64,000 bases of DNA from Balneola sp. (lineage in GTDB: Bacteria > Bacteroidota > Rhodothermia > Balneolales > Balneolaceae), in NCBI GenBank assembly GCA_002696035.1, contig NZQV01000010.1:62001-126000 (forward strand). The letters run 5' to 3'. A program made the position numbers and the translations under genes. How positions within the stretch are numbered: position 1 is the first letter of the stretch; the number at the start of each line of letters is the position of its first letter. Below the pieces are notes generated by a model. That model worked only from the letters and a program-made list of their open reading frames with translations. It was not told the origin of the DNA and ran no database searches. Shown one piece after another: positions 1 through 64,000 of this stretch.

Positions 1-288
1 ATCGCGGTTAATGGCTTTTTTGCCACAATCGAACCGAGAAACTTCCAATGAGAGTGAAACGCCATCCACATTAATTGTATCTCCCTGGAAATGGTAGGAG
101 AAATTCATTGGATCTTGCTGGAGTTCATGCTCCGACTGACACCGGAAATCATTCACATTTGATTTTCCATTAATGCTTAACTTACTCTCGTTGCTCAATT
201 GTACTTTTCCATCCTGAGCATGGCCAGGTATGGAAACGGCACATAAAGCCGGGATCATTAGTATTGGAAGGATTTTTTTCATGCTCAT
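1..288 (-). CDS. YceI-like secreted protein (partial, 3' end outside window)
   Basis: I translated this edge reading frame by hand; the gene runs off the left end. It starts with a signal peptide (MSMKKILPILMIPALCAVS, cleaved after GHAQ). The mature part has the opening strands of a YceI-like lipocalin fold, 'SKLSINGKSNVNDFRCQ', and later 'LEVSRFDCGKKAINRD'. YceI proteins are periplasmic beta-barrels that bind polyisoprenoid-like lipids; the ligand here is unknown. Two ATGs (288 and 282) are possible starts and neither has a clear SD. It diverges from hisN with only 55 bases between them, so the two promoters must be closely packed. The family call rests on about 95 residues, so it is moderate. 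Confidence 0.6.
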   Translation of the reverse strand, partial: MSMKKILPILMIPALCAVSIPGHAQDGKVQLSNESKLSINGKSNVNDFRCQSEHELQQDPMNFSYHFQGDTINVDGVSLSLEVSRFDCGKKAINRD

Positions 289-343
289 AGTTTAGTCGAA
301 AAGTACACTTCTATTTTGAATTTAATATGAATTAACTGTTTAC

Positions 344-1111
344 ATGATACAAGAATTATTAAAAGCTGCCACTGAAATTGCCAAGATCGGAGGCCATCAC
401 ACCTTAAAATATTTTCAAAAAGATTTCGAGATCATTTCCAAAGCCGACGATTCGCCCGTTACCATTGCCGATAAGGAAACCGAGCAGATCATTCGGGCTG
501 AAATTCAAAAACGATATCCTGATCACGGTATTATCGGAGAAGAATTCGGAAAGACCAACCCTGTCAGTAATATACAATGGATCCTGGATCCTATAGACGG
601 AACAAAGTCTTTCATCCACGGAGTTCCTTTTTATACTACTCTGATTGGCATAATGATCGACAATGAGCCACAGGTGGGTATTATTTACGCTCCTGCGCTT
701 GAAGAACTCTGCGCCGCAGCTATTGGTCATGGAGCTACATTTAACGGCGAACCATGCAGCGTGCGGGAAACCAAGAAACTGGAAGATGCCACTTTCCTTG
801 TAACTGAAATTGACCGTTTCCGGGAAATGGATCAGCAAGAGTTGTTTTTGGAACTTCTCACCGAAACCAAGATACACAGAACATGGGGTGATGCCTACGG
901 ACACATGATGGTTGCCATCGGCCGGGCCGACCTGATGTACGATCCTGAACTTAATATTTGGGATGCCGCTGCGTTACTCCCGGTAGTGAAAGAAGCAGGA
1001 GGGATCTTTAGCGATATAAAGGGTCAGCAAACCATCCACTCCGGTAACGGATATTCCACCAATAAAACCCTGTTTCCTCAAGTACAAAAAATCATCGAGA
1101 AGCATATTTAA
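344..1111 (+). CDS. hisN: histidinol-phosphatase, inositol monophosphatase family
   Basis: A 255-residue Mg-dependent phosphatase of the inositol monophosphatase fold. The metal sites are visible: 'GEEFG' near residue 65, then 'WILDPIDGTKSF' near 80-91, and 'NIWDAAALLPVVKEAGG' near 203. The stretch 'RTWGDAYGHMMVAIGRADL' matches histidinol-phosphatase HisN better than general IMPases, so the likely reaction is L-histidinol phosphate to histidinol in histidine synthesis. It is full length. It ends two bases before the ATG of the M1-like gene, so the two are probably cotranscribed although their roles are not obviously linked. Related activities (myo-inositol phosphatase, CysQ) cannot be excluded. 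Confidence 0.82.
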   Translation: MIQELLKAATEIAKIGGHHTLKYFQKDFEIISKADDSPVTIADKETEQIIRAEIQKRYPDHGIIGEEFGKTNPVSNIQWILDPIDGTKSFIHGVPFYTTLIGIMIDNEPQVGIIYAPALEELCAAAIGHGATFNGEPCSVRETKKLEDATFLVTEIDRFREMDQQELFLELLTETKIHRTWGDAYGHMMVAIGRADLMYDPELNIWDAAALLPVVKEAGGIFSDIKGQQTIHSGNGYSTNKTLFPQVQKIIEKHI

Positions 1112-1113
1112 TA

Positions 1114-3387
1114 ATGAAATTAGGACGACTTTTACCTTTACTTCTATTTTTCACCATCAGTGTAGCTACGCTTAAAGCTCAGCCCTATTTTAATGGACCT
1201 TGGGAATACGAATCCCATCCTGATCTTCCTTTTCTGCTGGAAGAAATTAATATGGAGTTGACGGTGGATCCTTCGGTCCCGCTTATCAAAGGAACGGCTG
1301 ATTACCTGATAAGTTCTCGCCGGCCTGGGCTCACCCAAGTAGTTTTTAATACCTCAGATCTGGATATTGGAGGCATTTCTTTCGGAGATGATGAAGCTGA
1401 TTATCGCATTTCAGGCGATTCACTTCTTATACATTTACCCGATACCCTGGGGCGGTCTGAAGAACTCACTTTCCGTATCAACTGGGAAAGTTCTTCACCC
1501 TATGGAATCCACTCCGATGTGTATGGCAATAGTTGGACGTCTCTGAATCCTCAGATGCAAAATCACTGGCTGCCAATCCCTGACCATCCAGAACTGGAGA
1601 GTTTGGTTAAAGCCACATTTATTATTCCGGCAGACAAGGAAGTGGTCTTTAACGGAGAAAAAACGGGAGAGGAAGTTTTATCTGCTGAACAGCGAAAAGT
1701 AAGTTGGGCGACGGCGGGTAAAGTTGGCGTTACCGGACTTACGGTAGCAGTTGGCAATTTTGTGCAGGAGTCGGCCCGGACAGGAGTAAATGAGGTATCT
1801 CTCTGGACTTCTGAAAATGGCTTGCTGGATGAAGTACGAAACGGGGTGTTACAGGTTGCCGTGGAAAGTATAAAGCAGTATGAAAGTGAGCTTGAATTTG
1901 AATTTCCATATAAGACCCTTCAGATCATTGTGTTGCCTGATCATAGATGGGAAGAAGTGCAGGCCGGAGCAGGAGTGATCTATTTGTATCAGAACCTGGG
2001 GTCGCTTGGGGCACAGCTTCGCAGAGGAATTACAGCTCAATGGTTTGGGAACTACCATCGCTATATAAGACCGATTGATAACAGGTATGAGTTTTTGAAA
2101 GCACTGGTTGTGGGATCCCAAAGTGAGCAACTTGGTGAAGGAGCAAATCTCGAATCAATGAAGCAGTGGAATCGCTCGGAAAAAGCTGTAGAGTTCATGA
2201 AGAATGAGTTTCAGAAAAATGTCATCAAGACGTCTTTACCGGAATTGGTGCAGCGTTTTGAGGGCGTGACCAATTGGGAAGAATACGCTGATATTTGGTA
2301 CGATGAGACCGGCGCGTTTTGGTATGGCGTTGCTTCTGACATGAAACTTGGAGGAGAAAATGAAAGTGGCTCCTCAGTGTATAAGGTAGAATACCTTTAT
2401 GATGAAATGGGAGGAAATTTAACGCTTGTCTTTGAGGCAGAAACGGAGGCTGTACATTCACTGGTTGGAGTGGATGCGGTAGAATATGGATTCACAGATA
2501 CTACTAGATCGGAGCTTACTTTTACAGGGGAGAGGGATTCAGTGGAGGTTGGGATCTCGTCAGGAATTGAGTATTTGACCCTGCATGTTACTTCAGACCA
2601 AAATATCACTTTGCAGGAAGAGAAGCCCTTCATGTTCCTGATCAGGCAGCTGCGTAATTCTGATCCGGAAGTACAAATTCAGGCTGCAAAGCAGTTAAGC
2701 TCTTACTCAGAAAATCCCGATGTACAGTTAGCCATTCAGGATGTGTTAAGCAACGAAGAGAATGCCGAAGTAAGAGCCGCACTGCTGGAAACACTGGCCG
2801 CTTTAACGAGTGGAGCTACGGGCACGGAAGAAACATTTTTGAGCTCGCTCAATTCAGAGAAGCTGGCAATTCGTCTTTCTTCCATTCGGTCTTTGTCTAA
2901 TTATCCTGAAAATGACCGGGTTAAAAATGCCATTCGAAATACCATGTTCCGAAGTGAGGAGGACACCGTATTTGTGACCGCTTTGGAAACCTATCATGAA
3001 TTGTCTGATGCCGAAGAGATTCGATCTGTGGTCGAGCGTTTTAGTGGAAATGAGCAACACCACCGTGCTCTGGATGCCCTGGCCTTTGCCGTTGCGGAAG
3101 ATAGCACTCGCGAGTCGCTGGCTATTGCGGATCGGTATGCGCTGGGAAGCTATTCATACGAAGTACGATCACAGGCACTTGAGCTTTTGATCAGTCATGA
3201 AGAAAACGAAGCATATTGGGAGCAAACGCTTGAAATGTTACTAGAGGACCGCGATCCAAGAATTCGGTTTCAGGCGTTGAATGCTGTTAGGCATTTGTCT
3301 TCCAAAACAACAGTAGAGATGATTCGTGCCCGGCTCAATGAAGAGATGGACCCAAGGGTGAGAGCCAAGATCCGGCGGATGCTGTAG
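1114..3387 (+). CDS. secreted M1-peptidase-like protein with degenerate active site and C-terminal HEAT repeats
   Basis: 757 residues with a signal peptide (cleavage near KAQ, residue 22). Residues about 35-220 look like the M1 aminopeptidase N-domain ('NHWLPIPDHPEL' corresponds to the usual HWFPCxDxP). The catalytic region is recognisable from 'QWFGN' at 309-313, but the zinc motif HExxH preceding it reads R304-G-I-T-A308. The GxMEN substrate loop is also gone (AGAGVIY at 284-290), and the usual downstream NEG glutamate is not seen. Residues about 510-757 are a series of HEAT/armadillo-type helical repeats ending 'DPRVRAKIRRML'. The protein is therefore probably not a peptidase; a binding or scaffold role is an inference. 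It follows hisN by two bases. Confidence 0.75.
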   Translation: MKLGRLLPLLLFFTISVATLKAQPYFNGPWEYESHPDLPFLLEEINMELTVDPSVPLIKGTADYLISSRRPGLTQVVFNTSDLDIGGISFGDDEADYRISGDSLLIHLPDTLGRSEELTFRINWESSSPYGIHSDVYGNSWTSLNPQMQNHWLPIPDHPELESLVKATFIIPADKEVVFNGEKTGEEVLSAEQRKVSWATAGKVGVTGLTVAVGNFVQESARTGVNEVSLWTSENGLLDEVRNGVLQVAVESIKQYESELEFEFPYKTLQIIVLPDHRWEEVQAGAGVIYLYQNLGSLGAQLRRGITAQWFGNYHRYIRPIDNRYEFLKALVVGSQSEQLGEGANLESMKQWNRSEKAVEFMKNEFQKNVIKTSLPELVQRFEGVTNWEEYADIWYDETGAFWYGVASDMKLGGENESGSSVYKVEYLYDEMGGNLTLVFEAETEAVHSLVGVDAVEYGFTDTTRSELTFTGERDSVEVGISSGIEYLTLHVTSDQNITLQEEKPFMFLIRQLRNSDPEVQIQAAKQLSSYSENPDVQLAIQDVLSNEENAEVRAALLETLAALTSGATGTEETFLSSLNSEKLAIRLSSIRSLSNYPENDRVKNAIRNTMFRSEEDTVFVTALETYHELSDAEEIRSVVERFSGNEQHHRALDALAFAVAEDSTRESLAIADRYALGSYSYEVRSQALELLISHEENEAYWEQTLEMLLEDRDPRIRFQALNAVRHLSSKTTVEMIRARLNEEMDPRVRAKIRRML

Positions 3388-3420
3388 GCTATTTTTGGTG
3401 TGAATTGAGATTGTAAATAG

Positions 3421-3452
3421 AAAAGGCAGAAGTTATTCACTTCTGCCTTTTT
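3421..3452. terminator. bidirectional intrinsic terminator
   Basis: A 13-base perfect stem (AAAAGGCAGAAGT, loop TATTC, ACTTCTGCCTTTT) followed by T on both strands. It lies between the converging M1-like gene (+) and ABC permease gene (-) and would serve both. Confidence 0.85.
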
Positions 3453-3486
3453 CAATTTGATCAAATGAATGTAAATGGACTTATGA

Positions 3487-4782
3487 TCATCCCTGTTTTA
3501 TCCATTTTGCTAATTCTTTGAAGGAGGGCTTTTTGCCATACATCAATATACCAACGCGGTAAACCTTAGCGGCCAGCCACATGGTTCCGAGGAAAGTCAG
3601 GATCATCAAAATGATAGAAAGCAGGATCTGCCAAATGGGAACAGAAGTAGAGGCTATTCTGGAGATCATATTGATAGGGGCTGTCAACGGAAACAGTGAA
3701 ACTATGGTAGAAAGCGTGGAGTCGGGAGCTTGCATCACCTTGGTATTCAGCATATAGGCAGCAAAGATCGGGAGTCCCACCGGCAGCATAAATTGCTGGG
3801 AATCTTGTTCATTTTCAACAGCCGCTCCGATGGCAGCAAAAATAGCGCTGTAGATCAGAAATCCTAACAAGAAGAACAGGATGAAGAAAAAGAAAATCGA
3901 CGGCTGTACTATAAAGTTTTCGAGCACACTAGGGTCGAAGGCAGAGGCCGCTTCGCTAGCTTCGGCAGGCATAGAGCTCATTTGAGCTTCCATGATCATA
4001 CCGGCCAGGGGCGCAGCTGCAATAGATATTCCCGTATACAGTACGATCCAGATCACAAACTGAGTGAGGGCAATACTCAATACGCCAAATAATTTCCCAA
4101 ACATCAGCTCTATTGGTTTTACGGAACTGGCTATGACTTCAAGGACACGGTTGGTTTTCTCTTCGATGACGCTGCGCATCAGCCAGGCTCCATAAAAGAA
4201 GATCCCTAAGAAGATCATCAACCCTAAAATAAAACCAAGGGAAGAAGCGACAAACGAATTGTCTTTGGATTCTCCTTCTTCGGTTAGCTTGATGGCTTCC
4301 AGGCCGGTTCGGCTTTCAAAGATATTTCTGACTTCCTCAGAGACGTTGGCGCGTTCAAGCTGAGCCTCTCGTACAGCATCACGGATATCACCGCGAATGG
4401 CAGAAATAAAGGCGATCCCACCGGATCCTCCATGTACCAAAGTGGGACTTTTACCGGCTGAAAGGACCGAGTCTGTCAATACGATGAACCCATCAAGGTC
4501 TCCATCAATTGTCTTTTTTCGGAGAGAGTCGACCGGTTCTGAGGAAACGTCAAAATATCGTGTTTCATTTAATGAAATGAGCTTTTCAACCAGTACACCG
4601 GTTTGATCCTGAATACCGATCTGCTTTTCGACTTCTGTTTGAGAAATACTGAAAAAAACCACCATTCCTATAAAAGCCACAAATGCGAGAGGCGTAAGGG
4701 CAGTGACCAAGATAAATGATTTACTTTTAACGCGGGTCAGGTATTCTCGTTTTAAAACAAGCCATATTTTTTGGAAATTCAT
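3487..4782 (-). CDS. ABC-2 type transporter permease (NatB-like)
   Basis: 431 residues. One membrane segment near residues 22-45 (SFILVTALTPLAFVAFIGMV) is followed by a roughly 150-residue extracytoplasmic domain. Five or so membrane segments lie in the C-terminal half, with 'MRSVIEEKTNRVLEVIASSV' after the second one, the ABC2_membrane_3 (NatB/YhaP) hallmark. The protein would form the membrane part of an exporter driven by the ATPase encoded just upstream. Stop and start overlap as TAATG, indicating translational coupling. NatAB exports sodium in Bacillus, but this family also moves drugs and peptides, so the substrate is unknown. Confidence 0.82.
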   Translation of the reverse strand: MNFQKIWLVLKREYLTRVKSKSFILVTALTPLAFVAFIGMVVFFSISQTEVEKQIGIQDQTGVLVEKLISLNETRYFDVSSEPVDSLRKKTIDGDLDGFIVLTDSVLSAGKSPTLVHGGSGGIAFISAIRGDIRDAVREAQLERANVSEEVRNIFESRTGLEAIKLTEEGESKDNSFVASSLGFILGLMIFLGIFFYGAWLMRSVIEEKTNRVLEVIASSVKPIELMFGKLFGVLSIALTQFVIWIVLYTGISIAAAPLAGMIMEAQMSSMPAEASEAASAFDPSVLENFIVQPSIFFFFILFFLLGFLIYSAIFAAIGAAVENEQDSQQFMLPVGLPIFAAYMLNTKVMQAPDSTLSTIVSLFPLTAPINMISRIASTSVPIWQILLSIILMILTFLGTMWLAAKVYRVGILMYGKKPSFKELAKWIKQG

Positions 4783-5702
4783 TATTTGATCTCCGCTTTT
4801 TTGATGTTGTCATCTCCAACAGTGGAGATAAAAATTTCGGTTAAGGATGGTTCAATGCGCTCAAACTTATGGATCTCGGCATGTTCCATGGCCAGCTTCA
4901 GGATATCCTGCATATTCTGCTGATCAAGGACCCGGATCTCCGCAAAGTTGGTTGAGCGGTTGTTGATGCGAACGTTTTCCAGGGTATCAAGGAAAGCGCC
5001 GTTGCCCTCAAATTCCAGGTTGATGGTATTTTCCCCAAAAGAAGCTTTAATGTGCCGCAGGTTACCAGTAAGCACGGCTTCACCCTGATTGAACAGGCAT
5101 ATGTCATCACACATTTGTTCCACCTGTTCCATACGGTGGGTTGAAAACAAGATGGTCTTGCCACTGTCTCGCAGCTCAATGATGATCTCTTTCAACGTTT
5201 CGCTGTTGATAGGATCGAGCCCGCTGAAAGGTTCATCAAAAATGTAGATATCGGGGTCGTGCGCTATGGTCGCGATGAATTGAATCTTTTGGGACATCCC
5301 CTTTGAAAGCTCGCTGATCTCTTTGTCCTTCCAGTCAGAGGCATCAAATCGCTCCAGCCAATAGTTGATGGCTTCTTTGGCCTTCTTGGAATCCATGCCT
5401 TTCAGCTGAGTGAGATACATAAGCTGATCAAAGACTTTCATTTTTTTATACAGGCCGCGTTCTTCCGGCATATAACCGATCGCTTTTTGTGTTTCCGGAC
5501 TGGCGACGATCCCGTTGATCGTAATTTCACCGTTATCGGGAGAGAGTATATAGTTGATCATCCGGATAGTGGTCGTTTTGCCGGCCCCGTTTGGACCGAG
5601 CAACCCGAAAATGCGCCCTTTGTTAACTTCAAAACTTACATCATTCACAGCCTTCGTTTTCCCGAAATGCTTGCGAACATTCTTTACTTCAATTATTGCC
5701 AT
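4782..5702 (-). CDS. ABC transporter ATP-binding protein (NatA-like)
   Basis: 306 residues. It has Walker A 'GPNGAGKTT' (residues about 36-44), the signature 'ELSKGMSQKIQ' (about 138), Walker B 'IYIFDEPFSGLDP' and the switch histidine in 'LFSTHRM'. A C-terminal domain of about 85 residues (DUF4162-like) follows, as in NatA and related drug-exporter ATPases. It is the first gene of a two-gene operon with the permease. The 252-base region upstream is shared with the divergent glgA promoter. Confidence 0.86.
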   Translation of the reverse strand: MAIIEVKNVRKHFGKTKAVNDVSFEVNKGRIFGLLGPNGAGKTTTIRMINYILSPDNGEITINGIVASPETQKAIGYMPEERGLYKKMKVFDQLMYLTQLKGMDSKKAKEAINYWLERFDASDWKDKEISELSKGMSQKIQFIATIAHDPDIYIFDEPFSGLDPINSETLKEIIIELRDSGKTILFSTHRMEQVEQMCDDICLFNQGEAVLTGNLRHIKASFGENTINLEFEGNGAFLDTLENVRINNRSTNFAEIRVLDQQNMQDILKLAMEHAEIHKFERIEPSLTEIFISTVGDDNIKKAEIK

Positions 5703-5954
5703 AGGTTTTCTTTAGTTGGATTTGAAATAGTGATTTGGTGATGGAGTGATGATAAATTAGAACCTGTCAGCCATGGCTCAAATTGATGAAGTCATAGACT
5801 ATGTATATCTAGTTTAAAACATCATCTCAACAAATTACTATATCACAAAATCACCATTCATATTTTATAAATAGTTTTGGAAGATGTTTAAACTTTTCTT
5901 ATTTCCCATATTAAGAAATGATAACGATTTAGAATTAATAAGGTTTCAAATTCA
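5703..5954. promoter_or_regulatory. divergent intergenic region natA/glgA with a possible -7 box for glgA
   Basis: A 252-base AT-rich gap. TAGTTTTG at 5872-5879 fits the Bacteroidota -7 consensus TAnnTTTG and lies 75 bases before the glgA ATG, but no TTTG is found 19-21 bases upstream, so the promoter call is weak. I see no hairpins or RNA genes here. Confidence 0.25.
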
Positions 5955-7394
5955 ATGCACATTATTCATTTGAGTGCGGAATGTTATCCGGCAGCAAAAG
6001 CAGGTGGGTTGGCAGATGTAGTTGGGTCACTCCCTAAATATTTGAATCAACTTGGACATAACTGTGAAGTTTTGATCCCAAAATATGACAATCCCTGGAT
6101 CGGTTCTCAGGAGTATGAGGAGGTCTTCAAAGGTTCCTTCTCCATGGCTTCGGAGCAAGTACATTTCACCATCCAGAAGATGAAAAAGGAAAAGCTGGGA
6201 TTCCCATTGTATGTCATCGATATCCCCGGCCGATTTGACCGACCCGGAATATACATTGATCCATGGTCGGGGCAGGGCTACTGGGATGAGCTCGAGCGTT
6301 TTGTGAGTTTTCAGATCGCCGCTCTGGAATGGATGAAGGCAGAAAACATCGAACCTGATGTAGTGCATTGCCACGATCATCACACCGGCTTGGTGCCGTT
6401 TATGATGGGGCAGTGTAACCGATACCGGAATATGTCGGACATACCCACGGTGCTTACGGTTCATAATGCTGAATATCATGGCGAGCATGAACTCGATAAC
6501 TTTAAGTTATTGCCCGCTTTCAATATTGATAACATTGGGTTGTTAGATTGGGATGGCCGTATGAATTCTTTAGCGGCCGGGTTAAAGTCGGCCTGGAAAA
6601 TCACGACGGTCTCAAAGAGTTATATGGAAGAGCTTGCCGAAAACAGCAACGGACTGGAGCTTTTATTTGAGCATGAGCGGGATAAGTCGACCGGAATTTT
6701 GAATGGTATTGATACCGAAGTTTGGGATCCTGCCACGGATGAGCTTCTGGAATTCAACTACAGCTTCAAAAACCGAAAGAAGGGGAAACAAAAGAACAAA
6801 GAATATTTATGTAAAGAATTCGGGCTAAATCCTGAATTGCCTACCATTTCCTTTATAGGCAGATTGGTCAGGGAAAAAGGAGCCGATCTGCTTCCTGATG
6901 TATTCAAACAGTTGATGTATTCCGATAGTGAGGTCAATTTTGTATTATTGGGAACCGGAGATCCACAGCTCCACCAGATATTTGCCCGAATGGAAGGCGA
7001 TCACGTTGGCTATTTTGATGCCACTCTGGAATATAACGAACAGCTTGCGCACCAGATCTACGCTGGCTCCGATTTTATTTTGATGCCATCCCGGGTAGAG
7101 CCATGCGGCCTTAACCAGATGTTTGCCATGCGTTATGGAACGGTACCCATCGTTCGGTCCGTTGGAGGATTAAAGGATACCGTGACCGATATTTCTGAAA
7201 AGGACGGTTATGGAATTACATTTTCTGAGTTCAGTTTGGAGGCAGCTTCGGAGGCTATCAGCCGGGCAGTAAGTCTTTACAATAATTCAAAGAAGCATTC
7301 ACAAGTTTTAAGTAGAATAATGAAGCTGGATTTCTCCTGGAAACGTTCAGCGAAAGAATATATAAATATGTACGAAGGGTTAATCCAAAACTAA
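5955..7394 (+). CDS. glgA: glycogen (starch) synthase, GT5 family
   Basis: 479 residues, the usual length for bacterial GlgA. The N-terminal ADP-glucose loop is present as 'KAGGLADVVGSLPK' (residues about 15-28), followed by the GT5 fold with 'TVHNAEYHG' and the C-terminal Rossmann part 'FIGRLVREKGADLL'. The catalytic region 'PSRVEPCGLNQMFAMRYGTVPIVRSVGGLKDTV' (written here only as a landmark near residues 380-412) matches the conserved E-x7-E region. It adds glucose from ADP-glucose to glycogen in the cytoplasm. glgC follows after 7 bases, so precursor and polymer synthesis are co-expressed. Confidence 0.93.
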   Translation: MHIIHLSAECYPAAKAGGLADVVGSLPKYLNQLGHNCEVLIPKYDNPWIGSQEYEEVFKGSFSMASEQVHFTIQKMKKEKLGFPLYVIDIPGRFDRPGIYIDPWSGQGYWDELERFVSFQIAALEWMKAENIEPDVVHCHDHHTGLVPFMMGQCNRYRNMSDIPTVLTVHNAEYHGEHELDNFKLLPAFNIDNIGLLDWDGRMNSLAAGLKSAWKITTVSKSYMEELAENSNGLELLFEHERDKSTGILNGIDTEVWDPATDELLEFNYSFKNRKKGKQKNKEYLCKEFGLNPELPTISFIGRLVREKGADLLPDVFKQLMYSDSEVNFVLLGTGDPQLHQIFARMEGDHVGYFDATLEYNEQLAHQIYAGSDFILMPSRVEPCGLNQMFAMRYGTVPIVRSVGGLKDTVTDISEKDGYGITFSEFSLEAASEAISRAVSLYNNSKKHSQVLSRIMKLDFSWKRSAKEYINMYEGLIQN

Positions 7395-7401
7395 ATCCAT
7401 C

Positions 7402-8676
7402 ATGAAAACATCATCTGTAATAGCAGTAATTTTAGGCGGAGGAAGGGGAACAAGACTTTTTCCATTGACAGATCATCGTTCAAAACCGGCGGTGCCCGTT
7501 GGCGGTAAATATCGACTGGTTGATATTCCCATTTCGAACTGTCTGAATTCAGATATCCGAAGAATCTATGTGCTCACTCAGTTTAACTCAGCTTCTCTGA
7601 ACCGGCATATTAAGAATACATATAACTTTGATGTATTCAGCAGTGGTTTTGTGGATATACTTGCGGCAGAGCAGACACCGGATAACACGGGGTGGTTCCA
7701 GGGTACAGCCGATGCCGTTCGTCAGTCACTGCATCATATGGAGAACCACGAGCACGACCATGTTTTGATCTTATCAGGAGATCAGCTGTATCAGATGGAT
7801 TACCAGAAAATGCTGGATCGCCATATTGAAAATGATGCTGACCTGACCGTAGCTACCATTCCTGTAACGGCAAATGATGCAACCGGTTTTGGCATCATGA
7901 AAACCAATAAAGAAGGCACTATTGAGAATTTTGTAGAAAAACCTTCTGCCGATGAACTGGAAAAGTGGAAATCCAAAGTTCCCGAGAAGTACAGTAAGGA
8001 AGGCAAGGATTACCTGGCCTCCATGGGGATCTATATCTTTAACCGGGAAGTACTGAAAAAGCTTTTTAGTGATAACCCTGGGGCAACCGATTTCGGGAAA
8101 GAACTCATCCCAAAATGTGTGGAGGGTGGACAAAAAGTATGCAGTTATGAGTTTGGTGATTACTGGACCGATATTGGAACCATCGAATCGTTTTTTGAAG
8201 CAAACCTCTCTCTGGCAAGTACGATCCCTGAATTTAATTTATACGATAATCAGAATTACATTTACACTCGTGCCCGGCTGCTCCCGCCATCCAAATTAAT
8301 GGGAACAACGCTGGAGCATGCGTTGGTTGCTGAAGGATGTATTATTGAAGCGAGTCGTTTGGTTCGTTCTGTCATTGGGATACGATCCCGAATTGGCAAA
8401 GGGACAACCATTGAAGATTCAATTATTATGGGTAACGATATTTTCCAGAATCGTTCGATCGTGGAAGCGGCAAGTGCTGAAAACCCAGCTATGGGAATTG
8501 GCCAAAGGTGTTACATCAGCAACTGTATCATTGACCGGAATGTGTGTATTGGAAATGATGTACGAATCGTGGGAGGGAAACACCTGGACGACGGTGATTT
8601 CAAATATCACTACGTGCGAGATGGCATCATCATCGTTAAAAAAGGAACCGTGATTCCCGATGGTACTATTATCTGA
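7402..8676 (+). CDS. glgC: glucose-1-phosphate adenylyltransferase
   Basis: 424 residues. The nucleotidyltransferase signature 'GGGRGTRLFPLT' is at residues 13-24, with 'SKPAVPVGGKYRLVDIPISN' just after (allosteric and substrate region). 'GTADAVRQ' lies near residue 103, 'GDQLYQMDY' near 130, and a left-handed beta-helix C-terminus ends in 'VIPDGTII'. It makes ADP-glucose from ATP and glucose-1-phosphate for GlgA, which is encoded 7 bases upstream. A strong terminator follows 29 bases downstream. No branching or debranching enzyme is encoded in the window. Confidence 0.94.
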   Translation: MKTSSVIAVILGGGRGTRLFPLTDHRSKPAVPVGGKYRLVDIPISNCLNSDIRRIYVLTQFNSASLNRHIKNTYNFDVFSSGFVDILAAEQTPDNTGWFQGTADAVRQSLHHMENHEHDHVLILSGDQLYQMDYQKMLDRHIENDADLTVATIPVTANDATGFGIMKTNKEGTIENFVEKPSADELEKWKSKVPEKYSKEGKDYLASMGIYIFNREVLKKLFSDNPGATDFGKELIPKCVEGGQKVCSYEFGDYWTDIGTIESFFEANLSLASTIPEFNLYDNQNYIYTRARLLPPSKLMGTTLEHALVAEGCIIEASRLVRSVIGIRSRIGKGTTIEDSIIMGNDIFQNRSIVEAASAENPAMGIGQRCYISNCIIDRNVCIGNDVRIVGGKHLDDGDFKYHYVRDGIIIVKKGTVIPDGTII

Positions 8677-8705
8677 TAATTGAATATCTATTGTTCATTT
8701 CTGAA

Positions 8706-8743
8706 ATGCCTGTTTCAATAAAGTTGGAACAGGCATTTTTTTT
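8706..8743 (+). terminator. intrinsic terminator of glgAC
   Basis: ATGCCTGTT (8706-8714) pairs perfectly with AACAGGCAT (8728-8736), followed by eight T. Confidence 0.85.
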
Positions 8744-9015
8744 GAGCTTGTTTTAAGCAAATTCAACTTTGTGCCGATAACTTCACGTATAATTAACATA
8801 CAGAAGTCATTATAGATAGAAAGTCCGAACCAGTAATTTAATCCGAAGCACAAGGGCGTAGTTGTTCTTTGAGTTATATTAAGATGTGCCGCCAAATTAT
8901 AACATTTTATTTTAGATGATTACATTTGGAAATATATAAGGCAGTTGGAGATACAGGTATTTGATGTGATGCCTTTTTTAAATACTGTATGGATTTTAAC
9001 AGTTAAGTCGGAATC
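8744..9015 (+). promoter_or_regulatory. long leader of the hybrid kinase gene with a 5' terminator-like hairpin
   Basis: The gap from 8677 to 9015 contains the glgC terminator and then no gene. TACATTTG at 8921-8928 matches the TAnnTTTG -7 box (no clear -33 box). Just after the transcription start this would predict, AAGGCA (8938-8943) pairs with TGCCTT (8970-8975) and is followed by more T, with ATAC/GTAT pairing inside the loop. This could be an attenuator or a 5' stabilising stem. The piece 8744-8920 shows nothing I recognise; no known riboswitch core was seen. Confidence 0.3.
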
Positions 9016-10806
9016 ATGATGATGACAGGAAATCAGCACATTTTAATTGTAGATGACAACACATCTATTCACCAGGATATTCAGTCTATTCTGCAGGGTA
9101 CATTAAGCGAAGCTGATAAAGAACTTGAAGCTTTAGAATCGGAATTATTTGGGGATCATCCGGATGACGGAGCGGGAGTAGTTACAACTTTTGAGTACGA
9201 CATGGACCATGCGTATCAGGGGGAAGAAGCCCTTGAAATGGTTGGTAAAGCAGCACATGAGAAATATCCCTATGCACTGATATTTATGGATGTGCGCATG
9301 CCACCGGGCATGGATGGCATTCAAACCATAAAAAAGATCTGGAAAGATCATCCCAATACAGAAATCGTAATTTGTACAGCTTACTCTGATTACTCCTGGG
9401 AAGAAATACTGGCCGAACTTGGTAATTCGGATAAGCTGCTGTTCATGAAAAAACCGTTTGACGCCACGGCCCTAAAGCAAACCACACTCACGCTCATCAC
9501 AAAGTGGAATCTGCGGCAGGAAACTTTTCAGTACACCCAGAAGCTGGAAGCAGAAGTTCAGGAGCGAACCAAGGAACTTGCCAAACTGGTGGAAGACTAC
9601 AAGGGAATGAAGGAAAAGGCAGAGGAAGCATCTGAAGCCAAAAGTGAATTTCTTGCGAATGTGAGTCACGAGATCCGCACGCCTATGAATGGAATTATTG
9701 GGATGAATGACATTTTACTTGAAACCGAACTGGATGACGATCAGAGAGAATATGCTGAACTGGTAAAATACAGTGCTAAATCTCTCATGAGTATCATCAA
9801 TGATATTCTTGATGTAGCCAAAGTTGAAGCCGGTAAAATGGAAATTGAAATCATTCCGTTTGAGCTAAAAGATAGTATTATAGAACTGGAAAAATTGCTG
9901 GATTTTTCTGTTCAAAACAAAAACGTGGAAATCCGGTCGGTATTTGATGAAAATATCCCGGATCAGGTAATGGGAGATCCCCTTCGCATTCGCCAGATAT
10001 TGCTCAATTATGGAAATAATGCCGTCAAGTTCACGGAAAAAGGGCAGATCGATATCCTCACGGAACTATTGGAAGAAAGTGAAACGTCAGTCAAACTCAG
10101 ATTTTCTGTGAAAGATACCGGGATTGGTATTCCTAAGGAGAAAATGGAGAAAATATTCAGCCCCTTTACACAGGCCGATGCTTCCACTACCCGAAAGTAC
10201 GGCGGCACCGGTCTTGGCCTTTCCATTTGCAAACAACTGGCCGGGCTGATGAACGGAACTGTTGGGGTTGAAAGTACCGTAGGTCAAGGTTCTTCATTTT
10301 GGTTTGATGTGACTCTTGAAAAAGCCTGGGTTGCTGAAACCCGGGATGGAGAGCCATCTGAAAATGAACAGCTATCTCCAGATAATACAAACGGTGACTA
10401 TGTTCCGAAAGAACTCAACATCTTATTAGCAGAGGATAATAAGTCGAACCAAAAGGTTACCGAGCAGATGCTTGATCAAACAGGCTGGAAAATAACCTCG
10501 GTTGGCAATGGAAAAGAGGTGCTGGATGCCATAAAAAAACGGAACTACGACCTGATCCTTATGGATGTGTACATGCCTGAAATGGATGGATTTGATGGCA
10601 CCAGAGAAATCAGAAAAATAGAACGTGAAAAGGGAGCGGCTGCTGTTCCAATCATAGCCATCTCAGCCAGTGTAATGCCAAGAGATAAAGAACGCATTTT
10701 CGCAGCCGGAGTGAATGACTTTCTGGGAAAACCCATATCCAAGAATTACTTGATCACGAAGATCAAAAAATGGACTTCTGATAGCGCGGACAAAGAGCTT
10801 CAATGA
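9016..10806 (+). CDS. cytosolic hybrid histidine kinase, REC-HisKA-HATPase-REC
   Basis: 596 residues without signal or membrane segments. Residues 8-160 are an N-terminal receiver ('ILIVDDN', phospho-acceptor D92 in 'FMDVRMPP', 'KKPFD') with an unusual acidic insertion at about 35-60. A coiled coil runs from about 175-210, then HisKA with H218 in '[12 protein letters not shown]', then HATPase_c ('[10 protein letters not shown]', 'DTGIGIP', 'GGTGLGLS'). The C-terminal receiver (about 465-590) has 'LAEDNKSNQ', '[11 protein letters not shown]' and 'GKPIS'. With no sensor domain, its input is probably phosphate on the first receiver, plausibly from the kinase encoded next (83-base gap). No output domain is present; an HPt partner must be elsewhere. 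Confidence 0.9.
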
Positions 10807-10889
10807 TCATGATGTTTCCTATAAATGAAGAATCTACGAGGTACATTTTCGAAGCTCAGAATAAACTTAGAACAATAAAAAAAATATAA

Positions 10890-13800
10890 ATGATGTGGTT
10901 CAGGAGAGTTAGTAAACTACTTATTTTCACCATTGTGCTACTTGCTGCGGCTAGTTTGGATGGTTATTCACAAATTTCCGCAAATCAGGAATTCTGGCAT
11001 TTAACACCTTATGAAGGACTTTCACAAAGTACCGTATCTGCAATTCATCAGGATAGTGAAGGGTTTATGTGGTTTGGCACACAGGAGGGGTTAAATAAAT
11101 ATGAAGGACAGAATAATAACATGGTGGTCTACAAGCATCAATCTGATGATGCTACCACCATTGGAAGTAACGAAATTGAGGATATTTATGAAGATCGGCA
11201 GGGAAATTTATGGATCGCGGCCGACTGGGGCGGATTAAACTTATACAACAGAGATAAGGATACTTTTAAACGATTTAATGCAACTGAGGAACTACACGAC
11301 GGAAGTATAAGTGATGATACCATCCACGATATTTATGAAGACAGCCAGGGAAATCTTTGGGTGGGAACATATCTTGGGTTGAACCTGATGAATAGGAAAG
11401 AGGGGACTTTTCAGAATTTTGTAGCCGATTCTGCCAATCCACATTCGTTAAGCAGAAACTATATTACAGATATTCTTGAAGATGGATCGGGACAGATCTG
11501 GGTAGCCACCAATAATGGGTTGAACCGGATGCATCGTGATTCAGTAGCTTTTGATCAGATTTTTATCACGCAAAGAACTTCATTAAATCCAGCAAATTAT
11601 GTACGCGTGATCTATGAGGATAGATCCGGAAGATTCTGGGTTGGTACGGAAGACGGTCTGTATCTATTCAACAAAAATACGACCACATTCAAACGATGGG
11701 ATCAAAAAATTAGCAGATCCGCTACCATCCTTGATATTGCAGAAGATGAAGAGGGAGTGGTATGGATTGGAACTGAAAATGAGGGATTACTCGCCATAAT
11801 GCCTGATTCCAAAAACACCTACCTGTACACCTATTCCGAGAACAATGTACAGGGGCTTAATAGCAATTCCGTTTACAGTTTATATCAGAGCAAAGATAAT
11901 ATTCTGTGGATAGGTACTTTTGATGGTGGGTTAAATGTACTAAACAGAAAAGAACCCAAGTTCAAACATTTTAAAAATCAGCCCGGGGTACAGAATTCCC
12001 TGAATGAAAATTCGGTCATGTCATTTTTAAAACCCAGGGGAAACCAATTATGGGTTGGTACAGACGGTGGTGGAATTAACCTGTTTAATATGAAGACAGA
12101 GGAATTTGAATTTTTGATTCATGATACAGATGATCCACAGAGCCTCTCAAATGATGTTATACTCAGTTTATTGGAGGACAGTAAGAACCGCATTTGGATC
12201 GGAACCTATAACGGAGGACTGTCACAATATGATCCTGCTACGGAAAAATTCAGATCCTTCCGGTTTGATGCAAATGACCCAAACAGCATTAGTCACGACC
12301 AAATATTTACTGTATTTGAAGGACCGGAGGGCTTTATTTGGGTTGGGACCAACGGAAGCGGATTAAATAAACTAGTGGATGAAGAGCGGGGGATTTTTGA
12401 GCGATGGAACCCCAACAGCACTACCTACAACTTTGAGCAATCGTACATAAGAGATGTGTATGTAGATGAGGAGGGAGTTTTCTGGGTAACTACCTATGGT
12501 GCAGGTGTTAGCTATTTCAATCCCAAAACAGGGGAGTCAAAAACATATAGTTCGCATGAAGGAAATCTAAGCAACAGTGTGGTATTGGATATTTTTGCCG
12601 CATCCGATGGTACTATCTGGGTTGGAACCAAAGGAGGAGGTTTGGGCTGGTACAATGAGGAAACAGACCAGTTTGAAGCCTATACCACGGAAGATGGACT
12701 CCCAAATGATATCATAAATGCGATAGTAGAAGATGACAATGGGAATATTTGGGTTAGCACCAATAATGGATTAAGCAGGTTTTCTCCAAGAGATCAGACC
12801 TTTAAAAATTTCAGCTTAAGTGATGGCTTACAAAGCAAGGAGTTCAAACCAGGAGCTGCCATAAAACTGGAGAATGGTATGATGTATTTTGGTGGGATCA
12901 ATGGTTTTAATGAATTTCACCCCGATAGTATTCGTGAAGATACCCTTGTATTACCTGTTGCTTTCACAGAATTCCAGTTATCAAATAAAACCGTGGAAAT
13001 TGGAGATCAGTCACCTCTTAAAAAGCAGATCAATCAGTCTAAGGAAATTATTCTTCCCTACGATCAAACAAACTTCACTATCAAATATACCGTCCTGAAT
13101 TTCAATCCCCAGCAGGAGTACAGTTTTGCGTATATGCTTGAGGGCTTTGATGAAGAATGGAATTATGTGGGGAACCAAAATTCAGCTACCTATACCAATA
13201 TTGATCCTGGTGAATATACTTTTAAAGTGAAAACAGCTAATGGGGATGGATTCTGGGGCTCTGATATCAAACAGGTTAAACTCACAATAACCCCGCCTTT
13301 TTGGCAAACAAGCTGGTTTTATTTGCTGTCTTTTTTAGCGGTGGCCGGATTAATTTTTGGTGGATATCAATATCGGACCCGTCAAATTCTTGAACAGAAT
13401 AAACGGCTTGAAGAAGAGGTGAGTAACAGAACACAGGAGCTGAATCAGCGAAATATAGAACTAAAGGAAACACTGATAGACCTGGAAAACACCCGTGAAG
13501 AGTTGATAGAGAAAGCTCATAAAGCAGGTATGGCGGATATTGCGACCGGTGTGCTTCACAATGTGGGGAATATTTTGAACAGTGTGAATACATCCTCTGC
13601 TTTAATTGATGAGACGATCAATAAATCGAGGATCACCGGGCTTGAAAAAGCCAACAATTTACTGCGTGAGAATTTGGATGATATTGAAGATTTCTTTTCT
13701 GAAAGCGGACAAGGCAGGAAACTGCTGGATTATTATCTAAAGCTGGAAGAGCCACTAAAAGAGGAACGCACGAAGATCATACAGTTGAGTAAGCGGCTTT

Positions 13801-14327
13801 CTGATAAAATAAAACTGATTAACGAAGTAATTGCAGCCCAACAGAGTTTTGCCACCATCAATACAAATAGTGATACCTTTAAACTACGGGAAATAGTTGA
13901 GGATGCTTTAACCTTGAATTCTGGTTCTTCGGTTCGGCATCACATCATCATCGAGAAACATTACCAAAGTAATGCCACCATTTTGTGTCAGCGTTCGAAA
14001 CTGGTGCATGTGCTGGTGAATATCTATAAGAATGCCAAAGAGGCAATGACTGAAGTGCCGGAGGGGGATAAGAAGATCACCATAAAAACATGGGATGAAA
14101 ACGACGAGGTATATCTCTCCATTTCTGACAGTGGGCATGGGATCAGGCAAGAGCATCTTTCCAAGATTTTTAATCAGGGATTCACAACCAAGGAAAAAGG
14201 TCATGGGTTTGGCCTCCACAGCAGCGCCAACTATGTTAAGGAAATGGGCGGGAAGATCTCCGTTCAAAGTGATGGAGAAGGGAAGGGAGCTACGTTTGTG
14301 TTGAAGTTTGAGCGGGTCAGCGATTAA
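10890..14327 (+). CDS. two-component propeller sensor kinase (Reg_prop, Y_Y_Y, TM, HATPase) with atypical H-box
   Basis: 1145 residues. After a signal sequence come about 13-14 propeller repeats of the type 'NLWVGTYLGLN' (residues about 35-650), then a Y_Y_Y domain ('YMLEGFDEEWNYVG'), one membrane segment near 810-830, and a coiled coil. The phospho-acceptor region reads 'GMADIATGVLHNVGNILNS' with H890, not the usual SHELRTP, and is followed by HATPase_c ('IYKNAKEAM', 'ISDSGHGI', 'GHGFGLHSSANYVKEMGG'). Unlike the hybrid systems of Bacteroides it has no receiver or AraC domain. Propeller sensors often detect polysaccharide fragments in the periplasm; the ligand here is unknown. It lies downstream of the hybrid kinase and is probably cotranscribed. 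Confidence 0.88.
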   Translation: MMWFRRVSKLLIFTIVLLAAASLDGYSQISANQEFWHLTPYEGLSQSTVSAIHQDSEGFMWFGTQEGLNKYEGQNNNMVVYKHQSDDATTIGSNEIEDIYEDRQGNLWIAADWGGLNLYNRDKDTFKRFNATEELHDGSISDDTIHDIYEDSQGNLWVGTYLGLNLMNRKEGTFQNFVADSANPHSLSRNYITDILEDGSGQIWVATNNGLNRMHRDSVAFDQIFITQRTSLNPANYVRVIYEDRSGRFWVGTEDGLYLFNKNTTTFKRWDQKISRSATILDIAEDEEGVVWIGTENEGLLAIMPDSKNTYLYTYSENNVQGLNSNSVYSLYQSKDNILWIGTFDGGLNVLNRKEPKFKHFKNQPGVQNSLNENSVMSFLKPRGNQLWVGTDGGGINLFNMKTEEFEFLIHDTDDPQSLSNDVILSLLEDSKNRIWIGTYNGGLSQYDPATEKFRSFRFDANDPNSISHDQIFTVFEGPEGFIWVGTNGSGLNKLVDEERGIFERWNPNSTTYNFEQSYIRDVYVDEEGVFWVTTYGAGVSYFNPKTGESKTYSSHEGNLSNSVVLDIFAASDGTIWVGTKGGGLGWYNEETDQFEAYTTEDGLPNDIINAIVEDDNGNIWVSTNNGLSRFSPRDQTFKNFSLSDGLQSKEFKPGAAIKLENGMMYFGGINGFNEFHPDSIREDTLVLPVAFTEFQLSNKTVEIGDQSPLKKQINQSKEIILPYDQTNFTIKYTVLNFNPQQEYSFAYMLEGFDEEWNYVGNQNSATYTNIDPGEYTFKVKTANGDGFWGSDIKQVKLTITPPFWQTSWFYLLSFLAVAGLIFGGYQYRTRQILEQNKRLEEEVSNRTQELNQRNIELKETLIDLENTREELIEKAHKAGMADIATGVLHNVGNILNSVNTSSALIDETINKSRITGLEKANNLLRENLDDIEDFFSESGQGRKLLDYYLKLEEPLKEERTKIIQLSKRLSDKIKLINEVIAAQQSFATINTNSDTFKLREIVEDALTLNSGSSVRHHIIIEKHYQSNATILCQRSKLVHVLVNIYKNAKEAMTEVPEGDKKITIKTWDENDEVYLSISDSGHGIRQEHLSKIFNQGFTTKEKGHGFGLHSSANYVKEMGGKISVQSDGEGKGATFVLKFERVSD

Positions 14328-14336
14328 AGCTGATAT

Positions 14337-14368
14337 AAAAAAAGCCTCATCCCAAAGGAAGAGGCTTT
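14337..14368 (-). terminator. intrinsic terminator of sucD
   Basis: AAAGCCTC (14341-14348) pairs with GAGGCTTT (14361-14368). On the minus strand the stem is followed by seven T, so it mainly ends sucD; it may also slow transcription from the converging kinase gene. Confidence 0.8.
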
Positions 14369-14396
14369 CTTGAAAAATAGATTTTGGGGAACTGCT

Positions 14397-15272
14397 TTAT
14401 GCGTTCTCCAATAAGTTCTTAAGCGTCACACCGATCTCGGCAGGACTGTCGACCACAGTGATACCGGAATTAGCCAGAGATTTCTTTTTCTCCTGAGCTG
14501 TTCCTTTTCCGCCTGAGATGATGGCACCGGCATGGCCCATTCGTCGGCCCGGAGGCGCTGTTGAACCAGCGATAAATGCCACAACGGGCTTATCACAATG
14601 CTCTTTGATCCATTCGCCGGCTTCTTCTTCAGCTGTTCCGCCGATCTCACCGATCAGTACAATAGCTTCGGTATCCGGATCATCATTCAATAACTTTACA
14701 GCATCAAGGTGAGTAGTTCCAATAACCGGGTCTCCACCAATACCGATTGCTGTACTTTGTCCCAATCCCGCTTTGGTAAGCTGATCAACAGCTTCGTATG
14801 TGAGCGTTCCGGAACGGGAGATCAATCCCACTTTTCCGGGAGTGAAAATGTTTCCGGGCATGATGCCGATTTTTGCTTCACCGGGCGTGATGACACCGGG
14901 GCAGTTAGGACCAATGAGAGTTGCGCCGTGACTTTTCACGATCTGTTTTGCGGTGATCATATCCTTAACAGGAATTCCTTCAGTAATACAGATGATCACT
15001 TCAATTCCGGCGAAAGCGGCTTCTGTGATGGCATCTCCGGCAAAAGCAGGGGGCACAAATATAATGGATGTGTTAGCCTGTACTTCTTTAACAGCTTCGG
15101 CTACGGTGTTAAAAACGGGGCGGTCTAAATGGGTTTGACCTCCTTTTCCGGGAGTAACTCCTCCAACAACATTGGTTCCATATTCAATCATTTGTTCGGC
15201 ATGGAAGCTTCCTTCGCTTCCAGTAAAACCCTGAACAATAAGGCGGGTGTCATTTCCAACTAATACGCTCAT
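14397..15272 (-). CDS. sucD: succinyl-CoA synthetase alpha subunit
   Basis: 291 residues from the ATG at 15272. The CoA-binding N-domain has '[20 protein letters not shown]' near residue 13, '[10 protein letters not shown]' is at 121-130, and the phosphohistidine is H247 in '[15 protein letters not shown]'. With SucC (not in the window) it converts succinyl-CoA, ADP or GDP and phosphate into succinate, CoA and ATP or GTP in the TCA cycle. It stands alone here, with its own terminator and a 209-base upstream region. Confidence 0.95.
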
Positions 15273-15484
15273 CAATCAATTTATTTGAGGTTCAAATTTG
15301 GGGTTGGGAATATAGCACCTATGACAGCTAATTGAAAAGCTTATTTGTAAAGGAAAGTTAGGATTTGCGGGATGACTTATCTGCAGGGGAGAGTTTGACC
15401 GGAATTGAATAATTCAGAATTGAAACAATCTTTCGTTCAATCCTGTTAACAAAATAAATAAAGAACAATTAAACAGATAGAATT

Positions 15485-15691
15485 ATGGATTTGAAGAATA
15501 AATCAAAGAAGGAATTACAGCAGAAGGTCAATGAGCTCGAGAACCTGATCGCCAAAAAGGGAGTGGGGTCATCCTACTTATCCAAAGCTGAACGTATACA
15601 ACGCGACGTGAACCTGGCGTTAATATTAGGCGGTGCTGCTACATTGGTTGGCGCTGCAGCCTGGACGTTACTGAAGTCGCGTGGCGAATAA
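15485..15691 (+). CDS. small conserved-looking membrane protein, unknown function
   Basis: 68 residues. The first 30 are highly charged and helical, likely a coiled coil (NKSKKELQQKVNELENLIAK). A linker 'VGSSYLSKAERIQRDVN' follows, and then one membrane helix at about 46-64 (LALILGGAATLVGAAAWTLL) with a positive tail. Its own terminator 40 bases downstream and sensible codon use support a real gene. I do not recognise a family. Confidence 0.6.
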   Translation: MDLKNKSKKELQQKVNELENLIAKKGVGSSYLSKAERIQRDVNLALILGGAATLVGAAAWTLLKSRGE

Positions 15692-15729
15692 ACTTTCCCG
15701 CTAATACATACACACACTATTCTATGATA

Positions 15730-15760
15730 CCCGAATGTGAACAACACATTCGGGTTTTTT
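15730..15760 (+). terminator. intrinsic terminator
   Basis: CCCGAATGTG (15730-15739) pairs perfectly with CACATTCGGG (15745-15754), followed by six T. It ends the small membrane protein gene. Confidence 0.88.
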
Positions 15761-15879
15761 ATAAACTTTTAAATATTACGGCTTCCAGTGCCGGTATCAC
15801 TTTGTTGTTTTTTAAGCTTCTCACGTTATATTCTATGCGTTGATTTCAACATCGATCCATCTTAACAAAAAACCAACTT

Positions 15880-18243
15880 ATGAGACGTATATCGTATTTA
15901 ATACCGCTACTATTTTTATCGCTACTGTGGCAACCTGCCGCAGCTCAAACAACGGCAGACGGGGAAGCAGAGTCCATGCAGGGATTTGCCCGAGCTGTTG
16001 ATATTTCTGAAGGCACCGTTTTTATTGGTGAGCCTGCCAATTACCATCAACCCGGAATTGTGTATGTGTTCACGAAAAATGGAAATGAATGGGCCGAACA
16101 ATTTCAACTTCAGGCATCTGATGGAGAAATTGGTAATAATTTTGGATCCGTGATCTCTGCCCAGGGAGGTCAGCTTTTGGTTGGTGCTCCTGGCGCGAAT
16201 GGTGAGAACGGAGCTGTGTACTTTTTTGAAGCATCCGGCGGCGAATGGTCAGAATCAGCTATTCTTTCGATTGAAGCTGAGGAAACCGATTTTGGCGCCA
16301 GTGTTCTTCTGAATGAAGATCATGCTTTTGTTGGCGCACCCGAGCATGCTGAGGGCCTCGGTGCTGTGGTTGTTTTTCGAAACGAAAATGGCAGCTGGAA
16401 TGAAACTTCAACTATTGTAAATCCGGATACTTCCGGTTCAGGCTTCGGTTCCAGCCTGGCATTGGATGGAAATACTCTTGTTGTAGGTGCACCTGCAAGA
16501 CAGGCTGGAAGCGCCTATGTGTTCGAAAATTCAGATTCTGAATGGGCTCATACCGCAACGCTGGACAGTCGTCAGGTTGACGAAAGAAGTTTATATGGAT
16601 CTGCTGTTGAAGTAAATGGCGACCGGATCTTTGTAAGTGCTCCTCGTAACGCTGCGGCCTCTGGTGCAGTCATTGTGTATTCCAAAGATGCTGACTCCGG
16701 CGAGTGGATGGAAAGCAGCCGGCTTGTAGCCTTTGACAGCCAGATGCGTTACCTGTTTGGTAGTGCAATTGCTTTTTCAGGTGATCAGGTTTGGATCGGA
16801 GCTCCCAATGCTGAGGGCGGCAACGGTGCTATCTACCAGTTTAGCAGTGAGAGTGGCAACTGGACCGGATCAACTAAAATGATCTCAGAAAACAGCAACG
16901 GTGATAATTTCGCCGGAACCATGGCTGTTGACAATAACATTGCCGTAGTTGGCCTGACCGGAGCTGATTTTGGAGCTGGTTCAGCTGCTATCATGGAAAT
17001 GGACGAAGCAGGAATGTGGACCACTCAGGAAATCCTGATGGGGGAAGGAGACAATGTGCTCGAGCCTATTACTGGTGGTAAAGTAAACTGCACGGATGGG
17101 AAAGCGGATGTATATCTATGTGATAATGTAGATCTGGTTTCATTCCTGCCCATACGTGAAATTGGCGGAACGCGTGGTGTTCGCCTCAATGATATGTGGG
17201 GCTGGACCGATGAAGAAACCGGTAAGAACTACGCGATCGTAGGGCGAAACAATGGAACTTCTTTTGTGGATGTAACCGATCCCCTGAATCCGGTTTATAT
17301 TGGCGACCTGCCGTTGACCGAATCGGCTCAACCTAATGCATGGAGAGATATGAAAGTGTATAAAAACCATGTTTATGTGGTAGCTGATGGTGCTCGCGAG
17401 CACGGTATGCAAGTTCTGGACCTTACAGAGCTTCGTGATTTTGATGGTGAGCCGATCGAGTTCGAGGAAACTACAATTTACCGGAATGTGAATAGTGTGC
17501 ATAACATTGTGATCAACGAAGATACCGGCTTTGCTTATGCCGTTGGAAGCAGCGGTGGAGGTGAAACCTGTGGTGGAGGTCTGCATATGATCAACATTCA
17601 GGACCCTGCAAACCCTACGTTTGCCGGCTGTTTTGCTGATCCTTCTACAGGCCGCAGTGGTACCGGATATTCTCACGATGCCCAGTGTGTGATCTACGAC
17701 GGCCCCGATGAAGAACATCAGGGAAGTGAGATCTGCTTTGGCGCTAATGAGACAGCTATCAGTATTGCGGATGTAAGTGACAAAGAGAATCCTGTAGCAC
17801 TTTCAACGGCTTCCTATCCCGATCATGCTTATGTACATCAGGGATGGCTGACGGAAGACCACCGGTACTTCTACCAGAACGATGAGCTGGATGAACTGAC
17901 CGGAAATGTAGATCAAACCCGGACTATTATCTGGGATGTAAGTGATCTGGATGACCCTCAGTTTGTGGATGAGTACTTCCTCGACAATCCGGCTTCCGAC
18001 CACAACCTTTATATTGAAGGAAACACGATGTATCAGTCGAATTATGTGAGTGGTTTGCAGATCATTGACATCTCAGATCCCGAAGAACCAAAACATGTGG
18101 GTTTCTTTGATACGCATCCTTTTGTAGAAGATGCTGCCGGCTTCTCCGGTACCTGGAGTAACTTCCCATATTTCGACGATGTGGTGCTGATGACAAGTTC
18201 CAACGAAGGACTTTTCATCCTTGATACCAATCGCGAAGAGTAA
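15880..18243 (+). CDS. choice-of-anchor B family secreted protein (FG-GAP plus LVIVD repeats)
   Basis: 787 residues with a signal peptide ending 'PAAAQ'. Residues about 30-390 hold FG-GAP-like blades with the recurrent 'FGSSLALDGNTLVVGAP' pattern. Residues about 415-785 match the choice-of-anchor B type with LVIVD-like segments ('GTSFVDVTDPLNPVYIGDLP', 'SGLQIIDISDPEEPKHVGFF') and several cysteines. Such proteins are surface or secreted propellers of unknown ligand. The family often ends in a sorting or anchor domain; here the chain stops at 'FILDTNREE' with none. It is the first of three secreted propeller genes on this strand. Confidence 0.8.
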   Translation: MRRISYLIPLLFLSLLWQPAAAQTTADGEAESMQGFARAVDISEGTVFIGEPANYHQPGIVYVFTKNGNEWAEQFQLQASDGEIGNNFGSVISAQGGQLLVGAPGANGENGAVYFFEASGGEWSESAILSIEAEETDFGASVLLNEDHAFVGAPEHAEGLGAVVVFRNENGSWNETSTIVNPDTSGSGFGSSLALDGNTLVVGAPARQAGSAYVFENSDSEWAHTATLDSRQVDERSLYGSAVEVNGDRIFVSAPRNAAASGAVIVYSKDADSGEWMESSRLVAFDSQMRYLFGSAIAFSGDQVWIGAPNAEGGNGAIYQFSSESGNWTGSTKMISENSNGDNFAGTMAVDNNIAVVGLTGADFGAGSAAIMEMDEAGMWTTQEILMGEGDNVLEPITGGKVNCTDGKADVYLCDNVDLVSFLPIREIGGTRGVRLNDMWGWTDEETGKNYAIVGRNNGTSFVDVTDPLNPVYIGDLPLTESAQPNAWRDMKVYKNHVYVVADGAREHGMQVLDLTELRDFDGEPIEFEETTIYRNVNSVHNIVINEDTGFAYAVGSSGGGETCGGGLHMINIQDPANPTFAGCFADPSTGRSGTGYSHDAQCVIYDGPDEEHQGSEICFGANETAISIADVSDKENPVALSTASYPDHAYVHQGWLTEDHRYFYQNDELDELTGNVDQTRTIIWDVSDLDDPQFVDEYFLDNPASDHNLYIEGNTMYQSNYVSGLQIIDISDPEEPKHVGFFDTHPFVEDAAGFSGTWSNFPYFDDVVLMTSSNEGLFILDTNREE

Positions 18244-18263
18244 ACCGGGACCATACTAAATTT

Positions 18264-18313
18264 GGCAACTTTGGGTTATTCCATACGGAACTAATCTGAA
18301 GTTGCCTTTTTTT
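18264..18313 (+). terminator. intrinsic terminator with branched loop
   Basis: GGCAACTT (18264-18271) pairs with AAGTTGCC (18299-18306), followed by seven T. A small inner stem TTCC/GGAA sits in the loop. Confidence 0.75.
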
Positions 18314-18367
18314 ATACAGTAAATTGCTGATTTCCATTTTAATATCCATTAATTAAAGGATGAGATC

Positions 18368-19450
18368 ATGAAAAATCGATGCTCAACTATATTTAAGATC
18401 ACTCTTCTAACGCTTTTTTCGATCTTTTTTACAGAGAATGGTTTTACCCAAGCTGAAGAAGATCCTCAATACATCTATGTTTGTAATCAGGGTTCTGCTA
18501 GTGTGACGGTTCTGAACGCCGCAACCAACGAAATTTTTGAAACTGTAGACTTACAGGAGCTGGGCTTCTCAGCTAATGCCAAACCTCATCACACCATAGC
18601 CGATGCGGATGGTTCCCATTGGTATGTCACCCTGATTGGGGAAAATCGTGTGCTCAAATTCAACCGAAATAATGAATTGGTTGATGAAGCTACACTCAAA
18701 GTTCCGGGGTTGATGACGATGCATCCCAGTAGTGAAAGGTTATATGTGGGCCGATCTATGAGTGCTGTAAATCCACCGCAAAGTTTTGGAGTTATAGATC
18801 GAGCAAACATGGAGCTTTTGGATGAAGTGGGGCTGTTTTTTACCCGGCCGCATGCTATTTCAACCTCACCGGATGGAAGGTGGATATTTGTTGGAAGTTT
18901 GTCTGAAAATCAAATTCTGACTATGAATATGGAAACCGAGGAATCGAACCTTACTAACATTCCGGGCAGTACCCACACGTTTGTGAATTTTGCAATTTCA
19001 CCCGATGGAGAAAACATGGTGGCTACCGGACAGGTTTCTGGTAAGCTGCTGTTTTTTGATATCACAGATCCGCTTTCACCCCAAATGACCGGCAGTATTT
19101 CGGTGGGAGCTCAACCCTGGCATCCTGTTTTTTCACCGGATGGAAAGAAGGTCTACTTTGCGAATAAACAAGATCACACTGTTACTGTGATAGATATGGA
19201 GTCGCGCAGTGTTGAAGCCGTGATTGAAGGAGAGGGACTTGCTCAGCCACACGGAGCGGCCCTTTCGAATGATGGTAAATTCCTGTACGTCACAAGTAAT
19301 AATCTGGACGGCATGTACAATCCCAGGGGAGCTGAAGAAACACAAGGGCTGCCGGGAACAGTTACCATCATAAATACGGAAACCCATACTATCGAGAAGG
19401 TGATAGAAGTAGGAAAGTATGCTTCCGGAATTGGAACAAACGCACGCTAA
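18368..19450 (+). CDS. secreted YncE-like seven-bladed beta-propeller
   Basis: 360 residues with a signal peptide ending near 'GFTQA'. The repeats read like YncE/cytochrome-D1-type propellers ('YVCNQGSASVTVLNAATNEI', 'HPVFSPDGKKVYFANKQDHT', 'VTIINTETHTIEKVIEVGKY'). There is no haem-binding or other catalytic motif, so a binding role is likely. GGATGAG lies just before the ATG. It is separated from the choice-of-anchor B gene by a terminator and from the next lipoprotein gene by 24 bases, so it is probably cotranscribed with the latter. Confidence 0.78.
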   Translation: MKNRCSTIFKITLLTLFSIFFTENGFTQAEEDPQYIYVCNQGSASVTVLNAATNEIFETVDLQELGFSANAKPHHTIADADGSHWYVTLIGENRVLKFNRNNELVDEATLKVPGLMTMHPSSERLYVGRSMSAVNPPQSFGVIDRANMELLDEVGLFFTRPHAISTSPDGRWIFVGSLSENQILTMNMETEESNLTNIPGSTHTFVNFAISPDGENMVATGQVSGKLLFFDITDPLSPQMTGSISVGAQPWHPVFSPDGKKVYFANKQDHTVTVIDMESRSVEAVIEGEGLAQPHGAALSNDGKFLYVTSNNLDGMYNPRGAEETQGLPGTVTIINTETHTIEKVIEVGKYASGIGTNAR

Positions 19451-19474
19451 GAACAACTTTGAAGATCTGATATA

Positions 19475-21283
19475 ATGCGAATTTTTACGCTCATACTTAC
19501 TTCATTACTCCTTTTTTCCGGTTGCAGTCTTTTTAGAACTGCTGGCAATGAAATGGATCCATCATCCCAAAATTATCAGCAACAGGTGAACCCATTTCCG
19601 GTTTATGATGAAGCCGGTTCCCTGGTCGTATTTCCATTTCTTGGGGGCTTTAATGCACCCCGTCCTCAGTTTGTAGATATTGACGGTGATGGTGATCCTG
19701 ACCTGTTTGTACAGGAAAATACAGATGAGCTAAAGTTCTTTGAGTACACCGGCGAAGAGGCTGATTTTCCACTGGATTGGAGGACCAATAAATTTCAGGA
19801 TCTGGATATTGGCGAGTGGTTTCGTTTTGCAGATATGGATCAGGATGGAGATATGGACCTGATCACCGAGCAGCCCTACAGCTATATTCGGTATTACAGG
19901 AATGAAGGCAATTCCAAGGATCCGGAGTTCGTGCTGGCGGCCGATTCTCTCCGCGATGTAAATGGAGAGCCCATATTTTCGGACCGGCAGAACATCCCCA
20001 ACGTCACAGATATTGACGATAATGGCAACCTGGATCTGTTCATTGGTCGGCTGGAAGGAACCCTGACCCGCTATGAATCAACAGGGCTGGACGAAGATGA
20101 TATCCCGCAGTTTGAGTTGGTTACCGAGCGATTTGAGAATATCGAGATCGTAAAACAATTTGGGACGTTGCACGGAGCCAATACCATGGCTTTCATGGAT
20201 ATAGATCAGGATGGCGATCAGGATATTTTTTGGGGTGATTTTTTTGAACCCAGTGTTTTATTGCTTGAAAATGAAGGCGATCCCACTGATCCCAACTTCC
20301 AGAGTGAACCACGCCCATTTCCCGCAAACGATCCCGTTCAAACCAGTGGCTACAACGCTCCGACACTAACCGATTGGGGCAATGACGGCGATGTAGACCT
20401 CTTTCTCGGTGTGTTGGGTGGAGCCTACAATGCCAACCAGACATTGGGCGAGAATTTCTACTTCTATGAACAACAGTCCAATGGCGATTTCGAGTTACAA
20501 ACCAGGCAATTTCTAAGCACGCTGGATGTAGGAAATGAAAGCATTCTCTCTACAGGAGATATGGACGGAGATGGCGACCTGGATCTGTTGCTGGCCAATA
20601 AGATCGACCCTAATAACCGAAATACCTCGATCGTTTATATTTACGAAAACCGCGGAAGTCAAAATGCCCCGGAATTTCATCAAACCGGCAGGCTTGAGTT
20701 GCCTGAATCCTATCATTATGCACCTGAACTGAGTGATCTCAACGGTGATGGTTTGGACGACCTGCTGCTTGGTCGCTGGCGGGGTGGGGTGGCCTATTAT
20801 CAAAATACCGGTAATGGATTTGAACTTATTGAGGAAACCCTTTTGGAATTACCCAGGGGGAGTAATGCCGTTCCCAAACTAGCAGATTTGGATACTGACG
20901 GTGACCTTGATCTGCTGCTGGGAAGTTCAGGTGGAAGTGTGGTGTACTTCGAAAATACAGGAACTTCGACTGAGCCAAATTTTGAATTGGTAGAAAATGC
21001 TTTTGAGGGAGTGGAAGTAGGACACAGGAGCGCGCCCTCTTTTTATGACGTGGATGCGGATGGAGATCTGGATCTGTTTATGGGTTCCAAAGTGGATGGG
21101 ATCATCTTTTTCAGGAACACAGGTACGCCTGAAAATCCCGTATTCGAAAAGGATGAATTGCCGATATCAGTCAGGGTTACCCAATTCAGTACTCCACATT
21201 TTACTGATCTGGATGGAAATGGCATTCCGGAATTTCTTTCAGGAAACAAGGAAGGTGGAATATTCTATTTCAGCCGGAAATAA
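19475..21283 (+). CDS. FG-GAP/VCBS-repeat lipoprotein
   Basis: 602 residues. The start is a lipoprotein signal with lipobox 'LFSGC' (Cys about 17). The rest is a run of calcium-loop FG-GAP/VCBS repeats of the form 'FVDIDGDGDPDLFV', 'FADMDQDGDMDLIT' and 'LADLDTDGDLDLLLGSSGG', at least eight of them, likely an integrin-alpha-like propeller. It is presumably held on the outer membrane and may bind carbohydrate or protein. It lies 24 bases after the YncE-like gene. Confidence 0.82.
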   Translation: MRIFTLILTSLLLFSGCSLFRTAGNEMDPSSQNYQQQVNPFPVYDEAGSLVVFPFLGGFNAPRPQFVDIDGDGDPDLFVQENTDELKFFEYTGEEADFPLDWRTNKFQDLDIGEWFRFADMDQDGDMDLITEQPYSYIRYYRNEGNSKDPEFVLAADSLRDVNGEPIFSDRQNIPNVTDIDDNGNLDLFIGRLEGTLTRYESTGLDEDDIPQFELVTERFENIEIVKQFGTLHGANTMAFMDIDQDGDQDIFWGDFFEPSVLLLENEGDPTDPNFQSEPRPFPANDPVQTSGYNAPTLTDWGNDGDVDLFLGVLGGAYNANQTLGENFYFYEQQSNGDFELQTRQFLSTLDVGNESILSTGDMDGDGDLDLLLANKIDPNNRNTSIVYIYENRGSQNAPEFHQTGRLELPESYHYAPELSDLNGDGLDDLLLGRWRGGVAYYQNTGNGFELIEETLLELPRGSNAVPKLADLDTDGDLDLLLGSSGGSVVYFENTGTSTEPNFELVENAFEGVEVGHRSAPSFYDVDADGDLDLFMGSKVDGIIFFRNTGTPENPVFEKDELPISVRVTQFSTPHFTDLDGNGIPEFLSGNKEGGIFYFSRK

Positions 21284-21322
21284 AGAGAGATTTTACTTTT
21301 AAATGAACCGGAACAAAACACA

Positions 21323-22534
21323 TTAATCTTTTGAAATATTAAAGTGCAACTTCGGGCTATATTTTCCATCTAAATATTCAGATGAATAAAAGGTAGCGTC
21401 GATGGCACCAAGGGGCCGAATAAGTAGTCCTTTTGAGGTTCCCTCTATCAGGCGTTGCATCACAGGCCTCGACAGGGTGATGAAGGTTTTGCCTCCTTGT
21501 TCTTCGGTAACTTCGGCATCAAAGATCATTTGAGGGTTAAAAACGGCAGATAGCTTTTTACCTTGTGTGATAGTGTTGAAAGTCACCTCTGTCTGATTCC
21601 AATCCTCATCGCCGCCTAAAATTTCAATGACCCGTACTTTGTTAAATTCCATCCCAAGATCTTCCCCATATACTTCGGAGTAGTTCCCACCTCTAACAAC
21701 TGATTGGGTGGTTAGTTCAAGTATTCCTGCACCTTGAACTTTTTGATCCTCAAGTTCGCTCAATGCCCACCGCAAAATGCCCCATTGGTCGGATTGAACC
21801 GCAAGTACGTTTGCATATCCATCCTCTTGTTTGATGTGCATGTCATTAAAGTTCACATCCGGGAAATTGGTATGTATGATCGCATCATGGTCCACTTCAA
21901 GGTGATGTGAGAATGTCTCAGGTTTAGGAACGGTTGGATGATAAGGAAGTGGTTCCCCTTTGTCGGGACCGACCTGCTTCACGTTAACAATGTCGGCACG
22001 ATAATAGGCAACATCCACATGATATTGCTCCGGACCCCAGTCTGTAACACCAAGTTGCACGAATAAAGAATCACCCGGAATGACATCCAGGTCTTGGGTC
22101 GTCATGCTGATGATGTGCCAATCTGTGGTATCGGCAATGTCATATTCCATCAGGTGTTTATGAAAATCGGTAGTTCGTTGGGTGTTGATCATAAAATTGA
22201 TGCGCCGAGGAGCATCACTTACCCGTACTTTCGCCTCGATCCGTAACTCGTGATCTTTGTCTTTCAGTTTTGAAAGATCCAGGGCAGGGGCCACGTTTCG
22301 TTTGATGATAGCCCACCATACATTGTGTTGGTCATTGGAAGCATCCACAGAAATACGGGCAAAGTCATCTTTGGGGGTGAAATTCATGGAGGTATTGCCA
22401 TCTCCGGTAAAAAAAGACCACTCATTGACATTGTCATCGGTAAATTCATCAACGAACTGGGCCTGGCAAAAAACCGGTGCCACCAAAAATACTATCAGTA
22501 AGTACAGACTTGATGTTGAGATCTTGTTATTCAT
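21323..22534 (-). CDS. secreted carbohydrate-locus protein, DNRLRE-like C-terminus
   Basis: 403 residues from the ATG at 22534, two bases after the stop of the upstream apiosidase-like gene. A signal peptide ends near 'CQAQ'. Residues about 28-180 form a beta-sandwich resembling carbohydrate-binding modules ('FVDEFTDDNVNEWSFFTGDG'). Residues about 210-400 resemble DNRLRE/disaggregatase-related domains, ending 'FYSSEYLDGKYSPKLHFNIS'. I see no catalytic signature. Tight linkage with the glycoside hydrolase suggests it helps bind or process the same glycan. Confidence 0.55.
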   Translation of the reverse strand: MNNKISTSSLYLLIVFLVAPVFCQAQFVDEFTDDNVNEWSFFTGDGNTSMNFTPKDDFARISVDASNDQHNVWWAIIKRNVAPALDLSKLKDKDHELRIEAKVRVSDAPRRINFMINTQRTTDFHKHLMEYDIADTTDWHIISMTTQDLDVIPGDSLFVQLGVTDWGPEQYHVDVAYYRADIVNVKQVGPDKGEPLPYHPTVPKPETFSHHLEVDHDAIIHTNFPDVNFNDMHIKQEDGYANVLAVQSDQWGILRWALSELEDQKVQGAGILELTTQSVVRGGNYSEVYGEDLGMEFNKVRVIEILGGDEDWNQTEVTFNTITQGKKLSAVFNPQMIFDAEVTEEQGGKTFITLSRPVMQRLIEGTSKGLLIRPLGAIDATFYSSEYLDGKYSPKLHFNISKD

Positions 22535-22536
22535 GA

Positions 22537-24474
22537 TCAATTATCCGCTACAATTTTAGCGGCCCAGTCGGGGGATGATCTTTCTCCCTCTCCGGGAAAA
22601 TGGGGTAATACAAGAGTGCCTTCCGCATCAGATGTCAGACTCAATTTCTCTTTCCAATCACCGGTTATCGGATCATACCATTGAAAAATATATTCAGTGT
22701 CCGGGTTAAAATTATGAAGTGAGGGAAGGACAGACTCGTTTTCGAAATAGAGAAAAGCGAGATCGGCTTCAGGGGTTCGCATCATATACGACCAGCCATC
22801 CAATCCATCTTTGGGAGCGTCAGGCGCTGTATGGGGGTGAACATCTGTACGGGCTAATTCCAGCTGCTGATAATCATCTCCCTCCGATAACATAAAAGCT
22901 TCAAGATGCCGCATATAGTTAGCTGATTCATATTTAAAAGCATCCCAGATATGAGGTCGTGCGCCCTCGGGTTCGCCTGTTGTGGTAATGTCGTAAGCTG
23001 CGGTTCCATGGACATGACCGGATAGTCCACCGGATAGAACAGAGCCATACATCTGTGCACGGGCAAAATAGTTGTCGCGATCTGAATTGGCTGGTGGACG
23101 TTCCCCTCCCGGCATATTGATCTCGTGATCCCAACCGGTGTAATACGGCTCAAAATTGATCACCGGATATTGAGGCTCCAACCTAAAAATGGTCTCCAGG
23201 GAATCAGCGACGCGATGGTCACGTGGTTTGTTGCCTACGCTATGCATATTCAGCCAGGGCACTTCATCGGCATGACCAAATTGCTCGTAAGTAGAATTGT
23301 TGATCAGTACCGTGACCGGCTGTCCAAAAGGCATGGGACCATATTTTTCCAGATGATAGGTAAGGGCTTCATTGAATTCATCGGCCGTTAGGCTGAAATC
23401 CTCAGGAATCCAGTCGAGGTGGATGGTGCTAAAAATAAAATTGTAGGCTCCATATCGTGCAACCAGGTATTGAACATATCGGGCAAATGTTTCATTGAAA
23501 TCAAAGTAGGCATCCCAGGAGGGTCCTACATCTCTCCGTACCGTTTCAAGTAAAGGCACAAGTCCCTGCTCAGACAAGTATTCCATTTTGTTATCCAGGC
23601 TCTGGAAATACTCCGGATTGATCCGGTTAAAATTTGATACATCCTCGTGCTCTTTCGACATTTCAAACGGCAGATGGCCATATTCATCCCGCATGTTTTT
23701 AGCTGTGAGCGTGCCCCAGTAACTGTCACCGCCGGAGGCATCTACACCAGGACCGTCAGCCACATCGTAGCCGAATTTCTCCCACGCATTTCTCAGGTAA
23801 ATACCGTTGGAGTCGGCGTAAGTGCTGGGGTTTACATCCGAGTCCCAGTTGGGAAAGGCAGCTATCATACTCACCGAGTTGAAACCCTGATTTTTACGAT
23901 AAACAACCGCATCCTCGAATCCCATGCCCGGGCCGGGTTCATATGTTTCGGAGGTCTCAGCATTACGGAAAGGAAGTCTCCAGGTCGCTCCGGCCAGCCA
24001 GGTATCGCCCACCATAAAATAAGGGGTTCCGTCAGCGTATTGCAGGGCGTGTCCGTTGGGTGTGGCTCTGATAAATCCACGCCGCACCGGGTTTTCCTTT
24101 ATTTCAGCTTCGGTCCATTTTTCAGCGGTGAACACTCCGGATTTATTGTTGAGGCCTTCATCAGCTGGTTGGTTTGAACCACTTTCCCAGCGCCATTCCC
24201 CGGGTTTTGTGGCCACAATACGTACTTTAAAAGTATTCCCGCCATCCCAAAAACCATACACCCGTTTCTTAAAATCCGGTCCTTCGAGTTCTACCCAACA
24301 GGTGACTTCGGTATAAGGATTCTCATAATCCTCCGAAGCTTGTAAAGTGATCTCCTGCATCTCCCAGGGGTGTATTTGGGAAGAGTTTTGAGCCTGTATC
24401 GGAAGTCCCAATACAAAGAATAGCAGTCCGGTTATTACCAGGGTTTTAGGATAGAAGTGTGTAAAAAAGGTCAT
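22537..24474 (-). CDS. secreted apiosidase-like glycoside hydrolase (DUF5060-DUF4038-type)
   Basis: 645 residues with a signal peptide. A DUF5060-like beta domain covers about 30-115 ('VYGFWDGGNTFKVRIVATKP'). An apiosidase-like (DUF4038, GH140-related) TIM barrel covers about 125-520 ('GTPYFMVGDTWLAGATWRLP', 'FNSVSMIAAFPNWD', 'INFEPYYTGWDHE', the last including a likely catalytic Glu). A C-terminal collagen-binding-like beta domain (about 550-640) ends the chain. GH140 enzymes remove apiose from rhamnogalacturonan-II, but the wider family has mixed specificities, so the substrate is open. It is the first gene of a two-gene operon. Confidence 0.72.
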   Translation of the reverse strand: MTFFTHFYPKTLVITGLLFFVLGLPIQAQNSSQIHPWEMQEITLQASEDYENPYTEVTCWVELEGPDFKKRVYGFWDGGNTFKVRIVATKPGEWRWESGSNQPADEGLNNKSGVFTAEKWTEAEIKENPVRRGFIRATPNGHALQYADGTPYFMVGDTWLAGATWRLPFRNAETSETYEPGPGMGFEDAVVYRKNQGFNSVSMIAAFPNWDSDVNPSTYADSNGIYLRNAWEKFGYDVADGPGVDASGGDSYWGTLTAKNMRDEYGHLPFEMSKEHEDVSNFNRINPEYFQSLDNKMEYLSEQGLVPLLETVRRDVGPSWDAYFDFNETFARYVQYLVARYGAYNFIFSTIHLDWIPEDFSLTADEFNEALTYHLEKYGPMPFGQPVTVLINNSTYEQFGHADEVPWLNMHSVGNKPRDHRVADSLETIFRLEPQYPVINFEPYYTGWDHEINMPGGERPPANSDRDNYFARAQMYGSVLSGGLSGHVHGTAAYDITTTGEPEGARPHIWDAFKYESANYMRHLEAFMLSEGDDYQQLELARTDVHPHTAPDAPKDGLDGWSYMMRTPEADLAFLYFENESVLPSLHNFNPDTEYIFQWYDPITGDWKEKLSLTSDAEGTLVLPHFPGEGERSSPDWAAKIVADN

Positions 24475-24666
24475 AGTAGTTCAAGAAATAGTGGATCTGA
24501 ATTTATGTTCTGTTAAAGTGAGGAAAAGAAGTAATTTCTACAAATCCAGAGTTTCGTTTTTTACAAATGAAATTTTATTAGATGATGATCTCTTCCTTTC
24601 ATAAAACATTCACATCATGCCCGTATCTATTTGGCGGTCGCAAATAAGGGCCATACCAAATATTTA

Positions 24667-26148
24667 ATGGATATTTTTATGAAAAATCGTTGGCTTATTG
24701 CGGCTTCGGCTGTGGGTATTCACATCTCAATTGGTTCGGTATATGCCTACAGTGCCTGGAAAATGCCATTGGAGAATACTTTTGGCTGGTCATCTACCGA
24801 TACTTCCATTGCTTTTAGTATTGCCATTTTTGTATTGGGATTATCAGCCGCATTCCTGGGAAGATTTATTGAGCGACACGGTCCTTCCAAAGGAGGATTA
24901 CTGTCGGCTGCCTTTTTCACGGTCGGTCTGTTCGGTTCAGCCCTGGCCATTTATTTGGAAAGTCTGTGGTTGTTCTATCTGTTCTTTGGAGTGATAAGCG
25001 GAATTGGGCTGGGACTTGGATATATATCTCCCGTTTCTACCTTGGTTAAATGGTTTCCGGATAGAAGAGGACTGGCAACTGGTTTAGCCATCATGGGATT
25101 TGGATTTGGGGGATTGGTGTGTGCCCATTTGATCGATGTCTTCAATCCTGCCAAAGCCGAACTGGTACTCCCTAAAGAAATTGCCGTAAATGAATATGTG
25201 GACCTAAGGCACACCAATCCCGAACAAGCAGACGCAATGTTAGCGGGCGTTCCTGACTTCTACGATTTCAAAGAAAACGAAGCGGAACTTCTGGAACTAC
25301 AAAGAGCAGGCGAGGAAGAAAGCGAAGCCTATTTGCAACTGGAAGAAGTCATTTCACCCTTCCGGACCGTTGTTTTATATGACAAATCGTCCATCGTGAC
25401 CGCATTTCTGGCTCTTGGTATTATTTATCTGGTGGTAATGCTTCCGAGCGCTTTATACATAGCTCCGCCACCGCCTGATTACGGAGAGCAATTTTTTAAG
25501 GAGGGGAGCACATCTGAAAAACAAAAGATGATCAATGTACCGGATGTAACCGCCTTTGAAGCTTTGAAAACACCGGGCTTCTATGGACTCTGGATCATGT
25601 TATTCATCAATGTTGCGTGCGGTATTGCCGTGATTGCAACGGCCAAGAAAATGGGGTACGAGATGGTCCGTCTTTCGGTAGGGATGTCGAGCCTGCTGGT
25701 GATGGGTATTTCACTGTTCAACGGTTTCGGTCGGATTCTCTGGGCTTCTTTTTCGGATTATATCGGTCGCGCTAACACTTATGTGGCCTTTTTTGTGATA
25801 CAGATCATAGCCTTTCCTTTACTGGCCAATCTTACCACACAACCCATTCTGTTTATGATCGTCACATTTGTGATCCTGACTTGCTACGGAGGTGGTTTCG
25901 CCAGTATTCCCGCTTACATCAGCGATCTGTTTGGGTTGAAAGAAATGCCCACTATTCACGGGTTTATTCTAACGGCCTGGTCGCTGGCGGGAATCGTGGG
26001 CCCACTCCTGAATGCCTACGTCTATGAGCAGACCAAGAGTTACCAACAGAGCCTATATATATTTGGCGGAGCTTTTGTCCTTGCACTGATGGTATCACTG
26101 CTCATGAAGATCGAGATAAAGCGGGTTCGTGAAAAAGCAGTGGCGTGA
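24667..26148 (+). CDS. OFA-family MFS transporter, probable formate/oxalate-type carrier
   Basis: About 493 residues from the ATG at 24667; the ATG at 24679 ([13 protein letters not shown]) is equally good, and an in-frame TTG at 24631 would add an unlikely polar tail. Twelve membrane helices are visible. Motifs typical of the oxalate:formate antiporter family include '[19 protein letters not shown]' and '[20 protein letters not shown]'. A roughly 100-residue acidic hydrophilic loop separates helix 6 from helix 7. Because pflB and pflA follow, formate export or anion exchange is a natural inference, though OFA carriers also move other carboxylates. Confidence 0.78.
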
Positions 26149-26535
26149 AGTTAGCTCTTGGTTGTTACCTCTCCGCTCTGGAAAAGTCTCAGAATAAAAG
26201 TTTAATGATTGCTATAGGGTGATTTTTAAGTTCCATTTATTTCAGAAAAGGAGAGAGTAAAAGGGCACGAAATTTTGTAAGCGCTTTTTTAGTGAATAGG
26301 CTTGAATTACTGCTTGGCCTTATAAAATAATCCGCAATATTACCTCAATGTTAACTTATTTGCTCTAAAGCTGATATCACCAAAAATTTATAAGTCCTTC
26401 ACACTTCGGTATTACGTTTGAGATAACAGAAATCGAAGGATTTCATAAGGCAACAGGCGTTCTTCGGTTCGATTAATTTATGCCGAGCTATCGGTAATCC
26501 ATACATCATAAATGCCGTTATAAAAACCAACTATT
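26149..26535 (+). promoter_or_regulatory. pflB upstream region with a candidate promoter and operator dyad
   Basis: 387 bases without a gene. TACGTTTG at 26413-26420 matches the -7 consensus TAnnTTTG (no TTTG 19-21 bases upstream). A perfect dyad GAAATC-GAAG-GATTTC (26429-26444) starts 8 bases later, where the transcript would begin, so it could be an operator or a 5' hairpin. TGTAAGCGCTT at 26276-26286 resembles half of a LacI-type operator. I looked for an FNR box (TTGATnnnnATCAA) and found none. Confidence 0.3.
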
Positions 26536-28812
26536 ATGAAAACGATCGACCAAAATCCCACCTTACCATTTTTGTCAGACGAAACCCCATTCTATTACCG
26601 CGCTTTTATTCCCGGGATATGGAATACAGAAATTGAAGTAAGGGATTTCATCCAAAAAAACTATACCCCGTATGATGGGGATTCATCCTTTCTGAATGGC
26701 CCAACAGATACTACAAAATTGTTGTGGCAGCAGGTACTGAATTTGATGATCAAAGAACAAAAAGAGGGCGTGTTGGATGCCGATAATGAGCTGGTATCGT
26801 CCATCGTTTCGCACGGTCCGGGCTATATAGATGAAGAATTAGAACGAGTAGTAGGTTTACAGACCGATGCTCCGCTCAAACGATCTATGATGCCTTTTGG
26901 GGGCATCCGCATGGCAAGGAAAGCATTAGAAAGTCACGGATTCGATTTCTCTGAAAAAACACAGGAAGCCTTTGATGCCATCCGTAAAACTCATAACGAT
27001 GGCGTTTTTGATGCATATACGGCCGAAATACGAAATTGCCGTTCTTCCGGAATTATTACCGGTCTGCCTGATGCCTATGCCCGTGGCCGTATTATTGGGG
27101 ATTACCGCCGGGTAGCCCTTTACGGACTTGATCGATTACTTGAAGACAAAATAGAGCAGCTTGATTCTCTTGAGATCCATAACCTGGATGAAGAAACCAT
27201 TCGTCTGCGTGAGGAATTGAATGAGCAAATTCGGTCACTGGAAGAGTTGAAGCAAATGGCCACCAGTTATGGCTTCGATATTTCTGAACCCGCCAAGAAT
27301 GCCACCGAAGCCGTTCAGTGGCTGTATTTTGGATACCTGGCCGCGGTGAAAGAGCAAAACGGTGCAGCTATGTCCTTCGGTCGCGTTTCCACCTTCCTGG
27401 ATATTTACATTGAGCGCGATCTGGAAGAGGGCACTCTTTCTGAAGCCGAAGCTCAGGAACTGATCGATCACCTGGTGATGAAATTACGGATGGTTCGCTT
27501 TATGCGTCCGCCTGAGTATGATGAATTATTCTCCGGCGATCCTACCTGGGTTACCGAAGTGATTGGTGGTATGGGTTTGGATGGCCGGTCTATGGTTTCC
27601 AAAACTTCATTCCGATTCCTCCAAACCTTGCACAATTTAGGTCCAGCGCCCGAGCCAAATTTAACCGTGCTGTGGTCAGAAAATCTTCCGGACGGATTCA
27701 AGCAGTTCTGCGTGGATACCTCCATAGAAACTTCATCCTTACAGTACGAAAATGATGATCTGATGCGTGGCTACTGGGGTGATGATTATGGAATCGCCTG
27801 CTGTGTTTCGGCGATGAAGATCGGGAAGCAGATGCAGTTCTTTGGTGCACGGGCGAACCTTGCCAAAACCTTACTATACGCCATCAACGGCGGTAAAGAT
27901 GAGATTTCCGGTGAGCAAATAGGCCCGGAATTTGCACCTATCACCGGCGACAAGCTCACCTACGAAGAACTGATGCCTAAGTTTGACGGCATGATGGAGT
28001 GGCTGGCAGCTACCTATATGAATGCGTTGAACGTGATCCACTTTATGCACGATAAATACTACTACGAAAGACTCGAAATGGCGTTGCACGACCGAGATGT
28101 ATTCCGCACCATGGCGTGTGGAATTGCAGGACTTTCGGTTGTAGCGGATTCCCTGAGTGCCTGTAAATTTGCTGACGTTCGGATCATTCGGGATGAACGC
28201 GGATTAGCCACCGATTTCGAAACAACCGGAGACTTCCCGGTGTTCGGCAACGATGACGACCGTGTAGATACCATTGCCCGCGATCTGGTTAAAACCTTTA
28301 TGAGCAAGCTCAAAAAGCAGCCTTCATATCGAAACTCAGTACCAACACAATCCCTTCTTACTATCACTTCAAACGTAGTGTACGGCAACAAAACCGGTAA
28401 CACTCCGGATGGCCGTAAGAAAGGCGAACCATTTGGTCCGGGAGCAAACCCGATGCATGGTAGAGACAAGAATGGAGCTGTAGCAAGTATGCGATCTGTG
28501 GCTAAACTGCCCTACGAATATGCTCAGGATGGAATCTCCTACACCTTCTCCATCGTTCCCGGTGCGCTGGGACGAACCGAAGAAGATCGCGTAGAAAACA
28601 TGGTGAACCTGTTGGATGGTTATTTTAACGAAGGCGGACATCACATCAACGTTAATGTATTCAACAAGGAAACGCTGGTAGATGCCATGGAACATCCAGA
28701 AAAATATCCGCAACTCACGATTCGGGTATCAGGATATGCGGTCAATTTCAATAAGTTGACCAAAGAACAGCAGATGGATGTAATTACGCGGACCTTCCAC
28801 GAAAGCAACTGA
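26536..28812 (+). CDS. pflB: formate C-acetyltransferase (pyruvate formate-lyase)
   Basis: 758 residues, the E. coli PflB length. The catalytic cysteine pair is C422-C423 in '[19 protein letters not shown]', and the glycyl radical is G733 in '[17 protein letters not shown]'. '[20 protein letters not shown]' is conserved near residue 167. The enzyme cleaves pyruvate with CoA into acetyl-CoA and formate under anoxic conditions. It is flanked by an OFA carrier upstream and its activase downstream; a terminator hairpin lies between pflB and pflA. All key residues rule out the glycerol dehydratase and choline lyase relatives. Confidence 0.96.
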
Positions 28813-28859
28813 TAATTGCAGAGAAGATATAAAATCAATCACTAGAGAAGTAGCTTGAG

Positions 28860-28897
28860 GGGAGTACTTGCAATTTAATAGCAGTGCTCCCTTTTTT
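28860..28897 (+). terminator. intrinsic terminator or attenuator between pflB and pflA
   Basis: GGGAGTACTTGC (28860-28871) pairs with GCAGTGCTCCC (28881-28891) with one G-U pair and one bulge, and six T follow. It ends four bases before the pflA ribosome site, so pflA would be read mainly by read-through. Confidence 0.75.
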
Positions 28898-28913
28898 AAA
28901 AGAGGATAAGAAG

Positions 28914-29648
28914 ATGGAGAATGTAACCGGATATCTGCATTCAGTAGAAACCGCGGGAACTTTAGATGGTCCCGGAGTCCGCCGAGTATTATTCTTAAAT
29001 GGATGCCCGCTTAAATGTGTGTATTGCCACAATCCAGATACACGTCGTTATAAAGGGGGATTACAAACGGATGCGTATACCGAACTTCGTGGAATTGCCA
29101 AACAGAAAGATATGCTTATTTCCATGAAAGGAGGCGTCACGCTTTCTGGGGGTGAACCGCTTTGGCAACCTGAGTTTGTGAAGACCATTTTTGAAGGTTC
29201 CAAAATGATGGGGTTACACACCGCATTGGATACCTCAGGATTCTTGGGCAAGAAAGCCGATGACGAATTACTATCCCTTACCGACCTGGTGCTACTCGAT
29301 ATCAAACACTTTGATCCCGAAGGCTATAAGAGAGTAACCGGCGTTGATCTGCAGCCGACCCTTGATTTTGCAGAACGCTTGGCTGAAATGAAGATCCCTG
29401 TATGGTTGCGCTTTGTGCTTGTCCCCGGCTATACCGACAATATGGAGGCCATCAGCAAGATGGCTGATTTTGCCCGCCGGCTGGGAAATGTGGAACGGGT
29501 TGAAGTCCTTCCTTTCCACAAAATGGGAGAATACAAATGGGAAGCCCTGGAAATGGATTACGAGCTGTTTGACATCCAGGAACCTACCCCAGAATTGGTC
29601 GCCATGACCAAAAATAAGTTCGAAGACCAAGGTATGCTGGTGTATTAA
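28914..29648 (+). CDS. pflA: pyruvate formate-lyase activating enzyme
   Basis: 244 residues from the ATG at 28914, chosen because AGAGG (28901-28905) sits 8 bases before it and the family begins at this point; an upstream GTG lies inside the terminator. The radical-SAM cluster cysteines are C31, C35 and C38 in 'NGCPLKCVYCHNPD', with the SAM-binding 'TLSGGEPLWQ' near residue 84. It uses SAM and an electron to place the glycyl radical on PflB G733. Length and motifs match E. coli PflA. Confidence 0.94.
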   Translation: MENVTGYLHSVETAGTLDGPGVRRVLFLNGCPLKCVYCHNPDTRRYKGGLQTDAYTELRGIAKQKDMLISMKGGVTLSGGEPLWQPEFVKTIFEGSKMMGLHTALDTSGFLGKKADDELLSLTDLVLLDIKHFDPEGYKRVTGVDLQPTLDFAERLAEMKIPVWLRFVLVPGYTDNMEAISKMADFARRLGNVERVEVLPFHKMGEYKWEALEMDYELFDIQEPTPELVAMTKNKFEDQGMLVY

Positions 29649-29888
29649 CATCACTAGAGTCGTTCAAAAAATATTAGCTGGTTTTACTTCTCTCAGTGCA
29701 ACGATCTGAAGTCTTCATTTTTCTCTCAAACCTTGGCAAATACTCTGCCAATATTCTGTTTGAATAATTGCGCTGAATAATGAACGAAAGTTCAGCATAT
29801 AAAAATATTCAGGTTGATTGGAACTTAGCCAGCCAAAAGTTTTCTTACAGAGTCCATTATATTTTACCTCAGCAAGAAATCGTAGAAT

Positions 29889-30782
29889 ATGACAAAGAAG
29901 AAAGCATTCGTATTATCTGTGGGTTTTGTTGTCCTCTGGAATTCAGGGTTCATCGGCGCGGAATATGGGCTTCCCTACACCGGACCATTCACCTTTGTTT
30001 TTTGGAGATATCTGGCGTTGTCATTTCTCCTTGCAGGATATTTGCTAATAAGAAAACGTCCCCTCTGGATAAGCTGGAAAGTGGCAGCTCCAAACATGAT
30101 GATCGGAGTATTAGCTCATGGTGTATGGCTTACTTGCGTATTATTTGCTCTTGATAATGAGGTTCCGGCTGGTATTGTGGCCTTGGTTGTAGCACTTCAG
30201 CCTTTGGCAACAGGAGCACTTTCGGGTTACGTAACGGGTGAACGCACCAATATCTATCAATGGGCAGGATTAGTACTTGGATTTACAGGAGTTTTTTTAA
30301 CCCTGGTTTTTCGAATTGACTTTAGCAGCTACCAATCTGTTTTTGGTTACCTCATTCCACTGGTATCAGTAGTTGGCATTACTGTGGCAAGCTTGATTCA
30401 GCGGCGAATGGAAATATATCGAGTAACTGAAAAATTACCGCTCGACTACACGCTCTTTTATCAAAGTGTAGCGACTACAGCTGCACTTGCGTTACCGGCC
30501 ATCTTTTTTGAGCAACTGACAACTGAGTGGGAGCCTGTATTTATCTACACACTGACCTGGCTTATTCTTGCCGTATCGTTCGGAGCATATGCGTTGATGT
30601 GGCTACTGATTGAAAGAATGGAGACTACGCAAGTAGCCAGTTTATTTTATCTTGGTCCGCCTGTAACCATGCTTATGGCCTGGATGGCTTTTGGTGATAC
30701 ATTGCTTCTAACAGATCTTACAGGACTTTTCATCGTATTTATAGGTGTGCTTTTGACTCAGGCTAAGAATCGGAAATTGTAA
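29889..30782 (+). CDS. DMT-superfamily (EamA) transporter
   Basis: 297 residues with ten predicted membrane helices in two EamA repeats. The second half ends 'YLGPPVTMLMAWMAFGDTL' and 'LTGLFIVFIGVLL', the usual EamA signature. 'VLWNSGFIGAEYGLPYTGPF' near the N-terminus is typical of the RhaT/YdcZ-like subgroup. Likely an inner-membrane exporter of amino acids or other metabolites; the substrate cannot be read from sequence. The 240 bases upstream show no clear promoter. Confidence 0.78.
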   Translation: MTKKKAFVLSVGFVVLWNSGFIGAEYGLPYTGPFTFVFWRYLALSFLLAGYLLIRKRPLWISWKVAAPNMMIGVLAHGVWLTCVLFALDNEVPAGIVALVVALQPLATGALSGYVTGERTNIYQWAGLVLGFTGVFLTLVFRIDFSSYQSVFGYLIPLVSVVGITVASLIQRRMEIYRVTEKLPLDYTLFYQSVATTAALALPAIFFEQLTTEWEPVFIYTLTWLILAVSFGAYALMWLLIERMETTQVASLFYLGPPVTMLMAWMAFGDTLLLTDLTGLFIVFIGVLLTQAKNRKL

Positions 30783-30903
30783 GTGGGAAGAAATTATTCA
30801 GAAATGAAGAGAGATCCACTAACGTAGTTTCATACTCAAAATTCATTCCTGATATCAGGGAAGGATTTATTCAATTTAGAACAGACAGTCCGAACTGAAT
30901 GTC

Positions 30904-31266
30904 TTATTCTGCTTTGTTGTCCAGCAGTTTGAGTAGAAGCGTCATAGAACTTTTGATGGAATAATATTCTCTGGAAGCCAAAAGAAGAGCTGCCATAAAG
31001 CCTGCAATGCAACCCAATCCTAAAACCAGATTAAATATAGTAGGCTCATTGCCATAATTGATGAGATTGGTGGTTCCATACCATAATGCAAAAAATACCA
31101 TCCCGCCAACAGACCAAAATGATCGTTTTGCCTTTTTGATCTGCTCTTCCGCAAATTCCCGATACTTTTTCTCCTTGAGCAGCTGCTTGTCTTTATATAA
31201 AAAGAACTGGGAGGTATTCTGAAATTGGTCATCAAAAAAGTCTTCGATAAGTTCTTTGGAAACCAT
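30904..31266 (-). CDS. small two-helix membrane protein, unknown function
   Basis: 120 residues from the ATG at 31266; a TTG at 31323 in the same frame is less likely. A charged N-terminal half (LYKDKQLLKEKKYREFAEEQ) is followed by two membrane helices ('GGMVFFALWYGTTNLI' and 'LVLGLGCIAGFMAALLLA'). No family recognised. It converges with the DMT transporter gene; a perfect 12-base palindrome CCTGATATCAGG (30848-30859) lies between them. Confidence 0.55.
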   Translation of the reverse strand: MVSKELIEDFFDDQFQNTSQFFLYKDKQLLKEKKYREFAEEQIKKAKRSFWSVGGMVFFALWYGTTNLINYGNEPTIFNLVLGLGCIAGFMAALLLASREYYSIKSSMTLLLKLLDNKAE

Positions 31267-31458
31267 AGGATATATAATTGGATTGCTTTTTCCTGAATTT
31301 AAAAAATAGAGATCAAATTTCAATCAGAAAATAAGTTCTAAGAAAGGCTGTATCTGATAATCAAATAATATTATGGAATCATCCCAAAAGTAGAGGTGAT
31401 TGATTCAACCTAAGGTTTCCAATGGGGTGTTGAGAATGAGATCTGAAGAAACCTGAAT

Positions 31459-31492
31459 AAAAAAAACTGGCCCAGGCAGGTGCCCGGACCAG
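31459..31492 (-). terminator. intrinsic terminator of uxaBA
   Basis: On the minus strand CTGGTCCGGGC (31492-31482) pairs with GCCTGGGCCAG (31477-31467) over 11 bases with two G-U pairs and a four-base loop, followed by eight T. Confidence 0.88.
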
Positions 31493-31534
31493 AACAAGGA
31501 AAAATCAGTACAGAAATATCAATTTATCAGGCGA

Positions 31535-33187
31535 TCAAAGAGAAACACCGCGTTTCCAGGGGATGAAGTCGTCTTGGTTGAGCTGCTGAGCTTTGGTTTT
31601 CACTTTGCCACTGGCAAGATCGATGATGTAGTCCAAAATGTCTTCGCCCATTTCCTCGATGGTTTTCTCGCCTTCAATAACGGGACCGGTATTGATATCG
31701 ATGATATCCGGCATGCGTTCGGCAAGTTTGCTGTTTGAGGAAACTTTCCCAACAGGAGCTACCGGGTTTCCGGTTGGGGTTCCAAGACCGGTAGTAAACA
31801 GGATGATGTTGGCGCCCGAGCCGGCCATTGCCGTTGTGCTTTCCACATCATTTCCGGGTGTACAAAGCAGATTTAAGCCCGGCTCACGCACTTGCTCAGT
31901 GTAGTCAAGAACAGCGTTGATAGGGGAAGTTCCACCTTTTTTAGCCGCCCCGGCCGATTTCATGGCATCGGTGATCAAGCCATCCTTAATGTTTCCGGGA
32001 GATGGATTCATGTCAAAACCGGAACCTGAATCTTCGGCTGCCTGAGAATAGCGCTCCATCAGGCTTACAAATTTTTCAGCGATCTCTTTGCTGGAAGAAC
32101 GATGGATGAGCTCCTGTTCAACTCCACATAATTCGGGGAATTCAGAGAGGATCACAGAACCGCCAAGTGCAGTTATAAGATCTCCGGCATGTCCCACCGA
32201 AGGATTTGCAGATATTCCCGAAAATCCATCCGAGCCGCCACATTCCATACCTACCGTCAGTTTACTGAGGGGAGCAGGTTTACGTTCCTGTTTATTGGCT
32301 TCTGTCAACCCAAGAAAAGTATCCCGGATGGCAGAAGTGAGCATTTCGTATTCCGTTCCACTTTGCTGCTGCTCATAAATATATAGTGGCTTTTGAAGAT
32401 CGGAGGTTAGATCGGCGATCTTCTCCTCTAAAATTTCGATCTGTGCATTTTGGCAACCCAGACTCAATACAGTTGCCCCCGCTACATTGGGGTGATAAAT
32501 ATATCCGGCCAACAAGGCGCAAAGGGCTTCAGAATCCTGCCGAATGCCTCCACATCCGCCCTCATGGGTTAAAAATTTGATGCCATCCACATTCTTGAAT
32601 AAAGGATCGGGCTCACTCAACTCACTTCTGGCCGGTGGTTCTGTCATATTTCTGATCTCATCCGTCTTGCCGTCCTTGTAAAGACTTACCAGGTCTGCCA
32701 CGTATTTTTCATATACATCACTGGTTGCATACCCCAGTTCCTTCATGAAGGCGTTTTTGATGGTATTTACGTTCCTGTTCTCACAAAAAACGAGCGGAAC
32801 TACCAGCCAATAATTAGCGGTGCCTACTTGTCCGTCGGCTCGGTGGTAGCCCAGAAATTCTTTGTCTTTCCATCGGCTTACATCCGGGGCGGTCCAGTTT
32901 TGCTCTTTGGTCTCCAGCCTATAGGAAGACACATCGTGACGGGTGTTTTCAGTGGTAAGTACACCTCCGGCCTGGATGTCTTCTGTCACGGTTCCAACCA
33001 CAGAACCATACATATATACTTTGTCGCCATCGTTAAGATCGTTCAGGGCGAGTTTGTGTTTAGCAGGCACATCCTTACTGATAATAATGTCTGAGCCATT
33101 GTGCTTGATAACATCTCCGGCTTTGAGATCGGTGAGTGCCACCAATAAATTGTCATCGGGGTGAATTTGTAACGTCTTGTTAGCCAT
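31535..33187 (-). CDS. uxaA: altronate dehydratase
   Basis: 550 residues. Residues about 1-90 are a SAF domain ('LKAGDVIKHNGSDIIISKDV'). The large galactarate/altronate dehydratase domain follows, with 'LTHEGGCGGIRQDSEALCAL', 'GMECGGSDGFSGISANPSVG' and 'LLCTPGNDVESTTAMAGSGA', whose cysteines and glutamates bind the iron. It converts D-altronate to 2-keto-3-deoxygluconate in galacturonate breakdown. It is 42 bases downstream of uxaB and ends at a strong terminator. Galactarate dehydratase is an alternative, but the uxaB neighbour favours altronate. Confidence 0.88.
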   Translation of the reverse strand: MANKTLQIHPDDNLLVALTDLKAGDVIKHNGSDIIISKDVPAKHKLALNDLNDGDKVYMYGSVVGTVTEDIQAGGVLTTENTRHDVSSYRLETKEQNWTAPDVSRWKDKEFLGYHRADGQVGTANYWLVVPLVFCENRNVNTIKNAFMKELGYATSDVYEKYVADLVSLYKDGKTDEIRNMTEPPARSELSEPDPLFKNVDGIKFLTHEGGCGGIRQDSEALCALLAGYIYHPNVAGATVLSLGCQNAQIEILEEKIADLTSDLQKPLYIYEQQQSGTEYEMLTSAIRDTFLGLTEANKQERKPAPLSKLTVGMECGGSDGFSGISANPSVGHAGDLITALGGSVILSEFPELCGVEQELIHRSSSKEIAEKFVSLMERYSQAAEDSGSGFDMNPSPGNIKDGLITDAMKSAGAAKKGGTSPINAVLDYTEQVREPGLNLLCTPGNDVESTTAMAGSGANIILFTTGLGTPTGNPVAPVGKVSSNSKLAERMPDIIDINTGPVIEGEKTIEEMGEDILDYIIDLASGKVKTKAQQLNQDDFIPWKRGVSL

Positions 33188-33229
33188 GATGTAAGCTATC
33201 CGTGTAAAATTTAAATTCTAATACTCTTG

Positions 33230-34678
33230 TTATTGTACAACTTCGCTCAACGTGCTGTTCACACCTTTTTCATCCATAAGTTGTAGATAATCTGCAACCA
33301 AGTCTTTTAACCCGGAAATTTGCGTAAGGTCCTGATCCCAAAATTCAGATTTACTGAGTACTGTATCTGCAACCTTGTTATGATCTTCTTTCTCCCATGC
33401 TTTCTGGATGAAGTCAACCACATCGTCCGCATCGTTGATGGGGGTATCTTCACCTTCCCAGCTTCCCTTGTAAAAACGGATCAATGCCGCCAGTGCGAAA
33501 ACGAGACGTTTGGGAAGTTCGTTCTTTTTGGAATGATACTGCAGGAGGGAGGGAAGCACCCGAACCTTATATTTTGAAACTGAATTTAACGCAATGTCAC
33601 TGAGCTGGTGACGGATATAGGGATTTTCAAATCGCTCAAGGATATCTTTTGCAAAACTTTCCAGTTCCTCAACCGACATATCCAGATCCAGGGAAGGGAT
33701 GATCTCCTCAAATAACTCTTTTTCGAGATATGGACCAACCTGTTCGTGATCCATAGCTTCTTTTACGGTTCGTGCCCCGGCAAGGTATCCCACAGGAACC
33801 ATGCTGGTGTGCAGCCCATTCAGGATGCGAACTTTACGGGTGCGATAAATAGACAAGTCATCCACAAATTTGACATTCAATCCTGCTTTATCAAAAGGAA
33901 GTTTGTCTTGTATAGATTCCGGGCCTTCGATCACCCACAGGTGAAAAAACTCTCCGTTAACAACCAGCTGATCGTCGTAGCCAATTTCTTTGTGGATCTC
34001 TTTTAGATTTTCTCTGGGGAAGCCGGGTACAATACGGTCAACCAGCGTATTACAAAAAGTGATGTGCTTTTCGATCCACTCTTTGAATTCAGCATCGGTA
34101 GCCCAGAGATCGGCATATTGGAGGACATATTTTTTCAGGTTATCACCATTCTTATCAATGAGTTCACAGGGAATGATAACCGGCGCCTTATCGGGGGCTC
34201 CGTCAAAATGTTTGAACCGGTGGTGCAGTAAAGCCGTCAGTTTTGCGGGAAAGCTGTCGGGGATGGTGTTGTAATCGGTGTCATTTTCATCAAAAGCGAT
34301 ACCGGCTTCCGTGGTGTTAGATACAATGAATTCTATATCCGGATTTTCGCCAAGCTGCAAAAATTCTTGATAATCCTCGTATGGATTGAGACCGCCTTCT
34401 ACGCTTTTTACCAATTCTATATTTGAGTAAGGCTCTCCATCTTTCACGCCCTGCAGCTGCACATGGTATAATCCATCCTGCTTATTGAGAAGGTCAACCA
34501 TTCCCCTGGAGATAGGCTGAATCACTTTTACAGATCCGTTAAAATCTGTCTGTTCATTCACCTTGTCGATCATCCAGTCTACAAACCCCCTGAGAAAATT
34601 TCCTTCACCGAACTGAAGTACTTTTGTTTTGTGATTGGATGGCCGAGAGACCGTAGAATTATTGAGGGGCTTAAGCAT
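33230..34678 (-). CDS. uxaB: tagaturonate reductase (altronate oxidoreductase)
   Basis: 482 residues of the mannitol dehydrogenase family. The nucleotide-binding start is 'VLQFGEGNFLRGFVDWMIDK', and 'VDRIVPGFPR' and the catalytic-domain landmark 'RKVRILNGLHTSMVPVGYLA' are conserved. It reduces D-tagaturonate to D-altronate with NADH, feeding UxaA. Fructuronate reductase (UxuB) is a close relative; the altronate dehydratase neighbour supports UxaB. It is the first gene of the operon. The 209 bases upstream contain a weak dyad (CTTAA-N8-TTAAG near 34719) and nothing else. Confidence 0.85.
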   Translation of the reverse strand: MLKPLNNSTVSRPSNHKTKVLQFGEGNFLRGFVDWMIDKVNEQTDFNGSVKVIQPISRGMVDLLNKQDGLYHVQLQGVKDGEPYSNIELVKSVEGGLNPYEDYQEFLQLGENPDIEFIVSNTTEAGIAFDENDTDYNTIPDSFPAKLTALLHHRFKHFDGAPDKAPVIIPCELIDKNGDNLKKYVLQYADLWATDAEFKEWIEKHITFCNTLVDRIVPGFPRENLKEIHKEIGYDDQLVVNGEFFHLWVIEGPESIQDKLPFDKAGLNVKFVDDLSIYRTRKVRILNGLHTSMVPVGYLAGARTVKEAMDHEQVGPYLEKELFEEIIPSLDLDMSVEELESFAKDILERFENPYIRHQLSDIALNSVSKYKVRVLPSLLQYHSKKNELPKRLVFALAALIRFYKGSWEGEDTPINDADDVVDFIQKAWEKEDHNKVADTVLSKSEFWDQDLTQISGLKDLVADYLQLMDEKGVNSTLSEVVQ

Positions 34679-34887
34679 GATCGTTTATATGGTTTAAAGA
34701 GAATTTTTGGCAATTACTTAATCGGTAACTTAAGATAATGTATTAATGCGAGATGACGAAAAAAAATTCTTATTGCATGTTATAGAGAAGGAGGGACCTG
34801 AGTTCTATTCAAAAACAGAAACATCAGAGGATTGAATTTGGGAGGGGCGGTCTATATCGGGAATTATATTAGAAAAAGCATTTCATT

Positions 34888-35388
34888 TCACTCTACCATC
34901 ACGTCGCCGTAGGTGATCATTTGTCCGCGCCCATCGAAAATAAAGACACGATTGAGTCCACGGGCTCCCTCAGGATTCCCGAATTGTGCAAATTCCAGCG
35001 GGTTGATCTGAAAGGTGGTAAGGCCGGGTTCAAGGGTTTCAAATTGCTGATACAAACTTCGGAAGGTATTATCAGGAAAACGGGTCATCACTTCAATTCC
35101 ACTGACTGACTGAACTCCGGTTACATCCACTTCAAACTGTACCGCCTGGCTGGTGGAAGTTGGATTAGGATAAACGGGTACAACATCTATCAATCCCTGA
35201 AAAAGAGGAGAGGTTCGCCAGTCATCTTCATCAGGAGATTGAACCTGGCCCTGATTGTTGGTTTCGGTAAAACCGGAAGCTTGGGTGTAGGCCTCTCTCT
35301 CATAATCTCGCTGGGCATCGTTGCGGGTACAGCTTGAGATCGCCAGCAACATCAATAAAAGGGTAACACCGTATATAAATTTTGGCAT
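34888..35388 (-). CDS. lipoprotein with a YPNP-type beta-sandwich
   Basis: 166 residues from the ATG at 35388 (a GTG lies nine bases upstream). Lipobox 'LAISSC' gives an acylated Cys near residue 20. After a disordered acidic linker the chain shows 'VVPVYPNPTSTSQAVQFEV', which looks like the opening of the type A secretion-sorting beta-sandwich, and ends 'FDGRGQMITYGDVMVE'. So most of the mature protein may be one such domain on a lipid anchor. Function unknown. Confidence 0.6.
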   Translation of the reverse strand: MPKFIYGVTLLLMLLAISSCTRNDAQRDYEREAYTQASGFTETNNQGQVQSPDEDDWRTSPLFQGLIDVVPVYPNPTSTSQAVQFEVDVTGVQSVSGIEVMTRFPDNTFRSLYQQFETLEPGLTTFQINPLEFAQFGNPEGARGLNRVFIFDGRGQMITYGDVMVE

Positions 35389-35483
35389 AAAAGGCACGAA
35401 GTGAGTGTTCTAATCGTTCGAATTTGCGTAAACAAACCGTATCTTTCACGTTGAAAATACGAAACATTCATCAGAATAATACG

Positions 35484-35852
35484 ATGCTGCATATAGTAGG
35501 AATAAAAAATTGTAACAAGATCCGTGACACCAAAAAGTGGATGGATGAGCGTGATGTAGAGTATGAATTCATCGATGTCAAAAAAGATCCGCTTACGCGA
35601 GATGAACTCAAAGAGCTGGAATTTAAAGTGGGGCTCGATGTACTGATTAACCGGCGTGGACGCAAGTGGAGAGACCTCGGCCTGGCTGATAAAGATCTTT
35701 CGGACGATGAATTATTTGAGCAGTTGCTGGAAAATCAGGTAATGATAAAACGTCCGGTTTTGCTCGAAGAGGAATCGGTTTTGGTAGGGTATGATGAAGA
35801 ATCATTTGAAGCCTTTACTGCCGGGCCTGAAGAGAATGACGCGAAAAAATAA
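35484..35852 (+). CDS. ArsC/Spx-family protein (YffB-like)
   Basis: 122 residues from the ATG at 35484; an upstream in-frame TTG at 35424 adds a non-conserved tail. The thioredoxin-fold start 'MLHIVGIKNCNKIRDTKKWM' has a single active-site-type Cys10, and 'INRRGRKWRDLGL' follows as in YffB/ArsC-like proteins. The family includes arsenate reductases and regulators such as Spx; there is no arsenic gene nearby, so the name is kept general. It overlaps no other gene from its ATG and is followed by the DUF3108 gene. Confidence 0.75.
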   Translation: MLHIVGIKNCNKIRDTKKWMDERDVEYEFIDVKKDPLTRDELKELEFKVGLDVLINRRGRKWRDLGLADKDLSDDELFEQLLENQVMIKRPVLLEEESVLVGYDEESFEAFTAGPEENDAKK

Positions 35853-35874
35853 AGGACGCATCAAAACCCAGCCA

Positions 35875-36672
35875 ATGAAGAAATTCTTTTTTCTCCTGTT
35901 TATCATTCTTTTCCCTGCCCTGGGTTTTTGTCAGCATTCTTACCCTGCTGACAAAGAAGCGCCGCCCACGATGGAAGATCTTTTTTCGGTAAAGGAAACC
36001 TTCCGCTACGAGGTAAAATATGGTCCTTTTAAACTTGGATGGGTGAATGTTGAGATGCTCAGTGATTCCATTTACTGGGATCAGGAACGACATCATATTT
36101 TGACTGAGATCGAATCAAATCCGTCTATTCCGTTTGTTGGAGATGAACTGGATCAATTTCATAGCCTGTTCTATGTAAATGACGAGGGACTTCCCGTTGA
36201 AGTGAAGTACTGGAAAGACAATGTGGATGAGAAAGAATTTAATGAAATTGAGTATTGGTTCGACCGTGACATCGGGAAAGTATATTATAAAGAAGAGGAT
36301 AACACCCGCGACACCCTCGATCTTGAAGATCCTGCAACTTCCGGTCATCTGATCTTCTATTTTTCAAGACTTTTTGCGGGAAGTGATGAGGATTTCAAAT
36401 TGCCGGTTTATGTGACCAAAAAGAAGGGCTACATCTTTGCGGATAATTCACTTGAAACGGAGAAACGAAATTATGCCCCTTTTGATGGCCCCATTCAGGC
36501 TTATAAACTAATTGGTTCTACAAAAAATATAGAAGGACCCTTTGGTTTTTCTGGTGATTTTAAGGCATGGTTTCTCGCCGATGATCTCCGCGTACCACTT
36601 GAGGCCCGGGTAAAAGTACTTTGGGGAAACGTAATTGTTAGAATGATAGAATACACACGAGAAGACCTATGA
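35875..36672 (+). CDS. DUF3108 domain secreted protein
   Basis: 265 residues from the ATG at 35875, where a clean signal peptide starts ([18 protein letters not shown]); earlier in-frame ATGs (35791, 35836) overlap the ArsC-like gene. The mature part matches DUF3108 ('[20 protein letters not shown]', '[19 protein letters not shown]'). Such proteins are predicted periplasmic or outer-membrane-facing and of unknown role. It ends with an ATGA overlap with dut, so the two are translationally coupled. Confidence 0.78.
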
Positions 36673-37115
36673 AAAAGATCCTGATCAAGAAACTGGAACA
36701 TGCCAAAGACCTCCAACTTCCCAATTATGAGTCAGTGGCGGCAGCAGGGATGGACCTGCGTGCTGCAAATGAAGAACCGATCGTGATAGAACCGGGCGAG
36801 AGAAAGCTGATCCCCACCGGCTTACAAATGTCGCTGCCGGAAGGCTATGAAGCTCAGATTCGTCCCCGAAGTGGGTTGGCCATCAAAAATGGAATCACCA
36901 TGCTGAACACCCCCGGCACCATCGATGCCGATTACAGGGGAGAAGTGAAGGTGATCGCCATTAACCATGGAGAAGAACGATTTGTGGTAAAACATGGAGA
37001 CCGTATAGCGCAAATGGTGATCGCCCCGGTGGTGCAATTTCCAGTGGTAGAAGTTGATACACTCGATGAAACGGAACGCGGAGAAGGCGGGTTTGGAAGC
37101 ACCGGCGTAGACTGA
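36669..37115 (+). CDS. dut: deoxyuridine 5'-triphosphate nucleotidohydrolase
   Basis: 148 residues with all five dUTPase motifs in order: 'AGMDLRAA', '[11 protein letters not shown]', '[14 protein letters not shown]', '[10 protein letters not shown]' and the C-terminal '[10 protein letters not shown]'. It splits dUTP to dUMP and diphosphate, keeping uracil out of DNA. Trimeric in known relatives. It overlaps the DUF3108 gene by 4 bases. Confidence 0.95.
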
Positions 37116-37121
37116 ACACTC

Positions 37122-37145
37122 AACATCCAACAAGGAACATCCAAC
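37122..37145. repeat. short tandem word repeat downstream of dut
   Basis: AACATCCAAC occurs twice (37122-37131 and 37136-37145) with AAGG between. The wording resembles short intergenic repeats seen in Bacteroidota genomes; only two copies are visible here. Confidence 0.5.
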
Positions 37146-37188
37146 TTTGAATTTTAAGCTGAAAGCCGATCGCTGACAGCTGCCTGAT

Positions 37189-38454
37189 ATGCTAAAAAAC
37201 CTCCGTCCGTATCTCTCACTCATCAAGGAAAATCACGATTTTCGCCGCCTTTGGATAGCTCAATCTATTTCAAACTTCGGAGATTGGTTTGGCCTGCTGG
37301 CGCTTTATGCCATCATCGGGAAATACTCTGATTCTGAATTTCTGCTGGGATTGATCATCGTGGTTAAGATGCTGAGTCTCGCTTTCTTTTCCCCCATTGC
37401 AGGCTACTTTGCGGATCGTTTCAACCGCCGGCGGTTGATGATCTGGTGTGATCTCTTTCGCGGTTTGGCTGTGCTTGGTATCATCCTTGTTCAGTCCGAA
37501 TCTATGTTGTGGTTGGCTTACGTGCTTACAGCACTTCAGATGATGCTTTCAGCGATCTTTGAACCGGCTAAAACGTCTTCTATCCCCAATGTTACTTCTG
37601 AAGAAAACCTGACCAACGCCAACATTATTTCTACGGCAACCTGGAGTATCATTTTTACAACAGGAATGGCCATCGGGGGATTTGCAACCGAATGGCTGGG
37701 TACTGATGTGGTGCTTATCCTGGATTCGCTGACCTATGTGGCATCTGCCTGGTTTGTATATCGTGCGGTCATCCCGCAAAAAAGACTTTCCGAAGAAGAA
37801 CTGTACCGCACAAGAAATCCCTTCAAAGGGATTCAGGAAGGATTAAGTTATTTAATTAAAAACAGGCACATTTTACGTCCCTCGCTGGCTAAGGGATTTT
37901 CGACTGCTTTTCTGGGCGGACTGGTGTACCTCCTCATTATTGTCAGCGAAGAGGTACTGATGATGGGGAGTATTGGGCTTGGGTTGCTTTATGCTGCACG
38001 GGGATTTGGAACCGGAATCGGACCAATCATTGGTCGCCGGATATTCAGGGATGAAAAGGACTGGGTGACTCTAATGGGACTTGCCATCACGTTTTGTGGA
38101 ATGATGTATATGGTGGTAGGTTTGGTAAACAGCCTGCCACTGATGCTGATCTTTGTGCTGCTTGCGCATTCAGCTTCGGGTGCAAACTGGGTGAGCAGTA
38201 CGGTCCTCCTTCAAAAGCGAACTGTTGATACGTTCAGAGGCAGAATTTTCAGTACAGAATGGCTGCTTTTCACCATCGGGAGTTCCATTTCTACGGTCAT
38301 TGCCTCACTGATACTGGAGGCCGAACTGATGAATGTGAAATCACTGATCATGGTGTATGGCGGGATGATGGCGCTGGCCGGAATCTTCTGGAGTTTTACC
38401 ATTACCCAAAATGAAAAGATCTATCAGTCTGAGCTTAGATCTGCCGATCAGTGA
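37189..38454 (+). CDS. MFS transporter (DHA3/EntS-like)
   Basis: 421 residues, about 11-12 membrane helices. 'FRRLWIAQSISNFGDWFGLL' at the start and 'GYFADRFNRRRLMIWCDLFR' after helix 2 are the DHA3 drug/siderophore exporter signature; 'LLQKRTVDTFRGRIFSTEWL' marks the second half. Substrate unknown. It starts 73 bases after dut. No terminator is seen after it before the DUF4412 gene. Confidence 0.8.
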   Translation: MLKNLRPYLSLIKENHDFRRLWIAQSISNFGDWFGLLALYAIIGKYSDSEFLLGLIIVVKMLSLAFFSPIAGYFADRFNRRRLMIWCDLFRGLAVLGIILVQSESMLWLAYVLTALQMMLSAIFEPAKTSSIPNVTSEENLTNANIISTATWSIIFTTGMAIGGFATEWLGTDVVLILDSLTYVASAWFVYRAVIPQKRLSEEELYRTRNPFKGIQEGLSYLIKNRHILRPSLAKGFSTAFLGGLVYLLIIVSEEVLMMGSIGLGLLYAARGFGTGIGPIIGRRIFRDEKDWVTLMGLAITFCGMMYMVVGLVNSLPLMLIFVLLAHSASGANWVSSTVLLQKRTVDTFRGRIFSTEWLLFTIGSSISTVIASLILEAELMNVKSLIMVYGGMMALAGIFWSFTITQNEKIYQSELRSADQ

Positions 38455-38611
38455 AGGTCTTAGAAATACAGCATTAGGAAGAAAGGATTACAAAAAAGAG
38501 CTTTCGGGGATAGGGTTCATTTTTGAATACAGAAGGTTATCATTTTCGGGAAACAACTTGTACTTTATTACGTTTAAAATCCATCATTCAACCAACTCTT
38601 ATATTAAATCT

Positions 38612-39373
38612 ATGAATATGAAACGTTACGTAGCTACCGCATGTCTTTTGATCGCGACGATCTGGAGTACCAATATTTATGCACAGTTTGAAGGGCAGAT
38701 CTCCATGAACCTATACAGCGAGGATAATGGAAACACCGAAGTCAGTAAACTGAACATGTTCGCAACTTCAACCCGTATTATGATTCAGGGTGATAAGTCC
38801 GTGAATTTTATGCAGGGCATGAGCTCAGATGGACTACTTATCCGCAACGACATGAAAGATTTTCTGATCCTGACTGGAAACAAACAGGCTCTTCAGGTTA
38901 CAAAATCAGAAATTGAAGGCTTGGTGGAAATGATGGCAAGCTGGAGTGGAGAGTCTGCAAATGAAAACCCAACGGCCCCTGTAACCAAATACGAATTTTC
39001 AGATCGAACCGATACCATTCTTGGCCTTGAAACAGCGGAATTGATAGTTCGGGACAAAGATAACCCAGGAAAGCATTTATCTGTTTGGTTGACACCCGAT
39101 GTGGATATTAACTGGGGTATGCTGGGTGAGCGATGGAAAAACATGCCGGAAGATATTGACCGAGAGTTAAATGGCGTGGTTCAGGATATCGTGTTTAAAA
39201 GCAAGAATTTTCCACTTAAGATCGAAGCTGTAGATGGCGAAGACCGGACTACGATCATGGAGGTGACCAATGTGAATCGTTCGAGTGTGGCCAAAGCCAT
39301 GGTGGAAGTGCCGACAGGAACTACGTTGATGAGCTTCAAAGATTTTATGTTCCAAAAAATGATGGAATATTAA
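38612..39373 (+). CDS. DUF4412 domain secreted protein
   Basis: 253 residues from the ATG at 38612 (38618 also possible), where a signal peptide begins and is cleaved near 'IYAQF'. The mature chain fits DUF4412 ('FEGQISMNLYSEDNGN', 'KYEFSDRTDTILGLETAELI', 'HLSVWLTPDVDINWGML'), a beta-rich periplasmic family of unknown function. An upstream ATG at 38411 lies inside the MFS gene and adds no signal sequence. A strong terminator follows. Confidence 0.75.
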   Translation: MNMKRYVATACLLIATIWSTNIYAQFEGQISMNLYSEDNGNTEVSKLNMFATSTRIMIQGDKSVNFMQGMSSDGLLIRNDMKDFLILTGNKQALQVTKSEIEGLVEMMASWSGESANENPTAPVTKYEFSDRTDTILGLETAELIVRDKDNPGKHLSVWLTPDVDINWGMLGERWKNMPEDIDRELNGVVQDIVFKSKNFPLKIEAVDGEDRTTIMEVTNVNRSSVAKAMVEVPTGTTLMSFKDFMFQKMMEY

Positions 39374-39394
39374 ACACCTGATCTTCAAAAAAAG

Positions 39395-39429
39395 AAAGCC
39401 GGTTTCTGAAAAAGAGACCGGCTTTTTTT
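39395..39429 (+). terminator. intrinsic terminator of the DUF4412 gene
   Basis: AAAGCCGGTTTC (39395-39406) pairs with GAGACCGGCTTT (39414-39425) with one G-U, followed by a T run. Confidence 0.85.
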
Positions 39430-39448
39430 GTGTGAAATTCACACCCAT

Positions 39449-39486
39449 AAAAAAGGCCAATTCCCGTTCATGGGAATCAGCCTTTT
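39449..39486 (-). terminator. intrinsic terminator of the CHRD gene
   Basis: On the minus strand AAAGGC (39486-39481) pairs with the GCCTTT end (39457-39452) around an inner ATTCCC/GGGAAT stem (39460-39465 and 39472-39477), followed by T. It lies back to back with the DUF4412 terminator. Confidence 0.75.
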
Positions 39487-39507
39487 GGGGGACTTAGGAA
39501 TGACGAA

Positions 39508-41787
39508 CTACTTAATAAGCGTCATTCTTTTGGTCGTAGTTTGGCTATTAGCCTCTAATCGGTAGATATAAATACCCGATGAAAGAGCACTCGCATCAAA
39601 ATTGACGGTATGCTGCCCGGCACTGAACCGGCCATTCGCTATTGTTGATACTTCCTGTCCAAGCAGGTTGTACACTTTCAAGGTAGCATTGCTGCTTTCA
39701 GCAAGGCTAAATGTGATATTGGTGGTTGGATTAAATGGGTTCGGATAGTTTTGCTCTAATCCAAACTGAGTAGGGTTGTTTAGGCTCTCTTCGTTTGAAG
39801 TCACCATTCCGCGTTCCAGGTTAGCGGTTCTTGGCTCGCTCGCTGCTTCATCACTGCCATCGGTGGCAACTACTCTGTGGTATACCGTAGTTGAACCTCC
39901 CACATCTACACCAAGGTCTCCCAGGAGGCCATCAAGCGTACCAAAGTTGGTTTGGAATGTGGTTTCGGAACCCACGTTGGCATTAACTACGATGTTCTCA
40001 AAGTCGGCGTCAGTAGAAAGCTGCCAGATATATGCAATGTCGTTGCCATTGGTATCGGAAACGGCATCCCATGTAGCTTCAAATGTGGTTGAGGCTTCTC
40101 CTTCCAGTGAAAGGGTAGCATCATTGGCCGGAGAGGTTAACTCGGGAGTTGCCGGCGCAAAGTTAGAAGCCAGAAGTACTTGCCCGCGCAATTCTCCGCT
40201 TTGGAAATCAGCACTGTGGATGTTCAGGTACATTTGTTCCTCAAAAAGTGCTGTAGTCTGTTCTTCAGAAAGGGAGAACATGTTTTCACTGTATGAAAAA
40301 GAGCCGGTGGTATCACTCTCGCCAAGGCTGATGTTAACTGGAATAGCTACATCGCCATTGGCATCTACTTCGCCTACATGTAAATGTCCACCACCGGCAA
40401 TATCGGTTGCTACGGCAGAGCTCAATCCCTCAAATCCTCCGCTTAAAATCATATTTCCATTACTCATAAATTCAATGGATGTTGCTCCCATTGCAGAACT
40501 TGAAATGGGCTGAACTTGATGCCATCCGGAGAGATTGGTGTGGAAATAAGCGGCAGCATCACCGAGAACCTGTCCGCGGATCTCACCACTTCCTACATCA
40601 ACACTATGTACATTTACATACATGTTACGTGCAAAAAGAGCTGCTTTTTGGTCGGCATTCAACGTGAACATATTCTCGGATGCGTTGTACGTTCCCGCCA
40701 TCATTTCGGAGTCAAGTGCGACATCCAGCGTAACTTCAACACCGCCGTTTTGTCCGGCATTGGCCATGTGGAGATGTGAACCTACTTCAGTGTTAAAAGC
40801 AGATTCAAGTCCCATGAAAGAACCAGATACAACGAGCGTATCATTATGCACTTCAAGTACGGCCGCTCCCATAGCATTGGTTGCCACTGAGGGCACTTCG
40901 TGACTTCCGGATAGTTGCGCAAAAAAGGTTGTGGATGCGGCAGGAACTACTTGTCCTCTAAGTTCGCCACCGGCATAAGCCAATGTATGAATGTTGGCGT
41001 AAACCATACGATCCATCAGGGCTGTTTTCTGTTCCGCTGTAAGCTCAAAGGCATTATCTGAGGCATAATAGACGCCTGATAAATTATCTTCGGAAACCGT
41101 CGCGTTTAAAGAAATAGCAACTCCACCGTTTGTTCCGGCTGAACCTATATGCAGGTGAGAACCACCGGCGATGCTGGCGTCAAATTCATCCATCAATCCA
41201 GAGAAAGTTCCAGATACAAACAGGGAATCTCCACGTAGTTCATAAATGAGAGAACCACTTGCCATCGTTTTAGCAGAAGGGATCTCAAATGCGCCTGACA
41301 GGTTTGAGCGATAATACGCATCTGATTCTGGTAACAGTTGTCCCCGTAATTCTCCACCCATATAATTTTCGGAGTGAATATTGACGTACACTCCGCGCAT
41401 CATCAGGGTATCTACCTGACCGTCGGATAAAGTGAAGGTGTTGCTGGATGCTTCAAACATTCCGGCAGTTTCTCCCTCGGCGGTTATAGTGAGAGGGAAG
41501 ATGACGCTGCCATTCTCCCCGGCCATTCCGGTGTGAAGGTGAGCTCCTCCCGCAATATCGGTTGCAACAGGGCTGCTCAGTCCTTCAAAAGAACCTTCCA
41601 CAGTAAGTTCGTTGCCATCGAGGGTGGCTGTCACCATTCCATTGGCCATGGAAGTAATGGAAGGAACCTGATTACTCCCGCTGAGTTGTGCTTCTAATGT
41701 GGTTTGGGCATGTGCCTGGAAATTTGATCCAAAAAGCATCATGAAAAAACCGAATACTAAATATGGTAGCTTGGTTAATAACTTCAT
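39508..41787 (-). CDS. secreted four-CHRD protein with C-terminal sorting domain
   Basis: 759 residues with a signal peptide ending 'QAHAQ'. Four CHRD domains follow (about 28-150, 152-282, 283-410, 412-543). Each opens with 'LSGSxxVPS'-like words, has 'HLHxGxxGxNGxV' in the middle and closes 'GELRGQV'. A fibronectin-like domain (about 548-660) leads to a type A secretion-sorting domain beginning 'QNYPNPFNPTTNITFSLAES' and ending 'TTTKRMTLIK'. It is likely exported by the type IX system and anchored or released. CHRD domains occur in chordin and in bacterial surface proteins of unknown ligand. It lies downstream of the sigma/anti-sigma pair, beyond a repeat element. Confidence 0.88.
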   Translation of the reverse strand: MKLLTKLPYLVFGFFMMLFGSNFQAHAQTTLEAQLSGSNQVPSITSMANGMVTATLDGNELTVEGSFEGLSSPVATDIAGGAHLHTGMAGENGSVIFPLTITAEGETAGMFEASSNTFTLSDGQVDTLMMRGVYVNIHSENYMGGELRGQLLPESDAYYRSNLSGAFEIPSAKTMASGSLIYELRGDSLFVSGTFSGLMDEFDASIAGGSHLHIGSAGTNGGVAISLNATVSEDNLSGVYYASDNAFELTAEQKTALMDRMVYANIHTLAYAGGELRGQVVPAASTTFFAQLSGSHEVPSVATNAMGAAVLEVHNDTLVVSGSFMGLESAFNTEVGSHLHMANAGQNGGVEVTLDVALDSEMMAGTYNASENMFTLNADQKAALFARNMYVNVHSVDVGSGEIRGQVLGDAAAYFHTNLSGWHQVQPISSSAMGATSIEFMSNGNMILSGGFEGLSSAVATDIAGGGHLHVGEVDANGDVAIPVNISLGESDTTGSFSYSENMFSLSEEQTTALFEEQMYLNIHSADFQSGELRGQVLLASNFAPATPELTSPANDATLSLEGEASTTFEATWDAVSDTNGNDIAYIWQLSTDADFENIVVNANVGSETTFQTNFGTLDGLLGDLGVDVGGSTTVYHRVVATDGSDEAASEPRTANLERGMVTSNEESLNNPTQFGLEQNYPNPFNPTTNITFSLAESSNATLKVYNLLGQEVSTIANGRFSAGQHTVNFDASALSSGIYIYRLEANSQTTTKRMTLIK

Positions 41788-42162
41788 AATTATAAGTGTT
41801 AGTTAATTTTTATTCTGTCCATAACAGGACTATTTGTCTAACACTACGAAGCAGGAAGTGAACCGGATTGGAATAAATTAAAAAAGCCTCCCGATTGAGA
41901 GTCTTTAAGACATTGAAACCTGAGTTCGAATTTATTCTTTAAGAAGTTGTCATCCTGAGCGCTCAAAAAGCTTTTTAAGAATAGCAGTATGCCGCGAAGG
42001 ATCTCAAATTATTAAAAGCTTGTGATGTTGTGCATCTTTTGTCCCGACTTATTCGGGATCGCGTCAAGCATGTGAGCTTTTGATAATTATTAGACGCTCA
42101 GAGTGACAACTATTTCTTTTTTATCACATTACCAATCGAACTCAGGATTGAAGGGGAAAAGA
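41788..42162. other. 375-base gene-free stretch: CHRD promoter side, weak terminator and repeat element
   Basis: Bases 41788-41880 are the CHRD upstream region; no box I trust. Around 41880-41904, reading on the minus strand, a short imperfect stem (AGACTC with GAGGCT) followed by six T may end the anti-sigma transcript. The rest, 41946-42110, is the palindromic element listed separately. Confidence 0.4.
41946..42110. repeat. 165-bp nested palindromic (MITE/REP-like) element
   Basis: Outer ends GTTGTCATCCTGAGCG (41946-41961) and CGCTCAGAGTGACAAC (42095-42110) are inverted copies matching at 14 of 16 positions. Inside, a second inverted pair of about 20 bases (42006-42027 and 42069-42091, sharing AATTAT-AAAAGCT) encloses a third hairpin TCCCGA/TCGGGA (42042-42047 and 42053-42058). 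'GCGAAGGATCT' near 41993 is the companion word of a GTCATCCTGAGCG repeat that is common in Bacteroidota intergenic DNA. There is no ORF inside, so it would depend on an enzyme elsewhere. Confidence 0.7.
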
Positions 42163-42948
42163 TCACATATTACCCATCAAATACATATCTCCGGTGGGTT
42201 GAGGGACTCCGCCTTTGGGCTCCATGGTGATGGCAAAAGCGCCTTCGTTGGCGGAAGACTGAAGCTGTTCGATCTTAAAGAAATTATCTTTTTGAGGATC
42301 ATCTACAGCGAAAACACCGGCGCTTATCGGCTGTCCATTTACGATGAGCCAAAGCTGATAATCTTTGTCGGATGGCACAGTGGGGAGGTTAGCGATCTGC
42401 AGAAGAGCCCGGCCACCTTCTTTATCCCAAACCACTTTTCCGTATCCATTAGGGCTCATGTCTTCCATGCCCGCCATCATAACCAGATCTACTTCGCGCG
42501 CTTCCAGTATTGTGAGAAGTTCTTCTTTGCGTTCCACTTCAGATTCCAAACGCTGAATAGTGGATTGCTGCTCAGCTATAACTTCGGATTGCTGTTCAAC
42601 CTCCTGCGATAAATTCTGGCTGTAGAAAAACAAACCGGCTGATATCAGAATAAAGATCACAGAAGCTGCAGCCGCAAAACGATACCAGGTAAGCTGGTAA
42701 ATTCGGGCAGGTTCTGTCTGATGACCGACCGCGGTTAGGATGCGATCTTTCAGTTCGGCAGTGGGTGTATCATCGAGAGACAGAGTAGCTATTTCAGCTG
42801 CGGTAGCTTGCAGATCATCAAAGAGTTCGAGTTGCTCATCGGAAGCATTTTTGAGCATCAGCTCGAATTCGCGCTCCTCTTCCGTACTCAACGCGTTTAA
42901 CACGTAAGCAGATGCAAGCTCTTCAAATTTTTGGTTTTGGTTGCTCAT
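42163..42948 (-). CDS. anti-sigma factor, RskA family
   Basis: 261 residues. The N-terminal cytoplasmic part 'FEELASAYVLNALSTEEERE' is the usual anti-sigma-K start without a zinc HxxxCxxC. One membrane helix lies near 86-106, then a coiled coil (about 110-155), then the extracytoplasmic RskA domain ('GKVVWDKEGGRALLQIANLP', 'YQLWLIVNGQPISAGVF'). It should hold the ECF sigma factor encoded just upstream until a signal triggers its release. The genes overlap by ATGA. Confidence 0.88.
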   Translation of the reverse strand: MSNQNQKFEELASAYVLNALSTEEEREFELMLKNASDEQLELFDDLQATAAEIATLSLDDTPTAELKDRILTAVGHQTEPARIYQLTWYRFAAAASVIFILISAGLFFYSQNLSQEVEQQSEVIAEQQSTIQRLESEVERKEELLTILEAREVDLVMMAGMEDMSPNGYGKVVWDKEGGRALLQIANLPTVPSDKDYQLWLIVNGQPISAGVFAVDDPQKDNFFKIEQLQSSANEGAFAITMEPKGGVPQPTGDMYLMGNM

Positions 42949-43562
42949 CCTTCTAATTCCTTACCTAAAATCTCTCGTAATTTCATCATGCCATCCCGCA
43001 TTCTGGTTTTAACGGTGCCGAGTGGAATATCAAATTCATCGGCGATCTCACGCTGGCTCATTCCATTGAAATAAGCCACTTGTAATACCTTTCGCTGTTT
43101 AGCTGAGATCTCAGTCAAAGCATTATGAAGCCTTTTAGCTCTATCGGTTAAAATAGTGTTTTCCAGGGGATCTGTTTCCTCCGAATATAGCGGATGAAAT
43201 ACATCTTCATCGTTCAGGCTTACGGATTGCTTTTTCTGCTCCTTATATACTTTAGAACGGAGCCGGTCTATAGATTTATTTCTTGTGAGGGAAACGATCC
43301 ATGTATAAACGGTGCCACGTTCTGTGTCAAATTGCTCAGCTTTTTCCCAGATCGTTGTAAATACTTCTTGTAAGATATCCTCCGATTCTTCTCTTTTTTT
43401 AAGGATAGATAAGATCAACCCAAAAAGCAGCCGGTGATAGTTGTCATACAATTCGGAGAGGGCAGCGGTGTCCCTGGCTTTAATGCGCGCCATAAGTTCA
43501 CGATCGCGATCCTCATCTTTAGTAAGAAATTTTCCAATCGTTGATATGAAAAAAAACAGCAT
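42945..43562 (-). CDS. ECF-type RNA polymerase sigma factor
   Basis: 205 residues from the ATG at 43562. The longer frame begins at a GTG inside the neighbouring gene and adds unconserved sequence. Region 2 is 'LYDNYHRLLFGLILSILKKR' through 'VYTWIVSLTRNKSIDRLRSK'. Region 4 is 'ISAKQRKVLQVAYFNGMSQR' through 'DEFDIPLGTVKTRMRDGMMK'. This is the SigK-like ECF group that pairs with RskA. Possible targets include the CHRD gene downstream, but no shared promoter motif was established. Confidence 0.88.
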   Translation of the reverse strand: MLFFFISTIGKFLTKDEDRDRELMARIKARDTAALSELYDNYHRLLFGLILSILKKREESEDILQEVFTTIWEKAEQFDTERGTVYTWIVSLTRNKSIDRLRSKVYKEQKKQSVSLNDEDVFHPLYSEETDPLENTILTDRAKRLHNALTEISAKQRKVLQVAYFNGMSQREIADEFDIPLGTVKTRMRDGMMKLREILGKELEG

Positions 43563-43651
43563 ATATGTTCTTGTGATTGAGTACGCAATCAGCTTAATAA
43601 CGGATTGGCTTGCTGCGTAAATTAGTTGGTCAAGAAAAGAAAAAGGGCGGA

Positions 43652-45682
43652 TTAAGCCAACACTTTCTTTATTTCTGTACGTCCCGAAACCGGTTTTTCG
43701 CACTTAAAGTTCTCACAAACATATAAAGTGGTGCGTCCGTCTTGTTTCTTTTGGGTTGAAGTGTAAGCAGCAATTTCAGCCAGCTGTTTCCGATTCTCCT
43801 TTCTTACCACATGCATTACTGAAAACGGGGTGAATGTTTCACAGACGGATGAAAGCACCTCTTCAACTTCCTCTGTTTCGCCGATCAGGGAGATCTCTTT
43901 AGCATCTGCATTGAGGAATTGGATAGCTTGCATACTTTGGGTGATACTGCTTCCCGAACGGATCAGATCCACAGAAAAAGCTTTCCCAATTTGGTCGGTA
44001 TAAGTTTCAAGCGAGGTGTTGCCGGTAAGTCGGCTAAGTCGAATACCATTTATCATAGAAACGGAATTGGCCGATGGGATGGCACCATCGTAGATCTGCT
44101 TCTGGCGGCCGTAAACCTGATCTTCATCGGTAATACTGAGATAAAACCCACCATTTTCATTATCCCAGAATTTCTCAACAAATAGCTGATTCCATTCAAG
44201 GCTCGTTTCCAGGTAGGAAGGCTCGAATGTAGCCTGATAAAGCTCAATTCCCGCCCAGATCAGGAAGGCGTAATCATCAGCCATGGCCGTGATCCCGGCT
44301 TCCTCATCCATAGAACGATGCAGTAATTCCCTATCTTTAATCAGGTGTTCTTCTAAGAACCGGAACGCGTTTTTAGCCAGATTGGTGAATTCCTCTTCCT
44401 GAAAGACGAACCCTGCCTTAGCAAGCGCTGCGATCATAAGGGCATTCCAGTCAGTTAGTATTTTTTCGTCCCTGAGTGGACGAACCCGGTTTTCGCGCTC
44501 TTCGAACAATTGTCTCCGAACTCCATCAAACCATTGCGAATCACTTTCGTTTATAGGTTTTATGATGTGGGGGATATTCTTTCTGGTTTTCTGTTTGGTG
44601 GCTTCGTCTTCAAAATTACCTTCTTCCAGAATCCCAAAAAGTTCAATGAACTTAGAAGCATCCTCCCCGAGTATTTCTTCTATTTCTGATTTCTCCCAAA
44701 CGTAGAACTTTCCTTCTTCGCCTTCACTGTCGGCATCTTCAGCTGAATAAAACCCTCCTTTGGGATGCAGCATTTCCCGTTTCAAGTATTCGGCAATTTC
44801 ATAAACGGTTTGTTTGAAGATCGGCTTTTGGGTGATCTGCCAGGCTTCGGTATAGGCCATCATCAGCAAAGCCTGATCGTAGAGCATTTTTTCAAAATGG
44901 GGAAGCAGCCATTCGTGATCGGTAGAATAGCGGTGAAATCCATATCCTATGTGATCCCAGATACCGCCCAATCTCATCTGTTCCAGCGTTTTAACTACTG
45001 CATGCAGAAATCGTTCATCTTCCTTCAAATGCCACTGCCGCAGCAAGAACATCAAATTGTGTGGAGACGGAAATTTAGGGGATTCCCCAAATCCGCCATG
45101 TTTTTCGTCATAGCGGTTCAGCAGTTGTTCGGCTGCATAATCTGTTGCTTCGGTGCCGGGGAACTGTCCGCTTTCAAACTGCTGTGATCTTGAAAATCCT
45201 TCGCGAATTTTATCGGTCGCTTTTTTTACACGCTCTGGTTCGTTCTCCCACATGCCCTTAACCCCGGGAATGAGTTGCCTTAGCCCGATTTTGTTATACC
45301 GTGCTTCCTTGGGGATGTAGGTTCCTGCAAAAAAAGGTTCTTTATCTGGGGTCATGACAATAGTAAGCGGCCAGCCCCCTTGTCCGGTCAGCATCTGGCA
45401 AACGGTCATGTAAGTGCTGTCAATATCCGGGCGTTCTTCCCGATCCACTTTTATATTGATGAAAGCCTCATTCATCAGTTCCGCAATTTCGGGATCTTCG
45501 AAGCTCTCGTGCGCCATTACATGGCACCAGTGACAAGTAGCATACCCGATGGAAAGAAATACCGGTTTGTTTTCTTCTTTTGCTTTTTGAAAAGCTTCCG
45601 GTCCCCAGGGATACCAATCAACGGGGTTGTCGGCGTGTTGCTGGAGATACGGGCTTTTGGCTTCGGCGAGTTTATTTGGCAT
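43652..45682 (-). CDS. thioredoxin-domain protein, YyaL/SPATA20 family (DUF255)
   Basis: 676 residues from the ATG at 45682. The DUF255 thioredoxin-like domain covers about 3-165, with the CxxC pair C50-H-W-C53 in '[16 protein letters not shown]'. The rest is a helical (alpha/alpha)6-like barrel resembling N-acylglucosamine 2-epimerase folds ('[20 protein letters not shown]', '[19 protein letters not shown]'). The family is widespread and its function is not settled. It overlaps the end of mgsA by 11 bases, so they form an operon. Confidence 0.88.
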
Positions 45683-46163
45683 CAAAATCTTTTTTGAACC
45701 GCTGACTGTAATCCACTATAAAGCGGTCATATTTGGTTTTCATGATGGGAGAGGTGATGAGAAAATCTGCTGAAGAGCGATTGCAGGCCATGGGAATGTT
45801 ATACACAATGCTAATACGTTGAAGAGCTTTTACGTCCACATCGTGGGGTTGAGCCTGCAAAGGATCCCAGAAAAAGATCATCACATCAATTTCATTTTGT
45901 ACGATTGCGGTTCCAATTTGGAGATCGCCTCCTAGTGGACCGCTTTTAAAAGTGAATACAGGAAGGCCTAGTTTTTCAGATACAAGTGATCCTGTAGTCC
46001 CGGTTCCAAATAAATTGTGTTCAGAAAGGTGCTCGCTATTGTACTCAGCCCAATCCAATAAGTCAGCTTTGCGATGATCGTGAGCAATGAGAGCAATGTT
46101 CTTTTTCGGTTTCATGGGTTGAACCGAATCTGCGATGGAGGGGTTAATTTGTTTGGCAGACAT
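45672..46163 (-). CDS. mgsA: methylglyoxal synthase
   Basis: 163 residues. '[20 protein letters not shown]' at the start, '[17 protein letters not shown]', '[10 protein letters not shown]' with catalytic D80, '[18 protein letters not shown]' with D100 and H107, and '[18 protein letters not shown]' match E. coli MgsA throughout. It turns dihydroxyacetone phosphate into methylglyoxal and phosphate, a glycolytic overflow bypass. A second ATG (46115, MKPKKN) would remove 16 unconserved residues. No glyoxalase gene is recognised in the window. Confidence 0.95.
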
Positions 46164-46379
46164 AATATTTTGTTAATTGTGAGTGAAGTTTCCCCAAAGA
46201 TGCGAAGCCAAAAGCAATTATAAAAGCCTATAAAGCAATAATTTGGCATGGTAGCGATTTTAATTTGTCTTTAAATTAATTCGCTATTCCAACCATCTTT
46301 AAAACCTCGTACTGGAGTAAGAACTTGCGCTGCTTTGAAGGGAAAGAAAGAACAGTTGCTGCTATTTTTACAGAAGCCC

Positions 46380-46446
46380 CTGGTCAATGCCCGGCCGATT
46401 TGACCAGAGAGAAAACAGTAACCTGCAACGCGTAACCTGAAACCCG
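46380..46446. repeat. inverted repeat and degenerate AACCTG words downstream of the cyclase gene
   Basis: CTGGTCAA (46380-46387) and TTGACCAG (46400-46407) form a perfect 8-base stem with a 12-base loop but no T run. Just after it, AACCTG recurs at 46420 and 46434, with a related AACCCG at 46441. The whole 46164-46451 gap (288 bases) holds no gene. Confidence 0.4.
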
Positions 46447-46451
46447 CACCT

Positions 46452-48299
46452 CTAAATAACCAATCGCATGGGCGGGCGCTCCAATCGGATCTGCTTCACT
46501 TTAAACTCTTCTTCATCAAAGCCTTTTAGTTCTTTCATGGCTTCTTTGACGAAAAACGTTTTCTCATTTTTCTGCAGATACAACCTTACATCGGGATGAT
46601 TAAACACGGACTCTGAGATCATCACTTCCTTTTCAGAAGCAATATCAACCAGGCGGGAAGCAATGTTGACGGTAGTTCCAAAATAGTCGATACGCCCGTT
46701 CAGGTTCACAGCGGTACAATCGCCATAGTGGATGCCGGCTTTTATTTTGAAAGACTCGCCTACCGAGGAAGAGGTAGTAAAGATCTGCTGAATACGCTGA
46801 ACAGCTTTTAAGGCAGAAACCGGTTCCCAAAAAACAGCCATCACCGAATCACCGATGGTCTTTACAATACCGCCACGTTCTTCAGCCACGATCTGCTCAA
46901 TGATCTTAAAGTGCCCCATAACGCGGCCAATGGCAGACTCATCACCTTCCTGTACATACAGCTCGGTTGAGTTCATCAGGTCGGTAAACAACATGGTGAC
47001 TTCAGAAGCATTTACCTTGCTGGTATCCTTCAGGGTTTCTTTAGCAAACAGTGTTTTGAAGTCCGGCGAAGAACTCACTTCACTGGCGTAGATAGCTTCA
47101 GATTTCCAGTTCATTTTATCAATGAAACACACGTTTTTTTGGGAGGAATGATTTCTGATGATCAAATTCGGGGTAGTGGAAATAGTTATCTCCTGATATT
47201 GAATTTCCTGATCCTGAATGGATATGCTGATGTTATCGTCCCCATCTTCCCGAACGTGTAAAATGAGATGCCCTTCGTGGTTATGAGTTCTGAACAGATA
47301 GGTCCCTTCTTCAAGTTCAAGCTGTGGAAAACGATCTTCACCAACACCAATATACTGTTGAAGTACGCGGTGTGCTTTAGAGTCGGGCCCGCCCAAACTA
47401 TATTTTTTATCGGAGATCTTTCGGATAAGCGGATGCGGTTTGAAAACCATATGCATATTCCTGTTGAAATCCATTTTGTAATCTGTCTCGCAGTCTTCAC
47501 AAAAAAGATGCACCCGGGCTTCCATCATCTTACGGAAATGGTGCTTGGGAGATTTACATTTAGGGCAACATACATCCCACCCAAAATCCAAAAGATCCAG
47601 CTTGGCTGCATGCAAAAATACATTGAGAACGGAGAATTTTTTCTCTCCCCAATATTCTGCGAGGGCATAAGGGTGAATACGCTCAAGATCATCATCTTCC
47701 GCATATTTAATAAGATCGATGAGCCGATTTACGATACGCTTTCGCTTACTAAGATCGATCAGCTCCTTCTTTAATCTCGAAATTTTACGATCGGCACCGC
47801 GAACCAGCTTTGGTTTTTTGGTGAGCTCATAAGGCTTGATCTCTTGAACTACACTTTCTTCCACTTTAGCAAGGTAGTTGGTAAGTCTGCGCTTAATAAA
47901 ATACTCGGTATAAAGTTTGATCAGATATGAAAAAGCCCTGCTGGAGGGAAGTATATTAACCCGAATGGAAAGGAATGTTCCGGTTTCGGAGGGAATGGAT
48001 TCAATAGAAATCGAAATATCTTTGAGTGCTCCTACTTTGTAATGTCTTTTCACACTCCACCGGAAGGGTTTTTCCCACAAAAATGGCTCTTCAGTCCAGG
48101 TTACGTACGATTTTAGCTTCTCGTGACTTAATTCCAAAAATCCTTTTGGTATATCCCGCGATACTGATGACTGTGTGATAGGTGTGGCACTAAGTTTTCG
48201 GAATAACCGGTTGGTATCCGAAATATAAGGCCACAGCGCCTCCGGTGAGATCGCCAGATCAAACTTCCAATGATGTAACTGCTTTTGTCCTTCCTTCAT
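46452..48299 (-). CDS. adenylate cyclase with START-like and zinc-ribbon N-terminal domains
   Basis: 615 residues. Residues about 5-150 read like an SRPBCC/START-type lipid-pocket domain ('LAISPEALWPYISDTNRLFR'). A helical linker leads to a zinc ribbon with CxxC pairs near 245 ('CCPKCKSPK') and 266 ('FCEDCE'), then a small beta domain. The class III cyclase domain covers about 430-595, with metal aspartates in 'LFTDLMNSTEL' and 'IGDSVMAVFW' and the transition-state Asn/Arg in 'NIASRL', so it should be active. It resembles DUF5939-type cyclases. No membrane segments. The product is likely cAMP, but cGMP cannot be excluded. Confidence 0.8.
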   Translation of the reverse strand: MKEGQKQLHHWKFDLAISPEALWPYISDTNRLFRKLSATPITQSSVSRDIPKGFLELSHEKLKSYVTWTEEPFLWEKPFRWSVKRHYKVGALKDISISIESIPSETGTFLSIRVNILPSSRAFSYLIKLYTEYFIKRRLTNYLAKVEESVVQEIKPYELTKKPKLVRGADRKISRLKKELIDLSKRKRIVNRLIDLIKYAEDDDLERIHPYALAEYWGEKKFSVLNVFLHAAKLDLLDFGWDVCCPKCKSPKHHFRKMMEARVHLFCEDCETDYKMDFNRNMHMVFKPHPLIRKISDKKYSLGGPDSKAHRVLQQYIGVGEDRFPQLELEEGTYLFRTHNHEGHLILHVREDGDDNISISIQDQEIQYQEITISTTPNLIIRNHSSQKNVCFIDKMNWKSEAIYASEVSSSPDFKTLFAKETLKDTSKVNASEVTMLFTDLMNSTELYVQEGDESAIGRVMGHFKIIEQIVAEERGGIVKTIGDSVMAVFWEPVSALKAVQRIQQIFTTSSSVGESFKIKAGIHYGDCTAVNLNGRIDYFGTTVNIASRLVDIASEKEVMISESVFNHPDVRLYLQKNEKTFFVKEAMKELKGFDEEEFKVKQIRLERPPMRLVI

Positions 48300-48421
48300 T
48301 ATTTATCCAAATAACTCTCATACAAAGTTCGAATCTTGATGTATGAACCTGTATCTTTATGAATCACTTATTAAGAGTTACGAACACATCAAATGTTACA
48401 AAATTTTAACAGACAATAATA

Positions 48422-48853
48422 ATGGCTAAAGAAAGAACACTGACTATTCTAAAACCCGATTGCGTACGAAAAGGACTGATCGGTGAGGTAACAAAAAGAA
48501 TTCAAGAAGCAGGATTTGAGATTGTGGCAATGAAAATGACCCGACTCACCAAAGATACTGCCGGTGGATTTTATGCGGTACACAAAGAACGCCCTTTTTA
48601 TGATGAGCTATGCGAATTCATGAGCAGCGGAGCGTGCGTGCCTATGATCCTCGAAAAAGAAAATGCCATCGAAGATTTTCGCAAGTTTATCGGAGCTACC
48701 AATCCTGCTGAAGCTGAAGAAGGGACGATCCGTGCCGAGTTTGCCGACAGCCTTGGCGAGAATATCATCCACGGTTCTGATTCCGTTGAGAACGGTAAGA
48801 TTGAAGCCGCTTACTTTTTTGCAGAATCTGAAGTGGTTGCAAATCAGGCTTAA
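48422..48853 (+). CDS. ndk: nucleoside diphosphate kinase
   Basis: 143 residues. The phosphohistidine is H117 in '[20 protein letters not shown]', and '[20 protein letters not shown]' opens the chain as in all Ndk. It moves the gamma phosphate between NTPs and NDPs in the cytoplasm. Single gene with its own terminator. Confidence 0.96.
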
Positions 48854-48882
48854 TAAATTGGGGTAAACCCACTACTTTAAAG

Positions 48883-48913
48883 TCCCGTTTAGTTTTCTAT
48901 GCGGGATTTTTTT
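48883..48913 (+). terminator. intrinsic terminator of ndk
   Basis: TCCCG (48883-48887) pairs with CGGGA (48902-48906) over a 14-base loop, followed by seven T. The stem is short. Confidence 0.6.
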
Positions 48914-48931
48914 GTACCTGTTACCTAAATC

Positions 48932-50158
48932 ATGATCATGAATAGATTGTTACCGGTTTTTGTAATTGCTTTTCTTTTTTTGGGATGTGAAGTGCAGTCC
49001 CAATATACACCTAACGTGAAAACAGGTGCAGAGGTGCTGTTGGAAAATCACCTCCATGAACTTCAGGGAAAACGAGTTGGGCTGTTAATGAATCCGACTT
49101 CCCGAGTTGATGGGGTTCACATGCTGGATACATTAATGAATCTTGGTGTGAACGTCACCGCATTATTTGCAGCAGAGCACGGATTCAGAGGAGAGGCCGG
49201 CGCAGGTGAAAAAATTGAAGACGGCGTTGATGTTGAAACCGGGCTTCCGGTGTTTTCCCTTTACGGTTCAACCCGAAAACCAACTCCGGAAATGCTGGAG
49301 ATGGTAGATGTGATCTTACTTGACCTTCCTGATATGGGTGTTCGTTTTTATACCTATAATGCTACTATGGGATTGGCGCTGGAGGCCATAGCTGAAAATC
49401 AAAAAGAAATTTGGATTCTGGACCGACCCAATCCACTTGGTGGGGAATATGTAGCAGGTTGGAGCCTGGAAGAAGAGTATAGATCGTTTGTGGGTTTTTA
49501 TCCTATTCCTGTGGTATATGGACTCACAATGGGAGAGATCGCCAGGCTTGCTGTTGGGGAAGGATATCTTGAATTGACATCTGCACCCAATTTCAGGGTT
49601 ATAGAAACTCAGGGCTGGGAGCGAACTATGCAGTGGCACGAAACCGGTTTGGAATGGATTCCCCCTTCACCAAATCTCCCGACATTTGAACATGTGTTCG
49701 CCTATGTGGGTACGGTGATTTTTGAAGGCACGAACCTATCAGAAGGGAGAGGTACCAAGAATCCATTTTTGCAATTTGGGTCACCCAGCCTGAATGTGCC
49801 TGAATCAGCTTTGCAGGAACTGGAGCAGAAACATAGTGTTCGGCTAGATTCCGTTTCATTCATCCCAGAATCAATTGAGGGAGTAGCTATCAATCCAAAA
49901 TGGGAAGGACAAACTTGTTACGGAGTGGAGATTTCTTTTGACGGAAATTATTCCAGAACAGATCCGCTTATGCTCGGTATTGATCTTCTGAAATTGGCAA
50001 AAAGATATGACCCCGGTTTTGAAATCAAACCGTTTGCCAATAATCTGTTTGGGATCAATTTGAAGAAAGCCATTGAAGAGGGGCAGAAGATCCCGGATTG
50101 GTCTTCAGATGTATCCCACTTCAAAGAGTTGCGATCTCAGTATTTACTCTACGACTGA
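48932..50158 (+). CDS. DUF1343 lipoprotein, exo-beta-N-acetylmuramidase NamZ-like
   Basis: 408 residues with lipobox 'LFLGC' (Cys about 19). The DUF1343 hallmarks are 'RVGLLMNPTSRVDGVHMLDT', 'FAAEHGFRGEAGAGEKIEDG', 'LLDLPDMGVRFYTY' and 'WILDRPNPLGGEYVAG'. NamZ of Bacillus in this family removes terminal MurNAc from peptidoglycan fragments, so a role in cell-wall recycling is likely. Lipid anchoring places it in the periplasm or outer membrane. It converges with rlmB, their ends overlapping by 10 bases. Confidence 0.82.
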   Translation: MIMNRLLPVFVIAFLFLGCEVQSQYTPNVKTGAEVLLENHLHELQGKRVGLLMNPTSRVDGVHMLDTLMNLGVNVTALFAAEHGFRGEAGAGEKIEDGVDVETGLPVFSLYGSTRKPTPEMLEMVDVILLDLPDMGVRFYTYNATMGLALEAIAENQKEIWILDRPNPLGGEYVAGWSLEEEYRSFVGFYPIPVVYGLTMGEIARLAVGEGYLELTSAPNFRVIETQGWERTMQWHETGLEWIPPSPNLPTFEHVFAYVGTVIFEGTNLSEGRGTKNPFLQFGSPSLNVPESALQELEQKHSVRLDSVSFIPESIEGVAINPKWEGQTCYGVEISFDGNYSRTDPLMLGIDLLKLAKRYDPGFEIKPFANNLFGINLKKAIEEGQKIPDWSSDVSHFKELRSQYLLYD

Positions 50159-50901
50159 TCCATTTTTCGTCGTTTCCACTCATAGCTTACCAAAGCGGCA
50201 CTTACGGAGGCATTTAACGATTCCACATTGTGTTCCATAGGAATTGAGATCGTGAAATCGCAGCGTTTTAAGTTTTCGGGATGGATACCTTCCCCTTCAC
50301 TTCCGATCAAAAAGGCAATGGGCTGATCAAGATCTGCTTCCCATACATTCCTGGTGGCTTCACCGTCCAGGCCAACCATTTTAAATCCGGTGGCCTTGAG
50401 ATCTTTGAAAGCTTGATTTAGGTCGTGTACCCGAATTATTGGAATACGTCCGGCTGTACCAGCAGATGTTTTGAAGACCGTTGCATTTACAGGTGCCTGA
50501 TTTTGCATCGGAATGATAACAGCTTCAATTCCAGCCGCGGCCGCTGACCGTAAAATAGCGCCAAAATTATGAGGGTCTTCAATTCCATGCAGTAAAAGTA
50601 CTGCAGGATTTTGAGAGAGAATGAGCGTTTCAACCCACTCAAAAAAGTCGGTGTATTGGGCTGCACTGAGCTGCGCAACGAATCCCTGATCGTTCACTTT
50701 GCCCACTAATTTGTAAATTTTTGCACCGGGAACCTTCACCAAAGGAACATCGTTTTCCTCTGCAAGATCTTTTATTTCTTGATAGGAAGATGGCTTTATA
50801 TTGCTTTTAACGTAGATCTTGTCGATCTCCTTGGGCCGGCTGTGTAATACTTCTTCTACAGGGTTTCGCCCATAGATCAATAAATTTTCAGAATCTGCCA
50901 T
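50149..50901 (-). CDS. rlmB: 23S rRNA (guanosine-2'-O-)-methyltransferase RlmB-type
   Basis: 250 residues. A substrate-binding N-domain ('LIYGRNPVEEVLHSRPKEID', about 6-80) is followed by a SPOUT fold with the three knot motifs: 'DPHNFGAILRSAAAAGIEAV', 'FLIGSEGEGIHP' and 'ISIPMEHNVESLNASVSAAL'. It most likely methylates G2251 of 23S rRNA; TrmH-like relatives share these motifs. It converges with the NamZ-like gene. Confidence 0.88.
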   Translation of the reverse strand: MADSENLLIYGRNPVEEVLHSRPKEIDKIYVKSNIKPSSYQEIKDLAEENDVPLVKVPGAKIYKLVGKVNDQGFVAQLSAAQYTDFFEWVETLILSQNPAVLLLHGIEDPHNFGAILRSAAAAGIEAVIIPMQNQAPVNATVFKTSAGTAGRIPIIRVHDLNQAFKDLKATGFKMVGLDGEATRNVWEADLDQPIAFLIGSEGEGIHPENLKRCDFTISIPMEHNVESLNASVSAALVSYEWKRRKMDQS

Positions 50902-50977
50902 AAATAATTTTAAAGTCGTTTTACTTTCATTATAATAAATGAGTGTTGAAGGTTAGCATAGCTTAAAAATACAGGAC

Positions 50978-51328
50978 ATGTTCGAAGAAGAGAAACATAA
51001 AAATTCAATTGTTAGCGATGGGGCGAAGCAGTTAAAGCTTACCGAAAGCAATGCAAGCGGAGTATCTGACTTCATGCATAAAATGCATTCTATAAATGGG
51101 TTGCATTTTATTTCTGCCTTGAGTCAGGTTTTTTTGGGTACAACCGTGGTAGCGCTTTCATTAATAAATAGTATCAATCCTATGTGGCTGGCGACTGTCA
51201 TGACCGTACTTGGCAGTATCACAACGATGGTCGGTTTATACTTTACGTATAATATCTTTACCAGCTCCGGAGCATATGATTCGCTTTTACAGAAAGCCAT
51301 TAAGCGCGTTGTAAGCTCGCAAAATTAA
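50978..51328 (+). CDS. small membrane protein, unknown function
   Basis: 116 residues with two membrane helices ('LHFISALSQVFLGTTVVALSL' and 'WLATVMTVLGSITTMVGLYF') after a polar N-terminus of about 45 residues, and a short positive tail. No family recognised. Flanked by 76 and 72 bases without clear signals. The length and hydrophobic pattern support a real gene. Confidence 0.55.
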   Translation: MFEEEKHKNSIVSDGAKQLKLTESNASGVSDFMHKMHSINGLHFISALSQVFLGTTVVALSLINSINPMWLATVMTVLGSITTMVGLYFTYNIFTSSGAYDSLLQKAIKRVVSSQN

Positions 51329-51400
51329 ACTGTTTTAGATTATCGTTATTCAGATTAAAGTACCGTGGGTATGTTGTGTCTGGAAATCTCAAATTAACAT

Positions 51401-52279
51401 ATGTTTGTTAAATGCTTTTCGATTGTAATAGGGTGTTTATTTGGGATTACGAGTTTAACTTTAGCTCAGCAAAAGATGTCTGAATCCCCAAAACTTCCGG
51501 TAAAACTATATACCGATAATAATGATGGCTTAGTGGTTATTGGTCATCGTGGAGCCAGCGGTTACTATCCTGAAAATACTATGGCAGCATTTCAGGCAGC
51601 TTACGAAATGGGAGCTGAAATGATCGAACTTGATGTTACGCTAAGCAAAGACGGTATTCCCGTGGTTATACATGATCTGAACCTGGACCGGACTACAGAT
51701 GGCACCGGCAAAGTATCTCATCAGAATTTGAAAGAGCTCAGAAAGTTAGATGCCGGAAGCTGGTTTGATGTAAAATTTTCCAGTGAACAAATTCCGACGT
51801 TAGAAGAAGTGTTGCAGTTTGCTGCCGGAAAGATCTCACTTAATATAGAGATCAAACCCGAGGCTGTTACTGATTCTGTTCACAATGGGATAGAAGAAAA
51901 GGCATTGGAGCTGGTAAATAAATATGAAATGAAGCACCATGTGTTGTTCTCAAGTTTTGATTATAGGGCAATAGAACACTTAAAGGTTTTGGATGTGAAC
52001 ATCTCAGTGGCATTACTCTACGAAAAGCAGCAATCTAAAGGAAAGACTCTAACACAGCTTGTTTCTCATTATACGGCTGATGCGTTTAATTGCAGTTACA
52101 GGCAATACTCAAAAAAGTGGGCAGAACAAGCCAAAAAGGCTAATATCCCGGTTTTTATTTATACGGTTAACAAAGAACGTCGTATGAAAAAAATAATTAA
52201 GCGCGGAGCTTCGGGCATTTTTACTGACAAACCGGATGTATTGAACCGGCTTGTGGAAAACATGTGGAAAACAAACTGA
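51401..52279 (+). CDS. secreted glycerophosphodiester phosphodiesterase
   Basis: 292 residues with a signal peptide ending 'TLAQQ'. The GDPD signature is clear: 'VIGHRGASGYYPENTMAAFQ' (catalytic His and Arg, metal Glu), then 'GAEMIELDVTLSKDGIPVVI' and 'HDLNLDRTTDGTG', and near the end 'VFIYTVNKERRMKKIIKRGA'. It hydrolyses glycerophosphodiesters from phospholipids to glycerol-3-phosphate and an alcohol, here in the periplasm. Confidence 0.88.
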   Translation: MFVKCFSIVIGCLFGITSLTLAQQKMSESPKLPVKLYTDNNDGLVVIGHRGASGYYPENTMAAFQAAYEMGAEMIELDVTLSKDGIPVVIHDLNLDRTTDGTGKVSHQNLKELRKLDAGSWFDVKFSSEQIPTLEEVLQFAAGKISLNIEIKPEAVTDSVHNGIEEKALELVNKYEMKHHVLFSSFDYRAIEHLKVLDVNISVALLYEKQQSKGKTLTQLVSHYTADAFNCSYRQYSKKWAEQAKKANIPVFIYTVNKERRMKKIIKRGASGIFTDKPDVLNRLVENMWKTN

Positions 52280-52298
52280 GTTTTCCTCCTTATCCTAA

Positions 52299-54451
<2,153 letters not shown>

Positions 54452-54574
54452 AGAGCCATATATATTAAATTCATTTCAACCCTTAACAATTTTAAATATC
54501 TAATCACACGCTGATGGTTATCAAATCAGTTTGCAATGGTTATATTGACCAAAATTTTTAATCAAACAATCTAT

Positions 54575-56227
54575 ATGAATAAGCTACTGACTTTTTTAAT
54601 AGTTATTGGAATTTCGTTTTCAGCATGTACCTCTTCTGAAAATGGAAAAGTATTTGTTAATGCCAACGGGTACACTTTTCAGGGAGATTCTCTCATTACT
54701 TTCAGCACGCTCGTTATTAAAGATGGCAAAGTTGCCCGTGTTGGTGATACAGACATTGCTGAATCGGCAACAGGAGAGGTTATTGATCTGGAAGGTAAAA
54801 CGGTGCTTCCCGGCCTGATCGACGCCCATGCACACGTAATGGGGCTTGGTTTTCAGGAGCTCAATATCAACATTGCGGGAATAGAGACACTTGAAGCAAC
54901 TCTTGATTCCATTAAAGCATATGCGGAGGCGAATCCTGAGCTGGAGTGGATTCAGGGACGTGGGTGGAATCAAACGTTATGGCCTGAAAATGAATTTCCC
55001 ACTGCCGCTGATCTGGATGAAGTAGTTCCTGATCGCCCGGTTTTCTTGACACGTGTTGATGGACATGCAGCCTGGACCAACACCAAAGCCATGGAAATGG
55101 CGAGCATAAGCATGGATACTCCCGACCCACAAGGTGGCAAGATCATCCGGAATAACCGAGGTGAAGCAACCGGCGTATTTATTGATGCTGCCGAAAATTA
55201 CATTGCTGAGATCATTCCTGATCCAACTGCCGAAGAACGTCGGTTAGCACTTGAAAAAGCACTCGAAAAAATGGCCAGCGAGGGACTTACTTCCGTACAC
55301 GATGCAGGAATTCCAGCCCAAACGTGGGAGCTTTACAAGAATGTTGCCGATGAAGGCAATATGATCACTCGTATTTATGCCATGATCGGTGGAACAGGAA
55401 ACGATTTTGATGAACTTTCAAAAAATGGCCCGATCGATTCGTATGCCAATGATCGTCTTGCCCTTCGAAGCGTGAAGATCTCAGCTGATGGTGCACTTGG
55501 AAGCAGGGGAGCTGCTATGAAAGAACCCTATTCCGATGATCCCGGCAATCGTGGACTTCTTTTTTATGACCAGGAAGAATTGAATTCCATGGTCGATAAA
55601 TCCATCTCCAATGGCTATCAAACGAATATCCATGCCATCGGTGACCGAGCCAATGATGTGGTCCTTGATGCTTTTGAACAAGCCATTGAGGAATATGGAG
55701 ATCAGGGATTACGCCACCGCATTGAACACGCTCAGATCGTTTCTCTGGAAGATATCCCCCGTTTTAAAGAACTGGACCTGATCGCTTCCATGCAGGCAAC
55801 GCACGCTACCAGCGATATGAATATGGCTGAAGATCGTGTAGGCTCTGAACGCATAAAAGGGGGCTATGCCTGGCAGAAATTCTTGGATCAGGGTACCGTC
55901 ATAGCCAATGGTTCCGATTTCCCGGTTGAGCATGTAAATCCATTTTTTGGATTGTATTCGTCTGTAACCCGTCAGGATCATGAAGGAAATCCACCGGAAG
56001 GCTGGTATCCTGAAGAAGCACTCAGCAGGGAAGAAACGCTCAGATCATTTACTGTAGATGCTGCTTATGCCGCCCATCAGGAAGATGTGCTTGGCAGCCT
56101 CGAAGAGGGAAAATGGGCCGATTTTATAGTTATTGACCGGGATTTCTTTGAAGTGCCTGCCATCGAGATCTGGCAAACCAACGTACTGGAAACCTGGGTA
56201 GCCGGAGAGAAAGTTTACGGCGAATAA
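54575..56227 (+). CDS. amidohydrolase (Amidohydro_3, YtcJ-like) lipoprotein
   Basis: 550 residues from the ATG at 54575, which opens a lipoprotein signal with lipobox 'ISFSAC' (Cys about 18); an earlier ATG (54536) is less likely. The metal site 'GLIDAHAHVMGLG' and the Amidohydro_3 landmarks 'QGRGWNQTLWP', 'KISADGALGSRGAAM', 'NIHAIGDRANDVVLDAFEQA' and 'VIANGSDFPVEHVNPFFGLY' are all present. It is a metal-dependent hydrolase of unknown substrate, probably facing the periplasm. A perfect terminator follows. Confidence 0.85.
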   Translation: MNKLLTFLIVIGISFSACTSSENGKVFVNANGYTFQGDSLITFSTLVIKDGKVARVGDTDIAESATGEVIDLEGKTVLPGLIDAHAHVMGLGFQELNINIAGIETLEATLDSIKAYAEANPELEWIQGRGWNQTLWPENEFPTAADLDEVVPDRPVFLTRVDGHAAWTNTKAMEMASISMDTPDPQGGKIIRNNRGEATGVFIDAAENYIAEIIPDPTAEERRLALEKALEKMASEGLTSVHDAGIPAQTWELYKNVADEGNMITRIYAMIGGTGNDFDELSKNGPIDSYANDRLALRSVKISADGALGSRGAAMKEPYSDDPGNRGLLFYDQEELNSMVDKSISNGYQTNIHAIGDRANDVVLDAFEQAIEEYGDQGLRHRIEHAQIVSLEDIPRFKELDLIASMQATHATSDMNMAEDRVGSERIKGGYAWQKFLDQGTVIANGSDFPVEHVNPFFGLYSSVTRQDHEGNPPEGWYPEEALSREETLRSFTVDAAYAAHQEDVLGSLEEGKWADFIVIDRDFFEVPAIEIWQTNVLETWVAGEKVYGE

Positions 56228-56251
56228 TCAAAAATTTATTTAGTTACTGTA

Positions 56252-56281
56252 AAAGCCGGACTGATCAGTCCGGCTTTTTTT
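56252..56281 (+). terminator. intrinsic terminator of the amidohydrolase gene
   Basis: A 26-base perfect palindrome, AAAGCCGGACTGA and its complement, followed by T. Its first 15 bases are repeated in the terminator at 57170. Confidence 0.92.
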
Positions 56282-56350
56282 GTTTTAGAAAATGGAACAC
56301 TTGCACTTCATATGGGTTAAAAGCAGTGAATATCAATCAATACATATCCT

Positions 56351-57145
56351 ATGAAGATCACTACCACGAAATTGATATCCTTTTTTTTAGCTGTTTCTAT
56401 AGTAACGGTTTCATGTAATGAGAATAACAGTTCAGAGCCTCCTGAGCTTCCATCAGAGTCAACCATGCAAGCAGACTTCTCTGAAATGGAAAATGCGCAA
56501 AAGGCAAAAGCATCTGTAGCTGCTGAATCAAATTTCACCACAGCTTTGACTGCTACGGCAGTTACCAGATTGATTTTAAATGCAAATTTAGCCATTCCAA
56601 GGGCACTGGTGAGAGCGGCTCAACAACATGACCCTGAGGAAATCGCTGAGGGGGAATGGGAGTGGAGTTTCTCTACACAGGCTAATCAGAATCAATTTGC
56701 TGTTCGTCTTATCGCCGTGACCAATAGCCAAAGTGATGTAGAATGGCGATTTTTTGTAAGTAACTCAGCCACTACTCCTGTACTTGATAATGCCCTTTTA
56801 TTCCATGGAAACACCAACTTTGATGCAACCAGCGGAACCTGGATCTATTACGATCCAGCAAGCGGAGATCAGGTTTCAACACTGGAATGGGACATTAATG
56901 ACGATCAAAGAACGCTCACCCTGGAAGTAACCAGCGATCGAAATGATAAACATGGTGACACGATCGAATACTCATTTGATGGGACTGTTAAAACAATGGT
57001 GTACACTGATGTCTCTGCCAATGAAACAACCACGATCGAATTCAACACAGAAACCAAAGCCGGGTTTATGATTTCACCAGATTACAATAATGGAGTAAAA
57101 GCCTGCTGGGATGAAGATCTGAATAACACCAGTTGCTCAAGCTGA
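56351..57145 (+). CDS. lipoprotein, unknown function
   Basis: 264 residues with lipobox 'VTVSC' (Cys about 22). After a disordered Ser/Glu linker and a helical segment, the chain is beta-rich ('EGEWEWSFSTQANQNQFAVR', 'ATSGTWIYYDPASGDQVSTL') and ends with a cysteine pair ('KACWDEDLNNTSCSS'). I do not recognise a family. It sits between two terminators of nearly the same sequence, so it is transcribed alone. Confidence 0.65.
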   Translation: MKITTTKLISFFLAVSIVTVSCNENNSSEPPELPSESTMQADFSEMENAQKAKASVAAESNFTTALTATAVTRLILNANLAIPRALVRAAQQHDPEEIAEGEWEWSFSTQANQNQFAVRLIAVTNSQSDVEWRFFVSNSATTPVLDNALLFHGNTNFDATSGTWIYYDPASGDQVSTLEWDINDDQRTLTLEVTSDRNDKHGDTIEYSFDGTVKTMVYTDVSANETTTIEFNTETKAGFMISPDYNNGVKACWDEDLNNTSCSS

Positions 57146-57169
57146 TGTGAGAACTTCTCAAAAACAAAC

Positions 57170-57197
57170 AAAGCCGGACTGATCCGTTCGGCTTTTT
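57170..57197 (+). terminator. intrinsic terminator of the lipoprotein gene
   Basis: AAAGCCGGAC (57170-57179) pairs with GTTCGGCTTT with one G-U, followed by T. It shares AAAGCCGGACTGATC with the terminator at 56252. Confidence 0.85.
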
Positions 57198-57218
57198 TAT
57201 ATTTCTATCCTCTTCACA

Positions 57219-57250
57219 ATTACATATATTATATGTGCAATTTATGTAAT
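57219..57250. promoter_or_regulatory. overlapping dyads before the radical SAM gene
   Basis: A perfect 7-1-7 dyad ACATATA-T-TATATGT (57222-57236) lies inside an outer pair ATTACATA (57219-57226) and TATGTAAT (57243-57250), 17 bases before the ATG. Such nested AT-rich dyads look like an operator for a dimeric regulator; which one is unknown. Confidence 0.4.
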
Positions 57251-57266
57251 AAGCTAAAGAGGATAT

Positions 57267-58325
57267 ATGGCAGGCAAGAAAAACCCATTGAGGGGAAGAG
57301 GCGCATCTGATAACCCGGTTAACCGTTTTGAAGGGAATTATATTGATTATGATCTGGATGAGGAAACGGGAGAGAAACCATCCCCAAAAACACAATACAT
57401 TCCGGATCACACCCAGTCGGTGATCACATATAATAAAAGTGAAGACATTGGTTTTAACGCTAGCATAAATCCGTATCGGGGTTGTGAGCATGGTTGTATT
57501 TATTGTTATGCACGACCTTATCATGAATATCTGGGGTATTCTGCAGGTTTAGATTTTGAATCCAAGATCATAGTGAAATACGATGCTCCCAAGCTGTTGA
57601 AAAAAGAACTCAGTGCCGAGAAATGGAAGCCTCAGGTGATTGCCATGAGTGGTGTGACTGATATCTATCAGCCTGTGGAGCGAAAACTGGAACTTACCCG
57701 CCAGTGTTTGGAGGTGATGGCAGAATTTCGAAATCCGGTTGGGCTCATCACCAAGAACCACCTTATTACCCGCGATATTGACGTGTTATGCGAACTGAAT
57801 GAGTATAACTGTGTGAGTGTAACCATATCCATTACCTCGCTGGATAAAGATCTTTCAGGCGTTATGGAACCGCGAACCTCTCGCCCCAAAAAAAGACTGG
57901 AAGCAATCCGGCGGCTGGCTGATGCAGGTATCCCTGTTGGGGTGAATGTGGCGCCCATCATTCCGGGGCTGACCGACCACGAGTGTGCTGAGATCTTGGA
58001 GCAAGCAGCTGCGGCTGGGGCAAAATATGCCGGTTATACTATTATCAGGCTTCCATATAAAGTGAAGGATCTGTTTGTTGAATGGCTGGAACAATATTTT
58101 CCTGAAAGAAAGAAAAAAGTTCTTCATAAGCTTCTGGATATGCGGGATGGTAAACTCAATAACTCCGAATGGGGCAAGAGAATGAAGGGGGAAGGTAATT
58201 TCGCGAAACAGATATCGGACCTGTTCCGGGTGCAAACAAAAAAGCTTGGTTTGAATGAACGCCAACGGATGTTAACTACCGAACATTTTGTAAGGAGCTC
58301 CGGCTCTCAGATGAGCCTGTTTTAA
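57267..58325 (+). CDS. PA0069-family radical SAM protein
   Basis: 352 residues. The radical SAM cysteines are C73, C77 and C80 in 'YRGCEHGCIYCYARPYHEYL', with 'SINPYRGCEHG' typical of the PA0069/SplB-like group. 'VTDIYQPVERKLELTRQCLE' and 'VGVNVAPIIPGLTDHECAEI' are also conserved. The family is conserved but its reaction is not established; likeness to spore photoproduct lyase suggests work on nucleic acid, which is an inference. AGAGG lies 4 bases before the ATG, and nested dyads lie in its promoter region. Confidence 0.85.
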   Translation: MAGKKNPLRGRGASDNPVNRFEGNYIDYDLDEETGEKPSPKTQYIPDHTQSVITYNKSEDIGFNASINPYRGCEHGCIYCYARPYHEYLGYSAGLDFESKIIVKYDAPKLLKKELSAEKWKPQVIAMSGVTDIYQPVERKLELTRQCLEVMAEFRNPVGLITKNHLITRDIDVLCELNEYNCVSVTISITSLDKDLSGVMEPRTSRPKKRLEAIRRLADAGIPVGVNVAPIIPGLTDHECAEILEQAAAAGAKYAGYTIIRLPYKVKDLFVEWLEQYFPERKKKVLHKLLDMRDGKLNNSEWGKRMKGEGNFAKQISDLFRVQTKKLGLNERQRMLTTEHFVRSSGSQMSLF

Positions 58326-58405
58326 GGACATTACAAATATTTAACATCTTAGTAAGAAACAATTTCACTTTTCACTCGTCTACAAATATGTAGTAGCTTT
58401 TATAT

Positions 58406-58487
58406 CCAATACCTTTTTGAGGAAATCACTTTAAGAATAGTAGCTTATTAAACATAGTAGCCCTCAAAATCAGGTATTGGTTTTTTT
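58406..58487 (+). ncRNA. candidate structured RNA or long-armed terminator
   Basis: CCAATACCT (58406-58414) pairs with AGGTATTGG (58472-58480), and directly inside it TTTTGAGG (58415-58422) pairs with CCTCAAAA (58462-58469). This gives 17 pairs with a 2-base bulge around a 39-base loop, followed by seven T. TAGTAGC occurs at 58391, 58438 and 58455. The shape fits either a small RNA with its own terminator or an unusual terminator for the radical SAM gene. No promoter for it was found. The gap 58326-58610 otherwise holds only the ankyrin promoter. Confidence 0.4.
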
Positions 58488-58542
58488 ATTGAATGATTAT
58501 TTGCAATTCATGTAATCTTCAAACTCAAATCGTATTTCTAAT

Positions 58543-58571
58543 TTGACATTTGAACACCCGGAAAGTACAAT
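58543..58571 (+). promoter_or_regulatory. consensus-like TTGACA/TACAAT promoter of the ankyrin gene
   Basis: TTGACA (58543-58548), a 17-base spacer, and TACAAT (58566-58571): one mismatch from the E. coli sigma-70 consensus. It lies 39 bases before the ankyrin ATG. This differs from the TTTG/TAnnTTTG type before lysC. Confidence 0.55.
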
Positions 58572-58597
58572 TCAGGTGCCAATCTAATTTCTCAAAT

Positions 58598-58603
58598 AGG
58601 AGG
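58598..58603 (+). promoter_or_regulatory. strong Shine-Dalgarno site of the ankyrin gene
   Basis: AGGAGG, 7 bases before the ATG at 58611. Notable because most genes here have no SD. Confidence 0.75.
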
Positions 58604-58610
58604 ATACGTT

Positions 58611-58991
58611 ATGAACGAAGAAACATTTCTCGAAGCCGCAGAATCAGGCGACCTCGAATCCATCAAGCAGCTCATCAACGATGGAACGGACGTTAACGCA
58701 AAAGACAATCACGAACGAACTGCGCTTTTGAAGGCAGCCAAACACGGGCATAAGGAGATCGCAGAATTATTATTGAGGCATGGAGCTGAAGCTGACCTGA
58801 GGGACAATCGCGGAACGTCTCCATTATACTGGGCTTCAACAAATGGGCATTATGGTATTGTACAGCTATTGATCGATTATCACAGCGATGTGGATGTACA
58901 TGACGACCGGGGCTGGTCGGCTAAAGATCAGGCGATAACGCATCACCACAAAAATGTAGTGGAATTGTTAGATGCCGCCGGTGCACACTGA
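58611..58991 (+). CDS. ankyrin-repeat protein
   Basis: 126 residues made of about four ankyrin repeats: 'ESGDLESIKQLINDGTDVNA', 'HERTALLKAAKHGHKEIAEL', 'RGTSPLYWASTNGHYGIVQL' and 'RGWSAKDQAITHHHKNVVEL'. No signal peptide, so it is cytoplasmic and presumably binds another protein. It has its own promoter, a perfect SD and a terminator, all more E. coli-like than its neighbours. Confidence 0.88.
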   Translation: MNEETFLEAAESGDLESIKQLINDGTDVNAKDNHERTALLKAAKHGHKEIAELLLRHGAEADLRDNRGTSPLYWASTNGHYGIVQLLIDYHSDVDVHDDRGWSAKDQAITHHHKNVVELLDAAGAH

Positions 58992-59020
58992 AAAGTAATC
59001 TTATTAAGCTGATATTATTA

Positions 59021-59052
59021 AAGCCTCATCAAACTGATGGGGCTTCTTTTTT
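59021..59052 (+). terminator. intrinsic terminator of the ankyrin gene
   Basis: AAGCCTCATCA (59021-59031) pairs with TGATGGGGCTT (59035-59045) with one T-G pair, followed by C and six T. Confidence 0.85.
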
Positions 59053-59186
59053 GGGATGAGATTATGTAGTATTCGAAAATTCAACGAAGCCAATTAAGTC
59101 CAAGCGGATGCCTGAACTAGATTTAGGAAGTAGAACTGAATTAGGGATTTGGACAATATTCAAGATTGTAAAAACCCGAGCTTAGT

Positions 59187-59212
59187 CATTCCCATGAAGA
59201 CGGGAATCTAGT
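59187..59212. repeat. possible REP-like palindrome
   Basis: CATTCCCATGAAGACGGGAATC carries an ATTCCC/GGGAAT inverted pair and reads like widespread intergenic GTCATTCCC...GGGAATC repeats. Only one copy is seen; the rest of 59053-59281 shows nothing. Confidence 0.35.
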
Positions 59213-59281
59213 TGTTACCAGCGACTCAATTATTGATAACTATCGATGAACAAATTCTGCGATCCAAATTCATATACTAAG

Positions 59282-59998
59282 CTATTCTTTCCCGTATATC
59301 AGAAATATTGTGGGGCGTTTATTAAGATCGGGGAGGTTTTTTGATTTCCAGCTACCCACATGTTTTGAGATGATCTCTTCGGTAGGCAAGGTAAGATCGG
59401 TAGCGGTACAAACCTGTGTATTGGATGCACAGGTATCAAGTACATCCTTTAAAAGCTCATTATTTCTGTAGGGCGCTTCCATAAAGATCTGCGTTCTGTC
59501 ATGTCGCCGGGATTCTCCTTCAAGCTGTTTGATCATAGATTTTCTCTTCTTTTGATCAATAGGCAGGTAACCATGGAAAGCAAACTGCTGTCCGTTAAAA
59601 CCGGCTGACATAAGAGCCAGTAAAATAGATGAAGGTCCCACTAGCGGAACTACTTTGATCTGGTATTGATGAGCAAGTTTGATCAATTTTGCACCGGGAT
59701 CGGCCACGGCAGGAGCTCCTGCTTCCGATAGAATGCCGGCATCTTTACCATCCAAAAGCGGACTAAGAAACGAGTGGATTTCCTGCTCGGGGGTATTTTT
59801 ATTGAGCGGATAGAAATCAATTTCGTACTCAGGTACCGTGTCCCCAACCCATTGTAAAAAGGAGGTAGCCGTTCGCAGGTTTTCCACCATCAGTACTTCC
59901 AGTTTGCGGAGTACATTCAGGGTGTATTCTGGTAAGGCGTTATTTTCTCCGGTTTTTCCAAGAGTTGTCGGGATGAGATAAAGCGTTCCTGTTTTCAT
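59282..59998 (-). CDS. SAM-dependent methyltransferase, RsmI-like tetrapyrrole methylase family
   Basis: 238 residues. 'GTLYLIPTTLGKTGENNALP' at the start, 'GILSEAGAPAVADPGAKLIK' (the SAM-site loop, matching RsmI SDAGTPxxxDPG) and 'VPLVGPSSILLALMSAGFNG' identify the family. RsmI 2'-O-methylates C1402 of 16S rRNA; this form is shorter and more divergent at both ends, so the exact substrate is uncertain. It is the last gene of a three-gene operon, overlapping the previous one by ATGA. Confidence 0.8.
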   Translation of the reverse strand: MKTGTLYLIPTTLGKTGENNALPEYTLNVLRKLEVLMVENLRTATSFLQWVGDTVPEYEIDFYPLNKNTPEQEIHSFLSPLLDGKDAGILSEAGAPAVADPGAKLIKLAHQYQIKVVPLVGPSSILLALMSAGFNGQQFAFHGYLPIDQKKRKSMIKQLEGESRRHDRTQIFMEAPYRNNELLKDVLDTCASNTQVCTATDLTLPTEEIISKHVGSWKSKNLPDLNKRPTIFLIYGKE

Positions 59999-60480
59999 GA
60001 ATCGACTCGTTCTATAGTGAATTTTTCATCATCGGCATTGATGGTTTTACGGCGGATATATCGGTTCACAAAAAAGCCGAAAAAGACGGTGACCGCTAAG
60101 CCCAGGAAGGCCACTCCCATATTATACAGAGAGGTACTTCGCTGGATGTCATAAGTAGGGAAAAGTACAATTTCCTGAAATGCTCCTTTTTCATATCGCA
60201 CCGGAATAGTGTTGCTTTTCATAAGCTGCTGGGCCATCTGCACGGAAAGGGTCATTCGCCGTTCAATAGTATCGCCTTCAGCTTCAAACCGGATGTTCAC
60301 ATACCCATTACTTTGGGCAGCTATTTGTTTGATCTCAAAATCAGTGATCTCGGCAAGATAGGTTTCACCGTTATCGTACGTACTTTTTGCTCCCTGATAA
60401 ACTAAGCCTTGCTGTACTACAAGAAACAGGAGATAGGCAGGAATAAGCCAATAAAAGTGAAGCAGGCTGTATTTATTCAT
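59995..60480 (-). CDS. DUF3592-like membrane protein
   Basis: 161 residues from the ATG at 60480, which overlaps the upstream gene by 8 bases; the ATG at 60513 would overlap by 41. Two membrane helices near the ends ('YWLIPAYLLFLVVQQGLVY' and 'MGVAFLGLAVTVFFGFFV') enclose a beta-rich loop ('YLAEITDFEIKQIAAQSNGY', 'IPVRYEKGAFQEIVLFPTYD') typical of DUF3592. Function unknown. Confidence 0.6.
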   Translation of the reverse strand: MNKYSLLHFYWLIPAYLLFLVVQQGLVYQGAKSTYDNGETYLAEITDFEIKQIAAQSNGYVNIRFEAEGDTIERRMTLSVQMAQQLMKSNTIPVRYEKGAFQEIVLFPTYDIQRSTSLYNMGVAFLGLAVTVFFGFFVNRYIRRKTINADDEKFTIERVDS

Positions 60481-61642
60481 TATTTTCAGAAATTTGTTGG
60501 AGAGTGGTTTCATACAGAGCCGGATCCCAGATCAGGCGTTGCTGGAAGTCTTCCTGCATGTGGTTTGCACTCATATGAACCCAGAATCCAACGGGCAGCT
60601 GATCAAAGAAAATTGCTTGAACAGAAGTGTGGCCGTCGTAAGTGGAAGTCCCAAAATCAATGCCGGCTAACAGGCCCATTCTGTTATCGTAGATAGCTCC
60701 ATAATCTTCAAAACTGCGGGCGATCGGTTCGGAACCCATTGGCCAGCGTAGTTTAGCCATGATCTGTTCAGAAACTTCCGCTGAGATGACCTCTTTTCGC
60801 AACAGGCGGGCCATCAGGTCTGCCAGCTGACGGGATGTGGCTTGTGGAAAGTAAGCGAGTGCATCCCGTTCCTGCATGAAAGTCAGTGATAACCGGTCTT
60901 CCTCAAACTGCTCTTTAACCTGTTCATTGAAATCGGGATCGTCTTTAAGCCTTCGGGCAGATTGAATGGCTTGGTCAGCAAATGTTGAAAAGGGTATAAC
61001 TTTCAGATCAGAAGTATCATTTAAAGACGGATTGATACGCATATACATCCCGCTAAAAGGAATTGGAAAAGCTGATTCCGGCATTGCCAGGGTATCCATT
61101 AAAGCACGCATATTATCCTCTCCCAAACGAAACCACAGGTAATCGGCGGAAACAAGATCGCTATTCTGGAGCATGGCATTTACAACTTCATCAAGCGGAG
61201 CGGTGCCATCTTCAAAGGTATCGATGAGTTTCTTGTGATTATTCTCACTGATCTCAGGAAGGGCATATTTCTCGATCTCCTGTAGACTTATTTCTTCTTC
61301 CGGGTTGAGCTGGCCTTCTTCAACCTGACGTACATATTCCATCAGCAAAAAGAGGTTTGTGGTTGCCCCCAGTGCCCGTGGAGTGTTCTCCTGATAAAAA
61401 ATTCCGGAATCAGGATCATTCACATTGTAGGAAGTGATGGAAACCCATTCGGGATGTTCTCCTACAAAATCGGCTAAACCGGCTAGTGAATAGGTGTTTT
61501 CGATGTATTGGCTTCCTTCGGCCATGCCGGCTTCGTTTTCAAAAAGGGTTTTAAAGCCGGAATAATTGAGTCCTATAACCATTGCAAAAACAAATGCGGC
61601 AGCGCCTAAAAAAACGCCCAGGAACTTGAGTGCTCTCTTCAA
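60473..61642 (-). CDS. class A beta-lactamase-like protein lacking the catalytic serine and lysine
   Basis: 389 residues beginning at a TTG (61642). No ATG is available before residue 21, and the TTG gives a proper membrane anchor 'KRALKFLGVFLGAAAFVFAM'. The fold is that of serine hydrolases of the beta-lactamase class A type, but the SxxK site reads A93-T-T-N96 ('ALGATTNLFLL'), SDN reads S161-D-L163 ('MLQNSDLVSADYL'), and no KTG is present (region 'GIDFGTSTYDGHTSV'). So the usual acyl-enzyme chemistry looks lost. It is the first gene of a tightly overlapping operon with a DUF3592-like protein and an RsmI-like methylase. Confidence 0.7.
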   Translation of the reverse strand: MKRALKFLGVFLGAAAFVFAMVIGLNYSGFKTLFENEAGMAEGSQYIENTYSLAGLADFVGEHPEWVSITSYNVNDPDSGIFYQENTPRALGATTNLFLLMEYVRQVEEGQLNPEEEISLQEIEKYALPEISENNHKKLIDTFEDGTAPLDEVVNAMLQNSDLVSADYLWFRLGEDNMRALMDTLAMPESAFPIPFSGMYMRINPSLNDTSDLKVIPFSTFADQAIQSARRLKDDPDFNEQVKEQFEEDRLSLTFMQERDALAYFPQATSRQLADLMARLLRKEVISAEVSEQIMAKLRWPMGSEPIARSFEDYGAIYDNRMGLLAGIDFGTSTYDGHTSVQAIFFDQLPVGFWVHMSANHMQEDFQQRLIWDPALYETTLQQISENNE

Positions 61643-61775
61643 GAATCAGTAAAGTTTGAGATTGGAAATTAAAGCTCAAAGATACAAAGAAGAACAGAGC
61701 ATATCCTGATTTTGTAACAGATAATTGATATTCGTGATCAGGAATTAACTGAATCACGAGTTCCAACAGCTATGA

Positions 61776-63023
61776 TCAAAATCCAGAAACAATGCGCATC
61801 AGCTCCGCACTCATCCAGGCTCCATAGGTTCCGAGGGCATAACCCAACACAGCAAGCAGCACACCAACCGGTGCCAAGGCCGGATGAAAAGCAGAGGCTA
61901 CAATGGGGGCTGATGCCGCACCACCTACATTGGCCTGACTCCCAACCGCCACAAAGAAGAAGGGGGCCTTAATGAATTTCCCAACGATCAAAAGAATGGT
62001 GACGTGGATTAAGATCCATACCGCACCAATAACAAAATAGCCGGGTGCATCCAGCATGGAAGCAATATTCATTTTCATTCCTATGGTCATTACCAAAATG
62101 TAGAGGAAAAGACTCCCGATCTTTGAAGCTCCGGCACCTTCAAGGTTACGTGCTTTCGTGAAGGATAGAATAAGTCCACCCGTAGTGGCTACAACTATGA
62201 TCCAGAAGAAAGAAGAGTTCAAACTAAGGCGAGATAAATTCGGAGCATTTTCAGTGATCCAGGGAGCAATGGAATCTCCGGCAAGGTGTCCGAGTGCCAC
62301 CAACCCGAATGCTATGGCAATGATCTTCGTGAAATCAACCAAGGTTGGCACCTTTGCAATTTCAGCCTGATAGTCTGCGATCTTGTGCTTGAGGTTTTCA
62401 ATGGCAGATGAGTCTGCTTTAAACCAGCTGTCCACTTTATCTGAGATCCCGGCTCCATATAAAAGGAAGGCCATCCAGATATTAGCGACTATAATATCTA
62501 CGGTAACCATGGCCCCAAACAGATCGGTGCTGGGTTCATAGATCTCGAGCATGGCAGTTTGATTTGCTCCGCCTCCGATCCAGCTACCGGCAACCGTTGC
62601 AAGTCCGCGCCACACTTCCTCGGGGCCGGTCCCTCCAATGATCTCAGGATTGATGGTCCCTACGATCAAAATAGCAATTGGACCACCCAGCATAATGCTG
62701 AAAGTACCGGCAAGGAACATGATCACGGCCTTCGGACCAAGATTAATAATTCCTTTCAGATCAATACTCAGGGTTAGTAAAACCAGACTGGCAGGCAGCA
62801 AATACCGTGAAGCCACATAATAGAGATTGGAGTCTGCTTCCGATACTACGCCAAATGTGGTAAGCAAAGAAGGAATGAAATAGCACAACAGCAGGGAGGG
62901 AACAAACTTATAGAATTTCTGCCATTTCGGATTATCGCTGTGGGAGGTGATGAAAATTCCTGCAAGTATGACCATCAATAATCCAAAGGTGACGGCATCG
63001 CTGGTGATGAGTGCTGAATCCAT
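61776..63023 (-). CDS. DUF819 family membrane protein
   Basis: 415 residues, about 11 membrane helices. 'GGTGPEEVWRGLATVAGSWI' with 'GGGANQTAMLEIYEPSTDLF', and 'VGSQANVGGAASAPIVASAF' near the C-terminus, are DUF819 (YjcL-like) hallmarks. The two glycine-rich re-entrant motifs resemble those of anion or sodium-linked carriers, but no substrate is known. It is 133 bases upstream of the serine-hydrolase-like gene and may be transcribed separately. Confidence 0.85.
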   Translation of the reverse strand: MDSALITSDAVTFGLLMVILAGIFITSHSDNPKWQKFYKFVPSLLLCYFIPSLLTTFGVVSEADSNLYYVASRYLLPASLVLLTLSIDLKGIINLGPKAVIMFLAGTFSIMLGGPIAILIVGTINPEIIGGTGPEEVWRGLATVAGSWIGGGANQTAMLEIYEPSTDLFGAMVTVDIIVANIWMAFLLYGAGISDKVDSWFKADSSAIENLKHKIADYQAEIAKVPTLVDFTKIIAIAFGLVALGHLAGDSIAPWITENAPNLSRLSLNSSFFWIIVVATTGGLILSFTKARNLEGAGASKIGSLFLYILVMTIGMKMNIASMLDAPGYFVIGAVWILIHVTILLIVGKFIKAPFFFVAVGSQANVGGAASAPIVASAFHPALAPVGVLLAVLGYALGTYGAWMSAELMRIVSGF

Positions 63024-63190
63024 GTTCTGAATTTGGTATGATTAAATTTCGGTTGAGAATACAAAAAATTTCTATGAATCAGTAAGAAGGAAATTCAAGA
63101 TGAAAGATTCAAAATTAGAGATTGGTAAAAGACCCGCTGAATAATCTTTATTCTTTAATTTTGAATTTTTATTAGTATTTAAATGAGTCT

Positions 63191-63221
63191 TTTGGCCAAA
63201 TAGTCTTTATTTTTACGTTTC
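63191..63221 (+). promoter_or_regulatory. Bacteroidota-type promoter of lysC
   Basis: TTTG (63191-63194), 19 bases, then TACGTTTC (63214-63221): one mismatch from the TTTG-N19-TAnnTTTG consensus. The predicted start near 63228 leaves a leader of only about 27 bases. Confidence 0.6.
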
Positions 63222-63254
63222 ACTCATTTTCATCAATTCAACTCTTTTTACAGA

Positions 63255-64000
63255 ATGATCGTATCCAAATTTGGAGGCACAAGCGTAGGAACGTTTGAAG
63301 CCATGCAGCGCAGTGCAAAAATTGTGGCAGCCGACCGCAATCGACAGCTAATCGTAATCAGCGCAACATCGGGGACTACCAATGATCTCGTGGCTCTTTC
63401 ATCAGAGAAGGATTCCACCAGCCGGGAAGAGATCTTAGGTAGAATTGAGGAGCGTCATCTATCTATAATTGAAAAGTGCAAAGAACAGGATCAGCTGAAA
63501 AAAGAATTCTTTGAGGAGTTTTCGAACCTGCGGGAGCATCTTGATTTTGTGGGTCGCGACAAACGCTGGAAGGATACGCTGTATTCTTTTGGGGAGTTGA
63601 TGTCGACCCGAATTTTTGTGCAGGTTTTGAACGAGCATGGTGTTGATGCCGATTGGCTGGATGCCCGGCAAGTCATGAAAACCGACTCTACCTTTGGAAA
63701 TGCGGATCCGATCATAACTTCAATCAAGAAGAAGGCAGAAGACCATATTAAATCAGGGAAAACATATCTTACCCAGGGTTTTATAGGATCTGATGTATTT
63801 GGCAATACAACGACGTTAGGTCGGGGAGGGAGTGATTTTTCAGCTTCATTGTTTGCTGAAGCCGTTGGCGCAGATACCCTTGAGATATGGACAGATGTTG
63901 CCGGCGTATATACCACCGATCCAAGAATAGTACCGGAAGCTCATCCCATTCAAGAGATCAGTTTTGACGAAGCGGCAGAGCTTTCTGTATTTGGCGGAAA
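63255..64000 (+). CDS. lysC: aspartate kinase (partial, 3' end outside window)
   Basis: I translated the 248 visible codons; the gene runs off the right edge. 'MIVSKFGGTSVGTFEAMQRS' is the aspartokinase start, 'ISATSGTTNDLV' follows, and 'LGRGGSDFSASLFAEAVGAD' with 'IWTDVAGVYTTDPRIVPEAH' form the ATP and aspartate site. It phosphorylates aspartate at the first step of the lysine, threonine and methionine route. The spacing of motifs resembles lysine-sensitive LysC, but a fusion with homoserine dehydrogenase (ThrA) cannot be ruled out because the C-terminus is missing. Confidence 0.88.
   Translation, partial: MIVSKFGGTSVGTFEAMQRSAKIVAADRNRQLIVISATSGTTNDLVALSSEKDSTSREEILGRIEERHLSIIEKCKEQDQLKKEFFEEFSNLREHLDFVGRDKRWKDTLYSFGELMSTRIFVQVLNEHGVDADWLDARQVMKTDSTFGNADPIITSIKKKAEDHIKSGKTYLTQGFIGSDVFGNTTTLGRGGSDFSASLFAEAVGADTLEIWTDVAGVYTTDPRIVPEAHPIQEISFDEAAELSVFGG

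Follow-up and report, generated by a model that had tools for sequence, protein, structure and literature searches.

Known M1 pseudopeptidases and the Balneola locus

To our knowledge, the M1 pseudopeptidases that have been studied, Taf2 and Tma108, are all eukaryotic. TAF2 has lost the zinc site, and TFIID is not expected to exist in bacteria. The portion of the Taf2 literature used here places its aminopeptidase-homology domains D1–D4 within the large complex TFIID (PMC6220335). Tma108, as presented in the sections of a second paper on which we draw, is an M1 relative that is proposed to be non-enzymatic and to bind polypeptides or nascent chains via the old substrate pocket; it acts at the ribosome and has kept all of its active-site residues save one in substrate binding (PMC11266112). 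Tma108 is the sole M1 pseudopeptidase treated in those sections, and the text of that review nowhere mentions TAF2 (PMC11266112). A literature search of open-licence papers returned no description of an M1 pseudopeptidase family in Balneolales.

The locus described here lies in a 64,000-nucleotide stretch of Balneola sp. DNA (hereafter, the window). A single intact ORF on the plus strand, at positions 1114–3387, encodes an M1-fold pseudo-aminopeptidase of 757 aa. The genome of the window has one copy of the gene, as judged by a single-protein search; a first scan of genome contigs with the window protein alone as query gave no match. The four-domain fold of the protein is common to ERAP1, IRAP and F3 (Z 35–37), as well as to PepN, which is found in the Foldseek list. 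Active M1-HEAT peptidases of Bacteroidota match it over the full length of their profile, including the tail, and carry HEAT tails like that of the window protein. By contrast with active M1 aminopeptidases, the window protein is devoid of HExxH, GxMEN and the catalytic Tyr, and the stretch between its QW and G400 is shorter. With TAF2 it has the M1 fold in common (Foldseek rank 3), and no kinship beyond that fold was seen; TAF2 is a nuclear DNA-contacting subunit of eukaryotes, whereas the window protein looks exported. Tma108 differs in that it keeps all active-site residues but one and acts at the ribosome; the window protein has lost the zinc histidines and, again, looks exported.

The N-terminus of the pseudo-peptidase resembles a signal peptide (residues 1–22, positions 1114–1179, plus strand). 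Read by eye, it has a hydrophobic core followed by a stretch that runs into KAQ. Cleavage is probable before Q23, and this residue, the one after the presumed cleavage point, is kept in 32 of the 35 orthologues. Judged from these sequence features, the protein is probably secreted or otherwise exported.

Domain organization and the HEAT tail

An AlphaFold model built from 35 orthologues has a mean pLDDT of 89 and a pTM of 0.79 and contains all four M1 domains, I–IV, all of them encoded on the plus strand. The N-terminal beta domain (domain I) spans residues 40–233 (positions 1231–1812), as delineated by the secondary structure of the model and by Peptidase_M1_N. It is followed by a helical region, residues 239–399 (1828–2310), which corresponds to a degenerate thermolysin-like domain II; its shortening lies between the QW and G400 columns. 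In the model, a beta-sandwich at residues 421–503 (2374–2622) represents domain III, whereas the HEAT superhelix at residues 506–756 (2629–3381), recognized by Pfam HEAT and by the model, represents domain IV.

Structure searches with this model place it among M1 peptidases. The best 50 Foldseek matches listed comprise 49 M1 aminopeptidases and one TFIID chain (7edx_B, rank 3, E 1.2e-29), which we take to be TAF2, and the best 50 listed by VIA are all M1 chains. In the latter comparison, ERAP1 (6q4r_A) is superposed with Z 36.8 and 3.2 Å over 360 residues, covering positions 33–408 of the model, and tricorn F3 (1z1w) and LTA4H have Z-scores of 35.2 and 33.7, respectively. The close structural match covers domains I–II: whole-chain TM-scores of Foldseek are 0.33–0.49 with rmsd of 12.7–18 Å, and the whole-length rmsd of VIA is approximately 9–15 Å. 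Since the whole-length superposition is poor, we take the HEAT tail to sit at a different angle. Profile–profile comparison (hhalign) of the 35 orthologues with eight HExxH-containing M1 proteins covers 713 columns (Prob 100, E 3e-48). Pfam Peptidase_M1_N is matched by all 35 orthologues at E≤1; the score for the window protein alone is 15.9 bits, under the curated cut-off of 25.8, and a Pfam scan of this protein gave no match to Peptidase_M1, the catalytic domain. The M1 fold, which the earlier note had proposed from the sequence, was thus obtained by structure prediction with high confidence.

The same note had pictured a pseudo-enzyme joined to a HEAT array, and here our results lead elsewhere. 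HEAT_2 matches the C-terminus of the window protein (E 3.8e-15) and also scores above cut-off in all five active relatives scanned (L241, L043, L052, L103 and L048), and the hhalign match to HExxH-containing M1 proteins extends through the HEAT tail. Fusion of a peptidase to a foreign HEAT array is ruled out, since active relatives carry the same tail and align over the full length. Given the profile match that includes the tail and the presence of HEAT_2 in active relatives, we consider the window protein to be a complete M1 protein without fusion.

Degeneration of the active site

Active-site columns were examined in a 72-row alignment containing 19 rows with HExxH, 37 order-level (Balneolales) rows and 16 other rows of the class without HExxH. 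In the window protein, the HExxH column is occupied by R304-G-I-T-A308 (positions 2023–2037, plus strand), directly before the retained QWFGN (residues 309–313, positions 2038–2052, plus strand), which the orthologue alignment identifies as conserved. Both elements lie in the helix that formerly bore HExxH, modelled at residues 298–314 (positions 2005–2055, plus strand). The placement of this pentapeptide at the HExxH column, anchored by QWFGN, had been claimed before and is borne out by the alignments, and so is the absence of GxMEN, the columns of which read E280-E-V-Q-A284 (positions 1951–1965, plus strand).

The first zinc His is present in 19/19 HExxH rows versus 0/37 order rows, 28 of which have Arg instead. 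The general base, Glu in all 19 HExxH rows, is likewise absent from all 37 order rows and is G305 in the window protein, whereas the second His (A308 in the window protein) persists in two order rows versus all 19 of the HExxH rows. At the GxMEN Glu column, Glu is found in 19/19 versus 0/37 rows, and none of the order rows has the Met; a chance GNMEN in L002 and L003 (from residues 356 and 357 onward, respectively) lies away from these columns. The catalytic Tyr column, where the alignment is loose, has Tyr in 19/19 HExxH rows versus 2/37 order rows and Trp in the window protein. In addition, the QW-to-G400 stretch of the order rows has a median of 104 residues (shortest, 91) versus 141 in the HExxH rows.

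Less clear is the fate of the third zinc ligand. E326 lies at R304+22, one residue short of the canonical +23 (18 residues after the motif). The corresponding position is Glu in 18 of the 35 orthologues and Asp in one (acidic in 19/35); in the 72-row alignment, the window protein has a Glu in the third-ligand column, yet only 9/37 order rows do. These sequence comparisons leave it uncertain whether the third ligand has been lost; E326 could be a relic of it. Thus, of the earlier statement that every zinc ligand is replaced, the part on the two histidines (R304 and A308) holds, and the part on the third is uncertain, with E326 near the canonical spacing.

Conservation of the R-G-x-x-A site, which the note had singled out for checking, is partial: R304 is kept in 33/35 orthologues and the Gly in 27/35, but the Ala in only 16/35. 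Around it, Q301 and Q309 are each kept in 34/35, W310 and G312 in 35/35 and R316 in 32/35 orthologues. One elongated orthologue of 924 aa, L091 (genome G297), has QWTQ instead of QWFG.

Retention in Balneolales

HExxH is absent from the site in all 35 orthologues and in all 37 order rows of the 72-row alignment, two sets that overlap. It is also absent from the best frames of 67 loci in named genomes, although two of these frames (L238 and L240) stop short of the site; titles of the named genomes include Gracilimonas, Balneola, Fodinibius, Rhodohalobacter, other Balneolales and one Rhodothermaceae, and this set overlaps with the others. By hand count, a strong match (E≤1e-70) to the pseudo-peptidase is found in 113 of 128 Balneolales genomes, that is, in 77/92 genomes of the family of the window and in 36/36 genomes from the remaining Balneolales families, with some matches present in pieces only (e.g., in G336). 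No strong match was found in the remaining 15 of the 128 genomes, several of which are incomplete assemblies. Two genera of family f1 with genomes of 1.4–2.7 Mb, g131 (9/9 genomes) and g132 (2/2), are without a strong match.

Frames are intact across the order at 21–55% identity to the window protein, and dN/dS is 0.12–0.17 in all eight close pairs examined, which involve five proteins from one genus and point to purifying selection there. In one genome (G264), the orthologue L118 is divided over two overlapping frames, owing to either a frame break or an assembly error. A recent pseudogene is ruled out by the order-wide conservation together with the dN/dS values. The loss of the zinc site is not recent decay, since no order-level homologue examined has HExxH; the view that the protein is a pseudo-enzyme, already expressed in the earlier note, is well supported. 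Neither of the findings that the note had named as refuting it, HExxH at this column in sister genomes or a predicted structure lacking the M1 fold, was obtained among the homologues examined and in the model. The M1 pseudopeptidase family is real and old in bacteria.

Related proteins in Rhodothermia and repeated loss of the zinc site

Other families of Rhodothermia also have M1-HEAT-like proteins without HExxH (L042, L044, L095–L099 and others). These have lost the catalytic residues too, and L042 has a HEAT tail. They differ from the proteins of the order in that their QW-to-G400 stretch is of full length (median 141 versus 104 residues), Arg is present at the first-His column in only 2/16 and a HisN-like neighbour in 0/4. 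These proteins may stem from separate losses.

M1 proteins with HExxH are found in the same order, some of them in the same genomes. We built two phylogenies. Tree 1 (72 rows, quick method) left out L118, L041, L040, L032, L068, L070, L072 and L077 as well as 14 of the 30 same-family rows; L045 had no match in the class search, and repeat loci of the same genomes (L055–L083, except four) were skipped. In this tree, 51 of the 53 rows without HExxH group together with SH-aLRT support of 84. Tree 2 (65 rows) was obtained by dropping 19 further rows and adding 12, including L041, which has HELAH, and L040. Here, the clade of the order branches first within the ingroup; the remaining class members are grouped with L041 with support of 98. 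Grouping of the order, the other class members and L041 together is not rejected (p-AU 0.065), and the order may or may not share its loss with the other class members. L041 and L040, the latter a C-terminal part, are contig-end fragments from the same genome (G219), perhaps halves of one gene, and both group with the HExxH-less Rhodothermia clade. If they are one gene, there would have been parallel losses inside that clade.

In both trees, L107 (G219) and L109 (G354), which are without HExxH, nest among HExxH rows, indicating that the zinc site was lost more than once; there are at least two further losses of HExxH in the class.

The hisN-type neighbour and active M1 proteins of the same genomes

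Immediately upstream of the pseudo-peptidase, at positions 344–1111 on the plus strand, lies a gene for a hisN-type histidinol-phosphatase (TIGR02067, 276.2 bits, cut-off 275.15), which ends 2 nt before the ORF and, as judged from gene order, is a conserved neighbour in the order. In 14 of the 16 neighbourhoods examined within the order, the pseudo-peptidase gene is immediately preceded, on its own strand, by a HisN-like gene (counting frames of at least 100 aa); the two exceptions are L159, with a frame in between, and L163, without a HisN-like gene. None of the four neighbourhoods outside the order has such a neighbour. Among the 67 named loci, three were left out for too short a flank; in 52 of the other 64, a HisN-like gene lies on the same strand not more than 400 nt upstream, and 14 of these 52 overlap the pseudo-peptidase gene by 1–4 nt. 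In the remaining 12 loci, the gene overlaps an over-long predicted start (four), is located farther upstream on the same strand (seven) or is not found (L193). Other genes near the locus, which we read from their translations in the window as an ABC permease/ATPase pair, GlgA and GlgC, recur in 13, 12 and 11 of the 16 order neighbourhoods, respectively. The pseudo-peptidase looks exported and its conserved hisN-type neighbour cytoplasmic.

The genome of the window contains four other places matching the catalytic model of Peptidase_M1, all with HExxH; one of them, L034, scores under the family cut-off. The active M1-HEAT paralogue L052 is matched over nearly its full length in one of 92 genomes of the family of the window, G292, which is 71% complete and 4% contaminated and in which the HEAT tail was confirmed. 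At least 12 genomes of this family have other long M1 frames of 803–877 aa, and HETAH is present in the six such loci that were read (L246–L250 and L252), L249 being cut short. Three of these, L247, L250 and L252 from the genus of the window (G089, G257 and G258), are M1 proteins of about 855 aa with HETAH. Scans of L247 and L250 gave no HEAT match, and one of the two has a weak ERAP1_C-like match in the tail. Both kinds of protein occur in G123, which holds L037 without and L052 with HExxH, and likewise in G361, G362 and G363.

Possible function

We find it fairly likely that the window protein is an extracytoplasmic M1 pseudopeptidase acting as a non-catalytic binding scaffold, in bacteria a counterpart of TAF2. 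Taf2 and Tma108 serve as precedents for M1 relatives with non-catalytic roles. Since the whole order keeps the zinc-less state, it probably binds proteins or peptides rather than cutting them. After export, the protein would fold into the M1 cradle, composed of the beta domains and the HEAT superhelix, and this cradle would offer a non-catalytic surface to which peptides or partner proteins in the periplasm could bind. By their conservation, two regions are candidates for the contact. One is the former active-site helix, with Arg304 in place of the first zinc His and with Q301, W310, G312 and R316 kept; the other would be formed by the first HEAT repeats (residues 506–580). Mean pairwise identity is 0.51 for the QWFG helix (298–316), the highest of seven segments, and 0.47 for the first HEAT repeats, both segments having been picked after the conserved columns were seen; it is 0.35 for the whole HEAT region, 0.34 for the N-terminal beta domain, 0.32 for the whole catalytic remnant and 0.26 for the sandwich. 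As a guess, a carboxylate or another anionic group could pair well with the arginines. The former active-site helix may be conserved solely as part of the fold core, and it speaks against the scaffold that residue 304 is Arg in only 28 of the 37 rows spread over the order. Where the earlier note saw a repurposed peptide-binding or scaffold protein, the pseudo-enzyme part is well supported and the binding or scaffold role is plausible.

A protein that is still a hydrolase, or that binds another metal, via a rebuilt site (for example one made of E326 and neighbouring groups) would also fit the strongly conserved former active-site helix and the acidic residue found at position 326 in 19/35 orthologues. 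This is very unlikely, however, as the first His, the general base and the GxMEN Glu are lost in 37/37 order rows and the second His and the Tyr in 35/37, many proteins of the order have no Glu corresponding to E326, and domain II is shortened (median 104 versus 141 residues). A functionless, decaying remnant is the most improbable of the explanations: the lost catalytic residues and the 15 of 128 genomes without a strong match, 11 of them from two genera with genomes of 1.4–2.7 Mb, are compatible with it, but intact frames order-wide at 21–55% identity, low dN/dS (0.12–0.17) and conserved gene order all argue against it.

Two further explanations assign the protein a partner. It might regulate an active M1 peptidase or act as its decoy, working through mixed complexes or substrate competition. 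Both kinds are indeed found together elsewhere in the order and class, in families other than that of the window (e.g., G123, G361, G362 and G363), the own genome of the window has other M1-type proteins with HExxH, and the long M1 frames in at least 12 genomes of its family, with HETAH in six loci read, would supply candidates. As a general explanation, partnership with the active M1-HEAT paralogue is weakened by the distribution, an L052-type paralogue being present in 1/92 family genomes versus 77/92 for the pseudopeptidase, and of the other long M1 proteins, L247 and L250 were scanned and gave no HEAT match. Other active M1 proteins remain as candidates, but we regard a regulatory or decoy role beside any active M1 peptidase as unlikely. 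Alternatively, the pseudo-peptidase and hisN could share one pathway, in histidine or phosphate-ester metabolism. The HisN-like gene is next upstream in 14/16 order neighbourhoods and within 400 nt in 52/64 loci, with 14 overlaps of 1–4 nt, but one product looks exported and the other cytoplasmic, the neighbour occurs beside the gene in none of the four outside-order neighbourhoods examined, and genes of one operon do not always serve a common pathway. We hold a common pathway to be quite unlikely; nor does the cytoplasmic-type hisN neighbour give any hint of an envelope role for the pseudo-peptidase.

Returning to the binding scaffold, a broader proposal can be put forward tentatively: that this is an old, order-wide exported family in which the M1 cradle has been turned into a dedicated binder with Arg in the place of zinc, an envelope counterpart of TAF2 and Tma108, and that active M1-HEAT enzymes of the Rhodothermia gave rise to this state repeatedly. 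With enzymatically active relatives in its own order and several losses of the site across the class, such a conserved and probably exported bacterial family would form a natural series for the evolution from peptidase to binder. Recognition of the family would also correct automatic labels such as 'M1 aminopeptidase' or 'HEAT repeat protein'.
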